From an uncultured Chlorobiaceae bacterium (lineage in GTDB: Bacteria > Bacteroidota > Chlorobiia > Chlorobiales > Chlorobiaceae), in contig CAIRXW010000038.1 of the NCBI GenBank assembly GCA_903882665.1, positions 47,686 through 111,685 on the forward strand: 64,000 bases of DNA, read 5' to 3'. Each line of letters opens with the position of its first letter. Position 1 is the first letter of the stretch. The translations under genes were made by a program, and so were the position numbers. Of this stretch, positions 1-64,000 are shown in pieces. A model generated the notes under the pieces. It did not search any database. It was given only the letters and a program-made list of their open reading frames with translations, and was not told the origin of the DNA.

Positions 1-476
1 CCCTCCGCTTTATCAACTCCTCCCAATTGGCCGAGCTTCTGGGAAGCTGCGGACTTCTCTCCGGAGGCATTGACCTTGCCCTCCTTGGCGAGTCGATGCA
101 CTTCAGGCCGGTCAAAGGAATGCTCATGGGCTTTATGGACATGGTTTTTGAGCAGGATGGCCGCTACTACCTGCTCGACTGGAAATCAAACCATCTGGGC
201 AACAGCCTTGACGATTACGGGGAGGATGGCATGAGGCAGGCCATGCAAAAAAACCTCTACCCGCTGCAATACCTGCTCTATAGTGTGGCGCTCAATCGCT
301 ACCTTTCGTTGCGGATCAAGAACTACCGGTACAGCAGCCATTTTGGTGGAGTGATCTATGTTTTTTTGCGCGGAGTGAGCATGGAGCATGGTGAAGAGCG
401 AGGCTTTTTCCGTGACGTGCCCCCCCAAGGGTTGATTGATGCGTTGACCAATCTGTTGATAGAGGAGAGAGGATAA
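1..476 (+). CDS. recB: Exodeoxyribonuclease V beta subunit RecB, C-terminal nuclease part (5' truncated by window)
   Basis: Frame is open from the window start; FRPVKGMLMGFMDMVFEQDGRYYLLDWKSNHLG matches the RecB-family nuclease motif (GxxDxVF..YxxxDWKSN). Followed 3 bp later by recD. Confidence 0.9.
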   Translation, partial: LRFINSSQLAELLGSCGLLSGGIDLALLGESMHFRPVKGMLMGFMDMVFEQDGRYYLLDWKSNHLGNSLDDYGEDGMRQAMQKNLYPLQYLLYSVALNRYLSLRIKNYRYSSHFGGVIYVFLRGVSMEHGEERGFFRDVPPQGLIDALTNLLIEERG

Positions 477-479
477 AAT

Positions 480-2201
480 ATGGGCATAGAGTATCAGGAG
501 CGGGCCATCGACCGCCATTTTGCGGCATTTATCTGCCGTGCTGCTGCCGGTGAGGTGAGCGATCTTTTTCGTCTTCTGGTCTCCCTTGGAAGCAGCGCTG
601 TCGGGAAGGGGAGCAGTTGTTTTAACCTTGCCGATCTTGAGGGAGAGAGCATCGTGGTTGGAAAGCGGGAGTTTCTTCTGCCCCGGTTTGAAGGGCTGGT
701 AAAGCTTTTGAAGGACAGTCCGGCCGTCGGTTTGCCGGGCGGGCCGCCTTGCCCTCTCGTGCTTGACGGCTCCGGTCATCTCTACCTCTACCGTTACTGG
801 CAGTATGAGCAGGAGCTTGCAAGGAGAATTCTGCAAAAGGCGGGAGCTGCCTCTCCCAATCTTGATGAATATCTCCTGCTTGACGGCCTTGCACGACTTT
901 TTCCGGGGAGAGGGGAGCTTGACCGTCAAAAAGAGGCGGCTGTTGTTGCCCTGCACCGGCAGTTCTGCGTTATTTCAGGTGCGCCCGGCACTGGCAAAAC
1001 TTCGACGGTTGTCCGTATTCTTGTCTTGCTGCTTGAGCAGGATGGAGAGCGCAGGCAGCGGATTGCCATGGCCGCGCCTACGGGAAAGGCGGCTGCCCGG
1101 CTGAAACGATCCATACACGATATGAAGAACTCCCTCGATTGTTCTGATGAAGTCAAAGCGGCTATTCCTGATGATGTTGTCACCATTCACCGCCTGCTTG
1201 GCACTCTGGCAGGGTCGGCCCGTTTTCGCCATTCGCTCAAAAACCCTCTTCCATTTGATACGGTTATCATTGACGAGGCCTCAATGGTTGCACTGCCGAT
1301 GATGAGCGCCCTCGTCACTGCTCTCAGGCCCGACGCCCGACTTGTTCTTCTTGGTGACCGCGATCAGCTCGCTTCGGTTGAGCCGGGTTCGGTACTTGGA
1401 GATATTTGCCGTGCCGGATCAGAAACGCGGGCTTCACCACTGAGCGGTTCGCTGGTCATGCTTGAAAAAAATTATCGCTTTCAGGCAGGAAGCGGTATTG
1501 CTGAAATCAGCCGCGCCGTTAACGCCGGGCAGGAGAGTGAGGCGCTGGAGCTTTTGAAAAGCTGTGCGGGCGGCATCTCCTGGCAGAGGTCGCCAGCCCG
1601 TGAAGAGTTGCAGAGCTCTTTGGCAAAAAAAGTGGTAGAGGGATATCGGGGCTATCTTGAGGGCACTTCACCTCTGGATGCGCTGGAGCAGTTTGACCGT
1701 TTCAGGCTGCTTTGCGCCCTCCGTGAGGGCCCTTATGGGGTGGGAGGCCTCAACCATACCGTCGAGAGCATTCTTGACCGTGAAGGGCTGATAGGCCCGA
1801 AAGGGAGCTTTTACCGTGGCCGTCCCCTCATGATTACGGTCAACAACCATCCAATGCAGCTTTTTAATGGCGATACCGGCATACTGTTCCCCGATTCGGA
1901 AAATGGCGGGGAGCTCAGGGCATTTTTTCCCGCTCCCGATGGGGGCGCCCGAAGCATTGCGCCGGAACGCTTGCCGCAGCATGAAACAGCTTATGCCATA
2001 ACCATCCATAAAAGCCAGGGCTCGGAGTTTGGGCGGGTACTGATGATTTTGCCTCCGGTTGATGGAGAGCTGATGACAAGGGAGCTGCTCTATACCGGCA
2101 TCACAAGGGCGAAAGAGAGCGTAGAGATTTGGGCGAATGAGGAGGTTTTTTGTGCAGCAGTCAGGAAAAAAACAAAAAGAAGCTCCGGGTTTAATTTTTA
2201 A
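480..2201 (+). CDS. recD: Exodeoxyribonuclease V alpha subunit RecD
   Basis: Walker A GAPGTGKTST, DEASMV, LLGDRDQLASVEPGSVLGD and C-terminal [12 protein letters not shown] / LLYTGITRAKE helicase motifs; adjacent to recB. Confidence 0.93.
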   Translation: MGIEYQERAIDRHFAAFICRAAAGEVSDLFRLLVSLGSSAVGKGSSCFNLADLEGESIVVGKREFLLPRFEGLVKLLKDSPAVGLPGGPPCPLVLDGSGHLYLYRYWQYEQELARRILQKAGAASPNLDEYLLLDGLARLFPGRGELDRQKEAAVVALHRQFCVISGAPGTGKTSTVVRILVLLLEQDGERRQRIAMAAPTGKAAARLKRSIHDMKNSLDCSDEVKAAIPDDVVTIHRLLGTLAGSARFRHSLKNPLPFDTVIIDEASMVALPMMSALVTALRPDARLVLLGDRDQLASVEPGSVLGDICRAGSETRASPLSGSLVMLEKNYRFQAGSGIAEISRAVNAGQESEALELLKSCAGGISWQRSPAREELQSSLAKKVVEGYRGYLEGTSPLDALEQFDRFRLLCALREGPYGVGGLNHTVESILDREGLIGPKGSFYRGRPLMITVNNHPMQLFNGDTGILFPDSENGGELRAFFPAPDGGARSIAPERLPQHETAYAITIHKSQGSEFGRVLMILPPVDGELMTRELLYTGITRAKESVEIWANEEVFCAAVRKKTKRSSGFNF

Positions 2202-2353
2202 TACTTTTTGTGCGCAGGAAATAAGGGAAATGATCGTCATAAGTTACAGAGGCCGGAAGTGACCGGAAATAAGGCGGTGGAGCAGGCCTCTTACTTATAA
2301 CAGTTTTGAAAAGTTTTGATCACTGAACAATATCGTAAAACAGGAGAATCGCA

Positions 2354-2848
2354 ATGAAAAAACAGATCTGGCTGGCGGCAGGAATTGCAGGCATGCTTCT
2401 CGGAAGCCCTGCTGCAAACGCAGAAGTAAATGTCCGTATCGGTGGGGGTGATAGGCCGCCCTCTTTTGTTCTTCACAGTCGTCCGAATTTTATCAATATC
2501 CCCAATCTTGGCTTTTCCGTTTCGGTAGGAGGTACTCAGGATGTTATCAGCTTTGGCGATCGTTACTATGTCAACCATAATGGCCGGTGGTATGTAGCTT
2601 CAAATTTCCGCGGACCGTGGATTCTTGTCCATGAGGGGAGACTTCCGAGGCAGATTGGACGTCATCGCTGGGAAGAGATAAGGAATTATCGTGATGTCGA
2701 GTATCGTCGCCACGAAGGAAGGGGTAACCGCGACAACAACAACAACTTCCACAACAATAACCAGAACAATTCTGACGGCAGAGGCCAAAATGACGGCAGG
2801 GGCCAGAATGATGGCAGAGGTCAAAATGATGGCGGCAGAAGAAACTGA
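2354..2848 (+). CDS. Secreted hypothetical protein with aromatic RYYV..GRWYVA..RGPWILV core and RGQNDG repeats
   Basis: N-terminal signal peptide MKKQIWLAAGIAGMLLGSPAANA; C-terminal tandem GRGQND units; paralog of the minus-strand ORF at 3333-3992. Confidence 0.75.
   Translation: MKKQIWLAAGIAGMLLGSPAANAEVNVRIGGGDRPPSFVLHSRPNFINIPNLGFSVSVGGTQDVISFGDRYYVNHNGRWYVASNFRGPWILVHEGRLPRQIGRHRWEEIRNYRDVEYRRHEGRGNRDNNNNFHNNNQNNSDGRGQNDGRGQNDGRGQNDGGRRN
2775..2830 (+). repeat. 18-bp tandem repeat (about 3 copies) encoding DGRGQN
   Basis: gacggcagaggccaaaat / gacggcaggggccagaat / gatggcagaggtcaaaat. Confidence 0.8.
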
Positions 2849-2868
2849 ATTCGGTTATAGCTCTTAAA

Positions 2869-2910
2869 CAAAAAGAGGGAACTGTCGTTGTTGTCAGTTC
2901 CCTCTTTTTG
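2869..2910 (+). terminator. Rho-independent terminator
   Basis: Perfect stem AAAAAGAGGGAACTG / CAGTTCCCTCTTTTT with 10-nt loop just after the 2354-2848 CDS. Confidence 0.85.
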
Positions 2911-2955
2911 TTATCAATTATTTCGTCATCGTGACAATGGTCGCAAATTTACTTT

Positions 2956-3225
2956 TCAGTATCTTCTGTCATGGCGATGCTCGTGACGACGCTCGAAGTC
3001 ATGCCGACGACGTCTCTCTTCCTCACGCCACCGTCTTCTTCTTTCCTCGCGATCATAAAAGTCCCTGCGATACTCGCCTCTGTCATGCCGATGTTCATAA
3101 CGGCGATACCCTTCGTCATGCCGATGCCTGAAACCATCACCGTAATGCGCCTGAGCGGTAAACTGTGGCATACAAAGAAGCATTCCGGCAATTCCGGTAA
3201 TCAACCAGATCTTTTTTTTCATCAT
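2956..3225 (-). CDS. Small secreted Arg/His-rich hypothetical protein
   Basis: Signal peptide MMKKKIWLITGIAGMLLCMPQFTAQA resembles the leaders of the two neighbours; highly charged R/H/E tail. Confidence 0.6.
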   Translation of the reverse strand: MMKKKIWLITGIAGMLLCMPQFTAQAHYGDGFRHRHDEGYRRYEHRHDRGEYRRDFYDREERRRRWREEERRRRHDFERRHEHRHDRRY

Positions 3226-3332
3226 TCATCTCCTTTTAATGTTGTTTATGCTTGACCAGAATTTAGTATATAAGGCGATAAAGCATTTATTTATTAAACG
3301 GTAAGCGGCGAATTCCTTACGGTCATCCCGCT

Positions 3333-3992
3333 CTATCTTCCGCCCCTGCCATCACCGTCATGTTGTCCTCTACCGCCATCTCTGCCACCGTCTCTACCGC
3401 CGTCTCTGCCACCGTCTCTACCGCCGTCTCTGCCGCCGTCTCTACCGCCGTCTCTACCGCCATCCCTGCCACCGTCTCTGCCACCGTCTCTGCCGCCATC
3501 TCTGCCGCCGTCTCTGCCGCCGTCTCTGCCGCCGTCTCTGCCGCCATCCCTGTAGTGGCGATCATAGCGTCGGTTCATATCGTCCCAGTATCTGCGGTCA
3601 TGACGGCGGTACTCATCATCACGGTACCTCCATACATCACCACGATGCCTTCTTATTTTGTAAGGAAGGTCGTAATCCATGATCAGTATCCAGTCACCAC
3701 GATAGTCACCGGAGACGTACCAGCTTCCATCACGATGCAGGTAATAGCGGTCGCCGTAGTAGATGATGTCATAGGGTCCGCCTACAGATACGGAGAAACC
3801 CCGATCTCTGAGATAGATAAAGTCCGGACGCCTGTCGACAATAAAAGCTGGTATATGCCGCCCTCTCTCACCAATACCGATACGTACGTCACCGACACGT
3901 AAACCGACTTCGGCTTGGCTAACGGTTGGTGGATTAGCGCAAAACATTCCCGCAATCCCTGCAACAAGCCAGATCTGTTTTTTCATAGTCAT
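3333..3992 (-). CDS. Secreted hypothetical protein with long GGRD repeat tail
   Basis: Signal peptide MTMKKQIWLVAGIAGMFCANPPTVSQA; core paralogous to the 2354-2848 protein; C-terminal (GGRD)n. Confidence 0.75.
   Translation of the reverse strand: MTMKKQIWLVAGIAGMFCANPPTVSQAEVGLRVGDVRIGIGERGRHIPAFIVDRRPDFIYLRDRGFSVSVGGPYDIIYYGDRYYLHRDGSWYVSGDYRGDWILIMDYDLPYKIRRHRGDVWRYRDDEYRRHDRRYWDDMNRRYDRHYRDGGRDGGRDGGRDGGRDGGRDGGRDGGRDGGRDGGRDGGRDGGRDGGRDGGRDGGRDGGRGQHDGDGRGGR
3372..3551 (-). repeat. 12-bp tandem repeat (about 15 units) encoding GGRD
   Basis: Repeated gccgccgtctct units (+ strand) with gcc/acc, gtc/atc and tct/cct variation only. Confidence 0.9.
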
Positions 3993-4493
3993 TCTCCCGT
4001 TAACATTTTGTTTAATTGTGACAACACCGCAAACACTCTCTGTTATATTGAAAAGCTATATTTTTTTTGCCGAGCGATCAATGAAAAACTGCTGATAAGC
4101 CTTTATTGCCATTTTTTTTACATTCGCATTTACAGTATCAAAACGATTTATAATTCTGATCGTCATAAAAAAGATCAGATGAAAAAAACCGGAACAGGTC
4201 ACAAGAGAGCAATAGCAAACAATCAAAGACGTTAGCAAAACAACCTAATCAAATTTAACGTAATTAAGTTCAACTTTTCCGGACTTTTTTTTCAATGAAT
4301 CAGATTATTTCGCAGATCGAAGAAGAGCCCTGTCACGCCCTGGGTGGCGGAATCGTTTTAAAGAGCATAAGGGATTTATATATTTAACGTTATTTCATCT
4401 ATACGGTTAACTCTCTTATCGAAAGCAACGGGATGATCCCCCGTGAAAGCATTTTCAGCAAACTGACTGACCGCCAGATTTACAGGAGCATCA

Positions 4494-6377
4494 ATGAATG
4501 AATTTCTGAACAACATTATTACAAAATCCGACGGTAAAACACTCGAATTCAAGCGAGACAGCGCCTCACCCACACTGTTGATGAAAACGCTGGTGGCGTT
4601 TGCCAACACTGCAGGCGGCAGGCTGATTATCGGAGTGGGTGACGACCGCCAAATTGTCGGCCTGAAAGCTCCACTCGACGAAGAGGAGAGGCTTCGCAGT
4701 CTGATTGCCGACTCCATTGCTCCCCATCTTTTTTCCAATATAGAACTCATTACCATCAACGAAACAACACTTCTTGTGGTGGAGGTGTTTGTCAGCGCAC
4801 TGCGTCCGCACTGGTTGAAAGCTGAAGGTCATGAACAGGGCGTTTATGTCCGTATTGGCTGCTCTAATGTGCAGGCAGACAGGGCACTGATCGCTGAACT
4901 TGGCCGCTCGGCAGAGGGGATCTCTTTTGACGAAATGCCTATGGCGGAACTGAGTAAAGATGATCTTGACTTGGTCGCTGTCCAGAAATTTTTTGCCAGC
5001 GACTGGCGATTGGACGAACAGGCGCTTGTTACCATCAAACTTCTCACCTCTTACCAGAGAAGGCTGGTGCCTACCAGGGGCGCCATACTGCTGTTTGGAA
5101 AAGAGCGTGCACTCCATTTTTCAGACTGCTGGGTGCAATGCGGACGATTTACAGGAACAGACAAAGCTCTCCTTTTTGACCATAGTGACATTCACGACCA
5201 CTTGCCCCAGGCGGTTGACGGTATCATGCAGTTTTTCCGTAAACACACAAGGCAAGAGGCAGCCATACCGCTCCCCATTCTGAGGGAAGTTGCCATCAAT
5301 GCACTGATGCATGCCGACTATTCCCAGCGTGGAGCCCCGATTCGTATCGCATTTTTTGATGACAGGATTGAAATTGAAAATCCAGGAACCCTTTTGGCTG
5401 GCATGACCCTAGAGAGCATGAAACAAGGCTCATCGAGAATCCGTAATCATGTCATTGCCAGAGTCTTCCGCGAACTCAAACTCACTGAACGATGGGGCTG
5501 TGGCATAAGCTTTATTTTCAGTGAAGCAGAGGCTCTTGGATTGCCCGAACCGCAGATTATGGAGATTGGTATACGGATACGGGTCACCGTACATTTAGCA
5601 GCGGCGACCACTGTTTTTGGTGGTCAGGCACAAGAGAAACAAGAGAACCTGCGCGAGGCACAAGAATATAAAGATAGCGAGGCACAAGATAAAAGGCACA
5701 AGAGTTGTGCCAGTGAAGCACAAGGTGGCGAGGAGTTAAAAGAGCTGAAAAAGGTACAAGTAAGAGGGGAAGTGGACATTCATATTCTTGCAGCATGTTC
5801 TGTCGAGCCGCTTTCATCAACGGAGATTGCCCATACGCTCGGGCACAAGCAGTTGAGTGGCAATATCCGCAAAGCTCTCCCTCGTCTCAGGGATTCAGGT
5901 CTTCTTGCCTATACTATTCCTGAAAGTCATAACAGTCGCCTGCAGAAATACCGGATAACCGAAAGTGGAAGGGCCGCTCTTTTAACTTGTACCTCCATCA
6001 CCGACACAGAAAAGGAACGGTCGTTAGCACAAGTCAGAGATTCAGGTAAAGCACAAGATGAGCATAGTGTCGGGGCACAAGTGCCGCTATTATTTGAGGC
6101 ACAAGACGAGTTCGGCGAAGTGGCACAAGTTCACCTGCTGATTCTTTCAACTTGTTCCACCTCACCACTCTCATCAGCGGAAATTGCCAATGCTCTCGGG
6201 CACAAGCAATTGAGCGGAAACCTCCGTAAAGCCATTCCGCAACTCCGAATAGCCGGATTGCTTCAATACACTATTCCTGAAAAACCCAACAGCAGGCTAC
6301 AGAGATACCGTCTCACAGCAAAAGGCAGGGCATTGTTGAGTGCAAAACGGTTTTCAGCTTTAATGGTTACTGAGTAA
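4494..6377 (+). CDS. AlbA_2/Schlafen-type ATP-binding protein (RecG-like regulator) with two C-terminal winged-helix repeats
   Basis: N-term ESDG..LEFKRDSAS..AFANTAGGRLIIGVGD (AlbA_2), HATPase-like REVAINALMHADYSQRGAPIRIAFFDDRIEIENPG; two copies of PLSS(T/A)EIA..LGHKQLSGN(I/L)RKA(L/I)P.LR..GLL.YTIPE..NSRLQ(K/R)YR.T..GRA. Confidence 0.85.
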   Translation: MNEFLNNIITKSDGKTLEFKRDSASPTLLMKTLVAFANTAGGRLIIGVGDDRQIVGLKAPLDEEERLRSLIADSIAPHLFSNIELITINETTLLVVEVFVSALRPHWLKAEGHEQGVYVRIGCSNVQADRALIAELGRSAEGISFDEMPMAELSKDDLDLVAVQKFFASDWRLDEQALVTIKLLTSYQRRLVPTRGAILLFGKERALHFSDCWVQCGRFTGTDKALLFDHSDIHDHLPQAVDGIMQFFRKHTRQEAAIPLPILREVAINALMHADYSQRGAPIRIAFFDDRIEIENPGTLLAGMTLESMKQGSSRIRNHVIARVFRELKLTERWGCGISFIFSEAEALGLPEPQIMEIGIRIRVTVHLAAATTVFGGQAQEKQENLREAQEYKDSEAQDKRHKSCASEAQGGEELKELKKVQVRGEVDIHILAACSVEPLSSTEIAHTLGHKQLSGNIRKALPRLRDSGLLAYTIPESHNSRLQKYRITESGRAALLTCTSITDTEKERSLAQVRDSGKAQDEHSVGAQVPLLFEAQDEFGEVAQVHLLILSTCSTSPLSSAEIANALGHKQLSGNLRKAIPQLRIAGLLQYTIPEKPNSRLQRYRLTAKGRALLSAKRFSALMVTE

Positions 6378-6483
6378 TATTTGTGGATTTTTGGGGTGCC
6401 GTGGAACGATTATGATTATTTCTATATTTCATGTATATATTTAGTGTGGCTTTTTCGCGGCTTTATATATAAAAAATGTACCC

Positions 6484-8604
6484 ATGAACCATTCCTGTAA
6501 CAGGCTGGATATTGGTCATAAGGAACTCAGGCATAAGGAGGATTCGCTCATAAACAGCGAACCGTGTCAGAGGTCCCTCATTAATTTCATGCGGAATGGT
6601 TATGCCTACTGTCAGGTTATTTTCGAAGAGGGATGCCCTTTAGATTTTATTTATAAAGAGGTTAATGCCTGTTACGAAAATTTTATATGCCTGAAAAATA
6701 TTGCCGGGCGAAAAGCCTCAGAGATTTTTCCTGGAGCAGTGAAGTCATATAGGGAGTTTATTGAGAAGCAGGTGTGGGTAGCTGAGACGGGGATTTCTGA
6801 TCGATTTGAAATCTATATGGACTCACTGAAGTTATGGTTGGACATTTCTGTCTGCAGTCCCAAAAAGGGGTATTTCGTTTCGATGATCGATAACATAACT
6901 GAACGCAAGCAGGCTGAGGAGGCTTTGCGTGAAAGCGAATCGCGATTCAGGAAACTGTTTCAGGAGCATTCCGCCATCATGATGGTTATTGAGCCTGATA
7001 CTGGCCGAATAGTGGATGCCAATTTTGCAGCGGCCGGTTTTTATGGCTGGTCGGTTAAAGAACTCCGCAGGATGTATGTACAGGAAATTAATACACTCCC
7101 TTCTGAAGAGGTGAAAAAGGAGATGGAAAAGAGCTGTTCATTGGTGCAAAATTACTTTTTATTCCGTCACCGCAGGGCCGACGGTTCAATTCGTGATGTG
7201 GATGTTTTCAGCAACAAGGTCAATATTGCCGGGAAGCCTCTTCTCTATTCAGTTATCCATGACGTCACCGAGCGCATGCGTTACGAATTTTTAGTGACTT
7301 TCAGGCTCCGTATTCTTCAGTTGGCCGAAACCTCTTCGGTGCAAGTGTTGCTCCAAACGGCACTTGATGAGGCGCAACGGCTGACACAAAGCACCATCGG
7401 GTTTGTCTTTTTTCTTTCGAAAGACCAGATGTCACTTTCTCTGCAGGCTTGCTCACCAAACTCCCAGTGCAGTATGGATGGAAAGGGAGAAGAGACTCTA
7501 CTGGACAATGCTGGATTATGGGCTGATGCCGTACGTGAACGCAGAACAGTCATTGAGAACGACTGTTCTGTACTCTCGAACAGCAAAGATATACCTGAAT
7601 GCTATCTTCAGGTGAAACGAGAACTTGTTGTTCCCATTATTCGTGATGACAGGGTTGTGGCAATTATGGGTATCGGAAACAAACCAGGAGAATATGACGA
7701 GAGCGATGTTGACTGGGCAGATATTCTTGTCAACCTGACATGGGACATTGTTGCAAAAATAATTGCCGAGGAAGAGCGGGAAAAACTGCACATTCAGCTT
7801 CATCATTCACAGAAAATGGATATGGTTTGCCAGCTTGCTGCAGGCCTTGCGCATGAAATCAACAATCCCCTGAACTTTATTGCCATTAATTTTGCAAACA
7901 TTCAGGAGGCTGTTTCTGATTTAAAAATAATGGTTAAGGAGTATCAAGCCGTCACCAAAAAACTTGAGGCAGGGGCATTCTCCCCGCTCGACCTCCAAAA
8001 ACTGCATCAAAAAGAAGCTGAACTCGCTCTTGATACGCTGGTCAATGATATTCCGGTTATTCTTGCTGAATCACGACGTGGTTTTGATCGGACAACATCC
8101 ATTATCAACAGAATTCGAAACCTCTCTCACCAGGAGACCGTTGATAAAAAGGTTGCTTTCGATATCAACAAGGGAATCATCGATATTCTCGCTCTTACGC
8201 GTCATGAATACCGTTTGTGTGCCAACATCAAAACCGCTCTCGGGAAGGTGCCGCTTTTTCATTGCAACCCGGAGCAGATCAAACAGGTGCTTTTTAACCT
8301 GATTATCAACAGTGTCCACGCTATCCAGTCACAACGGCGGAGATCAAACGGTATAATCACTATAAATACCTGGTTCGACAGCGCCAATATCTCTTGCTCC
8401 ATCACCGATGACGGGCCTGGCATACCCGATGCAATCCTGAAAAACATTTTCAACCCCTTTTTTACTACTAAAAGCCCTGGCAAAGGCACGGGACTTGGAC
8501 TGAGTATTACCTGGGATATTATTGTTGCCAAGCATAACGGCACGATTTCCGTTGAGACCCCTGCCGAAGGCGGAACTGTTTTTACTTTTTCTTTTCCGAG
8601 GTAA
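6484..8604 (+). CDS. PAS/GAF sensor histidine kinase
   Basis: PAS segments, GAF-like region, H-box LAAGLAHEINNPLNFI, N-box NLIINSVHAI, G-boxes DDGPGIPD / GKGTGLGLSI. Confidence 0.9.
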   Translation: MNHSCNRLDIGHKELRHKEDSLINSEPCQRSLINFMRNGYAYCQVIFEEGCPLDFIYKEVNACYENFICLKNIAGRKASEIFPGAVKSYREFIEKQVWVAETGISDRFEIYMDSLKLWLDISVCSPKKGYFVSMIDNITERKQAEEALRESESRFRKLFQEHSAIMMVIEPDTGRIVDANFAAAGFYGWSVKELRRMYVQEINTLPSEEVKKEMEKSCSLVQNYFLFRHRRADGSIRDVDVFSNKVNIAGKPLLYSVIHDVTERMRYEFLVTFRLRILQLAETSSVQVLLQTALDEAQRLTQSTIGFVFFLSKDQMSLSLQACSPNSQCSMDGKGEETLLDNAGLWADAVRERRTVIENDCSVLSNSKDIPECYLQVKRELVVPIIRDDRVVAIMGIGNKPGEYDESDVDWADILVNLTWDIVAKIIAEEEREKLHIQLHHSQKMDMVCQLAAGLAHEINNPLNFIAINFANIQEAVSDLKIMVKEYQAVTKKLEAGAFSPLDLQKLHQKEAELALDTLVNDIPVILAESRRGFDRTTSIINRIRNLSHQETVDKKVAFDINKGIIDILALTRHEYRLCANIKTALGKVPLFHCNPEQIKQVLFNLIINSVHAIQSQRRRSNGIITINTWFDSANISCSITDDGPGIPDAILKNIFNPFFTTKSPGKGTGLGLSITWDIIVAKHNGTISVETPAEGGTVFTFSFPR

Positions 8605-8727
8605 ATACTCTTAAAACAGGTGAAAAATATTTAAATATAGAGCCTCTTACAGCTTCGAATCAAGCCAAAGAATAGTAAATTCCATGGTTATGAAGATTTC
8701 CCCATAATTTTAAAGCCACACACCGCC

Positions 8728-9036
8728 ATGGGAACCACAACCACAAAAGTTGATCTGGTCAATGTTATTGCCCACAGGACCGGTCTGACAAAAATTGAAA
8801 CGGAATCTGTGGTTAACTCTCTGTTTGAAAGCATCATTGATTCACTGAAAGCCGGAAAGCGAATTGAAATCAGGGGGTTCGGCTCGTTCAACATCCGCCA
8901 CAAAAATCTTCGCCAGGCAAGAAACCCGAGAACGGGGGAGAAAGTGACGGTTGAACCAAAAAATGTACCGTCATTTAAAATCTCGAAAGAGTTCAAGACG
9001 GCGGTTAGTGAAAGCCTTAAATCTGATGGCCAGTAG
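8728..9036 (+). CDS. HU/IHF-family DNA-binding protein
   Basis: [47 protein letters not shown] is diagnostic of the bacterial HU/IHF family. Confidence 0.92.
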
Positions 9037-11260
9037 CTTTTCCTCCTCTCACAAATTTTATAGTGGCGGCCCCCCGCCTGAACGCCTTTCCGGTTCGGTT
9101 GAGCGGGTCACCTTTCACAGTGAAGAGTCGGGGTTCTGCATCTTGCGGACAAAGGTAAAAGGGCGTCGTGATCTCGTTACCGTTGTTGGTTCAGCAGCTT
9201 CCATTGCTCCTGGTGAATATGTCGAGTGCCTTGGAAGCTGGCAGAATGACCGTAACTACGGTCTTCAGTTCAAGACAACACAGTTGACCGTTGTGCCCCC
9301 CAGTACCCTTGAAGGAATCGAGAAATACCTTGGTTCCGGCATGGTCAAGGGGATAGGCCCCCATTTTGCCAAGGCGCTGGTTTACGCTTTCAGGGAAGAG
9401 GTTTTTACCGTGATAGAGGAAGAGCCGCAGCGCATGCTCGAGCTTCCCGGCATCGGCCAGAAACGGATGGAGAAGGTGACCACCGCCTGGGCTGACCAGA
9501 AGGTGATCCGCGAGATCATGGTCTTTCTCCAGTCGAACGGGCTCGGCACAGGTCGAGCGGTCAGGATATTTAAAACATACGGCAACGAGTCGATCATCAA
9601 GGTGAGTGAAAATCCCTATCGCCTCGCCCTCGACATCCACGGCATAGGCTTTACCACCGCCGACACCCTGGCCAGGCAGCTTGGCATTGCGCCCGACTCC
9701 CTTATCCGCGCACAGGCAGGCGTACACCACGTCTTGCAGGAGATTTCTGGCAACGGCCATTGTGCCACCCCGCTGGAGTATCTTGTGGCCGAGGCCGCCA
9801 AATTGCTCGACATTACCCCGGAGATCATCGAAACAGCGATAGGAGCGGAAGTTGCCGCAGAGAACCTTGTCTCTGAAGAGATCAACGGCACTCCGGCACT
9901 CTTTTTGACCCCTCTCTACCGCGCTGAAATTGGTACGGCCACAAGCCTCCAGAGGCTGCTCCGGGGAGAACCGCCTTGGGGAGTGATTGATTCCGAAAAG
10001 GCAATTCCCTGGGTAGAAGGGAAAACGGGGCTCATCCTTTCTGACTCACAGCGGAGAGCCATAAACCTCGCCCTTTCAAGCAAGGCTGTGGTCATTACCG
10101 GCGGCCCCGGTGTGGGAAAAACGACCCTCGTCAACAGCATCCTGCTCATGCTTCAGGCAAAACAGATAGCCGTTACCCTCTGTGCCCCGACAGGACGGGC
10201 GGCCAAACGGCTCTCCGAATCAACCGGCCTTGAAGCCAAAACCATCCACCGCCTGCTGGAATTCGATCCCCAGTCATTCGGCTTCAAACGAAACCGCGAC
10301 AACCCGCTCGAAACCGATCTTATCGTCATTGATGAAGCCTCTATGGTTGATATTGTGCTCATGAACCGCCTTCTCGCTGCGGTGCCTGACAATGCAGCCC
10401 TGATGCTGGTCGGCGATGTAGACCAGCTTCCATCCGTAGGCCCAGGAGCGGTGCTTGGCGACATTATCCGCTCCGGCAGTATACCAACGATCAGTTTGAC
10501 CGAAATATTCCGTCAGGCCGCCTCTTCACGCATCATCATCAACGCACACCGCATCAACCACGGAGAGATGCCCCTTAACCGGGAGGGCCACGGCCTCTCC
10601 GACTTCTACTTTATCCCGGCCACTTCCCCCGAAGAGATCTACCAAAAACTGATCCTGCTTGTCACCGAACGCATACCGAAACGGTTTGGTTTCCACCCGG
10701 TAAGGGACGTTCAGGTACTGACCCCGATGAACAGGGGAGGGCTTGGTGCCCGTTCGCTCAATGTCGAACTGCAACGGGCGCTCAACGAAAAAGCTGAACC
10801 AAAAGTCACCCGGTTCGGCACCACCTTCGCTCCCGGCGACAAGGTGATCCAGACCGTCAATAACTACGACAAAGAGGTCTTTAACGGCGACATCGGTCAT
10901 ATCCTCAAAATTGATATCGAAGAGAGTATTCTGCTGGTCGACTACGATGGCCGGGCGGTAGAATATGAGTTCGGAGAACTCGACGAAGTGTCGCTCGCCT
11001 ACGCAACGAGTATCCATAAAAGCCAGGGGTCAGAATATCCGGCAGTCATCATCCCGCTTGCCATGCAGCACTACACCTTGCTGGAGCGCAACCTCATCTA
11101 CACCGCCGTCACCCGGGGCAAAAAGCTGGTCACCATCATCGGAGAGCCCAAAGCGCTCGCCATGGCCGTCAAAAACCAGAAATCCAACAACAGGGTAACC
11201 AATCTGACCGCACGAATAGCCCCGGAAAAGGGGAGTGCCATGAGCTCAGAAGGCGAATAG
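9026..11260 (+). CDS. recD2: RecD2-type (RecD/TraA family) ATP-dependent helicase
   Basis: N-terminal [23 protein letters not shown], HhH-like [55 protein letters not shown]. Start chosen at ATG 9026 (11-bp overlap with the HU gene). Confidence 0.9.
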
Positions 11261-11298
11261 CTTCACGTGAAACATAAAGCTTTATGCCAGTCACCTTT

Positions 11299-11339
11299 TG
11301 TTGCATGTAACACTGTTTTGCATTATGTTACATGTAACA
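11299..11339. promoter_or_regulatory. Two tandem palindromic operator-like sites upstream of the MazEF-like pair
   Basis: TGTTGCATGTAACA (11299-11312) and the perfect palindrome TGTTACATGTAACA (11326-11339), 27 bp start-to-start, 35 bp before the antitoxin ATG. Confidence 0.7.
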
Positions 11340-11373
11340 ATGCTGGTTTGATGAAAACGATAATGATAAGAGC

Positions 11374-11586
11374 ATGGCTGGAGTTATTGAAAGGGTGAGG
11401 AAGCATAGGGTAAGTTTGCGCAAGGCAGGGATGCGCCCGCTGCAAATATGGGTTCCCGATACCCGGCGTCCGGGGTTCGCCGAGGAGTGCAAGCGGCAAT
11501 CGGCGCTGATAAAAAATGATATGGAAGAGAAGGAACTCCTGCGTTTTCTGGACGAGGCGGCAGACCGTACAGGATGGGATGCATGA
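11374..11586 (+). CDS. MazE-like antitoxin (DUF3018 type)
   Basis: VRKHRVSLRKAGMRPLQIWVPDTRRPGFAEECKRQS..I matches this antitoxin family; overlaps the downstream toxin start. Confidence 0.82.
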   Translation: MAGVIERVRKHRVSLRKAGMRPLQIWVPDTRRPGFAEECKRQSALIKNDMEEKELLRFLDEAADRTGWDA

Positions 11587-11906
11587 AAAGAGGTGACCTG
11601 GCTACCATTGCGCTGCAAGGTGAATACGGCAAGCCTCGTCCAGCACTTGTTATTCAGTCCGATTTGTTTTCTGAGCATCCATCAGTGACCATCCTTCCAG
11701 TAACAAGTGAGCTGCGTCAGGCTCCATTATTTCGGATTCAAGTTGAGCCAACCATTGAAAACGGCCTTAAAAAGAGGTCGCAAGTAATGGTAGACAAGGC
11801 TCAAACCATACCGAGTGAAAAAGTTGGTCTCCCTTTCGGGCGTCTGGACGATGCAACAATGGTGACAATTAACCGCGCCCTTGCGGTTTGGCTTGGTTTT
11901 GTGTAG
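11574..11906 (+). CDS. MazF/PemK-family endoribonuclease toxin
   Basis: MKRGDLATIALQGEYGKPRPALVIQSD..TILPVTSEL..RSQVMVDKAQTI; 13-bp overlap with the antitoxin. Confidence 0.9.
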   Translation: MGCMKRGDLATIALQGEYGKPRPALVIQSDLFSEHPSVTILPVTSELRQAPLFRIQVEPTIENGLKKRSQVMVDKAQTIPSEKVGLPFGRLDDATMVTINRALAVWLGFV

Positions 11907-12010
11907 GCAGGCTCCTGTCTTTGTGCCATTCGCAGAATAAAAGTATAACGTGGCAATCTTGAAAACAGGCTATTGGTCATGGAAATTACATTTCTGGCAA
12001 TCACAATGGC

Positions 12011-12063
12011 GCTGTTTTGAATTTTTTTCTCTCATCATCGATAAAGATTACGCACGAACAGGG
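12011..12063. repeat. Diverged direct repeat, copy 1
   Basis: gctgttttgaatttttttctctcatcatcgataaagattacgcacgaacaggg; ungapped 42/53 match to 12265-12317. Confidence 0.65.
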
Positions 12064-12264
12064 ACGTCTGACAGAGAGCAAAGGGCGTTGCCAGAAAAAC
12101 TGACAACCATGCAGAGTCCTCTGCATGCTCTTTGATTGAGGTACCAAAATCTTGCGGATGCTCAGTTTCAAATTAGAACCCAATCACCAAGCCCTCAAGC
12201 CAAAATCCGGAATTGGAAGCAACGCGCGGCACCAACTCGAAGGGAAAAAGCCGGGGAACATGCC

Positions 12265-12317
12265 GATGTTTTGAATCTTTCCCTCTCATCCCCGTGAGAG
12301 ATGACGTACGAACAGGG
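12265..12317. repeat. Diverged direct repeat, copy 2
   Basis: gatgttttgaatctttccctctcatccccgtgagagatgacgtacgaacaggg; ungapped 42/53 match to 12011-12063. Confidence 0.65.
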
Positions 12318-12576
12318 GGGGCTGCCAACTCTTCTTCTCTCCCGGCATGGACGCCAGCAAATAGAAATATTTTTTTGTATCGGACGGCCGTTGTCTCAGG
12401 TCACCTGCTCTTATTAAGCCGTGAAGCTGAAAAGGATTGATGCAAAACCATCTTCAGACAGAGCAATTTGGCAGTACCGTAACACCCTGATTTTTGAAGT
12501 ATTACAGCATTATGATTAACATGGCAGAGATGGTGCAAAAAAAGAACATCATCATGTTCAGCAAAAGGGAATTCCT

Positions 12577-13988
12577 GTGACAACAGCAAAAGAGCTTCCA
12601 GTCGGCATGTACGATCTGCTCCATACCACGCAACTGCATAAGCGAATTGAAAAAGCGGGTCTGCTTGAGCGTGCTGTTTGGTCAGACTTTGCCGCAGAAG
12701 AGTTTCATCATCACCTCGCCATCCCGCTGGCACACGAAATTGCCGCCTTTATCAGTGAAGCGATTACCGGTAAAAGGGGAGAGGCTTTGACGCAAGCGCT
12801 AAAGTTGGCATTTCAAACACCGGAACACCTCTCTTCAATTATCGAGGCGCTTCGCCCGCTCTCAGCAGAGACCCTTCAGCAGATCAAACCGCCACCGCCT
12901 TTTTCGGCACCAACGCTTCGCCCCGATACACCACTCTCGGTATCAGCCCTGCTTACCGGCTCATCACGAACTCCCTCCCTGCTCACACAGCTCATAAAAG
13001 AACTGGCGAGCTGTGACCGTGCCGACTGGCTTGTCTCGTTTATCAAATTTGCGGGAATCCTGCCCCTGCTTCCCGCCCTGCCTGAGTTCACGCAGAAAGC
13101 CGCACCTGATGGCGGGCCACGCCTGCGCATTGCGACCACATCATACATGGGCACAACAGACCTGAAGGCCATCAAGAACTTGCTTGAACTGCCCAATACT
13201 GAAGTACGGATTTCCTCCGATACCCGGCGCACTCGCCTGCATGCCAAGGCTTATTTATTCCATCGGGCTTCAGGTTTTGGCTCGGCCTATATCGGATCGG
13301 CCAACGTTTCCAAGGCAACGCTTGATGAAGGGCTGGAATGGACGGCAAAAATCAGCCAATATGAGACCGATCATTTGTGGCAGCACGCCAAAGCCACCTT
13401 TTAATCACACTGAGAGGATACAGCAGAATTCACGCCGTGCCGAACAGAGGATTTACCAACCCTTGAGCAAGCTCTGTTGCAGGAGCGCACTTAAGCAAGC
13501 ACGGACGACACCATCTCCTTTTTCGATTTGCGCCCTTACGGCTATCAGCAGGTTATCCTTGAAGATATTGCCGCTGAAAGGGGAGCCGGAAAACAGAAAC
13601 ATCTCGTGATAGCCGCAACAGGTAACGGAAAAACCATGATTGCCGCATTCGACTACAGCCGTTTTTGCAAGGATAACACCGGACGAACAAGGCTGTTGTA
13701 CATTGCCCATCGGGAAGAGATCCTCAAACAAGCCCGGGGAGCATTCCGTCAGGTACTGCGGAATGGAAGCTTCGGCGACCTTGTTGCTGGGAGCTCACAA
13801 CCAACGCAAACCAATAACCTCTTCTGCACCGTACAAAGCTGGAACAGCCGTGGGTATGACCAGTTTCCGGCAACGCATTTTGACTATATCGTGCTTGATG
13901 AAGCCCATCATGCCAGCGCCGCCTCATACCAGAAGCTGATCGGTCATATCCGCCCTTACTCGTTGCTTGGCCTCACCGCCACCCCTGA
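12577..13988 (+). pseudogene. PLD-domain/DEAD-box helicase (DUF3427-type) pseudogene
   Basis: PLD-like RLHAKAYLFHR..GSAYIGSANVSKATLDEGLEW, then helicase DLRPYGYQQ..IAATGNGKTMIAAFDY..LDEAHHA..LLGLTATPE in the SAME frame, interrupted by TAA 13402, TGA 13411 and TAA 13492 and truncated after motif III. Confidence 0.85.
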
Positions 13989-14188
13989 ATGGAAACTTTG
14001 GTAATTGCGCCCCTGTCGGTGAAGAGGTTTCAGAAATGAAGATTGATGTTGGCCCAGGTTATCGAGTGTACTACACCAGAATAGGGGATACGACTTACTT
14101 TCTTTTGGCGGGCGGAGATAAGTCGACGCAATCAAAAGATATTATCCGAGCAAAAAGACTTTCTAAAGAACTTAAGGAGAATAATTAA
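13985..14188 (+). pseudogene. 5'-truncated RelE/HigB-like toxin
   Basis: GNFGNCAPVGEEVSEMKIDVGPGYRVYYTRIGDTTYFLLAGGDKSTQSKDIIRAKRLSKEL matches the C-terminal part of HigB/RelE 'addiction module killer' proteins; the N-terminus is replaced by helicase sequence. Confidence 0.75.
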
Positions 14189-14478
14189 TGAAAACTACAT
14201 GAGTCCCATTTGATATAGCTGATTATCTCGACAACGAAGAAGTTATCGAGGGTTATCTTTCTGCTGCGGCGGAATCCGAGAATCCTGATGTATTTATTTC
14301 CGCTATAGGAGACGTTGCAAAGGCTCGTGAAATGACTAAAATATTAAAAGAAAAGTGGTTAGGCCGCGAAAGCCTCTATAAGGCGTTAAGATTAGGATCG
14401 CACCCACGGTTTGAAACGATCAAAACCGTTCTTCACGCACTCGGAGTTAAGATTGTGGTGAAGTCGAACCAAGTTTAA
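14188..14478 (+). pseudogene. HigA-like antitoxin with in-frame TGA at codon 5
   Basis: ATG AAA ACT ACA TGA then open frame ..FDIADYLDNEEVIEGYLSAAAE..DVFISAIGDVAKAREMTKI..LGRESLYKALR..HPRFETIKTVLHALGVKI..; ATG overlaps the toxin stop (TAATG). Not in the supplied ORF track. Confidence 0.75.
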
Positions 14479-14616
14479 ATTATCGTTTTGCTATTCGCCG
14501 TCGTTTTGTTGCTGGTCTTAATAATTTTAACAAAAAATTCAGAGTCGTGGCGGACTCATGGGTACTCTATGATGGCACATATACTCCTCCAAAACTCATT
14601 GAATGGAGCTGACATT

Positions 14617-14832
14617 ATGACAGTAAAAGATATTCGACTTTCCCCCGACTCTGACATGGCAGGCTCCTATGCAGCAATGCAACGAGCAGGAAGAGCTGCC
14701 GAGGAACTCGCCATTCGTACCAATACCGAGATTATCACCATGATTGACGGGAAGGTCGTGCGCCTCACGGCTGAAGAGATCATCAAAAGACGTCAAGCTG
14801 AAAACAGCTCTCCCGGAACGGAGTCGGAGTAA
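14617..14832 (+). CDS. Small hypothetical protein
   Basis: MTVKDIRLSPDSDMAGSYAAMQRAGRAAEELAIRTNTEIITMIDGKVVRLTAEEI; compositionally protein-like. Confidence 0.55.
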   Translation: MTVKDIRLSPDSDMAGSYAAMQRAGRAAEELAIRTNTEIITMIDGKVVRLTAEEIIKRRQAENSSPGTESE

Positions 14833-14972
14833 TCGGTGACTCACGAGGGGCTGTCCAGGAACTCTTTATCCGTGACCACAAACACCACTCCACGGTTTAA
14901 CCTCTCGTGCCTTTTATGCCTTTTGCAAAAAGTTGCATCCATACCTGTCTGCAGTGTCATTAATAATGAATT

Positions 14973-15472
14973 TCACTTACCCCTTTCGTTGAAACTCCAT
15001 GATATCCGGCGCTCTTTCCCATCGAGAGTGCAGTCGAAGTGCTGAAGGAGTTCGGTGCCGATAACGGCTTTGGTGTTGGTCCTGTTCAGGGTCATATCGA
15101 CGGGCGGTTCCCAGTTCGCCGGAGAGTGTGCCGAACTCCATAGTAAAAGCCCTGCCTCCAAGAGCGGTTTCTATTGTGTAGGTCGGGGAGGTGAAGTGGC
15201 CGTTAAAGGGGTGAAAGTCGGCTTTTTGGCCTGTTTGCGCCATGCCGGCAACGAGCGCCGGGGAGAATGTCGATGGGAATTCCGGCCAGATCGCTGAGTT
15301 GCCTGGTTGTGAAACCCATGAATTGAGCCGGGGTGGTGTGGCGCTCACCCCCAAAGCTGAAGGGGTGGGAGGAGATGCTTGCTGGCGATCCGGTATCGAT
15401 AAGGGCCATCTGATCTCCAAGCGGGAGCGTGATGTGCCCCTTATTCTGGAGAAAATGGAGTGTTACTGCCAT
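14973..15472 (-). pseudogene. Frameshifted retropepsin-like aspartyl protease
   Basis: Pieces in three frames: MALIDTGSPASISS / FNGHFTSPTYTIETALGG..FGTLSGELG / NRTNTKAVIGTELLQHFDCTLDGKERRISW. Confidence 0.7.
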
Positions 15473-15776
15473 GGCTCTTTTTTTGAGTAGTTATGTCAGT
15501 CTGAATAGGGGAGTGAACTGATCGTTGTTTCAGGTCGCTTTCTGCTGGTGCTTCTTATCATGGAAGTGTGTGCAGCCTCTGACTGTATGTATCATGATAC
15601 AATACTTTTACAATATGGAAGATTATTTTTTCCTTTTTTTGAGTCGGCTTCACACTATCGGCACTGTTTTCAGAGGATTAAAGCATTGGTTTTCAAAGTG
15701 AAGATTTTTAAAGCCGATACTATCTATATTGCTGTGTTGTGAGAAATATATCTTGTATTGTGAATGTATTTACGTA

Positions 15777-15815
15777 AATACATATTGAATAAAAAATATA
15801 AATACTTTTTTATAG
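15777..15815. repeat. Flanking direct repeat, left copy
   Basis: aatacatattgaataaaaaatataaatacttttttatag; 32/39 ungapped match to 17722-17760. Confidence 0.55.
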
Positions 15816-15925
15816 TCAAATAGTTTCAATAAAAATAGTTATGGTAATGGACTTTCAGGCGAAGCAAGTGATATTTGTGGCTGAGCTCGATTTAATTAGG
15901 GCTTGAACGTTTTAGTGTCAGTAAG

Positions 15926-15955
15926 AAATGATGGTAGTTGAAGGGTAGTCGACGA
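15926..15955. repeat. Short intergenic repeat, copy 1
   Basis: aaatgatggtagttgaagggtagtcgacga; 25/30 match to 16982-17011. Confidence 0.55.
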
Positions 15956-16042
15956 TTGCTGCTTTAAGCAACGGCAAGAATTTTGTAACCGGTTTTATAA
16001 CTCGACAAGCCACATGGTTGTTCTGTGGCTCGTCAGGGAATG

Positions 16043-16438
16043 TCAAACCTCACCCATTTCTCTCAATAAATCAGGATGACGATCCACAAGTTTGAGAAGT
16101 TTTACGAGTGGTGCAGGAGGACGTGTTTCGCCTCGTTCATATCTTGAAAAGGCTACTTTTCCAACGCCAAACATTTTTGACAGTTCAGTCTGAGTCAGAT
16201 GAAGTTTTTTTCGGATACGTCGAATATCAGCCCCGACATCACCCTTTACAGTTCGCAAAAGTCCAGCCTGAGCCTCGGTATAACGTCTGTAACTCTCCGC
16301 GTCCCAAACACCTTCGCCGCAGGAAGCGCAAAACTTTACACGCATGGCATGCAAGGTTAAGGATTGACCGCCATAAGAGAGTGTTTCATCAAGAACTTTG
16401 TCACTCATATCAGGAGAGCCACATGCTGGACAATTCAT
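16043..16438 (-). CDS. MqsA-family antitoxin (YgiT-type zinc finger plus HTH)
   Basis: N-terminal CPACGSPDM..VKFCASCGEGVWD zinc finger and HTH LTQTELSKMFGVGKVAFSRYERGETRPPAPLVKLLKLVDRHPDLL. Confidence 0.92.
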   Translation of the reverse strand: MNCPACGSPDMSDKVLDETLSYGGQSLTLHAMRVKFCASCGEGVWDAESYRRYTEAQAGLLRTVKGDVGADIRRIRKKLHLTQTELSKMFGVGKVAFSRYERGETRPPAPLVKLLKLVDRHPDLLREMGEV

Positions 16439-16450
16439 AAGAGGTATACC

Positions 16451-16834
16451 TTATTTTGCTTTAAACTGAATAATCGGAGGTCGATTATCTGAAAACCCTG
16501 CAATCTTGATGTAGACAACCACTCCTTCCAAAGTTTCACCATGGTAGACATCCTGACATACGTGGTAATCTGTATGGGTAGTTATTGATTTATAAAAATC
16601 AGTTCTTGAAAGAGAAAGAACAACCTGTCGCATTTCCAACTCTGTCAATCCTAAAGATAGTCCACCGATCAATGCTAACCTTGTAAACACACGAGTGTAT
16701 GTATTCGCCACAGTATCACCAGCAAGGATAAGAAGGGAATCTTTGTCGCTCTCAAGTTCAGGAATAACGTAGTTACGGCCGTATTCGCCAAAATAGAACT
16801 CGTTGTGGATGTCAGAGAGCACTCTTATCAGCAT
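16451..16834 (-). CDS. Chimeric ORF: metallophosphoesterase N-terminal fragment fused to MqsR-like toxin
   Basis: aa 1-48 MLIRVLSDIHNEFYF..DKDSLLILAGDT (calcineurin-like phosphoesterase motifs); remainder LGLTELEMRQVVLSLSRTDFYKSITTHTDYHVCQDVYHGETLEGVVVYIKI..PPIIQFKAK resembles MqsR. Confidence 0.75.
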   Translation of the reverse strand: MLIRVLSDIHNEFYFGEYGRNYVIPELESDKDSLLILAGDTVANTYTRVFTRLALIGGLSLGLTELEMRQVVLSLSRTDFYKSITTHTDYHVCQDVYHGETLEGVVVYIKIAGFSDNRPPIIQFKAK

Positions 16835-16981
16835 AAGCTCTTCTCTATTTATCGGTTAAGAAGTATTTTTCCGCAAAAAAAACGATTGCGGTATTCCGCC
16901 AGCGTCATCTTTTCTTGCAATATATGCAGGGCAATAGGACAATGGCAGTCTCAGACGGCAGAATTGTGGCTTCGTCCGGAA

Positions 16982-17011
16982 AAATGATGATAGTTGAAGG
17001 TGAGTCGCGGA
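16982..17011. repeat. Short intergenic repeat, copy 2
   Basis: aaatgatgatagttgaaggtgagtcgcgga; 25/30 match to 15926-15955. Confidence 0.55.
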
Positions 17012-17029
17012 GAGGGAATAATCCTCTGG

Positions 17030-17287
17030 TCATGCCAGAACCTTGTCTGTAATACTACCGGTTACTTTCCATTTGGCTTCGATGGTATCGACGGACAAAT
17101 CGGCGCCGCAGGCCCATTCAACAAAATAGCCACCGTTCGAAATCTCCATAAACTCGGCTACTGTTTTTAACGCTTCAAAAGCTTCGTATTGCAGGTACGG
17201 ATTCACATCAAATTCACCGACACGACCATCATCAGCAACAATGGTTATCGTTTTATCTTGGTGAGGTGTAATGTTCATGATTTTCAT
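17030..17287 (-). CDS. DUF2442-family protein
   Basis: MNITPHQDKTITIVADDGRVGEFDVNPYL..FMEISNGGYFVEWACGADLSVDTIEAKW. Confidence 0.85.
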   Translation of the reverse strand: MKIMNITPHQDKTITIVADDGRVGEFDVNPYLQYEAFEALKTVAEFMEISNGGYFVEWACGADLSVDTIEAKWKVTGSITDKVLA

Positions 17288-17541
17288 TGGTCAAGCCCCT
17301 TGATTGTAAAAGGTTTTCTGCCATTGACAGCCAGTTCCCAATCAGCGATAAGATCGTCTCTATGAATTTCAATCCAAGCTACGACAAGTTTGTGCTTGTT
17401 CGGTGTCAACTCACCAGCGAGAAGAATCCCGTCAGGAATAGAATACACTCCAACCAGTCCCTGATAATCTGCATGAATATGGGGAATAAAGTGCTTTTCA
17501 GTGTCGCGGAAAAACATACGAATAAGCACCCCGTAAAACAT
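17284..17541 (-). CDS. DUF4160-family protein
   Basis: PHIHADYQGLVGVYSIPDGILLAGELTPNKHKLVVAWIEIHRDDLIADWEL; 4-bp overlap with the DUF2442 gene. Confidence 0.88.
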   Translation of the reverse strand: MFYGVLIRMFFRDTEKHFIPHIHADYQGLVGVYSIPDGILLAGELTPNKHKLVVAWIEIHRDDLIADWELAVNGRKPFTIKGLDQ

Positions 17542-17721
17542 CGATATGGTTGGGATAAAAAGATCAAATTCACCATTTATTACTTTAATGTCAAGGTTAA
17601 TTTTTTATTTCGGATCGACAAAGATGCTGGTAACACACGATTTCCAACAAGAGAATGTGACGTCATGTTGTGAAACCCAATAAGATTGTTTGTAGTAATG
17701 TTTGGAATATATATATCCATC

Positions 17722-17760
17722 AATACATACTGAAGAAAAAACACAAATACGGATTTATAG
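17722..17760. repeat. Flanking direct repeat, right copy
   Basis: aatacatactgaagaaaaaacacaaatacggatttatag; 32/39 ungapped match to 15777-15815. Confidence 0.55.
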
Positions 17761-18216
17761 GAATTCAGATAATGAGCATGAGTGTACCAAGCCTGATCGA
17801 TCATAACAAAAGTTGATCATGTAAAGCACTTTAATAAATATCATTACGTTGTTTACTTTACATAACTAATATTATACAACAAATCGCAGTAAATATAAAC
17901 AGCTATTCTGCGGTTAACTTTTTTCAAGTTTCATGTCCGGGTTTATCCGTCACCTGATTTGGTTTGGTTTTGTCGCCACTTTGGCAAACGCGTTGTTATC
18001 ACGATCTAAATTGAATCCGAGGCGCAACACGTTGTCCTTAACATATCCGGCACATATCTTTTTGCACGACAAATGAAAATTATTCCAATCACTCTTGAGT
18101 TACGCCATTAATATTTATGAGCCGAGCTGAAGTTCCGCGTTCCCGGATTGCTAATGTAGAAACTCCAAAGTACACCAATACAGGCATCGTAAGCCTGATC
18201 TTAAGAATATATTCCA

Positions 18217-20097
18217 TTAATGTTTGCGGCTCATTATCAGAACCATATTCCCATATAACTCATGAATCACCACCTTATCCTGGTTCTGAGAAAAGGAGAT
18301 GTTAGATGGAATGGATGAGGTAACATGAAACCCTGAAGGTACACTTAAGGTCAGTCCTTGAATTTTTTGGGGCGCGTTGATTGAAACCCTTAAGCCGGTA
18401 GCGGTGGTCTTGACATCAACTCCCACATCATCTCTGGCAGACCAGAATGCCCCAAACTCACGCAACGCACCAAACCACGCCCTTTCATGATTAGCTTTTA
18501 TAAATTTCCGCTCGTATTCTAACTTCTCCCCGGTGTCATCGGGGTGAATTAATATTACAAAGAGGCCGCCATACTCAGCTAATCTATCTGCAATATCAAT
18601 GCTACTTTGGAAACGATCAACAAGACTTGGCGTCTCCTGATCCTCGATGGTTACCGGGAATTCAAATATATTGGTTTGAAAATTTTGGCGCAAATTATTG
18701 GATAATCTAAAGGGAAGGTGGGTTAATGCATTATTGGCAGTCACAGAAGAATCATATTTATAACCTGTAGCTTCAAGCATTTGCGATAAAGTTGAAGGAA
18801 TCCTTAAGTAACCTGCCCTAAAACTTTCCACCTGAAACCCAGGAAGAACTTGTTCCAGTAAAAATCTACTAACACGTAACTCACCAAAAACAGATGCATT
18901 ATCGGTATGCTTCTTATCCCGTATATAAGGACGGTATTCGGGGTACACTTCATCGCCGACACCAAGTGGCATCGTATTAAAAAGCAAAGAATGGGAAACC
19001 GAGTGACTGGCTATCTCCATGCCCATAGATCGCAAGCTCGCCAAATAGGGAATAGTTTCATTGTTAAAAAATGCAAAATCATTCCAGTCTTTAGTATATT
19101 TTGTTTGGACAAAATAAGTGGCTTTGATGTCCAAAGATCGCTCCAGTTTTGCATATTCCACCGCATTCTTGAACGCCGGACCGTAATCAATGTCGTGGGT
19201 CATGATAGCCGTCAGGAGCTTGCCTTCAGGTACAGTATTTAAGGTTACGGCGACAGGCTCACGAGCTTTATATATCTCCTTTATCAGGCGTAAAAATACA
19301 TCCAGGGTGGGTTCATAGCCATCGACGTAAGTACGAGATACCTCCATCCTGTTATTGTAACCCGTAAGCAATAAGAAACCCAGGTCAACACCAAATGCAT
19401 AGGTCATCCCGGTCCCAATTGAATGGGTGATGATGGCAGCCGTACCATCTTCAAATTGTGCGACCTGATCTGTTGGATTGAGGTATCCCATGCTTACAGA
19501 AGCGTATTGGCTGGAAGCTTTGCTGGAAAATGGAAATACTCTTTCATGCGGATCTTGAAATATTTTTGTCATTGAATTTGAGGAACTGAGCGAAATTTGA
19601 TGCCTTGAATTCGACTGAATAGCTTGCGCAAAACCAAATACCCGCTTTAGATCATCTTTTACCATAATTCCAATAAGCGTTCCTCCTGATGCTGGAAATG
19701 CTGAGAGCGCGCTCATTTCCTCATGAGTTAAATCCACGGATGAGGCCCCTGGATAGACCAAAACTACTTTGTGACGTAGCGCTTCACGGTAGTCGCGAGT
19801 CACTCGAAATGGTATTCCAATGCTTTTTAATCCATGCGCCAAGCCCAGCCAGGCAGAGTCTGTATTGAATAAAAGAACAGCCAATCGACTATTTTCACCA
19901 CGATTAAAGTCTTCCCACTTTGTTTGGTCTGGAGGTGGAAGTTTTGAGATTGAGCCGGGGCCATGAACCCCAGGAAAAATATGTTCTGACTCTTGATTAT
20001 GAAAATCTTTAAGAGCATAGATTGCTATCGCAAGAGATAAAACAACCGCTGAAAGCTTAAGACCAATGCTCATTTTGCGCGACTGATGCTTTGACAT
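18217..20097 (-). CDS. Membrane-anchored polysaccharide deacetylase-like protein
   Basis: N-terminal TM; LLTAIMTHDIDYGPAFKNAVEYAKLERSLDIKATYFVQ..MGMEIASHSVSHS resembles NodB/polysaccharide deacetylase motifs. Confidence 0.7.
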   Translation of the reverse strand: MSKHQSRKMSIGLKLSAVVLSLAIAIYALKDFHNQESEHIFPGVHGPGSISKLPPPDQTKWEDFNRGENSRLAVLLFNTDSAWLGLAHGLKSIGIPFRVTRDYREALRHKVVLVYPGASSVDLTHEEMSALSAFPASGGTLIGIMVKDDLKRVFGFAQAIQSNSRHQISLSSSNSMTKIFQDPHERVFPFSSKASSQYASVSMGYLNPTDQVAQFEDGTAAIITHSIGTGMTYAFGVDLGFLLLTGYNNRMEVSRTYVDGYEPTLDVFLRLIKEIYKAREPVAVTLNTVPEGKLLTAIMTHDIDYGPAFKNAVEYAKLERSLDIKATYFVQTKYTKDWNDFAFFNNETIPYLASLRSMGMEIASHSVSHSLLFNTMPLGVGDEVYPEYRPYIRDKKHTDNASVFGELRVSRFLLEQVLPGFQVESFRAGYLRIPSTLSQMLEATGYKYDSSVTANNALTHLPFRLSNNLRQNFQTNIFEFPVTIEDQETPSLVDRFQSSIDIADRLAEYGGLFVILIHPDDTGEKLEYERKFIKANHERAWFGALREFGAFWSARDDVGVDVKTTATGLRVSINAPQKIQGLTLSVPSGFHVTSSIPSNISFSQNQDKVVIHELYGNMVLIMSRKH

Positions 20098-20154
20098 ATT
20101 TTCTTTTTCTTAGCAGTTATTATCTCACGCATGATTACCACCGTAAAGAAGGTA

Positions 20155-20700
20155 TCATTTCGTGTCACTTTGGACAAATTTGCTGTGCATGTCGCTGGTC
20201 AGCGATTCAATATGCTGGCTGAGCTCTTTAACGAGTTCAGTCAGTTGCGTATTCTGTTGAAGCAACACAAGCAGTTGTTCTGACTGTTGCACGGCAAGGG
20301 TCTGGCGCTCTTCGCTTGCTTTGGCAAGTGCTTCCCGGTGTTGTGCGTCGGCGTCAGCATGCGCCTTGTCGCGGTCGGCTTGTCGAGTCTGTGCAAGCAG
20401 AATAAGCGGGGCTGCATAGGCTGCCTGGAGGCTGAAGGCTAAATTGAGCAAGATAAAGGGGTAAAGATCAAACCTGGCAAAACCAGTGGCGTTCAGGCTT
20501 ATCCAGATGGCGACGATGACCGTCTGACCGACAAGAAACACAGGTGTTCCAAAAAATCGGGCAAAAGCCTCCGCTTTGAGTGAGAACCAGTCGTCACCGA
20601 AAACTGAGCCAAGATGAATATGTGGAAAATGGAATCGGAAGTAATTGTTTGGCACTTCGGTGGTTGGGGTCGTATCCGGTTGTTTTGAGATGGTTTCCAT
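20155..20700 (-). CDS. DUF1003-family membrane protein
   Basis: FARFFGTPVFLVGQTVIVAIWISLN..FDLYPFILLNLAFSLQAAYAAPLILLAQTRQADRDK; start chosen at METISK. Confidence 0.85.
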   Translation of the reverse strand: METISKQPDTTPTTEVPNNYFRFHFPHIHLGSVFGDDWFSLKAEAFARFFGTPVFLVGQTVIVAIWISLNATGFARFDLYPFILLNLAFSLQAAYAAPLILLAQTRQADRDKAHADADAQHREALAKASEERQTLAVQQSEQLLVLLQQNTQLTELVKELSQHIESLTSDMHSKFVQSDTK

Positions 20701-20723
20701 ACAATCTCCTTTGTTTAAATAAG

Positions 20724-20757
20724 AAACCCGGACAAAACTTGCGTCCTGTCCGGGTTT
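20724..20757 (-). terminator. Rho-independent terminator downstream of the RRM gene
   Basis: Stem AAACCCGGACA / TGTCCGGGTTT. Confidence 0.75.
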
Positions 20758-20779
20758 TTGGTAAAAATAGCCGAAAAGC

Positions 20780-21067
20780 TTAGTAGCGATCTCTTCTTGG
20801 CGACCTTTCTTCGCGAGGTCTTTCTTCGCGAGGTTTCGCTTCATTCACCGTTACGGTGCGGCCATTCAAATCTTTGCCGTTCATAGATTCGATAGCTTCA
20901 CGAGCTTCACTGTCCTTAGGCATTTCAACAAATCCAAAACCCTTGGAGCGGCCTGAAAACTTGTCGTTGATAATGCTCGCGTTTGCAACCTCTCCAAACT
21001 CGGAGAAAGCATCACGAAGATCATCCTCAGAAACAGTATAAGCCAAATTACCGATGTAAATATTCAT
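20780..21067 (-). CDS. RRM-type RNA-binding protein
   Basis: MNIYIGNLAYTVSEDDLRDAFSEFGEVANASIINDKFSGRSKGFGFVEMPKDSEAREAI (RNP1/RNP2) plus Arg/Glu-rich tail; start at MNIYIGNL. Confidence 0.95.
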   Translation of the reverse strand: MNIYIGNLAYTVSEDDLRDAFSEFGEVANASIINDKFSGRSKGFGFVEMPKDSEAREAIESMNGKDLNGRTVTVNEAKPREERPREERSPRRDRY

Positions 21068-21357
21068 TTTTAATATCAGTGTACATGTGCATTGATAGAG
21101 AGAGATACCTGCAAGTAACCAAAGCACAAATTACTTGAATAGCGATCAGCCAACCATTGACTGAATTCTATATCAAGTTTAACGTAATTACCGGCCGTTT
21201 TCAAACATAAAATGCATTGAGTGAATTATTTCTGAAATATTTTATCCAGGCGAGGCGCATACCGGTTGTAAAAATTGATGCTAAAGAATTAAAAAAAAAT
21301 GCGTTACATCAATTTTTTCAAAAAATCAAGAATGTCGAGCCTATTTCGGACAGACAA

Positions 21358-21391
21358 AAAAAAGGCAGGAATTGTGGTTCCTGCCTTTTTT
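21358..21391 (-). terminator. Rho-independent terminator downstream of aclA
   Basis: AAAAAAGGCAGGAA-TTGTGG-TTCCTGCCTTTTTT. Confidence 0.85.
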
Positions 21392-21435
21392 AATACCAAA
21401 AGCATGGCGCTCAATGGCGGATAATCATGAATAGA

Positions 21436-23268
21436 CTACTTTTTTTCTGGTACTTCGCGCTCTTCCTTGACGGCATAGTTGATCAGATAGTCGTAGAGCC
21501 TGATAAGGCGCGAATTCTGATTGTTCTGATCGATCCAGTGACCAATCATACCGATGGTACGAGCCAGAACGAAGAAGCCGTTGAGTGAGTATTCCGGGAA
21601 GTCAAGATCCACAAGAATGCAGCCGATGGTGCCGTCTACGTTCAGGATGAGGTTATCCTTCTTGGCTGTGGTAATCTTTTCGACCTGAAGTGCATAGTCG
21701 AGGCAAGGGGTATGCAGCGTCGTCTGCTTTGTAACGTATTCAACCAGATATTTTACCCGTTTATCCGGATTTTTGACGCTCTTCACCCTGTGGCCGATGC
21801 CCGGAACCGGACCGACATTCTGCTTCATCCAGTTCAGAAATCCCGGGATATCATTCGGATACTCCTTGACGCCGTACTTGAAATATTTTCCGGCATTGGT
21901 AACTGCGCCGCCGAATCTTGGCCCGATCATGGTCATGCCTGCAGAGACCGCCTGTGGCAGGTCGATTCCTGCACATGCGGCAATAATGGCGCCGAATGCG
22001 CCGGAAACTGCCGGGCCGTGGTCGGCTGAAATCATGATAATGCGTTTGATGATTTCAGACTCTTCTTTTGATGGAAGTTTTTTGTTCCACAAAAGACCGA
22101 TAACGTCCTCGATGCCATATCCTTTCTCGCACAGTTCTGATGCGGCATAGCCAACGTAACGGGGCTCTTCTCCACGGTCGTCAGAAATGGTGGTACGAAT
22201 AAGGGGTTCGACAATGACGTCGCCCTGCTTCATGACCTCCTGAACACTCGGAGGAAGTGCTGGAAGGAGTGCCTCCTCAAGTTCTGCTTCCGGTTTTATC
22301 ACGCCACTCTTGAGCAACTCCTGGTAAACTTGCTTGATCGCCTTGCTGAGTCCACCGAAGGTCTCGGGAACAACGGCTCCAGCTTCCCGCAGTGCATTGA
22401 TTTTCGAGCGTGCTGATCCAAGCCCTTTTTTACCCTCTTTTGCACCGGCATGTCCGAATTTCATTCCCTGGGGAAGTACATCCTGGCAGGTTCCACCGAT
22501 TGAAGCGATCACTTTAATGCGTCGTATCTCTTTGCCGAGCCATTCAGCAGCCTCTTCTTCAAGCGTTCCGCCAACCTCTCCGATGATAACGACAGCCTTG
22601 GTGTCTGGATCGTTTTCAAACATATTGAGGTAGGTGACGAAGTCCGTACCTGGATAGGAGTCTCCGCCGATAGCTACGGCCGAAGTGATTCCATTACCAT
22701 TCTGGGCACAGAGCCACATCGCTTCGTTCGAAAGTCCGCCTGACTTGGTGATGACACCAAATGAACCTGGACGGTAAAGGTTACAAAGTTTCAGGTTTTT
22801 AAACTCTCCACCAATAACGCCAAGGCGACACTCTCCTGCCGACATGATACCAATCGAGGATGGTCCGTTGAAAATTTTGCCTTTCTCAATTGCATACTTG
22901 CGCAGTCGTTTGGCATCTTTTTCCGGAACCCCTTCGGTAATCATGGTCACAAGCTTGATCCCTTTTGCATCAAGCGCCTCTTTTGCTGACTGGTATGCAC
23001 GGGATGCGCCGATATAGATAAGCGCGGTATTGATTTGAGGGTTCTCCTCAAGAGCTTTTTCGAGCGAGGAGTAAACAGTAACATTGTTCAGCTCCCCTCC
23101 CCGGTAAATCTCTTTCTGCTGGCCCTCTTCCGGCGGGTAAACAAACGCCTGCACCGTCAGCGACCGGTTAATCAGAAAGTCGAACTGAGCCATCCGCCTT
23201 GCAGCATTCACTCCAGCAATACCGCCAATGATGACCGCTCGTGTATCCTTATTTGCTAAAATACTCAC
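21436..23268 (-). CDS. aclA: ATP-citrate lyase large subunit (succinyl-CoA ligase/citrate synthase-like)
   Basis: YRPGSFGVITKSGGLSNE, KFGHAGAKEGKKGLGSARSKI, C-terminal citrate synthase-like VGPVPGIGHRVKSVKNPDKRV. Confidence 0.93.
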   Translation of the reverse strand: MSILANKDTRAVIIGGIAGVNAARRMAQFDFLINRSLTVQAFVYPPEEGQQKEIYRGGELNNVTVYSSLEKALEENPQINTALIYIGASRAYQSAKEALDAKGIKLVTMITEGVPEKDAKRLRKYAIEKGKIFNGPSSIGIMSAGECRLGVIGGEFKNLKLCNLYRPGSFGVITKSGGLSNEAMWLCAQNGNGITSAVAIGGDSYPGTDFVTYLNMFENDPDTKAVVIIGEVGGTLEEEAAEWLGKEIRRIKVIASIGGTCQDVLPQGMKFGHAGAKEGKKGLGSARSKINALREAGAVVPETFGGLSKAIKQVYQELLKSGVIKPEAELEEALLPALPPSVQEVMKQGDVIVEPLIRTTISDDRGEEPRYVGYAASELCEKGYGIEDVIGLLWNKKLPSKEESEIIKRIIMISADHGPAVSGAFGAIIAACAGIDLPQAVSAGMTMIGPRFGGAVTNAGKYFKYGVKEYPNDIPGFLNWMKQNVGPVPGIGHRVKSVKNPDKRVKYLVEYVTKQTTLHTPCLDYALQVEKITTAKKDNLILNVDGTIGCILVDLDFPEYSLNGFFVLARTIGMIGHWIDQNNQNSRLIRLYDYLINYAVKEEREVPEKK

Positions 23269-23329
23269 GATTCTTACGGTTTATAAGTTAGAAGTTTCTC
23301 TTTGGGGTTCCTGCGATACCGCCTTGCTG

Positions 23330-24526
23330 TTATGAATTCAGGGCAAGGTCAACAATATCGGTCATAGGCATGCTGCGATCGTAAACATGGATGTCGAATC
23401 CTTCTTCTTGCAGCTTTTTCATTGCGGCAAGTCCCTGGTTTTCATTCGGTCCACCGCGTCTGACCCAAATTTGCACATTTTCAAGATACCCTTTCGATTT
23501 GCTCTCACGGAATCCGTTGATAATGCCGCTGAAGGTCGCCTTGACATCAGTGAAATTGGCTATGGCACCGCCGACAATAATATGTTTGATATGGGGAAGT
23601 CGGCAGATAGTCTCTGTCAGAGCCTCTACTGCCCAGTCCGGAGGATCACCGGAATATTCTGCGTAATTGGCAATGGAACCACCTCTGGCGACCACAGCAT
23701 CAGAATAAAAGACCGAAGCGCCACCGCCAGCCGTAAGCAGTGCAATGTCTCCACCCGGCACTTCAACCAGCTTGACCGATCCCTTGATACGGGCATCGAT
23801 ATCCATGATCTGCTGTTCAGCTTCAGTGTAAGAGCGTCCGATTTCGGAAACCGGTTTAAAATCCCAGTCAGCATGACGGAAGCGAGCGTCCCAATCAATG
23901 TTCATGACAGCATCAAGTGCAGCAAAGCGCATGTCACTCTTGCGTATGACAAGCGGATTGATTTCAATCGACTGTGCGTCTTCATCTTCAAAACAGAGAA
24001 TAAGACGTGATGCAATTTTAGCGACACGCTCAGCGATCTCACCCGTGAAACCAGCTTCATGGGCTGCTTCGGTAATACTTTCAAGAGTCGGCGTTTCATC
24101 AAGAGGAATGAAAAGCCGCTTTACGGTATCCCAGTTCTCTTCGATATCCACACCACCCTTGTTGGAAAGGAGAAGCTCGCTTCCGTCGCGGTTACCGGCA
24201 ATGGATAAATAGTACTCCTCATCATGGTCAAGCATCTCGGCAACAATAACCTGATGAACAACCGATGTACCGATTTCGCGTCCAATCATCTCTTTTGCTG
24301 CGTCATAAGCCTCGTCAAGATTCAGTCCAAGCTTGACCAGTCCGAGCTTGAATCGCCCTCCGATAGCTTCATGAGCTTTCACAACGAGTTTTGATTCTCT
24401 CAACCATTTATTAGCTTCCCCAAGCTGCGCAAGGCGGTCGGGATCCATGATAACAACATAATTTGGCACAGGAATGCCCCATTTGTTGAATAGTTTCATG
24501 GCTGGCCCTTCAAGTATCTTAGCCAT
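23330..24526 (-). CDS. aclB: ATP-citrate lyase small subunit (ATP-grasp)
   Basis: AKILEGPAMKLFNKWGIPVPNYVV, ATP-grasp/succinyl-CoA-synthetase-beta-like; immediately upstream of aclA. Confidence 0.92.
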   Translation of the reverse strand: MAKILEGPAMKLFNKWGIPVPNYVVIMDPDRLAQLGEANKWLRESKLVVKAHEAIGGRFKLGLVKLGLNLDEAYDAAKEMIGREIGTSVVHQVIVAEMLDHDEEYYLSIAGNRDGSELLLSNKGGVDIEENWDTVKRLFIPLDETPTLESITEAAHEAGFTGEIAERVAKIASRLILCFEDEDAQSIEINPLVIRKSDMRFAALDAVMNIDWDARFRHADWDFKPVSEIGRSYTEAEQQIMDIDARIKGSVKLVEVPGGDIALLTAGGGASVFYSDAVVARGGSIANYAEYSGDPPDWAVEALTETICRLPHIKHIIVGGAIANFTDVKATFSGIINGFRESKSKGYLENVQIWVRRGGPNENQGLAAMKKLQEEGFDIHVYDRSMPMTDIVDLALNS

Positions 24527-24636
24527 ACTATCGGATTTTGTATGTTAATGGGTAGAAACACTGCACAGAAAAGTGCAAGATTTTAAGTTAACTAAATATT
24601 TATTTGTTCCAATAGTTTCACAAATAAACGATCCTT

Positions 24637-25488
24637 ATGAATAATTTTCTGCTTTGGTGGCAGTCGTTGCCCTCACAGATGAATCCTGTGATCTTTTCCG
24701 CCGGTACATTTGCCATTCGCTGGTATGGCATGATGTATGTCATTGCCTTCGGAGTCGTCTATCTGCTGAGCCGTTATCGCATCGAGAGTGAAAAGCTTCC
24801 TTTTGAGCGCTCCTTTGTCGGTGATGGACTGACCTGGGCTATGGTTGGTGTTGTGCTGGGTGGTCGTCTGGGCTATATCCTTTTCTATGGATTAGGCTCT
24901 TTTCTTGCCGATCCTCTCGGCACGCTTATACCCTTTGTCTTTTCTCCGGGAGGATGTCGTTTTTCCGGCATTACCGGTATGTCCTATCATGGAGGGGTTA
25001 TCGGAGTCATTCTCGCACTTTTGCTCTTTACCCGCTCGCAGAAAAGAGGGTTTTTTGAAACATTTGACCTTTATATCCCGGCCATACCTCTTGGCTATAC
25101 CTTCGGTCGTCTTGGCAACTTCATCAACGGCGAACTCTATGGACGGGTGACCGATTCGGCATTCGGCATGTATTTCCCGCTTGCTCCTGCCTGGCAACTT
25201 CGCCATCCTTCTCAGCTTTATGAAGCATTTTTCGAAGGGATTGTGCTTTTTGTTGTCTTATGGTTCCTGCGTAAAAAATCCCCGTTTCCGGGGTTTCTCT
25301 CAGCAGTCTACCTCTTCGGTTACGGATTTGTCCGCTTTTTTATTGAATACGTGCGTGAACCTGATGCCCAGCTCGGCTTTGTCTTCCTGAATTTTTCGAT
25401 GGGTCAGGTGCTCTGTTTCATCATGATGATTGCTGGTGTGGCGGTGTTTCTCTTCAACAAGCCTTCGGCCCGCTCAACGGGAATGTAG
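24637..25488 (+). CDS. lgt: Prolipoprotein diacylglyceryl transferase
   Basis: GGRLGYILFYGL, MSYHGGVIGVI, GRLGNFINGELYGRVTD, RHPSQLYEAFFEG, FIEYVREPDAQLG. Confidence 0.96.
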   Translation: MNNFLLWWQSLPSQMNPVIFSAGTFAIRWYGMMYVIAFGVVYLLSRYRIESEKLPFERSFVGDGLTWAMVGVVLGGRLGYILFYGLGSFLADPLGTLIPFVFSPGGCRFSGITGMSYHGGVIGVILALLLFTRSQKRGFFETFDLYIPAIPLGYTFGRLGNFINGELYGRVTDSAFGMYFPLAPAWQLRHPSQLYEAFFEGIVLFVVLWFLRKKSPFPGFLSAVYLFGYGFVRFFIEYVREPDAQLGFVFLNFSMGQVLCFIMMIAGVAVFLFNKPSARSTGM

Positions 25489-25521
25489 GAGTACCTCTTC
25501 CCCGCTGACGAAAAATCGGGG

Positions 25522-26163
25522 TCAGGCTTTTGGTTTCCGCAGAAAGATGTACCCCGTGAGGGCAATGAGCGCAGCAGCAACTCCCCAGATAAATAGCGCA
25601 AACCCCGATCCGCCCTCGTACATGCTGAAAATTCCGAAGAGAAAAAAGATGACCGCGGCCCCGATTTTTATGATGTTTTCAGGGAGTCGCGCTCCGAGCA
25701 TTTTTCCTGCAATAATTGCCAGCCCATCCGAAATCACCATTCCGATGGTTGAGCCGAGCCAGACCGGCAGAAAGGGATGTGTTGAAGCAAGGGTGATGGT
25801 GGAGAGCATGGTTTTGTCGCCAAGCTCAGCCATGAAGAAAGTTGAAAAGACCAGCCAGAAGGGGTTTATGCCGGTTTTGCAACTTTTTTCGTCGTCATCA
25901 AGCGTGTCTCCGCGAAGTGTCCAGAAACCGAAAGCAATAAAGGCAATACCGGCCACGAATTTGATCCACTCTGTCGGCAGTTTGTCGCCGATAAACCATC
26001 CAATGCCTGCCGAAAAAACGTGAATGGCAAGCGTTGCCCAGAAAATCCCCCATAATACAACGCTGGTATTGTAACAGGTTGCAAGCGTCAGGGCTACAAG
26101 CTGGGTTTTATCTCCAAGTTCAGCCAGAAAAATCATGACCAGCGATAGCCAGAATGCGTCCAT
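25522..26163 (-). CDS. GDT1/UPF0016 (TMEM165) family transporter
   Basis: Two E-x-G-D-(K/R)-(T/S) motifs: [10 protein letters not shown] and [10 protein letters not shown] in TM repeats. Confidence 0.93.
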
Positions 26164-26419
26164 TGATGAGTGGGGTTAGAGGTAGAAAATGAAACAACAA
26201 GTATAGGGGAATGGAGCGGGAGGTGCAAGCAGAAAAAAACAGAGCCAATGCGTTACTGAAATAAACGCAAAAAGACTCACGTTACATGAGTCCTTCTGCG
26301 TCTGGCGGATGCTTGAGCAAAAACCTTCTTTATTGATTATTTCCTGATTTCAAATAAAAGAAGGATTCCCGCATCAAAGTCCATGGCACCACATTTGCGC
26401 ATCATCGGATCAAGATGGC

Positions 26420-26593
26420 TCAGTCTTCAATCTTTTTGTTCAGTGAATCCTCCGCTTCAGCCCAGTCTTCCTTGTCCGCTCCCTGTTGTTTCCCTTTCGC
26501 TTCCCACAAGTGATAGGCTGCAAGTTTGATCTGCTCCTCCCGCTCTTTCTGTGGCAGCGACTGTTCTGCCGTTTTGTTTGATCCGTTTGACAT
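26420..26593 (-). CDS. DUF2934-like small protein
   Basis: EEQIKLAAYHLWEAKGKQQGADKEDWAEAEDSL. Confidence 0.7.
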   Translation of the reverse strand: MSNGSNKTAEQSLPQKEREEQIKLAAYHLWEAKGKQQGADKEDWAEAEDSLNKKIED

Positions 26594-26943
26594 GGCTTTT
26601 TCGAAATTATGGTTGAACAAAAACTAAAAACAACATTACCTTCAAAAAATAACAATCATTTTTACTTGAAAATTCACAAAAAAAACACGGTTACATTTTT
26701 TTTTCAAGAACTGACTTTTTTTGTTGTCATGACTGCTGTCATGAGCTCGAAAAGGCAGCCAAATGGTTTTCGCAAAAATCAGGGTTTTTCACGCTTCATT
26801 AATCCCCGGACTGATGAAAAGAGGTTTCAGTAACAGAGGAATTCTGCTAAATTAAACGTAGGACGTCCTGTATCAGAGAGTAGATTGTCGCTGCTGCCGT
26901 TTGGTGACATCAACTTTTTTTCGATAAAATAATTGAAAGGAGA

Positions 26944-27723
26944 TTGCTCATGGCAAAGATTTTTTCGCTGATTATCTCTGTTATCATTATGATTTCTTTG
27001 TTAACAGTCCGGGCCGAATCAAAATCAGCTTCTCTCAAACTGGATCCCCAAGTCACCCTTGGTACCTATAAGGGGCTGGTTGAAAATCATTTGGGCGGTG
27101 TTTTGCGGACGGCAAGGGTAATTACATTGACTTCAGAAGCACAGTCGGCCAAGTGGCAATCAGTCAAACCCTTGCTTGATCGTTTCAGCAATGACCTTGC
27201 TACCGATGCAACGGTGTGGTTTGTGCTGCCGGATGGCAGTTATTTCTCAACAGAAACCGGAGGAATAAGCGATCAGAATTTGAAGGATCGCAACTATTTC
27301 CCGAAACTCATGTCGGGTCAGGACGTTTTGGGCGACCTGGTGATAAGCAAATCGACCGGTCACCGCTCGATAATTGTTGCCAGTCCAGTGATGGTGAATG
27401 GAAAAGTTGTTGCGGCCGTTGGCGTCTCCGTAAGTGTCCGTTTGCTGTCAGGACTTCTTGAATCGAATACAAAATTGCCGGATAACGCCTATTTCTATGC
27501 CCTCGACTCTGCTACCAGGATCGTTCTGCACAGAAATGTGGATCGCATGTTCAAGAGCGTCAGTGATGTGGGTGACGAGAGCCTTGGGGATGCATTCAAA
27601 ACCATTATGACCAAGGATCAGGGGGGCTTCAACTACACGCTACACGGCAAGAAAATGACGTCGATATTCCAGAAATCAACCCTTTTGGGATGGTATTTCT
27701 TTATTGCACAGGAACGGAAGTGA
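26944..27723 (+). CDS. Exported Cache/PDC-like sensor domain protein without output domain
   Basis: Signal peptide; LATDATVWFVLPDGSYFSTETGGISDQNLKDRNYFPKLMSGQDVLGDLVISKSTGHRSIIVASPVM resembles Cache domains. Confidence 0.75.
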   Translation: MLMAKIFSLIISVIIMISLLTVRAESKSASLKLDPQVTLGTYKGLVENHLGGVLRTARVITLTSEAQSAKWQSVKPLLDRFSNDLATDATVWFVLPDGSYFSTETGGISDQNLKDRNYFPKLMSGQDVLGDLVISKSTGHRSIIVASPVMVNGKVVAAVGVSVSVRLLSGLLESNTKLPDNAYFYALDSATRIVLHRNVDRMFKSVSDVGDESLGDAFKTIMTKDQGGFNYTLHGKKMTSIFQKSTLLGWYFFIAQERK

Positions 27724-27830
27724 TCAATTGAACAAGAAAATTTTTGAAATCTCAAGGAATTATCCTGAACTTGCGACCCTGTATGAGCCGTAAGATAGAG
27801 TAACGTATTTTAAAAAAAAGAGAATAAGAT

Positions 27831-28475
27831 GTGCCTATGATACCCGCAACCAGAACAGCTATAGAGCGTGATGTAACGAGATGTGGCGAGCTTCTTGGAA
27901 TTCTTTTCAGCCAGGAGCAGGAGTTTACCGCCGATGCTGAAGCGCAGTCGAGAGCGCTCAACATGATTATTGGCAATCCTGAGCTTGGCCGGATATTTGT
28001 CATCGACATTGATGGAGCAATTCAGGGGATGGTAATGCTCCTTTTTACAGTAAGTACCTTTCTTGGCCGAAAAGTCGCTTTGCTTGAAGATATGGTTGTA
28101 GCACCTGCATGGCGGGGAAAGGGACTCGGCACCCTGCTGATCAATCATGCTGTGGATGTTGCCCACAAGGAGGGATTTGGGCGCATCACGCTCCTCACCG
28201 ACCGCGATAACGAGGCTGCACAGCAATTTTACCGATTACAGGGTTTTGCACAGTCGGAGATGGTGGTTTTCAGAAAGCTTCTTGACGACGGAGCAACTCT
28301 GAACAAGTGTGAATCAGATACATGGATGTGCCGTGAGTGCGGCTACCTCTATGACCCTGCCGAAGGTGATCCTGAAAGCCGGATAAAGGAAGGTACTCCC
28401 TTTGTTGAGGTATCCGGCCAGTGGAGTTGCCCGGTCTGCTTTGCCTCAAAAGCAGATTTCGATCCATTTTCATGA
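27831..28475 (+). CDS. GNAT acetyltransferase fused to C-terminal rubredoxin domain
   Basis: GNAT motif ALLEDMVVAPAWRGKGLGTLLINHAV..QQFYRLQGF; then WMCRECGYLYDPAEGDPESRIKEGTPFVEVSGQWSCPVCFASKADFDPF. Confidence 0.92.
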   Translation: MPMIPATRTAIERDVTRCGELLGILFSQEQEFTADAEAQSRALNMIIGNPELGRIFVIDIDGAIQGMVMLLFTVSTFLGRKVALLEDMVVAPAWRGKGLGTLLINHAVDVAHKEGFGRITLLTDRDNEAAQQFYRLQGFAQSEMVVFRKLLDDGATLNKCESDTWMCRECGYLYDPAEGDPESRIKEGTPFVEVSGQWSCPVCFASKADFDPFS

Positions 28476-28575
28476 TTTCTTCGATAAAGCCATCATGACA
28501 AAAAAGGAAATGATTGATGGCATGTGCCTCTAAATGCTTAAAGAAGCAGTGCCCTTAGCTTAAAGAGGGCAAACT

Positions 28576-29727
28576 TCAAACGAAAGAAAACCTTTTTTCT
28601 TCAAAAAGCCTTACGCAAGCATCCACGACAGTTGGATCATAAAGAGTTCCACGGCCTTGCCTGATTTCTGCTAATGCGGCATCAATGCCAAGCTCTGAGC
28701 GATAAGGGCGACGCGATGCCATAGCTTCAATAACGTCTGCCACCGCAATAATTCTTGATCCAGGCAAAATTTCTTCACCCTTGAGTCCCTGCGGATATCC
28801 GCTTCCATCAATCCTCTCGTGATGCTGCAAGATAAAAAGAGCAATTGGCCATGGAAATTTAATATTTTTGACAATGTCATAACCAGCCTCGGCATGGGTT
28901 TGAATCAACAGATATTCGATCTTGCTGAGCTTTGCCGGCTTCGTCAGAATTTCAACAGGAATACTGATTTTCCCTACATCATGAATAGTTGAGGCCAGCT
29001 CAATACCATGGATAGTCTCTTCCGATAAACCCAGCTCCCTTGCAATCGCTGGCGCCAATTGCCCGACACGACGCATGTGGCCAGCAGTATATTCATCACG
29101 GGATTCAACGGTATTGGCTATCGCTTTGATTGACTCTTCCAGGCTCTCCTGCAGTTCATGAGATGCTTGTACAACAGCCAGTGCCATTTTTTTGGCAGCT
29201 ACAATCTCCTCGATCTGCTTAACTTCGGTAAGGTCAGTAGCTACCAGACAAATAATATCAGCCTCTTTACCAACATGAACTTTACCAATCGAAATATAAA
29301 TAGGTACCCGGTCTCCATCTTTAGTCACTAAAATCAATTCACCGCGATGTTTTGCGGTAGAATCCATGCTCAGGAGTGATTCCAGAATCTTTCGATGTTC
29401 AGGCTCAACCCAGGTTTGAAAGTTTCCACCAATAACCTTGTTCAAGGGAGAGTTCACCATCCGGGCAAACCGCTTGTTGGCGAATAAAACAAGGCCATCA
29501 GGCGTCAGGGTCAGGGCGCCTTCACTCATCTCCTCAAGCAATATCCGATAGGGTTGATCAGCATTGGACAGAGAATAAATATGCTCACCCGATGTACCGG
29601 ATACCACAAAAGCATCAACAGCACCCTCGCGAATGGCATTCAGGGTTGCATGGGCTTCCTGCAATGCAGTGCGCAATTCTTCTACTTCCCGGGAGAGCTC
29701 TGCTTTGGATTTCAATGCTGCTTTCAT
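28576..29727 (-). CDS. PAS plus HD-GYP domain protein (putative cyclic-di-GMP phosphodiesterase)
   Basis: PAS region plus STIHDVGKISIPVEIL..HAEAGYDIVKNI..LQHHERIDGSGYPQGLKGEEI..VADVIEAMASRRPYR. Confidence 0.92.
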   Translation of the reverse strand: MKAALKSKAELSREVEELRTALQEAHATLNAIREGAVDAFVVSGTSGEHIYSLSNADQPYRILLEEMSEGALTLTPDGLVLFANKRFARMVNSPLNKVIGGNFQTWVEPEHRKILESLLSMDSTAKHRGELILVTKDGDRVPIYISIGKVHVGKEADIICLVATDLTEVKQIEEIVAAKKMALAVVQASHELQESLEESIKAIANTVESRDEYTAGHMRRVGQLAPAIARELGLSEETIHGIELASTIHDVGKISIPVEILTKPAKLSKIEYLLIQTHAEAGYDIVKNIKFPWPIALFILQHHERIDGSGYPQGLKGEEILPGSRIIAVADVIEAMASRRPYRSELGIDAALAEIRQGRGTLYDPTVVDACVRLFEEKRFSFV

Positions 29728-29729
29728 CG

Positions 29730-30065
29730 TTATAAAGGTTTCAAATCCAAACCGACAAGTACCTTCTCGGTATCTGACAGGTCGCCAATAATACGGCGAA
29801 GAGGAGGTGGAAGCTCTCTAATGAGTGTCGGTATGGCAATGATCTGATCCCCGGCAGCGAGATGGGGCTGCTGATATAAATCAATCACCTCCAGAACGTA
29901 CCGCCCATCCAGTTTTTCTTCGCAAATCTTCTTGATATTTGCAATGGCGGTCATCGAATGTATCGTTGATCCGGCCACATACAACCGCAAAATCCATTTT
30001 TTTGATGGATCGTCTTCAGGTCCTGTTTTTTTATGAACTCTTAAATCAATCGGTTTATCACTCAT
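29730..30065 (-). CDS. kaiB: KaiB-domain protein
   Basis: [85 protein letters not shown]. Confidence 0.95.
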
Positions 30066-30102
30066 TTGCCACCCCTTGGGGTTACGTCGATTATAGCCCC
30101 TT

Positions 30103-31863
30103 TCATGTTGATTTCCTTTTGACTTTTACATGCGTATTGTTTTCATCAACGTTACGTATTTTGCCCATTGCAGTTCGATCTGTGCTTAGTTGCGCTTGAC
30201 GGGTTTTTTCCTGTGCTATCATTTTGAGATTGCTGGCTTCCTGGGCTGCGAATTCAGCTCGCATGGCCGCGATCCTCGAATCTAAAATACTCCGCTTGTT
30301 TTCCAGATCAAATTGCCGAAGTTCTATCTCTTCCTGTAATTTGAGACCTAATGCCTTTTCCTGAGCCAGCATATTCAGGCGTGCTCCACCTGTTGCAACC
30401 CCACCTGTGCCGATATAAACATCACATATTTCTATGCCGTGATCTGTCATCAAAAATTCCCGAACCTGGTTGGAGTGGCTCATGCCGCGTGACTTGAGAA
30501 CATAGATAGCACGACTTCGCTCCCCATTACTTTCAAGATCCCTCAATAAAATCCATGAATCAATGATTGATGATATATTAATTGAGGAACTCTCTGATTG
30601 CACTTCACTCGGCGTCAAGCTGCCAAACACGATAGTGATGCCAAGAGATTTCATAAGGTCAACAAACTTCATTACAATTCTTTTGACATCACTGGTGTTT
30701 GCAATATCATCAAAGCTTGTAACAGGATCCATGATGACAACTTTGGGGGTGTACTCGGCGATCAGTTTTTGAGCCAGAAGCAAATGCATATCAAGACCAT
30801 ACTGGGTAATCCGCCTGCATTCCATGACCAGAAGACCTTTTTTTACCCAATGGTCGAGGTTTAACCCAACGGAGCGCATATTTCTTATGATTTGATCCGA
30901 CGACTCCTCGAAGGAAAAATAGACAACGCGCTCATTGCGCCGACAGGCTGCATCCGCAAAATGTGCCAAAAAGGTGGTCTTACCCGTGCCGGGCGAACCG
31001 GAAATCATAATGACGCTGTCCTCAAAGAACCCGTTGCCTCCAAGCATAGCGTCTAACCTTTGAATGCCGCTGGAAACTCTCGTATATGAGACCTTGTGCT
31101 CCAGCCTTGCAGAAGTAACCGGTATGAGAGAAATGCCATCTCCGTCAATGACGAAAGGATAATCGTTGCTGCCGTGAGATGAACCACGATACTTCACAAT
31201 ACGTAATCTTCGTGAAGCAACCCGTTCCTCAATGCTGACAGTTACATTAATCACACAGTCTGAAACGTACTCTTCTATACCGTGACGGGAAAGGGTATCG
31301 GTGCCGCCTTCTCCGGTAATGACCGCAGTAACACCCTTCTCCTTGAGCCAACGAAACAGACGGCGCAATTCAGCGCGCAAAACGGCTGGATTGGGCAGGT
31401 TGCTGAAGAGTGATTCAATGGTATCAAGGACGACTCGTTTGGCGCCAATGGAATCAATGGCGGCACCCAATCGAATAAACAGGGCATCGAGGTTGTACTC
31501 TCCTGCCTCAACTATTTCATATTGATCGATATAAACAAAATCGACAACAATCTTTTTGCTTGCAATCAACCCATCCAGGTCAAAGCCGATCGAGACGACA
31601 TTGGTGATTAAATCGTTTGTCGATTCTTCAAAGGCCATGAAGACGCCAGGCTCATTATATTGCATGGCACCTCTGAGCAAAAACTCCATGGCGAGCAGTG
31701 TTTTTCCGGTACCTGTTCCTCCGCAAATGAGTGTGGCTCGACCCTTCGGCAGCCCACCATTGGTAATGATGTCTAACCCTTCAATCCCAGTTAACGCCTT
31801 GGGAAGTTGCCGCCTGTTTTCAGGCATCGACTTCGGTTTCAGATTTATTTTCGCTTTTGTCAT
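30103..31863 (-). CDS. kaiC: KaiC-like tandem RecA-fold ATPase
   Basis: Two Walker A motifs ([20 protein letters not shown]), FEES in both lobes, [29 protein letters not shown]. Start chosen at MTKAKINL. Confidence 0.94.
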
Positions 31864-32139
31864 AATGTATTCCTTTCGTAATTTCAATTGACCAGGATGC
31901 GGTAACACGTTCTTGACAGGCGCATGAGTATGATCGGCGTAGCGCCTCAGACACTTTTTGGTCTGATCCCTCGATAGAAAAAGTTGTTGTTTCGGAAGTA
32001 TCATCTGCAGGATCAATGTTTTTTTTCACAGGTATTTTTTTGGCAACACTTGTTTTGCTTATGCACGTATAACGGAACAAATAGTTCATAAAATTTACGC
32101 TTTTTTTAATTCTCTTTAGCAAATACCTTTTCAGCGGAA

Positions 32140-32247
32140 GATCCCTGCTTGAGGATATGGTTGTGGCGGGTGCATGGCGGAGCAAGGATCCCGGCACCTG
32201 ACTCAAGCTCGGAGATGATTGTCATCAGGAAGCTTCCTGGTTAAGAG
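32140..32247 (+). pseudogene. Relic fragments of a GNAT gene related to 27831-28475
   Basis: ctgcttgaggatatggttgtggcgggtgcatggcggagcaagga (LLEDMVVAGAWRSKD) and tcggagatgattgtcatcaggaagctt (SEMIVIRKL) in a second frame, matching two separate blocks of the intact gene. Confidence 0.75.
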
Positions 32248-32254
32248 CGCCTCT

Positions 32255-33508
32255 TCAATTTGTCTTGAGATCAAGCGAGCGGCTTGTGGCAATGAGGGCC
32301 GCCTTTCGTGCGGGATAGAGGCTTACCAGAAAACAGAGGAGGATGGCCGTGATGCTGACGGCAATAAAATCTCCAGCCTGCATGTTGACGGGATAGGCCT
32401 GGATGATGAAGGCGCTTTTTGAGGGGAGCTGCACCATGCCGTAGAGCTGCTGGAGGGTGCAGAGGCTCCAGGCAATGATGGTTCCAGCAGCCGTTCCTGC
32501 GATTCCGGTCATTCCTCCCTGAATAATAAAAATGGCCATGAACTGCGGTTTTTCCATTCCGAGACAGCGGAGATAGAAGAGTTCACGCTGTTTGTCGATG
32601 GCGGTCATAGCAAGGGCTCCGGTGAGGCTGAGGGCGGCGACAAGGATGATGAGCATCAGGACGCTGAAGCTGACCCATTTTTCGAGCTGCATGACAGCGA
32701 AGATGTTGTTGTATTTTTCTTCGAGTGTGCGCACCTTGACGCTTGTTTTCAGGGGGCTACAAGCCAGCCACTCCCTGAGGTTGCCGGTGAAGGCATCGCC
32801 CGATAATACCCCCTCTTTTCCCCTGATGTCGATTCCTGAGTACTCTCCCTGGCCCATGAGCAGGATTTTTTGGCCAAATAGGCTGGAGGTAAGGACGTAG
32901 CGGTCATCAAATACTTTTTGCAGGGAAAAGAGCGATGAGACACTGGTTTCAGGAATGGCGAGCATCGGGATCAGGTAGGGTTCCGAGAGCGATTCGAGGC
33001 CGAGGGAGATCAGTTCCGGACTGAAAATTTTGACCTCCCTGAAGGGGTAGAGGTTGGTGCGGTAGGCCAGAAGCTCTCCGACGGCAATGGTTTCGGAGGT
33101 GAAAAAGGGGCGGGGCGTATGGGTTTGACGCATCAGGCGGTGGTGCGCCGTTTCGCTGATTCCTTTGACCATGACCAGTTCGCTTTTCTCCCGGGTCGCC
33201 ATAATGGCCTCCCCTTCGGCAAAGGGCTCGGCAGATCCGACGCCTTCGATGGCGCGTAGTGATTGCAGGATGTTGTCGGAGACTTTCATGGTTCTGCCCG
33301 CAAGGGGAACAATCTGTGCGGGACTGTCGATGGTGATAAAGAGATCGCGGGCAAGTTTCTGGAATCCGTTCAGGACGCTCATGACTACAAGGAGGGTGCT
33401 GACGCCAAGAACGATTCCGGCAAGGCTGATTGCTGAGATGATGTTGATGACCCTGAACCGTTTTCGGGCAAAACTGAAGCGCCGGGCAATCCATAAGGCT
33501 GTTTTCAT
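32255..33508 (-). CDS. LolC/LolE-type ABC transporter permease
   Basis: [43 protein letters not shown]..; MacB/FtsX-type C-terminus. Confidence 0.9.
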
Positions 33509-33528
33509 AGAGGCGGAAGTATGATGGT

Positions 33529-34800
33529 TTACGTGCCCAGTGCGGTGCCGGGTTTAAGGGAGGCGGCAATCCGTGCAGGAATAAAGGCAAAGAGCAGGGT
33601 GAGGGCCATTACAGCGATGGAGACGGCGGCGTAGTCGAGCGGCTCAATCAGGAGTGGCACATATTTGATGAAATAGCTTTTTTCGGGCAGGGTGATTAGG
33701 TGAAAGCGCAGCTCAAAGAGTGAGAGGGAGAGGGCAAGGATGTTGCCGGTAACCACTCCCGAAAGCGAGACGAGAAAAGCCTGTGTCAGAAATACGGCGC
33801 TGATTTTTCCGGGTTCAAGGCCGAGTGCGCTGAGCATGCCGATTTCACGCGTCTTTTCAATAATAAGTACCAGCAGCGTGGAGATAATGTTGAAAACGGC
33901 CACAATGGTGATGGTGACAATGAGCAGTGGTGTGATATTTTTTTGAAGCTTCAGCCATTCAAAGAGGTTGGCATAGCGCTCAAAAACCGTATAGCCATAA
34001 AAGGGAAGTCCAAGGAGATTGACCAGCTCTTTGACCGTGCGCGGCAGTTGGCTGAGGTCGTGCACGTTGGCATCGTAACCACTGATCGTCAAGGGATTGA
34101 ATTGCTGCTGAAGCTTTTTCAGGTCGGCGATCACCACAAAATCATCAAACCCCTCCTGAAGCCCTGTGTCGTAGATTCCTCGTATCACTCCGACCTCCAG
34201 ATCAAGGGTGGAGAGCATGTCAACAATGTTTTTGTTGCCGGCAATAAGTTTTGCGCCCGATGCATTGTTTCCAAGGCCGACAAGCATCACCTTTTTACCA
34301 ACCTTGAGATCAAGATTTTCGGCCAGCGTCTGACCTGCGTAGAGAGCAATACCGGTAACATTATCGTTCGCTTCAAAGCTTCCAGCCCGAAGAAATTTTG
34401 TCAGAAAGATTCTGCGTTGCTCTTCGCCCACTCCCCTGACCACAACCGGTTTGCTGTGCCAGATTTTATCAGAGTCTGTACTGCGACTACGAAGGATAAA
34501 GCTTTTTTCCAGAAAGGGTGAGGCGTTTGCAATGTTCGGGTTCCCGGCGATCCGTGCAAGATCGGTTCGGCGTTCCTGAAAAAGCTGTTCGTCGGGATGA
34601 CGGATCTGCAGGTGAGCGCTGAAGCTGATCAGTTTACTTTCCACACTGCTGGCAAATCCGCTTACAATCGAGAGTGTGAGGATAAGTGCTGCCGTCCCCA
34701 CGGCAATACCGACAACGGCAACCATGACGATAAAGGTTGGTTTCGTTGTCGATCGCGGTTTGAATGCAAAGCGCCTTGCAATGTAGAACTCGGGTTTCAC
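33529..34800 (-). CDS. LolC/LolE-type ABC transporter permease (second copy)
   Basis: [63 protein letters not shown]; adjacent to a paralog. Confidence 0.9.
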
Positions 34801-34802
34801 CG

Positions 34803-35747
34803 TTATTTCAGAATTATTGTGCGTTCAACAAGCCTGTACGGAGCAAGGGAGCTTCTTTCGAAAGCCTTCTGCCCGGCGCCACTGCCGAGCCACGAACCGA
34901 ATCCTGCAGCAAGCGCATCGCCGGGATAATAGAGATAGTAAACCAGAGTAACAAGCGGATAGCTTCCGTCGAAGATGTTTTGCTGTGTTGGCATATATGG
35001 TGCACCATCCCCTTTTGCTATCGGAAGGAGACGGATGTTTGCCGTGTTTAGGTTTTTTTCAAACGAGGAGCGGAAGAGCAGCCCGACAGCACGCCTGTCG
35101 GTTGATACCCTTTCAATCAGTGCAGCATCGCTGCTGCATGACCAGGAATGAAGCTCCCCTCTTTTTTTCCCTGTTGTTGCGGCCAATAGAGAGAGCAGGC
35201 GAAAATCATCAGCTCTGACAAGCGGTATAATAGCTCCCCCCTCCCCTTTTGCGGACAAGAGGGTTCCAAGCTCTGTTGTTGAGAACATGCTGGCGGGGTT
35301 GCGGCGATTGACAATACAGACAATGGCGTCACGGGCAACCGGTTCACGGCGAATGGGGCGTTTGAGTTCGCCAAAAAGAGAGTCTTCAGCAGCTTCAGGG
35401 TTACCGCTGATTAATGCGGCCTTGACCGAGCCCTCAAGCAGATGTTTCAGACTCTTTCCGGAGGCGTCAGGCAGCAGCGTTACCGTTGCTGCGGGATAAT
35501 ACCAGCTGAAGCTCTCCGCCTGGATAGCGGCGATCTCTTCGAGATGGCGATCGACCGCGAGCTTCATGCTTCCGCTTTTTGCGGTTTCTCCAGTTTGTTG
35601 CTGCGTGCAGTTCAGCAATAAAAACGCTGTGCAAAAAAACAGCAGGCCACCCACGACCCTGAATATGGCTCTTTTTGTGGCTTTTTTTTTCACAGTCACT
35701 CCTTTTTTCTTCTTTACCTCTTTGACAGCGCTCTTTTGGAAGTTCAA
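34803..35747 (-). CDS. PstS-like phosphate/substrate-binding lipoprotein
   Basis: Lipobox-like LLFFCTAFLLLNCTQ, PBP-like FSWYYPAATVTLLPDASGKSLKHLLEG..DAIVCIVNRRNPASMFSTTELGTLL. Confidence 0.75.
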   Translation of the reverse strand: MNFQKSAVKEVKKKKGVTVKKKATKRAIFRVVGGLLFFCTAFLLLNCTQQQTGETAKSGSMKLAVDRHLEEIAAIQAESFSWYYPAATVTLLPDASGKSLKHLLEGSVKAALISGNPEAAEDSLFGELKRPIRREPVARDAIVCIVNRRNPASMFSTTELGTLLSAKGEGGAIIPLVRADDFRLLSLLAATTGKKRGELHSWSCSSDAALIERVSTDRRAVGLLFRSSFEKNLNTANIRLLPIAKGDGAPYMPTQQNIFDGSYPLVTLVYYLYYPGDALAAGFGSWLGSGAGQKAFERSSLAPYRLVERTIILK

Positions 35748-35933
35748 TTGCTAAGATAAGGAGAAAAAATATGTTGCCATAAAAAACAGCTCCGATGTTG
35801 CCGTGGTGAAAAAAAACATTTCACATTCTTGAAAATCACGTAAAAAAGGTTAATATTTCGGCCTTCCGGAACACCTGATTGCGAAAACATATCTTTTTGT
35901 ATTGAAAACGTTTATTACAAGCATATTATCGGC

Positions 35934-36974
35934 ATGGCGGCACCTGTAGCGGAGAGTTCGACAATGTACTCAGTATCAGTAATCGGAGCTTCCGGCTATT
36001 CCGGAGCTGAGTTGACACGGCTGCTTCTTCAACATCCAAAAGTCGAGTTACAGGAACTCTATGCTTTTTCACAGGCAGATAAACGCGTTTCGGATCTCTA
36101 TCCTCTCCTGTCCAGCAACAAGGTGTACAAGCCTTATTGCGGAGAGAGTGGAAGTGATATTTATTTTCTTGCCCTTCCCCACGGTGAAGCTCTGCAACTG
36201 GTTCCCCCCCTTGTGGCTGCGGGAAAAAGGGTGATTGATCTTTCCGGCGACTTCAGGCTGAAAAGTGTGGTTGAGCATGAACAGTTCTACAAACAGCCAA
36301 AATCTCCCGAATCGGTGATGACCTACGGCATGGCGGAGTTGTTCCGTGACGAGATTGTCAAGGCGAAGGCGATCAGTAATCCCGGCTGTTTTGCAACAAG
36401 CATCATTCTTGGTGTTGCACCGCTTTTTGCAGGCAGTGAGAGCGGCATAAAGGTTCGTGCCATCAACTGTACCTCCACGTCCGGTATTTCCGGAGCGGGA
36501 CGAAGCAGCAAGACAGAGTTGTCTTTTGCGGAGATGAGCGAAAATGTCAGGGCCTACAAGGTGGGTGTTCATCAGCATATTCCTGAAATCATGCAGGCTC
36601 TCGGCACCTCCGCCACCACTCCATCGTTTGATTTTACCTTTACGCCAATGATCGGTTCGTTGGTGAGGGGTATTTACAGTATCCTTACGATTCAACTGGA
36701 AAAGCCTGTTGAAACAGAACGGATCAGGTCGCTCTATAATGGCTTTTATCCAACCAATAGGGCTCCATTTGTCAGGCTGCGCGACACCATGACCGAGGTG
36801 AGGCATGTTGCCCATACCAATTTTTGTGATATCCATATCGCTCATGCCTCTGCAAGCGGTTCGCTGGTCATTGTCACCGCCATCGACAACCTTTTGAAAG
36901 GTGCCGCCGGGCAGGCAGTCCAGAACATGAATCTCATGCTTGGCCTGGATGAAACAACCGGATTGTCGTTTTAA
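35934..36974 (+). CDS. argC: N-acetyl-gamma-glutamyl-phosphate reductase
   Basis: [45 protein letters not shown]. Confidence 0.96.
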
Positions 36975-38289
36975 TTTTATAACTATTAATCAGGCCAATA
37001 CTGCATTGGAGAAATTCCATAAAGGGCTTAAAGTTATCCGTCAGCTTTCTGCTGTAACTCCCTGGCCGGTATCGGTCACCCCCATGTCGGCGGATTCAGA
37101 TGGAACGCACGGCTTCTGGCCTGAGGGTTTTTCTGCTGCTGCGGTCTCTGCCGCTATCAAGTATGAGCGCAAAGACCTGATGCTGCTCGTGACCGATCGC
37201 CCTGCAAGCGCCGCAGCACTCTTTACCCGGAACCTCTGTTGTGCTGCCCCGGTACTGCTTTCGCGTGACCATCTGCAGCGCTCCCCTGCCTCCATTCGTG
37301 CCGTTGTATGCAACAGTGGCAATGCCAATGCGGCCACCGGCAAAAAAGGAATGGATGATGCACTTGCCATGGCTGAAGCCGTTGCGCGGGAGTTTGCCAT
37401 CAAGCCTGAAGAGGTGCTTGTTGCTTCAACCGGCGTTATCGGTCAACTCCTGCCGATGGAGAGGGTTCTTGGCGGCATTTCCGAACTTCCATCCAGCTTG
37501 CAGCGTGAGTCGGTTCTTGATGCAGCCCAGGCAATCATGACGACCGATACCTTTCCGAAATTTTTCTCGCTTGAAGTTCAGCTTTCGGGTGGACGAGTCC
37601 GCTTGAGTGGCATAGCCAAAGGCTCAGGCATGATTTGCCCGAACATGGCGACCATGCTGGCCATTCTTGCCACTGATGCGTCAATAGCTCCAGACCTCCT
37701 TCAGAAAGCGCTGAAGCTTGCAAACCAGAAGAGTTTTAACGCCATTACGGTCGATGGCGATACAAGCACGAACGATATGGTCTCTCTTCTTGCAGGCTGC
37801 ACCGGCCCTGAAATTGTGGCAGAGAGCGATGATTTTGCTCTTTTTTGCGAAGCACTTGAAGCGCTGATGACCTTTCTGGCCAAGCTCATTGTCATTGACG
37901 GAGAGGGTGCAACAAAACTGGTTACCATTACCGTTGAAGGGGCGGCTGATGACCGGGATGCAGAGCTTGCGGCAAGAACCATAGCGCAGTCGAGCCTGGT
38001 CAAAACAGCCATTCACGGAGAAGATGCCAACTGGGGAAGAATCGTTGCTGCAGCGGGTCGCTCTGGCGCGAGTTTTAACCAGGAGGAGCTTGAACTGCAT
38101 TTTAACGATCTCTCCATTCTCAAGCCGGGTTTTATTGCCGACTTCTCTGAAACGGCGGCATCGGAGATCATGGCAAAAGATTCGTATACCATCACGCTCC
38201 GTCTTGGCAGCGGCCCGGGACGGGCAACCGTCTGGAGTTGCGATTTGAGCAAAGAGTATGTCGATATCAACGGAAGCTACAGAAGCTGA
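36940..38289 (+). CDS. argJ: Glutamate N-acetyltransferase (start uncertain)
   Basis: [32 protein letters not shown], autoprocessing-site [33 protein letters not shown]. The true start may be downstream of 36940. Confidence 0.93.
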
Positions 38290-38324
38290 CACTTCCCTTA
38301 ACCATCAAGAGCAATTTTTCCGCA

Positions 38325-39239
38325 ATGGAAACCTTACCGTGCAATGAACTCAATTTGGCCAGAAAAGCCCCCCATGCCGCTATCGGGCCAGTGCTTATTG
38401 AGGCGTTACCCTATATCCGCAAGTTCGAAGGCAAGACTTTTGTCATTAAATATGGCGGTGCCGCCATGAAGGATTCCTGCCTTAAAAGCAGTTTTGCCCA
38501 GAATGTTACCCTTCTGCGTAAAGTAGGTATCAAGATTGTGCTGGTGCACGGCGGAGGAGACGCCATTACAAAAACGGCTGAAAAGCTTGGAATCGCGTCA
38601 CGCTTTTTGCACGGACGCAGGGTTACCGACAAGGAGATGATCTCGGTTATCCAGATGACCCTTGCCGGAAAGGTGAACCAGGATATAGTTCAGTTGATCA
38701 GCGAGCATGGCGGCAAGGCGGTTGGTGTTACCGGCCTTGATGCCGATACCATCAAGGCAGTGCCCCACCCGAATGCTGAATCACTTGGCCTGGTGGGTGA
38801 GGTCGAGCAAATCAACACCGGCTACATTGATCTGCTCTGCGGTGCAGGACTCATTCCGGTCATCGCCCCGACAGGGTTTGACGACAAGGGAAATATCTAC
38901 AACATCAACGCTGATGATGCCGCAAGCGGTATTGCCATTGCCCTGAAAGCTGAAAAGCTCATCTACGTCAGTGATGTCGCAGGCATTCATGTGGGCGACA
39001 GAATTCTCAAAACCATCTCCAAGGGCGAAGCCGCTGACTTTATTGAACAGGGAATCATTTCTGGCGGCATGATTCCGAAAGTTCTCTCTGCATTCAAAAC
39101 GCTCGACAGTGGGGTCGGAAAAGTTCATCTCATTGACGGAAAATCAACACATTCGCTTTTGCTCGAAATATTCACGCACGAAGGGGTCGGAACCCAGTTT
39201 GTTGCAGAGCAGGAGAGTGATCAATTTTTAAACAGGTAA
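38325..39239 (+). CDS. argB: Acetylglutamate kinase
   Basis: [58 protein letters not shown]. Confidence 0.96.
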
Positions 39240-39243
39240 AGGC

Positions 39244-40260
39244 ATGGAAGAGGTTCAAATAAAAAAAGCCCCCGCTAAACGTGATTTTCTTGGCTTTTCA
39301 CCGCTTGATGGCAGCAAGATTATTGAGTTGTTCGACTACTCCCTCTATATCAAGAAAAAAAGGAGAGAGCACTCCGCCGATGCACCATTTCTGCCGCTGC
39401 GCGACAAAACGGTAGCCATGATTTTCAGCAAGCCCTCTTTGAGGACGAGGGTCTCTTTTGAACTCGGCATCCATGAGCTGGGTGGATATGCCATCAACCT
39501 TGATGGTCAGTCGATTGGCCTCGGCTCACGTGAATCGGTGCAGGATGTGGCGCAACTGCTTTCCCGCTACAATGATGCCATCGTCGCCCGTTTGCACGAA
39601 CATGCTATCATCGAAGGGCTTGCGGAGCACGCCTCCATTCCGGTTATCAATGCGCTGACCGATCTGTCGCACCCCTGCCAGATACTGGCTGACGCCTTTA
39701 CGCTTTACGAAAAGTCGCTGTGGCATGAGGGAATCAAGGTAGTCTTTGTCGGGGATGGCAATAATGTGGCCAATTCATGGATAGAGCTGGCAGGACTGCT
39801 CCCCTTTCACTTTGTGCTTGCCTGCCCGGAAGGGTACATGCCAAACGAGGGAGTGCTCAAGGCGGCCCGCCAGAAAAGGATCAGCCGTATCGAGATTCTG
39901 CACGATCCGAAAGAGGCGGCAGCCAACGCCGATGTGCTCTATACCGATGTCTGGACCAGTATGGGAAAAGAGAAAGAGATAGATGAGCGCCTCAGAATTT
40001 TCTCCCCCTTTCAGATCAACAGTGCCTTGCTTGCAGAGGCTAAACCGGGTGCGGTGGTCATGCACTGTATGCCCGCACACCGTGGTCAGGAGATAAGCGC
40101 AGAGGTGATGGATGGGCCACACTCCATTATCCTCGATGAGGCCGAAAACCGCCTGCATGTCCAGAAAGCGCTTCTGGTCAAACTGCTGAACCATGAAGAG
40201 TACAGAAAGTTTCACCTGACCCACCGGCTTTTGAATGCCGCCAAAAAAATCAGGAGCTGA
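39244..40260 (+). CDS. argF: Ornithine carbamoyltransferase
   Basis: FSKPSLRTRVSFELGIHELGG, ALTDLSHPCQILAD, VVMHCMPAHRGQEI. Confidence 0.96.
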   Translation: MEEVQIKKAPAKRDFLGFSPLDGSKIIELFDYSLYIKKKRREHSADAPFLPLRDKTVAMIFSKPSLRTRVSFELGIHELGGYAINLDGQSIGLGSRESVQDVAQLLSRYNDAIVARLHEHAIIEGLAEHASIPVINALTDLSHPCQILADAFTLYEKSLWHEGIKVVFVGDGNNVANSWIELAGLLPFHFVLACPEGYMPNEGVLKAARQKRISRIEILHDPKEAAANADVLYTDVWTSMGKEKEIDERLRIFSPFQINSALLAEAKPGAVVMHCMPAHRGQEISAEVMDGPHSIILDEAENRLHVQKALLVKLLNHEEYRKFHLTHRLLNAAKKIRS

Positions 40261-40389
40261 CAAGGGTGATGCGACAATGAACAAGTGCGATGGTGGGTTG
40301 CTTGTTCTTTCCTCTTCTGTGCTGAACATTTCTGTACTGAAATCATATATTCATAAAAATCTTTCCAAAAACTGATAATTCACGACAAC

Positions 40390-41592
40390 ATGAGCAAGGA
40401 AAAAATTGCAATAGCCTATTCCGGTGGACTCGATACCTCCATCATGATCAAGTGGCTGAAAGACAAATATGATGCCGAAATTGTTGCTGTTACCGGTAAT
40501 CTGGGTCAGCAGAAAGAGATTGAAAACCTCGAATCGAAAGCAATCGCCACAGGAGCCTCAAAATTTCAGTTTGTTGATTTGCGCAAAGAGTTTGTTGAAG
40601 AGTACATCTGGCGTGCTCTCAAGGCTGGCGCCCTCTATGAGGATGTCTATCCGCTTGCAACTGCACTTGGACGCCCCCTGCTTGCAAAAGCGATTGTTGA
40701 TGCCGCCCTCGCCGAAGGATGCACCATGCTTGCCCACGGCTGCACCGGAAAAGGGAACGACCAGGTACGATTTGAAGTGACCTTTGCCTCACTTGCCCCC
40801 CACCTCAAGGTACTTGCACCCCTGCGCGAATGGGAGTTCACCTCAAGGGAGGCTGAAATTGCCTATGCCCTCGAGCACAACATTCCGGTCTCTGCTACCA
40901 AGAAAAACCCCTACTCCATTGACGAGAACATCTGGGGTATCAGCATTGAGTGCGGTGTGCTCGAAGATCCGATGGTTGCACCTCCCGAAGATGCCTACCA
41001 GATCACCACGTCACCGGAAAATGCGCCCGGCACTCCGTCCGTTGTTGAAATTGAGTTCGAAAAAGGTATTCCTGTCTCCCTTGATGGCAAAAAGATGAGT
41101 GGCCTTGACCTCATTATCCGCCTGAACGAAATTGGTGCAGCCAATGGCGTCGGACGCCTCGACATGATTGAGAATCGCGTTGTCGGCATCAAGTCACGCG
41201 AAATTTATGAAGCTCCGGCAGCAACCATCCTGCACTTCGCCCATCGCGAACTCGAACGCCTCACGCTCGAAAAAACCGTTTTCCAGTACAAAAAGAATAT
41301 CAGCCAGGACTACGCAAACATCATCTATAACGGACTCTGGTTCTCGCCAATGAGAAAGGCGCTCGATGCCTTTGTGGATGAAACACAGCTCCCGGTGACC
41401 GGTCTTGTGCGCCTCAAGTTATACAAGGGCGGTGTCTCCCTGCTTGGCCGCAACTCCCCTTACTCGCTCTACAACGAGGAGCTTGCCACCTACACTGAAG
41501 CTGACACCTTCAACCACAAGGCAGCAGCAGGCTTCATCCACCTCTATGGACTTGGGCTGAAAACCTACAGCGAAGTGCACTCCGCCAAATAA
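40390..41592 (+). CDS. argG: Argininosuccinate synthase
   Basis: [46 protein letters not shown]. Confidence 0.97.
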
Positions 41593-41699
41593 GAGCTGCA
41601 CCCTTCAGTCATCCGCGCAGGCCATACTTTCCGGCCTTCGCGGCGCTGGCTTGTACCATTTTCTCGTTGTCAGAGAGTGCTGTCTTGACCAAGCAACGC

Positions 41700-41906
41700 T
41701 CAAACCTTTTCTTTGTTCTGCGACGAAACAGTTTTCTCCTGTCGGTTTTTTTCCTGGCGAACGACCATGGCTTGTGTACGTTTCTGCCAAAACTCCAACT
41801 GCTCTTGTTGCGACATGTTCACTATTAATTTTTCCACATAATCATCGCCACGCCGCTTCAACATGACGCATTCCGGTTCACGAATCATCACTGTCATGAT
41901 GAACAA
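41700..41906 (-). CDS. Small hypothetical protein
   Basis: MIREPECVMLKRRGDDYVEKLIVNMSQQEQLEFWQKRTQAMVVRQEKN; protein-like composition. Confidence 0.5.
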   Translation of the reverse strand: MFIMTVMIREPECVMLKRRGDDYVEKLIVNMSQQEQLEFWQKRTQAMVVRQEKNRQEKTVSSQNKEKV

Positions 41907-42076
41907 AATTTCCGCATTGCATTACCATTCATCTCTATCTTACAAAAATGCCAATAAAACGTTAAATTCACGAAAAATTTATGACCAAATAAATGGCAAT
42001 GGTTTTTTATTTTTATCCTCGGACATCGAACAGTTCATCCCCGAAAAAGCGCTTCAACGGCAAAAAAAATAGAAAC

Positions 42077-44920
42077 TCAGGATTGGTTCACGATATTCTG
42101 CACCATTCTGGAGAGGGATTTGAGGGAGAAGGGCTTCTGGATAAAATTAATCCCGTCTTCAAGCAAATTGTTTTTGGCTATAACATCGCTTGAATAACCG
42201 GACATAAAGAGAACTTTGAGTGAAGGATTGAGCTGTTGAAGCTTTTTGAAGAGATCACATCCATTCATTCCGGGCATGACAACATCGGTCAGAAGGAGTG
42301 AGATGACTCCCTCATACTCTCCGGCAACCCGAATTGCTTCATGGGGTGACGGAGCTCCAAGTACCCTGTATTCTTTGTTTTCCAGCTCAATTTTACAGAG
42401 CTCCAGAATCTCTTGTTCATCTTCAACGAGCAGTATGGTCTCTTTGCCGTATTTGTTTATTGCTGAGAGTTGTTGACTCTCAACAGGATCAGCGAATACC
42501 TCTTCCTTGTATCGCGGCAGGTGGATCTTGAAGGTCGTCCCTTCTCCCTCTTCGCTTCTGCATTCAAGACAACCCTTGTTTTGTTTGACAATACCATAGA
42601 CCGTCGAAAGCCCCATGCCGTAGCCTTTTCCCTTTTTTTTTGTAGTGAAAAAGGGCTCGAAAATATGGGGCAAATGCTTTTTTTTGATACCCTTGCCGTT
42701 ATCGGTGACGGAAAGCGTTACATAGTCGCCAGGAACCTTGCAGGGATGGTGGGGTGTCTGAATAATTTTGTAATCACAGAGTTTGCCAATTTCGATGGTG
42801 ATGATGCCGCCACAGTTGTCAACGGCATCACGGGCATTGACGCAAAGATTGACAAGAATCTGGTCGAGTTGTGAGGGATCAGCTTTTACCAAAGCGGGCT
42901 CAATGTCGGGACTCCAGATAATGGTGATATTTTTACCAATCATTTGTCTCAGAACGGTGAGCATCTTGTCGACAAGGGAGTTCAGTTCGAGAACTATTGG
43001 CATCACCGTCTCTTTTCGGGCAAAGGCAAGGAGTTGACGGGTAAGGTTTGCCGATCGGTTCGTTGCCGCAAGAATATTTTTGAGATTGTATTGCAATGGC
43101 TCATCAAGAGTCTCTGTTTGATCCAGAGCCATTTCAATATTGCCGAGGATCACGCCAAGCATATTGTTGAAGTCGTGGGCGATTCCACTGGCAAGCTGCC
43201 CCACGAGATCCATTTTTTGTGACTGCACCAGTATTGCCTGCATTTCATTTGCCTGCATTTCCGCACGTTTACGGGAGACAATATCGCATACCATAGCTGT
43301 AAGGGTACTCAAGAGCTTGAGATCATCATCATTATAATCCGACGATTTGTTTCCTACTCCAAGAACAGCCATCACTTTGCCCGCATGAAGCATGGGAACG
43401 ACAAGCGTGCGACTGATTTCGGGATGGCCATTCGCAAACCTGATTCCATGATTTTCGAAGCTGTAATTGTTGGTAATCAATGGTTGCTGATGCATTATGA
43501 CGCTGGACCATAAACCAGAGTCGGTCAGTGACGGATGTGGTATATCACCCTCAAGCCCGTGTATTGACTTCTGAATAGTTGACGATGCTCCTTCCAAAAA
43601 TTGAAAAGAGGGATCGTCCTCAATAAAGTGGCACCAACCTACAGGACTCTCCGTAAGCCGTTCGGCTTCGTCGAGCGTGGCCCTCAGGATTTCCTCTGCC
43701 GAATGGGACTCTGCCATCTGGAGAATACGCAGACGGACTTCCGTAAAGGATTCATAGTGCTTGCGTCTGGTGATATCAAAGAGTAAGCCGATTGTGCCTG
43801 AATTGTCCCCGTTCTCATATTTTTGCACATGCATCTCCCCCCAATACATCGAACCGTCCTTTTTTTTCATGCAGTGTTCAACAACCCTTATCTGCGAAGC
43901 ACTTGATCGTATTTCGGCAAAATCTTTGATAGCCCCTGGAATCTCCTTTTCGGTGAGGAACTCTGTAAATCGATGGCCAATCATCTCCTGAGGCATAAAT
44001 CCCGAGATTTTTTCGGAGGCTTGAGATACAAAGGTGAAGATTCCATCTCGATCACAGATAAAGACCTCTCCATCCAACTGCTCCGCAATAGTGCGGAACT
44101 TCTTTTCGCTGAGTTTCAATGCGTATTCCACCTGCTTGCGCTCGTCGATGTCTATACCCGTTGCTATCAAAAAGGAATTACCGTCGATAACAACTCTTTT
44201 GGCCTTCAGGAGAAACCATCGGAATTTCGCTCCACCACAAGATTGAACCCTCACTTCAGCATGCTCTTCAAGGCCTTCAATCAAAACATTCCGGATTTTT
44301 TGCTCGATCAGCGGTCGGTCATCCGGATAAACGATTGTTATCGCATCACTGCCGGCAATTTCACTATCTGATTTACAGAGAATTTCGTCGCGCATACGAG
44401 CATTCCATGCAGCAAATCGCCCGTTTATATCAATCATACAAAATACCCCAGGGGTGGCATCAATAAGTGTCTGTATGAAACGCCGTTTGTTTTCTACCTC
44501 ATTTTTACTCCTTATGTGCGAGGTGACATTTTGAGCAATAATCAGTAACCGGGTGATATCACCTTCTGAAGAGCGGAGTGGATAAAGTGTTGAGCGATAG
44601 ACCTGGTCATCCTGCAGATCATCAAAAGAGAGTTGCTTGCCTGAGCGCAGAACATCTTCTGCGATTTTTCTGCGTTGTACTGCGTGTTCAGGCATGAGAA
44701 GATCACAAGAAAGCAAATCGTAAACGTTGGCGCCCAGGCACTCTTCCGGGCATTTGCCAAACCTTGACGCAAATGAACTGTTGGCTTCAAGAATTGTTCC
44801 TTCACGATCGATAATAAAAACCGGTTCAGTAAAGGAATCAAACAAAGCGGAAATACTATTATCGAACAGTTGAGCTTTGTCCGCTCCATTTTGTTCTTTT
44901 TCGTTTTTTGCTTCCAGCAT
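42077..44920 (-). CDS. Hybrid sensor histidine kinase (PAS repeats, GAF, HisKA/HATPase, receiver)
   Basis: PAS motifs, LASGIAHDFNNMLGVI, NLCVNARDAV, DNGKGIKKKHL, GYGMGLSTVYGIVKQ, receiver ILLVEDEQEI..LLTDVVMPGMNG..QKPFS. Confidence 0.93.
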   Translation of the reverse strand: MLEAKNEKEQNGADKAQLFDNSISALFDSFTEPVFIIDREGTILEANSSFASRFGKCPEECLGANVYDLLSCDLLMPEHAVQRRKIAEDVLRSGKQLSFDDLQDDQVYRSTLYPLRSSEGDITRLLIIAQNVTSHIRSKNEVENKRRFIQTLIDATPGVFCMIDINGRFAAWNARMRDEILCKSDSEIAGSDAITIVYPDDRPLIEQKIRNVLIEGLEEHAEVRVQSCGGAKFRWFLLKAKRVVIDGNSFLIATGIDIDERKQVEYALKLSEKKFRTIAEQLDGEVFICDRDGIFTFVSQASEKISGFMPQEMIGHRFTEFLTEKEIPGAIKDFAEIRSSASQIRVVEHCMKKKDGSMYWGEMHVQKYENGDNSGTIGLLFDITRRKHYESFTEVRLRILQMAESHSAEEILRATLDEAERLTESPVGWCHFIEDDPSFQFLEGASSTIQKSIHGLEGDIPHPSLTDSGLWSSVIMHQQPLITNNYSFENHGIRFANGHPEISRTLVVPMLHAGKVMAVLGVGNKSSDYNDDDLKLLSTLTAMVCDIVSRKRAEMQANEMQAILVQSQKMDLVGQLASGIAHDFNNMLGVILGNIEMALDQTETLDEPLQYNLKNILAATNRSANLTRQLLAFARKETVMPIVLELNSLVDKMLTVLRQMIGKNITIIWSPDIEPALVKADPSQLDQILVNLCVNARDAVDNCGGIITIEIGKLCDYKIIQTPHHPCKVPGDYVTLSVTDNGKGIKKKHLPHIFEPFFTTKKKGKGYGMGLSTVYGIVKQNKGCLECRSEEGEGTTFKIHLPRYKEEVFADPVESQQLSAINKYGKETILLVEDEQEILELCKIELENKEYRVLGAPSPHEAIRVAGEYEGVISLLLTDVVMPGMNGCDLFKKLQQLNPSLKVLFMSGYSSDVIAKNNLLEDGINFIQKPFSLKSLSRMVQNIVNQS

Positions 44921-45249
44921 GGGAATGTTCGGAAGTGTTTTTGCAATACCCTCGGATAATCCCGAATGGGTAGTCAGCTCTCTGCCGTTTTGATACTCAG
45001 CAATAAACGGCCCAAGCTGTCTAAAATGAACTTACCATTTTATTTCAACAATAATCTTATCCATTTATCCTCAGATGCTCCCATCAGGCAAGTCACCGGT
45101 TGCATTATTAACGCGATCCGAAGGTTGCTGGGAATCGGCATCAAAAAATGCGCTTCCCCCTGCCCGGGCTGCATGATTCGGAAACAAGGCAAAAGGATAA
45201 AATTTACTATTTTACGAAACAGTTCAACTTCCAAACAACCAAGATGTTT

Positions 45250-46632
45250 ATGAACAGCAAGAAAGAATTACTCTGGCAGAGCCGATTTTCATTACCCTTT
45301 GACCGAGATGCGCTTTTGTTTTCTTCGTCGGTTCATGTCGACAAGAAGCTCTATCGTGAAGATATTCAGGGTTCCATTGCCCATGTTACCATGCTTTCCG
45401 AAGAGAATATTGTCAGTGTTGAGGATGCTGCCCAAATCATTGCAGGACTCAGGGAGATTGAGGAGGAACTTTCAGGCGGTTCACTTCTTCCCCAGTGGGA
45501 GGATGAGGATATTCATACGGTTATTGAGAACAGGTTGAAGGAAAAGATTGGAGCTGTCGCTGGCAAACTTCACTCTGGCCGGAGCCGTAACGATCAGGTG
45601 GCAACCGATACCCGTCTCTACATGCGCCGCCAGATTACCGAACTTCAGGTGGCTCTTGGAGGACTTTTAGGGGTTCTTATTGAAAAAGCAGAGTGCTACC
45701 ACAAAACCATCATCTTCGGTTATACCCACCTGCAGCGTGCCCAGCCGATTTCTGCCGGACACTACTACCTGGCTTATTTCAACATGTTCAGCCGTGATCG
45801 TCAGCGGTTACATGATCTCATGAAAAGGGTGAATATCTCTCCTCTCGGTGCAGCAGCCTTTGCTGGCAGTACTCTGCCGCTCAATGCAGAACGAACTGCG
45901 GTACTGCTTGGTTTTGACGATCTTTTTTCAAACAGTATTGATGCGGTCAGTGATCGCGACATTGTTATTGAGTTCATTTCTGACTGCTCCATGATCATGA
46001 TGCACCTGTCGCGGTTTGCAGAAGATCTGATTCTCTGGAGCTCCTACGAGTTCGGCTATCTTGAGATCAGCGATGCTTTTGCAACGGGATCGTCAATCAT
46101 GCCACAGAAAAAAAATGCCGATATCGCCGAACTGGTAAGAGGAAAAACGGGAAGGGTATATGGTAATCTTATGGCCATGCTGACCATCATGAAAGGGCTA
46201 CCGCTCTCGTACAATCGCGATATGCAGGAAGATAAACAACCACTGTTCGATAGCGCAGAGACAACGATTGGAAGTGTCACCATCTTTGCCAAACTGCTTG
46301 AGCATACCAAGCTGAAGGAGGAACGACTGGCAAAACTGACTGCCGAAGATCTCAGCCTGGCGACAGAAATAGCAGAATATCTGGTTCGTCGTCAGATTCC
46401 GTTCCGCGATGCCCACCGTATTACCGGTAAAATTGTCACCTGGAGCATCGCTTCGGATGTTACCCTGCCGAACATCCCGATAGAAAAGTTCAGGGAGTTC
46501 TGTGATGCTTTTGAACCCGATATTTACAACTGTCTCAAGGCAGATGTGAGTGTGAACTCAAAAAAAACCCATGGCAGTTGCTCTTTTGACTCGGTAGCCC
46601 TCCAGATTGAGATGGCCAGAAAAGAGCTTTAA
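45250..46632 (+). CDS. argH: Argininosuccinate lyase
   Basis: [67 protein letters not shown]. Start near MNSKKELLW. Confidence 0.96.
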
Positions 46633-48689
46633 TGTGATAACGGCAGAGTTTTTGCAGGCGGTTGCGCGGCATCAAGCTCTGCCAGATCAGCAACAACTGC
46701 CACTGACTGGTTGAGCACAGCGTCCTTGCTCAGCTCTTTGGTGTCATCAGGCTCTTTGACCCACTCTTTCTCTATCCTTTTTATCGTCTCTGTCTCCGAT
46801 TTTGCTGTCGCATCCTGAAGTGATACGGTCTTTTTTTTACGAATTTGATCAAGGGTATCCAAGTCACGCAGATAGCTCTGATAGAGGGGATTCTTCGCTG
46901 ATCGTTCCTGAAATTTTTGCCGGAGTATCTCGATTTTCCCTGGGTTTATCTCCGCGGCAGGGGTATAAAATGAGGGAGAGATTGTGCTCCATGGCAGACT
47001 GCTGGTATAGGTATCCTCGCCAATTCTTGCCGTGTCTATCATGGAAGGCATGGTAATATCCGCCTCTACCCCCTTATGCTGAGTACTGCCTCCCGATATC
47101 CGGTAAAACTTCGCTATGGTCAGTTTTATTTCTCCCAACTCAGGCTGCTTGCCAGCAAAAGAGTCTGGCTTTGAAAGTTTGATGAGGCTTTGAACGGTTC
47201 CCTTTCCGAATGTCCTCTCCCCGATGATAACACCACGGCCGTAATCCTGAATGGCTGCAGCAAAAATTTCTGATGCTGAGGCGCTGTAACGATTGACCAG
47301 CACAGCAAGCGGTCCACTATACTGCACCCTGCTGTCTTCGTCCTTGAGTACTATTTTTCCGCCAGTTGAGTTACTGATCTGAACAACGGGCCCGCTTGGA
47401 ATAAAGAGTCCGGTAACCGTTACAGACTCTTCAAGCGAACCGCCACCATTATCACGAAGATCAACAATGATACCATCAACATGCTCTGCATTCAGGTCCT
47501 CAAGAATACGGGCGACATCGCGACTTGTGCTGTTGTAATTGCCTGTATTCTGCTGCTCACCTTCAAAATCAAGATAAAACGAGGGTATGGTAATAACACC
47601 GATTTTTTTTGCATTTTGCACGATAATGCTTTTCTTTGCGGCCTGTTCCTGCAGGTTGACCTTGTCGCGTGTAAGTGCAACTATTTTTTCCGGCCCACGT
47701 CCGCCCTGGCTTGCCGGCAAAATTTTCAGACGGACCGTGGTGCCTTTCTTGCCCCGGATCAGCTTTACCACATCATTGATTCTCCAACCGGAGACATCAA
47801 CAATGTCAACGGCTTTTCCCTGACCGACGCCAATAATTTTATCCCCTTTTTTCAGTGTGTTGCTTTTGAATGCCGGGCCTCCTGGAATGAGCTCATTGAC
47901 AACGGTATACTCCCCTTCTGTCTGAAGTTTGGCGCCTATTCCTTCAAGTGAGCGGCTCATGTCGATCTGAAAGTTTTGATATTCGTCCGGAGAGAAATAG
48001 TTTGTATGGGGATCGAACGATGTTGTCAATGCATAGGTATAGGCATGAAAAGCATCTTCCGGTTTCTGGCGGTTCAGAAGATTCAGCCTGCTTTTGTAGC
48101 TTTTTGCAAGCGCAACTCGAATTGCCTTGTCACTTTCTCCGGAATATTTCAGGTTGAGCCACTGATATTTCAGCTCTTTTCTCCACAGTTCGGTCAACTG
48201 ACGCTGGTCAGCAGGCCACGGATCGCTTTTCCGATCAAGATCAAGGGTTTCTGGTGATGAAAAGTCGAGATGAATCGTATCGGCAGAAGCCCTCATATAC
48301 CGCATTTTCTCCCTGGCCCGTTTCAGAAAGAGGTTGTATATGTCAAAACCGATAGTTGCTTTACCGGCAAGAAATTCATCATCAATCTTGTTGCCGTAGA
48401 TCTTTCTGAGACGATCAACATCGCTTGCCACAAAGTAGCTTTTGCTGCCGTCAAGATTATCGATATAACGGTTAAAAATCTGCTGAGACAGGGAGTCATT
48501 GACTGAAACCTTCCTGTAGTGGTTCTGCAACAGATATTTACTGATATAGTTGCCAGCATCCTTTTCGGCTGCAGTCGGCTGGAGGGCTGTCGCAACTTTA
48601 GGCGAAGCTCTCTCTACGATGTTTCTGGCAAAAAGTGGAGTAATACTTCCGGATGCAACTATAAAAAGAAAGAGGCTTTTTCTCAGCAT
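46629..48689 (-). CDS. C-terminal processing (Prc/Tsp) S41 protease
   Basis: [63 protein letters not shown] catalytic Ser/Lys region. Confidence 0.94.
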
Positions 48690-48706
48690 TGTCGTGTATG
48701 ATAATC

Positions 48707-49225
48707 TTATGAGTAAACCCAGACAGATGCTGGTGGAATGTTTTTTATGACAAACCGCTTTCTAACTTTACTCTGGAAATTCACTTCACCAAGAGGATTA
48801 TTGAGGCCATAAGTATACATGACACACCATTTGAGGAGGCCATTGCTGTAGAGCGTGTTTATAATGGGAACAAATGACGATTTGAACGGGTTGTTGATCA
48901 GCGGAATGGAGAGTACCAGTCCGAATCGTTCATCAACTTTTTTTAACTGCTCCAGTGCACATGAATTGATGGTCTTCAAATGAGGATAATTTTGCCGAAG
49001 CACAGCACAGAATTCCTTGTCGATTTCAACCAATACTGGATTCAAGCTTGAGATATGCTTTGTAATAGCTCCGGTTCCCGCACCGATCTCAATGACCGAG
49101 GTTTGATCCAGCTCTTTAATTGATTTAAAGATAGCCTTTGCCAAAAACTCTGATGAAGGTATTACAGAACCAACACTCTGGGGGTTTCTTAAATATTTTT
49201 TCAGAAACAGTATCTCTTTGCGCAT
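48707..49225 (-). CDS. SAM-dependent methyltransferase (KsgA/phospholipid N-methyltransferase-like)
   Basis: FLKKYLRNPQSVGSVIPSSEFLAKAI, VIEIGAGTGAITKHI, LVEIDKEFCAVLR. Confidence 0.8.
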   Translation of the reverse strand: MRKEILFLKKYLRNPQSVGSVIPSSEFLAKAIFKSIKELDQTSVIEIGAGTGAITKHISSLNPVLVEIDKEFCAVLRQNYPHLKTINSCALEQLKKVDERFGLVLSIPLINNPFKSSFVPIINTLYSNGLLKWCVMYTYGLNNPLGEVNFQSKVRKRFVIKNIPPASVWVYS

Positions 49226-49242
49226 CTAACTTGTTTTATGTT

Positions 49243-49458
49243 TTATGTTTTCTTCCTGGCCGAAACATCCTCTTCATCTTTTGATGCTGCAGTATCAACG
49301 GCCTTATTGAATTCGTTTTCAAGATCAGCCTGCGCTTTTTTAAACTCCCTCATTCCTTTTCCGAGCCCCCTGGCCAGCTCAGGCAGTTTTGACGGGCCAA
49401 AAAATAACAGGACGACAAACAGTATAAGCAACAATTCCTGACCACCAAGTCCAAACAT
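49243..49458 (-). CDS. tatA: Sec-independent translocase TatA/E family
   Basis: [42 protein letters not shown]. Confidence 0.93.
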
Positions 49459-49569
49459 GTTACTTCCTCCTCATAGTTTACGTTATCGATAAAACATTTT
49501 TCGAAAAAGATTTATCGTTTTTCTCATTGACTCTAATACGCACCCCGCCTGATTTTCTTTCAATAAGCC

Positions 49570-51729
49570 TTAATTCAACGAAGGCAAAGTCCGGGTAATC
49601 GTGTGGCGCTGGGTTGCCTTAAGTCCTGCAAGGTCAGAAACAACTGCGGCTGACTGGTTGAGCAACACATCCTTGTTCTGGCTTTTGGTAGAATCCTGAT
49701 CCACAACCCATTGACCCTCAATCTGCTTTATTTTCTCTATTTCCGACTTGAAGGCCGAGTCCTGAAGTGATACCGCCTTTTTTTTGCGAATCTGGTTCAG
49801 GGTATTCAAGTCATGCAGGTAAGTTTGGTAATAACGGCTCTTCAATGCCCGCTCCTGCTGCTTCTGGCGGAGCAGTATAATCTCTTCCGGGCTGACCTCT
49901 GCTGTCGGACGATAAAATGAGCGAGAGATAGTACTCCATGGCAAACTGCTGCTATAGGTGTCCTCTCCAACAACCGAGGTATCAATCATTGAGGGCATGA
50001 CAATGTCGGGTATAACACCTTTATGCTGAGTGCTGCCTCCTGATATCCGGTAAAACTTTGCAATGGTAAGCTTTATTTCGCCAAGTTCAGGCTGTTTTCC
50101 GAAAAAAGCAAACGGCCTTAGTTCGGAAAGTTTTTTGAGGCTTTGAACAGTCCCCTTTCCGAACGTCCTCTCGCCAATAATAATGCCTCGTCCGTAATCC
50201 TGGATTGCTGCAGCAAATATTTCAGATGCAGAGGCACTGTAACGGTTGACAAGCACAGCAAGTGGACCACTATAGAGCACCCTGCGGTCTTCGTCCCTGA
50301 GTACCATTTTGCCTCCTGTCGAGTTGCTGATCTGCACCACCGGGCCGGTAGGAATAAAAAGTCCTGTAACATTGACAGACTCTTCAAGCGAGCCTCCCCC
50401 GTTATCACGAAGATCAATGACAATACCATCAACATGCTCTGTATTCAGTTCATTCAGTATACGGGCTACATCACGGCTTGTGCTGTTGAAATTGCCGGTG
50501 TTTTGCTGTTGACCTTCGAAATCAAGATAAAATGAAGGAATGGTAATAACACCAATTCGCTCACCATTTTGCGTAATAATGCTTTTCTTTGCCGCCTGTT
50601 CCTGCAAGTCTACCTTCTCTCGTAAAAGCACAACTATTTTGGCTGGTCCTCGTCCGCTCTGGCTTGCCGGGAAGATTTTCAGACGAACAATGGTATTTTT
50701 CTTTCCACGGATCAATTTGACCACATCGTTGATTCTCCAGCCAAAGATATCCACAATTTCACCACTCCTTCCCTGACCAACACCAATAATTTTATCTCCT
50801 TTTTTCAGTGTATTGCTTTTAAATGCCGGTCCTCCCGCAATAACCTCATTAACAACGGTATACTCGCCTTCGGTCTGGAGTTTTGCTCCGATTCCTTCAA
50901 GAGAGCGACTCATGTCTATTTGAAAGTTTTCATATTCATCCGGAGAAAAATAATTTGTATGGGGGTCAAACGACGTTGTCACAGCGTAGGTGTAAGCCTG
51001 GAAAGCATCTTCCGGTTTCTGGCGGTTCAGGAGGTTCAACCGGGTCGTAAAGCTTTTTGCAAGAGTCTCCCGGATACTCTTGTTATTTTCCCCTGAATAT
51101 TTAAGGTTAAGCCACTGGTATTTCAGCTCTTTTTTCCATAACTCAGCGAGTTCACGCCTGTCGGCGGGCCAGGCATCGTTCTTGCGGTCAAGGTCAAAAG
51201 TTTCTGGTATTGAAAAGTTGAACCGCACGGTATCGGCAGTTGCCTTCATGTACCGCATTTTTTCTTTGGCCCGTTTAAGAAAAAAGTTATATACACCAAA
51301 TCCGGAATTTACCTTGCCAGCAAGAAATTCATCATCAATATGGTTTCCATAAACATGCCGGAGGCTTTCAACTTCGCTTGCTACAAAATAGCTTTTACTG
51401 CCGTCGAGATTATCGATGTAGCGATTGAGTATCTGCTGAGAAAGAGAGTCATTGACTGATATTTTTCTATAGTGGTTCTGCAGAAGATATTGACTGATAT
51501 ATTTGCTTGCCTCTTCCTCGGCAGCCGTTGGTCTGAGGGTCACGACGGGTACGGCTGGAGAGGTATCTCCTGCATGTATTGTGGATAACGGTACAGTACT
51601 TCCCAATGCCATAATCATGAGAAGGAGATTTTTTCTAACCATTTTTTTTGCGTGGTGATTCAAAGGTTTAACGGCAGTATGCAAGCTGTTTTTGAATGAG
51701 AGAGCAAATATACGTATATTACGTAGCAC
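49570..51729 (-). CDS. C-terminal processing (Prc/Tsp) S41 protease, second copy
   Basis: Near-colinear with the 46629-48689 product, including [33 protein letters not shown]. Real start likely at the signal-peptide Met downstream. Confidence 0.93.
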   Translation of the reverse strand: MLRNIRIFALSFKNSLHTAVKPLNHHAKKMVRKNLLLMIMALGSTVPLSTIHAGDTSPAVPVVTLRPTAAEEEASKYISQYLLQNHYRKISVNDSLSQQILNRYIDNLDGSKSYFVASEVESLRHVYGNHIDDEFLAGKVNSGFGVYNFFLKRAKEKMRYMKATADTVRFNFSIPETFDLDRKNDAWPADRRELAELWKKELKYQWLNLKYSGENNKSIRETLAKSFTTRLNLLNRQKPEDAFQAYTYAVTTSFDPHTNYFSPDEYENFQIDMSRSLEGIGAKLQTEGEYTVVNEVIAGGPAFKSNTLKKGDKIIGVGQGRSGEIVDIFGWRINDVVKLIRGKKNTIVRLKIFPASQSGRGPAKIVVLLREKVDLQEQAAKKSIITQNGERIGVITIPSFYLDFEGQQQNTGNFNSTSRDVARILNELNTEHVDGIVIDLRDNGGGSLEESVNVTGLFIPTGPVVQISNSTGGKMVLRDEDRRVLYSGPLAVLVNRYSASASEIFAAAIQDYGRGIIIGERTFGKGTVQSLKKLSELRPFAFFGKQPELGEIKLTIAKFYRISGGSTQHKGVIPDIVMPSMIDTSVVGEDTYSSSLPWSTISRSFYRPTAEVSPEEIILLRQKQQERALKSRYYQTYLHDLNTLNQIRKKKAVSLQDSAFKSEIEKIKQIEGQWVVDQDSTKSQNKDVLLNQSAAVVSDLAGLKATQRHTITRTLPSLN

Positions 51730-51803
51730 ATGGCAAGTCTTTACCAGCAGAGATCATGAAGAAAAATTGCCGCACATAATAATAAATAAAAGAGAAGCTT
51801 TCA

Positions 51804-52778
51804 ATGGAAAAGAAAAAAATCAGTTACAAAGAGCTCGGCCTGTGCAACAGCCGGGAACTTTTCAAAAAAGCTGTGACGGGAGGTTATGCAATCCCTGCCT
51901 ACAACTTCAACAATCTTGAACAGATGCAGGCAATTATCCTCGCCTGTGCTGAAACCAGCTCTCCGGTTATTCTGCAGGTTTCAAAGGGAGCCAGAAGCTA
52001 TGCAAACGAAACCCTGCTTCGCTACCTTGCCCAGGGAGCTGTAGCTTATGCCGCCGAACTCGGCAACCCCATTCCTATTGTACTTCATCTTGATCATGGT
52101 GACAGCTTTGAACTCTGTAAAGATTGCATCGATTCCGGTTTTTCTTCTGTGATGATTGATGGTTCACACCTCTCTTATGAGGACAACATTGAACTGACCA
52201 AAAAAGTTGTCGCCTATGCTCATCAGTACGATGTTACCGTTGAGGGTGAACTTGGTGTTCTGGCTGGCATTGAAGATGAGGTTTCTGCGGCCCACCATAC
52301 CTATACCCAGCCGGAAGAGGTTGAGGATTTTGTTGCCAAAACCGGCGTAGACAGTCTTGCCATCTCTATCGGCACCTCACACGGCGCCTTCAAATTCAAG
52401 CCAGGTGAAGATCCGAAAATCCGTCTTGATATTCTTACCGAAATTGAACACCGTATTCCGGGATTTCCTATTGTGCTGCATGGTTCATCTTCCGTTCCGC
52501 AGGACTTGGTTAAAACGATCAATGAGCACGGTGGAAAACTGAAGGATGCAATTGGTATCAGTGAAGACCAGCTTCGTCTTGCAGCCAAATCAGCGGTATG
52601 CAAAATCAATATTGATTCTGACGGTCGTCTTGCCATGACTGCCGCTATCCGTAAAGTGCTTGACGAAAAACCCGAAGAGTTTGATCCGAGGAAATATCTC
52701 GGACCTGCCCGTGATGCTCTCAAAAAACTCTATGTTCACAAGATCATCAACGTTCTCGGCTCTAACGGAAAGGCATAA
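51804..52778 (+). CDS. fba: Class II fructose-bisphosphate aldolase
   Basis: AIPAYNFNNLEQMQAI, VLHLDHGDSFELCKDCIDSGFSSVMIDGSHL, VEGELGVLAGIEDEV, SIGTSHGAFKF, VLHGSSSVP. Confidence 0.95.
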   Translation: MEKKKISYKELGLCNSRELFKKAVTGGYAIPAYNFNNLEQMQAIILACAETSSPVILQVSKGARSYANETLLRYLAQGAVAYAAELGNPIPIVLHLDHGDSFELCKDCIDSGFSSVMIDGSHLSYEDNIELTKKVVAYAHQYDVTVEGELGVLAGIEDEVSAAHHTYTQPEEVEDFVAKTGVDSLAISIGTSHGAFKFKPGEDPKIRLDILTEIEHRIPGFPIVLHGSSSVPQDLVKTINEHGGKLKDAIGISEDQLRLAAKSAVCKINIDSDGRLAMTAAIRKVLDEKPEEFDPRKYLGPARDALKKLYVHKIINVLGSNGKA

Positions 52779-52792
52779 TTTATTTCACCGTC

Positions 52793-52822
52793 AAAAAAAG
52801 GCGCCAGCAGGCGCCTTTTTTT
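52793..52822 (+). terminator. Rho-independent terminator after fba
   Basis: AAAAAAAGGCGCC-AGCA-GGCGCCTTTTTTT. Confidence 0.9.
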
Positions 52823-52863
52823 ATGACAAGACCGGGAGCTATTGAAAAAGCGAAAAAGATCAA

Positions 52864-54081
52864 TCAAGCAGTCTGAAGAAGGCGTAACGCCGAATAGGCA
52901 AGTAATCCACTGCCAATTTCAAGGGCGCGTTCTTCGGGATTGAAGGTGGGAGAGTGCAGTGTATTGCTTTTGTCATGTTGCAGGGTTCCTGTCCCGATTT
53001 GCCAGAATGTTCCAGGACACTCCTGCAGGTAGTAGGCAAAGTCCTCCGCAGTCATGATCGGTTCACTCTCATGCACATTCTCTGCACCCAGATATTCCCT
53101 GCAAATGTTTTCGGCTTTTTCGGTAACAGCAAGATCGTTGAAAAGAACCGGATAACCCTTCCTGATTTCTACTTCTGCATCAACACCAAGTCCTGCTGCA
53201 ACATGCGTGACCGTTTGGCGTAACCTCTCCTGCAGCAGAGCGCGTACATCTTCATTCATGGTTCTCATTGTCCCGGACATGGTCACCTGTCTCGGGATGA
53301 CATTGGGCGCATTGCCACCATGAATGGATGCTATCGAAACAACTGCTGGTTCATGAGGAGGAACAACCCGGCTGACGAGATGCTGAACTGCTGTAATGAT
53401 ATGAGCTGCAGCCAGAACAGGATCGGCTGCCCTGTGCGGCGCAGAAGCATGACCACCCTGCCCTGTCACGGTGAAATACAGTTCATCGGTGGCAGCCATA
53501 AAACTTCCTTTGCAAAGGGCAACTTTCCCGGTTTCAACATTTGGAAAGCAGTGCTGACCAATGATCATTGCTGGATTGAAACGCTTGAAAAGACCTGCGT
53601 CAAGAAATGGTTTTGCTCCGCCAGGTGCTTTTTCCTCGGCGGGCTGAAACACAAGAAGCACATCGCCTTCGAGCTCATCTTTCATTCCTGAAAGGATTTT
53701 TGCTGCACCGAGAAGCATGGCTGTATGCATGTCATGTCCACAGGCATGCATTTTTCCGGATTCGAGGGAACAAAAGCCATGCAGATTCTCTTCATGAAGC
53801 GGCAGTGCATCAATATCGGCCCTTAAAGCCACAACCTTGTCTTTGCTCGACTTATGCTCTCCATGGATCAGGGCGATAACCCCGGTATCCAGAAGAGGCT
53901 TTTCCGGAGTGATACCAAGATCAATAAGATAGTTGGTTATCAATGCGGTTGTTCTTTTCTCCTCATAAGAAAGCTCAGGATGGAGATGAATATCGCGACG
54001 CAAAGCAACAATTTCCGAAAAAATATCTGCTGCGCGCTCCTGAATTCGTTCAGCAAGCCCGGTAAAGTATTCTGTTTCCAT
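52864..54081 (-). CDS. M20-family amidohydrolase/peptidase
   Basis: RRDIHLHPELSYEE, ALRADIDALPLHEE, HACGHDMHTAMLLGAAKIL, GGHASAPHRAADPV. Confidence 0.94.
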   Translation of the reverse strand: METEYFTGLAERIQERAADIFSEIVALRRDIHLHPELSYEEKRTTALITNYLIDLGITPEKPLLDTGVIALIHGEHKSSKDKVVALRADIDALPLHEENLHGFCSLESGKMHACGHDMHTAMLLGAAKILSGMKDELEGDVLLVFQPAEEKAPGGAKPFLDAGLFKRFNPAMIIGQHCFPNVETGKVALCKGSFMAATDELYFTVTGQGGHASAPHRAADPVLAAAHIITAVQHLVSRVVPPHEPAVVSIASIHGGNAPNVIPRQVTMSGTMRTMNEDVRALLQERLRQTVTHVAAGLGVDAEVEIRKGYPVLFNDLAVTEKAENICREYLGAENVHESEPIMTAEDFAYYLQECPGTFWQIGTGTLQHDKSNTLHSPTFNPEERALEIGSGLLAYSALRLLQTA

Positions 54082-54082
54082 A

Positions 54083-54772
54083 CTACATTTCCATTAAGCG
54101 AATAAATTCAAGGGCCCTTTCTCGCATCTCATCATCTTTTTCCTTGAAGGATGGTGAGGTGTAGCGGATTGAATAACCATATTTTTCGAGATTTTTTACC
54201 AGACGAAAAAGGTCGTATGTCTGAAGCCTGAAGGCGACCACAATCCCCTCACCATCCGGAGTCGCAGGATACATACCAAAACTCAACACGGTTGTATCGT
54301 TTTTTTCAAGTACGGCAATAACCTCTGAGAGCTTCAGATCAAATGATGGAACCTCAAGTTCAAGGGTCACTGCCTCTTCACCCAAATGAAAAATAGCGGC
54401 TATACGTTCAAGAAGGATTGTTTTTTCCATAACACCAGCATACCGGCCGCCCTGTCCTGATACAGGTATGAGAGGTGATGGAAAGGTGCGAATCCGGGAG
54501 AAAATATCGAATATATGCTCATCAAGCCCAATACTTTCTGCTTGTTCAAGCTTCAGCTCACAGAGACGCACTCCTTTTGTTTTTTTTGACTGCTCCAAAG
54601 GCAAGAGATCCATAAGAGTCACCATTGCCGTGATCTGCCCATCATGCAGTACCGGTGCACACTCAAGCCCCCCTTTTTGCATGAAGGCCAGAACCTCCCC
54701 AACCAACGCGTCATCGGGAAATACCGGAAAGGTTGTGTCAAGGGTGTTTTCTACGTATTCATTTAGCAGCAT
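54083..54772 (-). CDS. CBS-domain protein
   Basis: CBS-like DTTFPVFPDDALVGEVLAFMQKGGLECAPVLHDGQITAMVTLMDLL. Confidence 0.75.
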   Translation of the reverse strand: MLLNEYVENTLDTTFPVFPDDALVGEVLAFMQKGGLECAPVLHDGQITAMVTLMDLLPLEQSKKTKGVRLCELKLEQAESIGLDEHIFDIFSRIRTFPSPLIPVSGQGGRYAGVMEKTILLERIAAIFHLGEEAVTLELEVPSFDLKLSEVIAVLEKNDTTVLSFGMYPATPDGEGIVVAFRLQTYDLFRLVKNLEKYGYSIRYTSPSFKEKDDEMRERALEFIRLMEM

Positions 54773-55197
54773 GGTTCGATTTTATTCACCCTTTGCTGGT
54801 GCCTCCCTCCTTCAAAATCGGTGGAAAACCAGTTGTGAAGACTTTGTTCAATTGTGGCCTGATCCGTAAAGCGCGCGGAAAAACAGATGATATTGGCATT
54901 ATTGTGCTGCCGGGCCAGTGTTGCAAATTCCGGGTTGCAGGCAACTGCTGCACGGATACCCTTGATTTTATTTGCAGAGATAGAAACACCTATACCAGTA
55001 CCGCACAGCAGTACCCCGGAATCACAGAGCCCTTCGGCAACAGCTTTTGCAACTTTGCGGGCATAATCGGGATAGTCAACTGATCCTTCATCATAAGGTC
55101 CCATATCGGTGAATTCATAGCCGCTTCGCTCCAGCCATGCCAGCACCGTTTTTTTGAATTCAAATCCGGCATGATCACTTCCAACTGCAATGTTCAT
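54763..55197 (-). CDS. rpiB: Ribose-5-phosphate isomerase B
   Basis: [53 protein letters not shown]. Confidence 0.96.
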
Positions 55198-57344
55198 AAT
55201 TTTTTCGCATTAAATTTACAAGAATTTTTTTTCAGACTTGCCCGAATTAAAAAAAAAGCCTGACTGTTTATTTTGGGTTCGTCATTATGAATCTTCGAAT
55301 ATATGCCGTCAGCATTCATCTGCCAAGCCTTGACGTTATCGCTCAGGAGAAGATCAAGATCTGATTTTACCAACTGAATGAACGCTTTGTCGAACACAGG
55401 GAAAAGCGTTTCAACCCGATCATCGAGGTTTCTCGGCATGATATCTGCACTTCCAAGATATAACTGTTCTTTTCCTCCATTATGGAAGTAGTATGCCCTG
55501 CTGTGTTCAAGAAAGCGCCCGATAACACTGATGACCCTGATATTTTCACTGATTGCCGCTATACCTGGTTTCAGGCAGCAGACTCCCCTGATGATAAGAT
55601 CGATTTTTACCCCTTCGCACGATGCCCTGTAAAGTGTCCGTATGGTTTTTGCATCCACAAGAGCATTCATTTTCATGATTATTCTCCCCTTGTTCTCCTT
55701 ACGGCTCCACTCAATCTCCCTTTCAATCATCTCGATAATTCTTTTTCTGGTATTAATCGGTGAAACAAGCAGTTTTCTGTACTCGGTATGCTTTGAATAT
55801 CCTGTCAAGGCGTTGAACAGTTCTGCAACATCGTTGGCAATCTGTTCATTTGTTGTAAAATAGCTGTAATCAGTATAAATCCTTCCTGTTGTCAGATTGT
55901 AATTGCCCGTACCAAGATGAAGATACCTTTTCAGTTTCTGTTGTTCGCGGCGAACAATAAGGGTTAGCTTCGCGTGAGTTTTAAGACCTGGCAGACCATA
56001 GGCGACATGCGCTCCTACATCTTCAAGCGCTCTTGCCCAGACGATGTTGTTCTCTTCATCAAATCTTGCCTTGAGTTCAACAAGCACGGCAACCTGTTTA
56101 CCCTCTTCAGCGGCTTTCATCAATGCCTGGACAATCGGTGAATTACTTCCAACCCTGTACAAGGTCTGCTTTATCGAAAGCACATCAGGATCAAGAGCTG
56201 CCTGGTTGATAAAATCGACCACCGGTTGAAACGAGTCGTACGGATGGTAGAGTAGACGATCTTTGGCTTTTATGGCACTGAAAATATCACTGCCGAACTG
56301 TTCTGCGATGCGGTTACTGGGCACAAAAGGCTCATCTTTCAGTTCTGGTCGATCTATCTTTAAAAGATCCAGAAGACAACTGAAGCCGAATGCGCCATCT
56401 ATTTCATAAACGTTTCTTGCGGTGACTTCAAGATTTTTCATGAGAAGTCTTCTGACTGAATGGGGCATTTGCGGAGTAATGTCAAGCCGAACAACCTTCC
56501 CGTAACGGCGTGACCGGATTCCCTGCTCAATAGTTTCAAGCAGATCGCCTGCCTCATCCTCCTCAATTTCGATATCGGCATCACGAATCAATCTGAAAAG
56601 ATGCGATTGTATAATCCTCATTTTCGGAAAAAGGTGTGCCAGATTGCTTTCAATGAGATCTTCTATCCAGATAAACCGAATGATCCCGTCATCATCATGA
56701 AAACCCTTGATATCATTGAGCCGAAGAAGTCGGGGAAGAATACCCGGCACCTTTACGCGGGCAAACTTCAGTGCTTTGCTTTCCTCGTCTTCCAGTTCAA
56801 TGGCAAGATTCAACGAAAGGTTCGACATAAACGGAAATGGATGACCTGTATCGAAAGCGAGCGGGGTCAGTACCGGGTAGATCTCCTTTCGAAAATAGTG
56901 ACTCAGAGATTTTTGCTGTTGAGGGGAGAGTTCTGAAACTCGCAGAAATTCTATCCCTTCCCGTTGCAATGCCGGCACCAGATCGTGATAAAAACAATCG
57001 TTTCTTTCGCGAAACTGCCTCAAAACCATCATACGAATCTTTTCGAGCTGTTCGAAAGGAGTTTGGCCATCAATCGTTCGATCCTGAATACCTGCCTCAT
57101 ACTGATCCTCAATACCGGCAACACGGATCATGAAATATTCATCGAGGTTTGAACTGAAAATGGAGATGAATTTCACTCGCTCAAGAAGAGGGTGTGCCGC
57201 AGGATCAAGCGCTTCTTCAAGTACCCGTTGATTGAAATAGATCCAACTCAGCTCCCTGTTGACATAAAGGCAGGTGTCAATAAAATCAGGAGGCATTTGT
57301 CCTGTTCCATTTTCTTCATTCCCTGTTTGCATAAAAAGCTTCAA
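55194..57344 (-). CDS. ppk: Polyphosphate kinase 1
   Basis: [76 protein letters not shown]. Confidence 0.95.
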
Positions 57345-57946
57345 AGATTAGAGTTGAACCGAATGACCCCCTCTTCATGAACGACAGCATCAAGAGGTTC
57401 ATCCCATGAGTCGGCAGGAACTGCATCAACCTTCTGCTGAAGGAATGAAAGTCCGATACGACGCGGGGTTATTCCCTTGCGGGAAAGCCGTTGTAAAAAA
57501 CGATCATAAAACCCTTTCCCATAACCGATACGAAATCCCCTTTCGTCAAACGCGAGGAGCGGCATCAGTATAACATCAAGATTCGACTCATCCGCAATCA
57601 AGGGCTCCTGAGGCTCAGATTGACCGAATTGTGCAGGCTGGACAAGATCCCCTTTCCGGAAAGCCGCAGTCATAAGCTCCCCATTTCGGATAACAGGAAC
57701 GGAAAGTTGTTTATTCATTGCGGTGAGCCGATCAACAATTGCCGAAGTACAGACTTCAGCCAAAGCTGGAATAGAGAGATAAAGATGAATATGACGGGAA
57801 TTGACAACTTCAGCCAAAATGATCACATATCCTGCAATGGCCACACTCATTTCACTCCGGGATTTTTCCGGGATTGAGCGCCTGCGGGCGATCATCTTCA
57901 CCCTCAGCGCGGCTTTTTCAGCAGCAACAGTTGCATCTCTATCCAT
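57341..57946 (-). CDS. 5-formyltetrahydrofolate cyclo-ligase family protein
   Basis: [66 protein letters not shown]. Confidence 0.94.
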
Positions 57947-58232
57947 GGCGTTTTATCTCTGTATCCGTACTGTTCAATTGCTCCTGCATTTTGCGGCGTC
58001 AACAATAATAAACAGATCAACCACTGTACCATCAAATGTAAAATAATAAAATAGAGCACTTTCTCTCTTGATCTATGCACGATGTCAAGATGCGGAATCG
58101 CTTTCATCATAAAGAGGCATTGTAACCGTGTGTCTGACACGATCCAGTCATGCTTCTCCATTATTTGTCGTATCTTCTGGGATCGTGCAGCGGTAAACTT
58201 ATGCAGGGAAACACTAAAATTATTCAGGAACC

Positions 58233-59561
58233 ATGAGTGTTATTTTTCAGCAGGCCCGTATCATCAATCCTCTTGAGCACGTCGATAGCACGGGAACCCT
58301 AAAAGTGGACGATAACGGAATCATCGAAGCAGTCGTTTATGGCAGCCAGACTCTTGCTCAATCACCGGGAGACCGGGTTATTGATCTTCGGGGGCAGATT
58401 CTTTCTCCTGGACTTTTCGATATGCACTGTCATTTCAGGGAACCTGGCCAGGAATACAAGGAGACTCTTGAAAGTGGATCAAATGCAGCGGTTGCTGGTG
58501 GATTTACCGGTGTAGCCCTCATGCCGAACACAAAGCCCGTTATTGACAGTCCGCTCGGTGTCGCCTATATCCGCCATCATGCGACAACGCTTCCCATAGA
58601 TATCGAAGTGATCGGGGCAATGACCGTTGAAAGCAAGGGTGAACACCTCGCTCCGTTCGGGAAATTCTGCTCCTACGGAGTCACGGCCGTTTCGGATGAC
58701 GGTTCCGCAATTCAGAACAGCCAGATCATGCGTCTTGCCTTTGAATACGCATCAAACTTTGATCTTCTCATAATTCAGCACTGCGAAGAGCGGTCGCTTA
58801 CCATGGGAGGAATCATGAATGAAGGACTTTTTTCGACACAACTCGGCCTGAAGGGAATTCCTGATGTTTCCGAAGCCATTACCCTTGCCAGGGATCTGCT
58901 GTTGATGCACTATCTCGAACAGCACAAACTGCATGACCCGCTCAGAAGGCCTCGCTACCATGTCGCCCATATCAGCACAAAAACAGCACTTGATCTTGTC
59001 CGGAAAGCAAAGCAGGATGGGCTCAAGGTTACTTGCGAAGTAACGCCACACCATTTCACCCTCTGTGATGAAGATCTTTTTCATGCTGGAATGAAAGGCA
59101 ATTATATCATGAAACCACCGCTTTCCTCAAGGGAAAATCGTGAGGCTTTGCTTGAGGCTCTTGCCGATGGAACTATTGATGTCATAGCTACAGACCATGC
59201 GCCCCATGCCTCCCATGAAAAAGAGTGTCCCTCCGACCAGGCTGCGTTTGGAATTACAGGCCTTGAAACCTCTCTGGCCCTGACCATAACAGAACTTGTT
59301 GATAAACATATTATCACCATATCGCGTGCTATCGAACTGCTGTCGGTCAATCCAAGAAAAATAATGCGGCTGAAACCTCTTCTTTTTGCACCGGGAGAAG
59401 AGGCAAATTTTACAATCATTGACCCGGAGGCCCAATGGAGTCTAACCTCCAGTTCACTCAAGTCCAAATCGACAAATACACCCTTTCTCAATCGCTCACT
59501 GAAAGGAAGGGCGCGTGGAATTTTCCATAAGGGACAACTTCTTGAATCTGATGCCCTTTAA
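58233..59561 (+). CDS. pyrC: Dihydroorotase (class I)
   Basis: GLFDMHCHFREPGQEYKETLESGSNAAVAGGFTGVALMPNTKP, IDVIATDHAPHASHEKE. Confidence 0.95.
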   Translation: MSVIFQQARIINPLEHVDSTGTLKVDDNGIIEAVVYGSQTLAQSPGDRVIDLRGQILSPGLFDMHCHFREPGQEYKETLESGSNAAVAGGFTGVALMPNTKPVIDSPLGVAYIRHHATTLPIDIEVIGAMTVESKGEHLAPFGKFCSYGVTAVSDDGSAIQNSQIMRLAFEYASNFDLLIIQHCEERSLTMGGIMNEGLFSTQLGLKGIPDVSEAITLARDLLLMHYLEQHKLHDPLRRPRYHVAHISTKTALDLVRKAKQDGLKVTCEVTPHHFTLCDEDLFHAGMKGNYIMKPPLSSRENREALLEALADGTIDVIATDHAPHASHEKECPSDQAAFGITGLETSLALTITELVDKHIITISRAIELLSVNPRKIMRLKPLLFAPGEEANFTIIDPEAQWSLTSSSLKSKSTNTPFLNRSLKGRARGIFHKGQLLESDAL

Positions 59562-59675
59562 GAAATAATTCAAGAAGAAGGTTTTTTGATTATCGATAAA
59601 ATTTTTATTACCTTCATTGACTTTTTGGGCAGAAAACAAATCCGCCTTTTAACCTAAAGAACTATCGTACGAGTC

Positions 59676-59870
59676 ATGGCAAAGAAACAATCGTTTGCAG
59701 ATAAAGGCAAAAAAACGGGTACCAGCGATTTCAAGTGTGCCAAAGTCATTTTTTCTGTAAAATCAGAGAAAACCAATGCGTGGAAATTCATTGAAAAGAA
59801 CGTCCGGATTCCTAACGGAGAAAATGACCAGGTGATTCTTGCAAAGGCAATCACCGATTACGCAAAGTAA
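59676..59870 (+). CDS. Small basic conserved-looking protein
   Basis: MAKKQSFADKGKKTGTSDFKCAKVIFSVKSEKTNAWKFIEKNVRIPNGENDQVILAKAITDYAK, ATG about 110 bp after pyrC. Confidence 0.65.
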   Translation: MAKKQSFADKGKKTGTSDFKCAKVIFSVKSEKTNAWKFIEKNVRIPNGENDQVILAKAITDYAK

Positions 59871-59886
59871 TCATACCCCGATACCT

Positions 59887-59914
59887 CTTCAGGGCATCCC
59901 AGGGTGCCCTGAAG
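59887..59914. other. Perfect 10-bp stem-loop without strong U-tract
   Basis: CTTCAGGGCA-TCCCAGGG-TGCCCTGAAG. Confidence 0.7.
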
Positions 59915-59947
59915 CTTCCCTGCTTCATCACCTTTTTTCTCCTCAGT

Positions 59948-60736
59948 ATGACTGATTATTCTGATAGTTCGGAGACGAACTCGTCACCGCTCTGGTTTGA
60001 AGAGTGGTTTAACCATCCGCTCTATCTTGAGGTTTACAGCCACCGCGACCGTGATGAAGCGGTGCGCTGCATTCAAACCATCCTCTCCCTTTCCGGCCTT
60101 GAACACCAGGAGCTTGCATCGCTATCGGTACTTGATATCGCATGTGGAGCTGGCCGACACGCTCTTGAGCTTGCCAGACTCGGCTGCTCGGTCACAGGAA
60201 ATGACCTTTCCCCGTTTCTGCTCGAAGAAGCGCGAAAAGAGGCCATGAAAAGCCAGTTACAGCTCAACCTTACCTGCTGTGATATGAGGCATGTTCCCGC
60301 CACTGGTCATTTTGATCTTATCGTTCAGCTCTTTACAAGTTTCGGCTATTTTGAACGGAAGGAAGATGACCGGTTGGTGCTTGACAAGGCTTATGGTGCG
60401 CTTAAAGAGGGTGGATGGTACGTTCTGGATCTTCTTAACCCCATCCCTCTTGCACGAAACCTGGTGCCTCACTCCCTGAAAACTGCTGGCAACCTTACCA
60501 TTCATGAAGAGCGTGCATTTGATAGCGACAAGATTACAAAAACAATTACCATTACCCCTCAAGCAGGCGAAACGTTTACATTTTCTGAATCGGTAAGGCT
60601 TTATGGCAAGGAGGAGATTCTGTCAATGCTTATGGAGGCAGGCTTTTCAGTCGCTCATATTGCAGGCAACTACCAAGGCGAACCTTATATGGGAAATGAT
60701 TCGCCAAGGATGATGCTTTTTTGCCAGAAACCGTAA
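59948..60736 (+). CDS. Class I SAM-dependent methyltransferase
   Basis: LSVLDIACGAGRHALELARLGCSVTGNDLSPFLLEEARK; FDLIVQLFTSFGYF. Confidence 0.92.
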   Translation: MTDYSDSSETNSSPLWFEEWFNHPLYLEVYSHRDRDEAVRCIQTILSLSGLEHQELASLSVLDIACGAGRHALELARLGCSVTGNDLSPFLLEEARKEAMKSQLQLNLTCCDMRHVPATGHFDLIVQLFTSFGYFERKEDDRLVLDKAYGALKEGGWYVLDLLNPIPLARNLVPHSLKTAGNLTIHEERAFDSDKITKTITITPQAGETFTFSESVRLYGKEEILSMLMEAGFSVAHIAGNYQGEPYMGNDSPRMMLFCQKP

Positions 60737-60770
60737 AGAGGAGAACAATCAGCTCCGGCAGAATAATATC

Positions 60771-61763
60771 CTAAAGCATTTTGCGATCCCGGTACCACTC
60801 GTATGCGTTGCGGATGCTGTGTTCATGGGGTTCATACTGCATATTCAGCTCACGCGTTGCCTTGGCTGAATCAAAATAGAGAAAATGAGAGGCCACCCCG
60901 AACATCGACATATTGAAAAGCTTCGATATCCGGTTCTTGTTTTTATAGAGATCAAGCCCCAGTTTCAATATTTTGGCCATCCAGAACGGAAGAGGGAAAT
61001 GAACCCTTGGTGCTCCGGTAATCTTCGAAATCGTATCAGCAAGCTGCTTGTAAGAGACGTTTTCTCCACCAAGGATGTAACGCTCCCCTGTCTTTCCTTT
61101 TTTCATCGCGGTGATGATCGTATCTGCAACGATCTCAACATCGACCACACAGATGCCACCAAGAGGATAAAAGGGAAGCTTTCTGTTGTAAATATCCTTG
61201 ATGATCCGTCCTGCATTAAAATTGATGTCTCCTGCACCAAACACAAATGCGGGATTGACAATAACACAGTCCAACCCTTTTTTGACTGCTTCAGCGACCT
61301 CTACTTCTGAAAGGTGTTTTGTTCTGGCATACTCAAGGTCGATCTGATGGAAATTCCAGATAACGGATTCATCGACAGGTTTTTTGTCGAAGGCAATTCC
61401 TACAGCGGTTATAGAACTGACATGCACAACTCTTGTAACACCAGCGGCGGCAGAGGCCTGCAGAATATTGCGGGTACCTTCAACATTGATTCTATAGAGC
61501 AGTGCATTTTTCTTGTCCCCCATATAGGTAAGACCTGCTGAGTGATAGACCAAATCAATTCCTTTCAGCGCCCTGTCAAGCGAAGCCCGGTCAGTAATAT
61601 CGCCATAAACAAGCTTGACCTTGTGCAAAACATCGGTGAGTGATGTTAAATCCGAATTTTTTCGTACAAGAATTGATACTTCATCGTCGGTTAAAGCCAG
61701 TTTTTTCACCAAACTTGAACCAATAAAACCAGTTGCCCCGGTTACAAGGATTTTTTTATTCAC
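60771..61763 (-). CDS. NAD-dependent epimerase/dihydroflavonol reductase-like protein
   Basis: MNKKILVTGATGFIGSSLVKKL Rossmann motif; NVEGTRNILQAS; extended SDR. Confidence 0.92.
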   Translation of the reverse strand: MNKKILVTGATGFIGSSLVKKLALTDDEVSILVRKNSDLTSLTDVLHKVKLVYGDITDRASLDRALKGIDLVYHSAGLTYMGDKKNALLYRINVEGTRNILQASAAAGVTRVVHVSSITAVGIAFDKKPVDESVIWNFHQIDLEYARTKHLSEVEVAEAVKKGLDCVIVNPAFVFGAGDINFNAGRIIKDIYNRKLPFYPLGGICVVDVEIVADTIITAMKKGKTGERYILGGENVSYKQLADTISKITGAPRVHFPLPFWMAKILKLGLDLYKNKNRISKLFNMSMFGVASHFLYFDSAKATRELNMQYEPHEHSIRNAYEWYRDRKML

Positions 61764-61853
61764 CAGTATTGTACTTCAAATCAATTAACAATCCTTCATT
61801 TTTCCGCTCACCCAAAAAAGCAGCCGGTTTCATACTGGCGGCTCCAGCAACCA

Positions 61854-62897
61854 TTATTGTACAACGGCGGTCTCATCGACAACAATTTCTCCTGCTATTA
61901 ATTTTTTTCTGATATCCTCCAGTTGTTGATAATTTTTTATGCCAATCAATGATGCATTTTTGTTGTTGTAAACGTAGTCCGTATAACGATCGGCCAGACC
62001 GAATACCGAGACGCAACCACCCTTGAAACTGCCGTCAAGAAACGTCTCTACTGTTTTCAGCAGAGCCCTGTCAACAGCTTTGGTCATACTTGTCAGCACG
62101 AATCCTGGAGCTTCTGGTTCCTGATCGCGATCAGTGCAGATAACAAGCTTCCTGGTTTCCTTCGCTGCTTCGATGACACCGAGTCCACTGGCTCCGGCTG
62201 CCTGATAAACAATGTCCGCACCTCTGCCATATTGACCAAGTGCAAGTTCTTTGCCCTTGGCAGGATCGGCAAAAGCGCTTCCGGTCATACCGATATAACC
62301 GGAAATAACTCTGACTGCGGGATTGATTGAACGGACACCCTCAATGAAACCACTCTCAAATTTCTTGATGACACTTGACTCCATCCCTCCGATGAAACCG
62401 ACAGTTTTTGTTTTGGTAACCATTGCAGCAAGGGCTCCTGCCAGAAAAGAGCCTTTTTTCTCTTCAAAAGCAATACCCTGGAGATTAGCGGGTATGACAA
62501 CTTTCGGTTGGTGAATATAGTCAATGCAGACAAATTTTTTATCAGGAAATTCCCTTGCTATGGCAGTAATATCCTCACTGAAAAGCATACCAACACCGAT
62601 AATCAGTCCTATATCCGGATCCACGGCCATCTGGCGTAACGAAGCCTCGCGATCGGCTCCCTCTCCCTGTGGTTCTATGAAGATAAAGTTGACACCGTGC
62701 TTCGCTTTTGCAATTTCCAGGCCGTTATAGGCCGAATCATTGAATGATTTATCACCCCTGCCTCCAACATCAAAGACCAGGCCAATCCGGGATTTGCCCA
62801 CTGAAGAGGGGGCACTGATTTGTTTTTCCCTGTTTTGGCCTGAACAGCCAGCAAGAAAAAATAAAAAAAGCACAAACAAAGAAAGCGATGGCTTCAT
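61854..62897 (-). CDS. BMP/PnrA-family substrate-binding lipoprotein
   Basis: Lipobox LFFLAGCSG; RIGLVFDVGGRGDKSFNDSAYNGLEIAK; KKGSFLAGALAAMVTKTKTVGFIGGME. Confidence 0.92.
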   Translation of the reverse strand: MKPSLSLFVLFLFFLAGCSGQNREKQISAPSSVGKSRIGLVFDVGGRGDKSFNDSAYNGLEIAKAKHGVNFIFIEPQGEGADREASLRQMAVDPDIGLIIGVGMLFSEDITAIAREFPDKKFVCIDYIHQPKVVIPANLQGIAFEEKKGSFLAGALAAMVTKTKTVGFIGGMESSVIKKFESGFIEGVRSINPAVRVISGYIGMTGSAFADPAKGKELALGQYGRGADIVYQAAGASGLGVIEAAKETRKLVICTDRDQEPEAPGFVLTSMTKAVDRALLKTVETFLDGSFKGGCVSVFGLADRYTDYVYNNKNASLIGIKNYQQLEDIRKKLIAGEIVVDETAVVQ

Positions 62898-63024
62898 CGA
62901 TTTTTTTGAAAAAGGTTATTCAAAACCCCGATAACTTTTTGACGCTGCCAATTTATGAAAAACTCGCTATAATTAAAAGCCGCAAAAGAGATAAAAGCTG
63001 TTATCTGGTGCTCGCCCATTGCGA

Positions 63025-63868
63025 TCAGGAATTGACAAGAATTTTATCAACGGCAGCAAGAAATGTTTTGATGGAAAAAGGCTTCTGGATAAAGTTCACT
63101 TTCAGATCAAACTCCCCTTGATTAGTAACCGTGTCTGCAGCGTAACCGGACATAAAGAGGGTCTTTAACTTTGGGGATGTTAACTGGAGTCTTTTTGAAA
63201 GATCACAACCATTCATCTCGGGCAACACAACGTCGGTTATAAGCAGTTTAATTTGGCACTTGTACTCATCGGCAATCCGGATTGCAGTACTTGGTGAAGC
63301 CGCATCGAGTACCCCGTATCCTCTGTTTTCAAGCACAAGCTTGCATATACTCAGGTTATCGGGCGCATCATCAACAAGCAGTATCAGCTCTTTACACTGA
63401 GCTGTCGAGAGCGCTGGCTGGTTGCCATCATGCAGATCAGCATAAGCATACCCAGTTTGTTGCGGGAACCAGATTGTAAAGGTCGTTCCCCTGCCAGGCT
63501 CGCTGGTGCATTCGATAGAGGCACCGTTCTGCTTGATGATACCATAGACTGTTGCAAGGCCCATGCCAGCACCTGTTCTTTTCTCCTTTGTGGTGAAAAA
63601 CGGTTCAAAAATGAAGGGAAGAATTTTTTTTGCGACTCCGCATCCGTCATCAGTCACGGAAAGAACCGCATAATTGCCCGGCTCCTTGCAGGGATGGCCA
63701 TCGGCGCATTCAGATTTTCCAACATGGATCCTGCTGGTTTTGATGGTAATTTTGCCAATACCATGTATAGCATCCCGGGAATTGACACAAAGGTTGCCAA
63801 GAATCAGATCAATTTGTTCGGGATCAATCTTGACAGAAAGAGTCCGAGGGTCGGGTATCCATATATAG
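63025..63868 (-). pseudogene. Hybrid histidine kinase C-terminal portion, 5' part cut off by an IS-like element
   Basis: IWIPDPRTLSVKIDPEQIDLILGNLCVNSRDAI.., TTKEKRTGAGMGLATVYGIIKQNG, receiver LILLVDDAPDN..LITDVVLPEMNGCD..QKPFS; homology stops at the IS-like boundary near 63869. Confidence 0.8.
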
Positions 63869-64000
63869 TGGACCCCGATTTTTAGACAGCGGTTTAAGAT
63901 GTTAACTTGCCCCAAAAGGGAGCAAGTAATGACAAAAAGGACACGAAAAAATTTCAGCGGTGACTTCAAGGCCAAGGTAGCACTTGAGGCTATTCAAGGG
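63869..64000 (+). mobile_element. IS3-family-like insertion sequence, left end (right part outside window)
   Basis: Terminal-like TGGACCCCGATTTTTAGACAGC followed by an orfA start MTKRTRKNFSGDFKAKVALEAIQG. Confidence 0.8.
63929..64000 (+). CDS. IS3-family transposase OrfA (partial)
   Basis: MTKRTRKNFSGDFKAKVALEAIQG.. is a typical OrfA N-terminus; the ORF continues past the window edge. Confidence 0.85.
   Translation, partial: MTKRTRKNFSGDFKAKVALEAIQG

Follow-up and report, generated by a model that had tools for sequence, protein, structure and literature searches.

A 127-residue reading frame that begins as a metallophosphoesterase, ends as an MqsR toxin and lies beside a gene for the MqsA antitoxin raises the question of whether such a locus encodes a new kind of toxin or the remains of an old one. 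A sequence-only reading of this DNA had left both answers standing, proposing either a deletion fusion that kept its frame and may still make a toxin, or a new toxin architecture with a replaced N-terminus and a phosphoesterase promoter. We examined the locus within the whole stretch of 64,000 nucleotides that was analyzed (the window), which comes from a Chlorobium-like draft genome of 2.81 Mb in 57 contigs; an ATP-citrate lyase gene pair and an arginine operon were recognized in the window by eye. The features are collected in Table 1.

Table 1. Positions in the window of the chimera, its two parts and neighboring features
Feature	Position	Strand	Remarks
Shorter gene related to the GGRD-repeat gene	2354-2848	+	
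GGRD-repeat gene	3333-3992	-	secreted-looking protein, long GGRD repeat run at C-terminus
Decayed second TA module	13528-14478	+	truncated ResIII-type helicase, then the two genes below
Truncated RelE-type toxin	13967-14188	+	TIGR02683
Truncated HI1420-type antidote	14332-14478	+	
26-nt direct repeat, copy 1	15926-15951	+	mqsA side of unit
mqsA antitoxin gene, intact	16043-16438	-	four zinc cysteines and HTH domain
Chimeric ORF	16451-16834	-	127 aa
Stop codon of chimera	16451-16453	-	
MqsR portion (codons 41-127), residue ~16 to C-terminus	16454-16714	-	PF15723, 8e-21
Join of phosphoesterase and mqsR DNA	16710-16719	-	TGATA/CTGTG; breakpoint 16714/16715
Codons 1-40, metallophosphoesterase start	16715-16834	-	motifs SDIHNEF and LAGD
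26-nt direct repeat, copy 2	16982-17007	+	between dhiA-like gene and chimera
DUF2442, DhiA-like antitoxin, neighboring module	17030-17287	-	PF10387, 2e-13; weak NF048016 DhiA match, E 0.017
DUF4160, DhiT-like toxin, neighboring module	17284-17541	-	PF13711, 2.5e-18; NF048015 DhiT, 2.7e-19, below NCBI's cut-off
ATP-citrate lyase pair	21436-24526		

Two parents in one reading frame

The reading frame was confirmed in the window, and the proposal that an MqsR cut short at its N-terminus is fused in frame to the start of a phosphoesterase, beside MqsA, was supported. Its first 40 codons share 67% amino acid identity with residues 1 to 40 of 262-residue Chlorobium phosphoesterases and hold motifs I (D-x-H) and II (GD); a full-length phosphoesterase relative belongs to PF00149, and the 41-residue part in the chimera has no Pfam match. 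GNHE and the later metal-binding motifs are absent, as had been claimed, leaving only the first two. The phosphoesterase part had been put at 48 residues, a figure that must be shortened to 40 codons, as homology to the phosphoesterases of about 262 residues ends at codon 40/41 and MqsR homology begins at codon 41/42. The full-length phosphoesterase is an accessory gene in Chlorobium (loci L032, L033, L035 and L044), and its neighbors there, read by eye, resemble TA or addiction-module genes in several genomes.

The assignment of the C-terminal part to MqsR holds. The Pfam profile MqsR_toxin (PF15723) matches residues 41 to 125 over profile positions 12 to 94 of 95, with a score of 74.7 bits above the curated cut-off of 26.2, and Escherichia coli MqsR (3hi2) is the sole PDB match to this half in phmmer (1.2e-9). 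The MqsR part is 73% identical to the native MqsR of genome G070 and 80% identical in DNA to relatives, and the matches to the parents on either side of the join lie far above chance level. Whereas about 25 residues of MqsR had been thought missing, comparison with the nearest native N-terminus (MEKRTTHYVLTEIQTTVANLGTRVFTRLA in genome G064) reduces the loss to about 15 residues and the protein's own start; strand beta1 and half of helix alpha1 are missing. Compared with G070, the mqsR part has a dN/dS of 0.17, which is not neutral, but constraint on the chimera cannot be inferred from this value because most of the divergence may predate the fusion.

The antitoxin gene begins 12 bp downstream of the chimera, and its reading as a zinc-finger and HTH protein of the MqsA family was confirmed by PF15731 (MqsA_antitoxin, 3.6e-47) over the whole ORF and by TIGR03830 (5.3e-41). 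Its product is 90% identical to the MqsA of G064, and the dN/dS of mqsA, in the same comparison with G070 as for the mqsR part, is 0.08.

Two copies of a 26-nt direct repeat, 88% identical and spaced 1056 bp apart, flank the chimera-mqsA unit, and these are the only two good copies in the genome; we rejected the idea that the repeat is a dispersed element, as a third copy was seen only once, inside a glycosyltransferase-like ORF and with 3 mismatches, and probably arose by chance. The adjacent DUF4160/DUF2442 pair resembles the DhiT/DhiA TA system and is separate from the chimera.

Position and distribution of the junction

Phosphoesterase DNA homology stops at codon 40 (GGTGAT). At the position of the join, phosphoesterase relatives read GGTGATATCGGG and the nearest mqsR relative, G064, reads CAAACTACTGTGGCAAAT; because the DNA of the closest native mqsR N-terminus, also in G064, reads ATTCAAACTACTGTGGCAAATCTGGGC, codon 41 (ACT) of the chimera onward is mqsR. 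About 2 bp (TA) of possible microhomology can be assigned to either parent, which would fit end joining at sites of little or no homology. The genome holds neither the remainder of the phosphoesterase gene nor the start of mqsR at any other place.

The same junction was sought elsewhere, a check that the sequence-only reading had itself suggested, and no second genome was found to carry it. Among 98 genomes of the order Chlorobiales, relatives match either residues ~40 to 127 (normal MqsRs, ~60-75% identical) or residues 1 to 41 (the starts of phosphoesterases of ~262 residues, ~55-68% identical), and neither protein nor DNA search found both parts joined. A probe spanning the junction had no match in 395 genomes of the phylum, and pattern scans of genome and viral contigs, which were coarser and based on six short peptides, found no junction. 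Plasmid matches cover the MqsR part only, and phages gave no match; no relative was found in which the phosphoesterase adjoins mqsRA, and a literature search on phosphoesterase and MqsR together returned nothing. Three apparent matches were rejected: one viral contig has an exact copy of an 18-mer that crosses the join, a chance match in unrelated surroundings, a DNA match in G064 that starts at the join, at first taken as a shared junction, is the native mqsR N-terminus, and a match in G038 that seemed to span the junction (residues 15 to 82) comes from an mqsR that is frameshifted and has its native N-terminus.

The DNA ahead of the phosphoesterase is not conserved among its relatives, so that the proposed phosphoesterase promoter could not be traced, and a promoter scan gave no more sites than shuffled sequences did. 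Upstream of the relatives' mqsR lies a conserved AT-rich palindrome, TTTATCA..TTGATTAAA, close to TTTATCATTTTGATTAAA, which is likely an autoregulatory operator or a promoter element of the Chlorobiaceae mqsRA genes. The palindrome had no match in the window at up to 3 mismatches, and the Chlorobiaceae consensus revealed no MqsA operator there; autoregulation at the chimera locus is doubtful because the palindrome is lost. Promoters of E. coli mqsA also lie inside mqsR (PMC6918082); thus MqsA may still be expressed at the chimera locus, where it is presumably still made.

Toxin loss and antitoxin retention in the Chlorobiaceae

Those relatives of the mqsRA locus that have a name belong to the Chlorobiaceae, and in this family the chimera is far from the only toxin gene to have suffered. 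In a survey of the order Chlorobiales we found 33 full-length, stop-free mqsA genes. The mqsR beside them is intact in 15 cases, damaged or deleted in 17, the chimera itself among them, and undecided in one at a contig end (G032), and the survey found no intact mqsR without an intact mqsA. The imbalance of 17 to 0 has p 1.5e-5, and when events are grouped by shared breakpoints, rather than by tree, about 13 distinct mqsR-damage events against 0 still give p 2.4e-4.

The damage takes several forms. Internal or terminal deletions occur in G064 (the nearest relative of the chimera locus, with a deletion different from that of the chimera), in G072:C241 and G075 at one shared place, in G028 and G024 at another, and in G042 and G031. 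In four loci mqsR has been wholly removed, with the palindrome and mqsA kept (L182 in G079, L183 in G067, L188 in G005 and L176 in G016), and the deletion ends of G079 and G067 lie in AAGCAAAA direct repeats. In G027 (L171/L144) an internal deletion of residues ~9 to 56 stayed in frame, joining MEKRTPHY to KSMTTH and leaving a short open frame ahead of an intact mqsA. Frameshifts account for G038, G065, G050 and G018; where a frameshift of a single base occurs in a metagenome-assembled genome it could be an error, whereas the deletions are clean.

This asymmetry probably follows from the established logic of TA systems, in which a cell survives the loss of the toxin first but not the loss of the antitoxin first. 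Pairs of lone mqsA genes have dN/dS values of 0.07-0.30 over few sites, which is compatible with continuing constraint. Taken alone, the chimera is one broken toxin gene; we find the recurrent loss of mqsR with retention of mqsA the more interesting observation, as roughly a dozen different breaks have deprived about half of the otherwise intact MqsA proteins of their toxin, a clear asymmetry within one family. It raises the question of whether lone MqsA proteins are retained for an anti-addiction or regulatory role, or simply decay more slowly than the other half of a dying module.

Function of the chimera and its place among known systems

In regard to what the chimera could still do, it can be seen as a natural N-terminal deletion mutant of MqsR. 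The N-terminal motif MEKxxPHY, carried by nearly all MqsR ORFs examined in several phyla and wanting only in two decayed copies, is absent from the chimera, and the His7 region is missing. In the E. coli protein beta1 extends the sheet, beta2 (residues 22-25) pairs with MqsA, and K56, Q68, Y81 and K96 are required for toxicity (PMC2791442). Alignments place these four at K82, Q94, Y108 and K125 of the chimera, all retained, and the beta2 region is retained as well (R48-T51), together with R52, the equivalent of E. coli R26. The Trp of WQDVY is replaced by Cys, and among relatives that reach this position only one other lacks the Trp. The E. coli variants H7A, M58A and H64A are still toxic in vivo (PMC2791442), so losing single conserved residues need not disarm MqsR, and H7A has reduced RNA cleavage (PMC9636575).

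AlphaFold2 modeled the native MqsR of G070 with pLDDT 81 and pTM 0.75, and this model has a single significant PDB match in Foldseek, 3hi2 (1.1e-5). The chimera gave pLDDT 46 from a shallow, two-block alignment, with residues 1 to 40 averaging about 30 and the last strand unformed; the alignment makes this model suggestive only and may account in part for its poor quality.

We therefore favor, with a probability of about 0.78, the reading that the chimera is a one-off, in-frame and probably disabled toxin that leaves MqsA effectively an orphan antitoxin. Comparison with the relatives shows that a one-off rearrangement in a Chlorobium chromosome put the start codon and first 40 codons of a phosphoesterase in frame with about codon 16 of mqsR and removed the upstream region, start codon and N-terminal part of mqsR. 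Judged by the loss of the N-terminus, the replacement of Trp by Cys and the model, the 127-residue product probably misfolds or has little RNase activity. The locus would then act as an antitoxin whose partner is either dead or bound. As the survey shows, it belongs to a recurrent Chlorobiaceae class with a deleted or broken mqsR beside a retained mqsA, and the chimera fits as a member of the toxin-loss series whose joint chanced to stay in frame. A lone MqsA may still serve as an anti-addiction factor or repressor.

Alternatively, the chimera may be non-toxic and yet kept as a partner of MqsA, for example by binding it and modulating its DNA binding. The MqsA-binding strand and the Arg at R52 are in place (PMC2791442), and regulation by an inactive TA pair has a precedent (PMC11826091). 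We consider this unlikely, as the lost palindrome makes autoregulation doubtful and there is no sign of conservation beyond one genome.

A working toxin, in which phosphoesterase residues replace the lost strand and helix to support RNase activity and MqsA neutralizes the product, strikes us as improbable. The frame is open, neither the catalytic residues nor the MqsA-binding strand has been lost, and an intact mqsA lies next door; indeed, the retained residues and strand are the reason that the suggestion of a toxin still being made stays alive, and some residual toxicity is possible. A toxin is nevertheless unlikely to be made: the N-terminal 40 residues and the last strand are unfolded in the model, the Trp is changed, the His7 region, where H7A lowers cleavage in E. 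coli (PMC9636575), is lost, the junction is not shared by the other genomes searched, and half of the related loci have lost their toxin. The confinement of the junction to one genome among those searched, the lack of a folded N-terminal domain in the model and the various losses of mqsR in relatives tell against a new toxin architecture. Decidedly improbable, in our view, is a chimera that works wholly or partly as an MqsR, with phosphoesterase residues standing in for the N-terminal strand and helix and with expression released from autoregulation by MqsA; if true, it would be a natural exchange of the N-terminus of a type II toxin.

Translation could in principle restart at the GTG of codon 42, which lies 3 nt after the Shine-Dalgarno-like GGTGAT, to give an N-terminally truncated MqsR of 86 residues, and in the unrelated viral contig the same 18-mer occupies the place at which an ORF with a GTG start would open. 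This we hold to be very improbable, since GGTGAT is simply the Gly-Asp codons of the phosphoesterase and a protein started there would again be without beta1 and half of alpha1. That the assembly joined two loci in error, which the draft state of the 57-contig genome and the occurrence of the junction in one genome might suggest, is scarcely credible given that the junction is in the middle of its contig (at 64.4 kb of 111 kb), that neither parent has another copy in the genome to be confused with, and that completeness is 99.88 and contamination 0.08.

Several known systems bear comparison with the chimera and its locus. From the calcineurin-like metallophosphoesterases (PF00149), in their 262-residue Chlorobium form, the chimera shares the first 40 codons with motifs I and II but, unlike them, lacks all later motifs, and the two-metal site cannot form. 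As in the type II system MqsRA of E. coli (MqsR b3022 and MqsA b3021, PDB 3hi2), the toxin gene comes first with the antitoxin directly downstream, the MqsR domain has the equivalents of K56, Q68, Y81 and K96, and MqsA has a zinc finger and HTH; the chimera differs in carrying 40 phosphoesterase residues in place of the first ~15 residues of MqsR and its own start, and the locus differs from its relatives' mqsRA in lacking the conserved upstream palindrome. MtvT/MtvA illustrates that a TA pair with a non-toxic toxin can have a regulatory role (PMC11826091), although MtvT is no chimera and its antitoxin belongs to an unrelated, MazE-like family. Known and abundant as a kind are orphan antitoxins, as in Klebsiella (PMC7192599) and E. 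coli (PMC10790755), for which anti-addiction or regulatory roles have been proposed (PMC7192599, PMC10790755). The locus resembles these in keeping its antitoxin while its toxin is missing or damaged, and it differs from them in holding the toxin remnant as an open frame ahead of the antitoxin.
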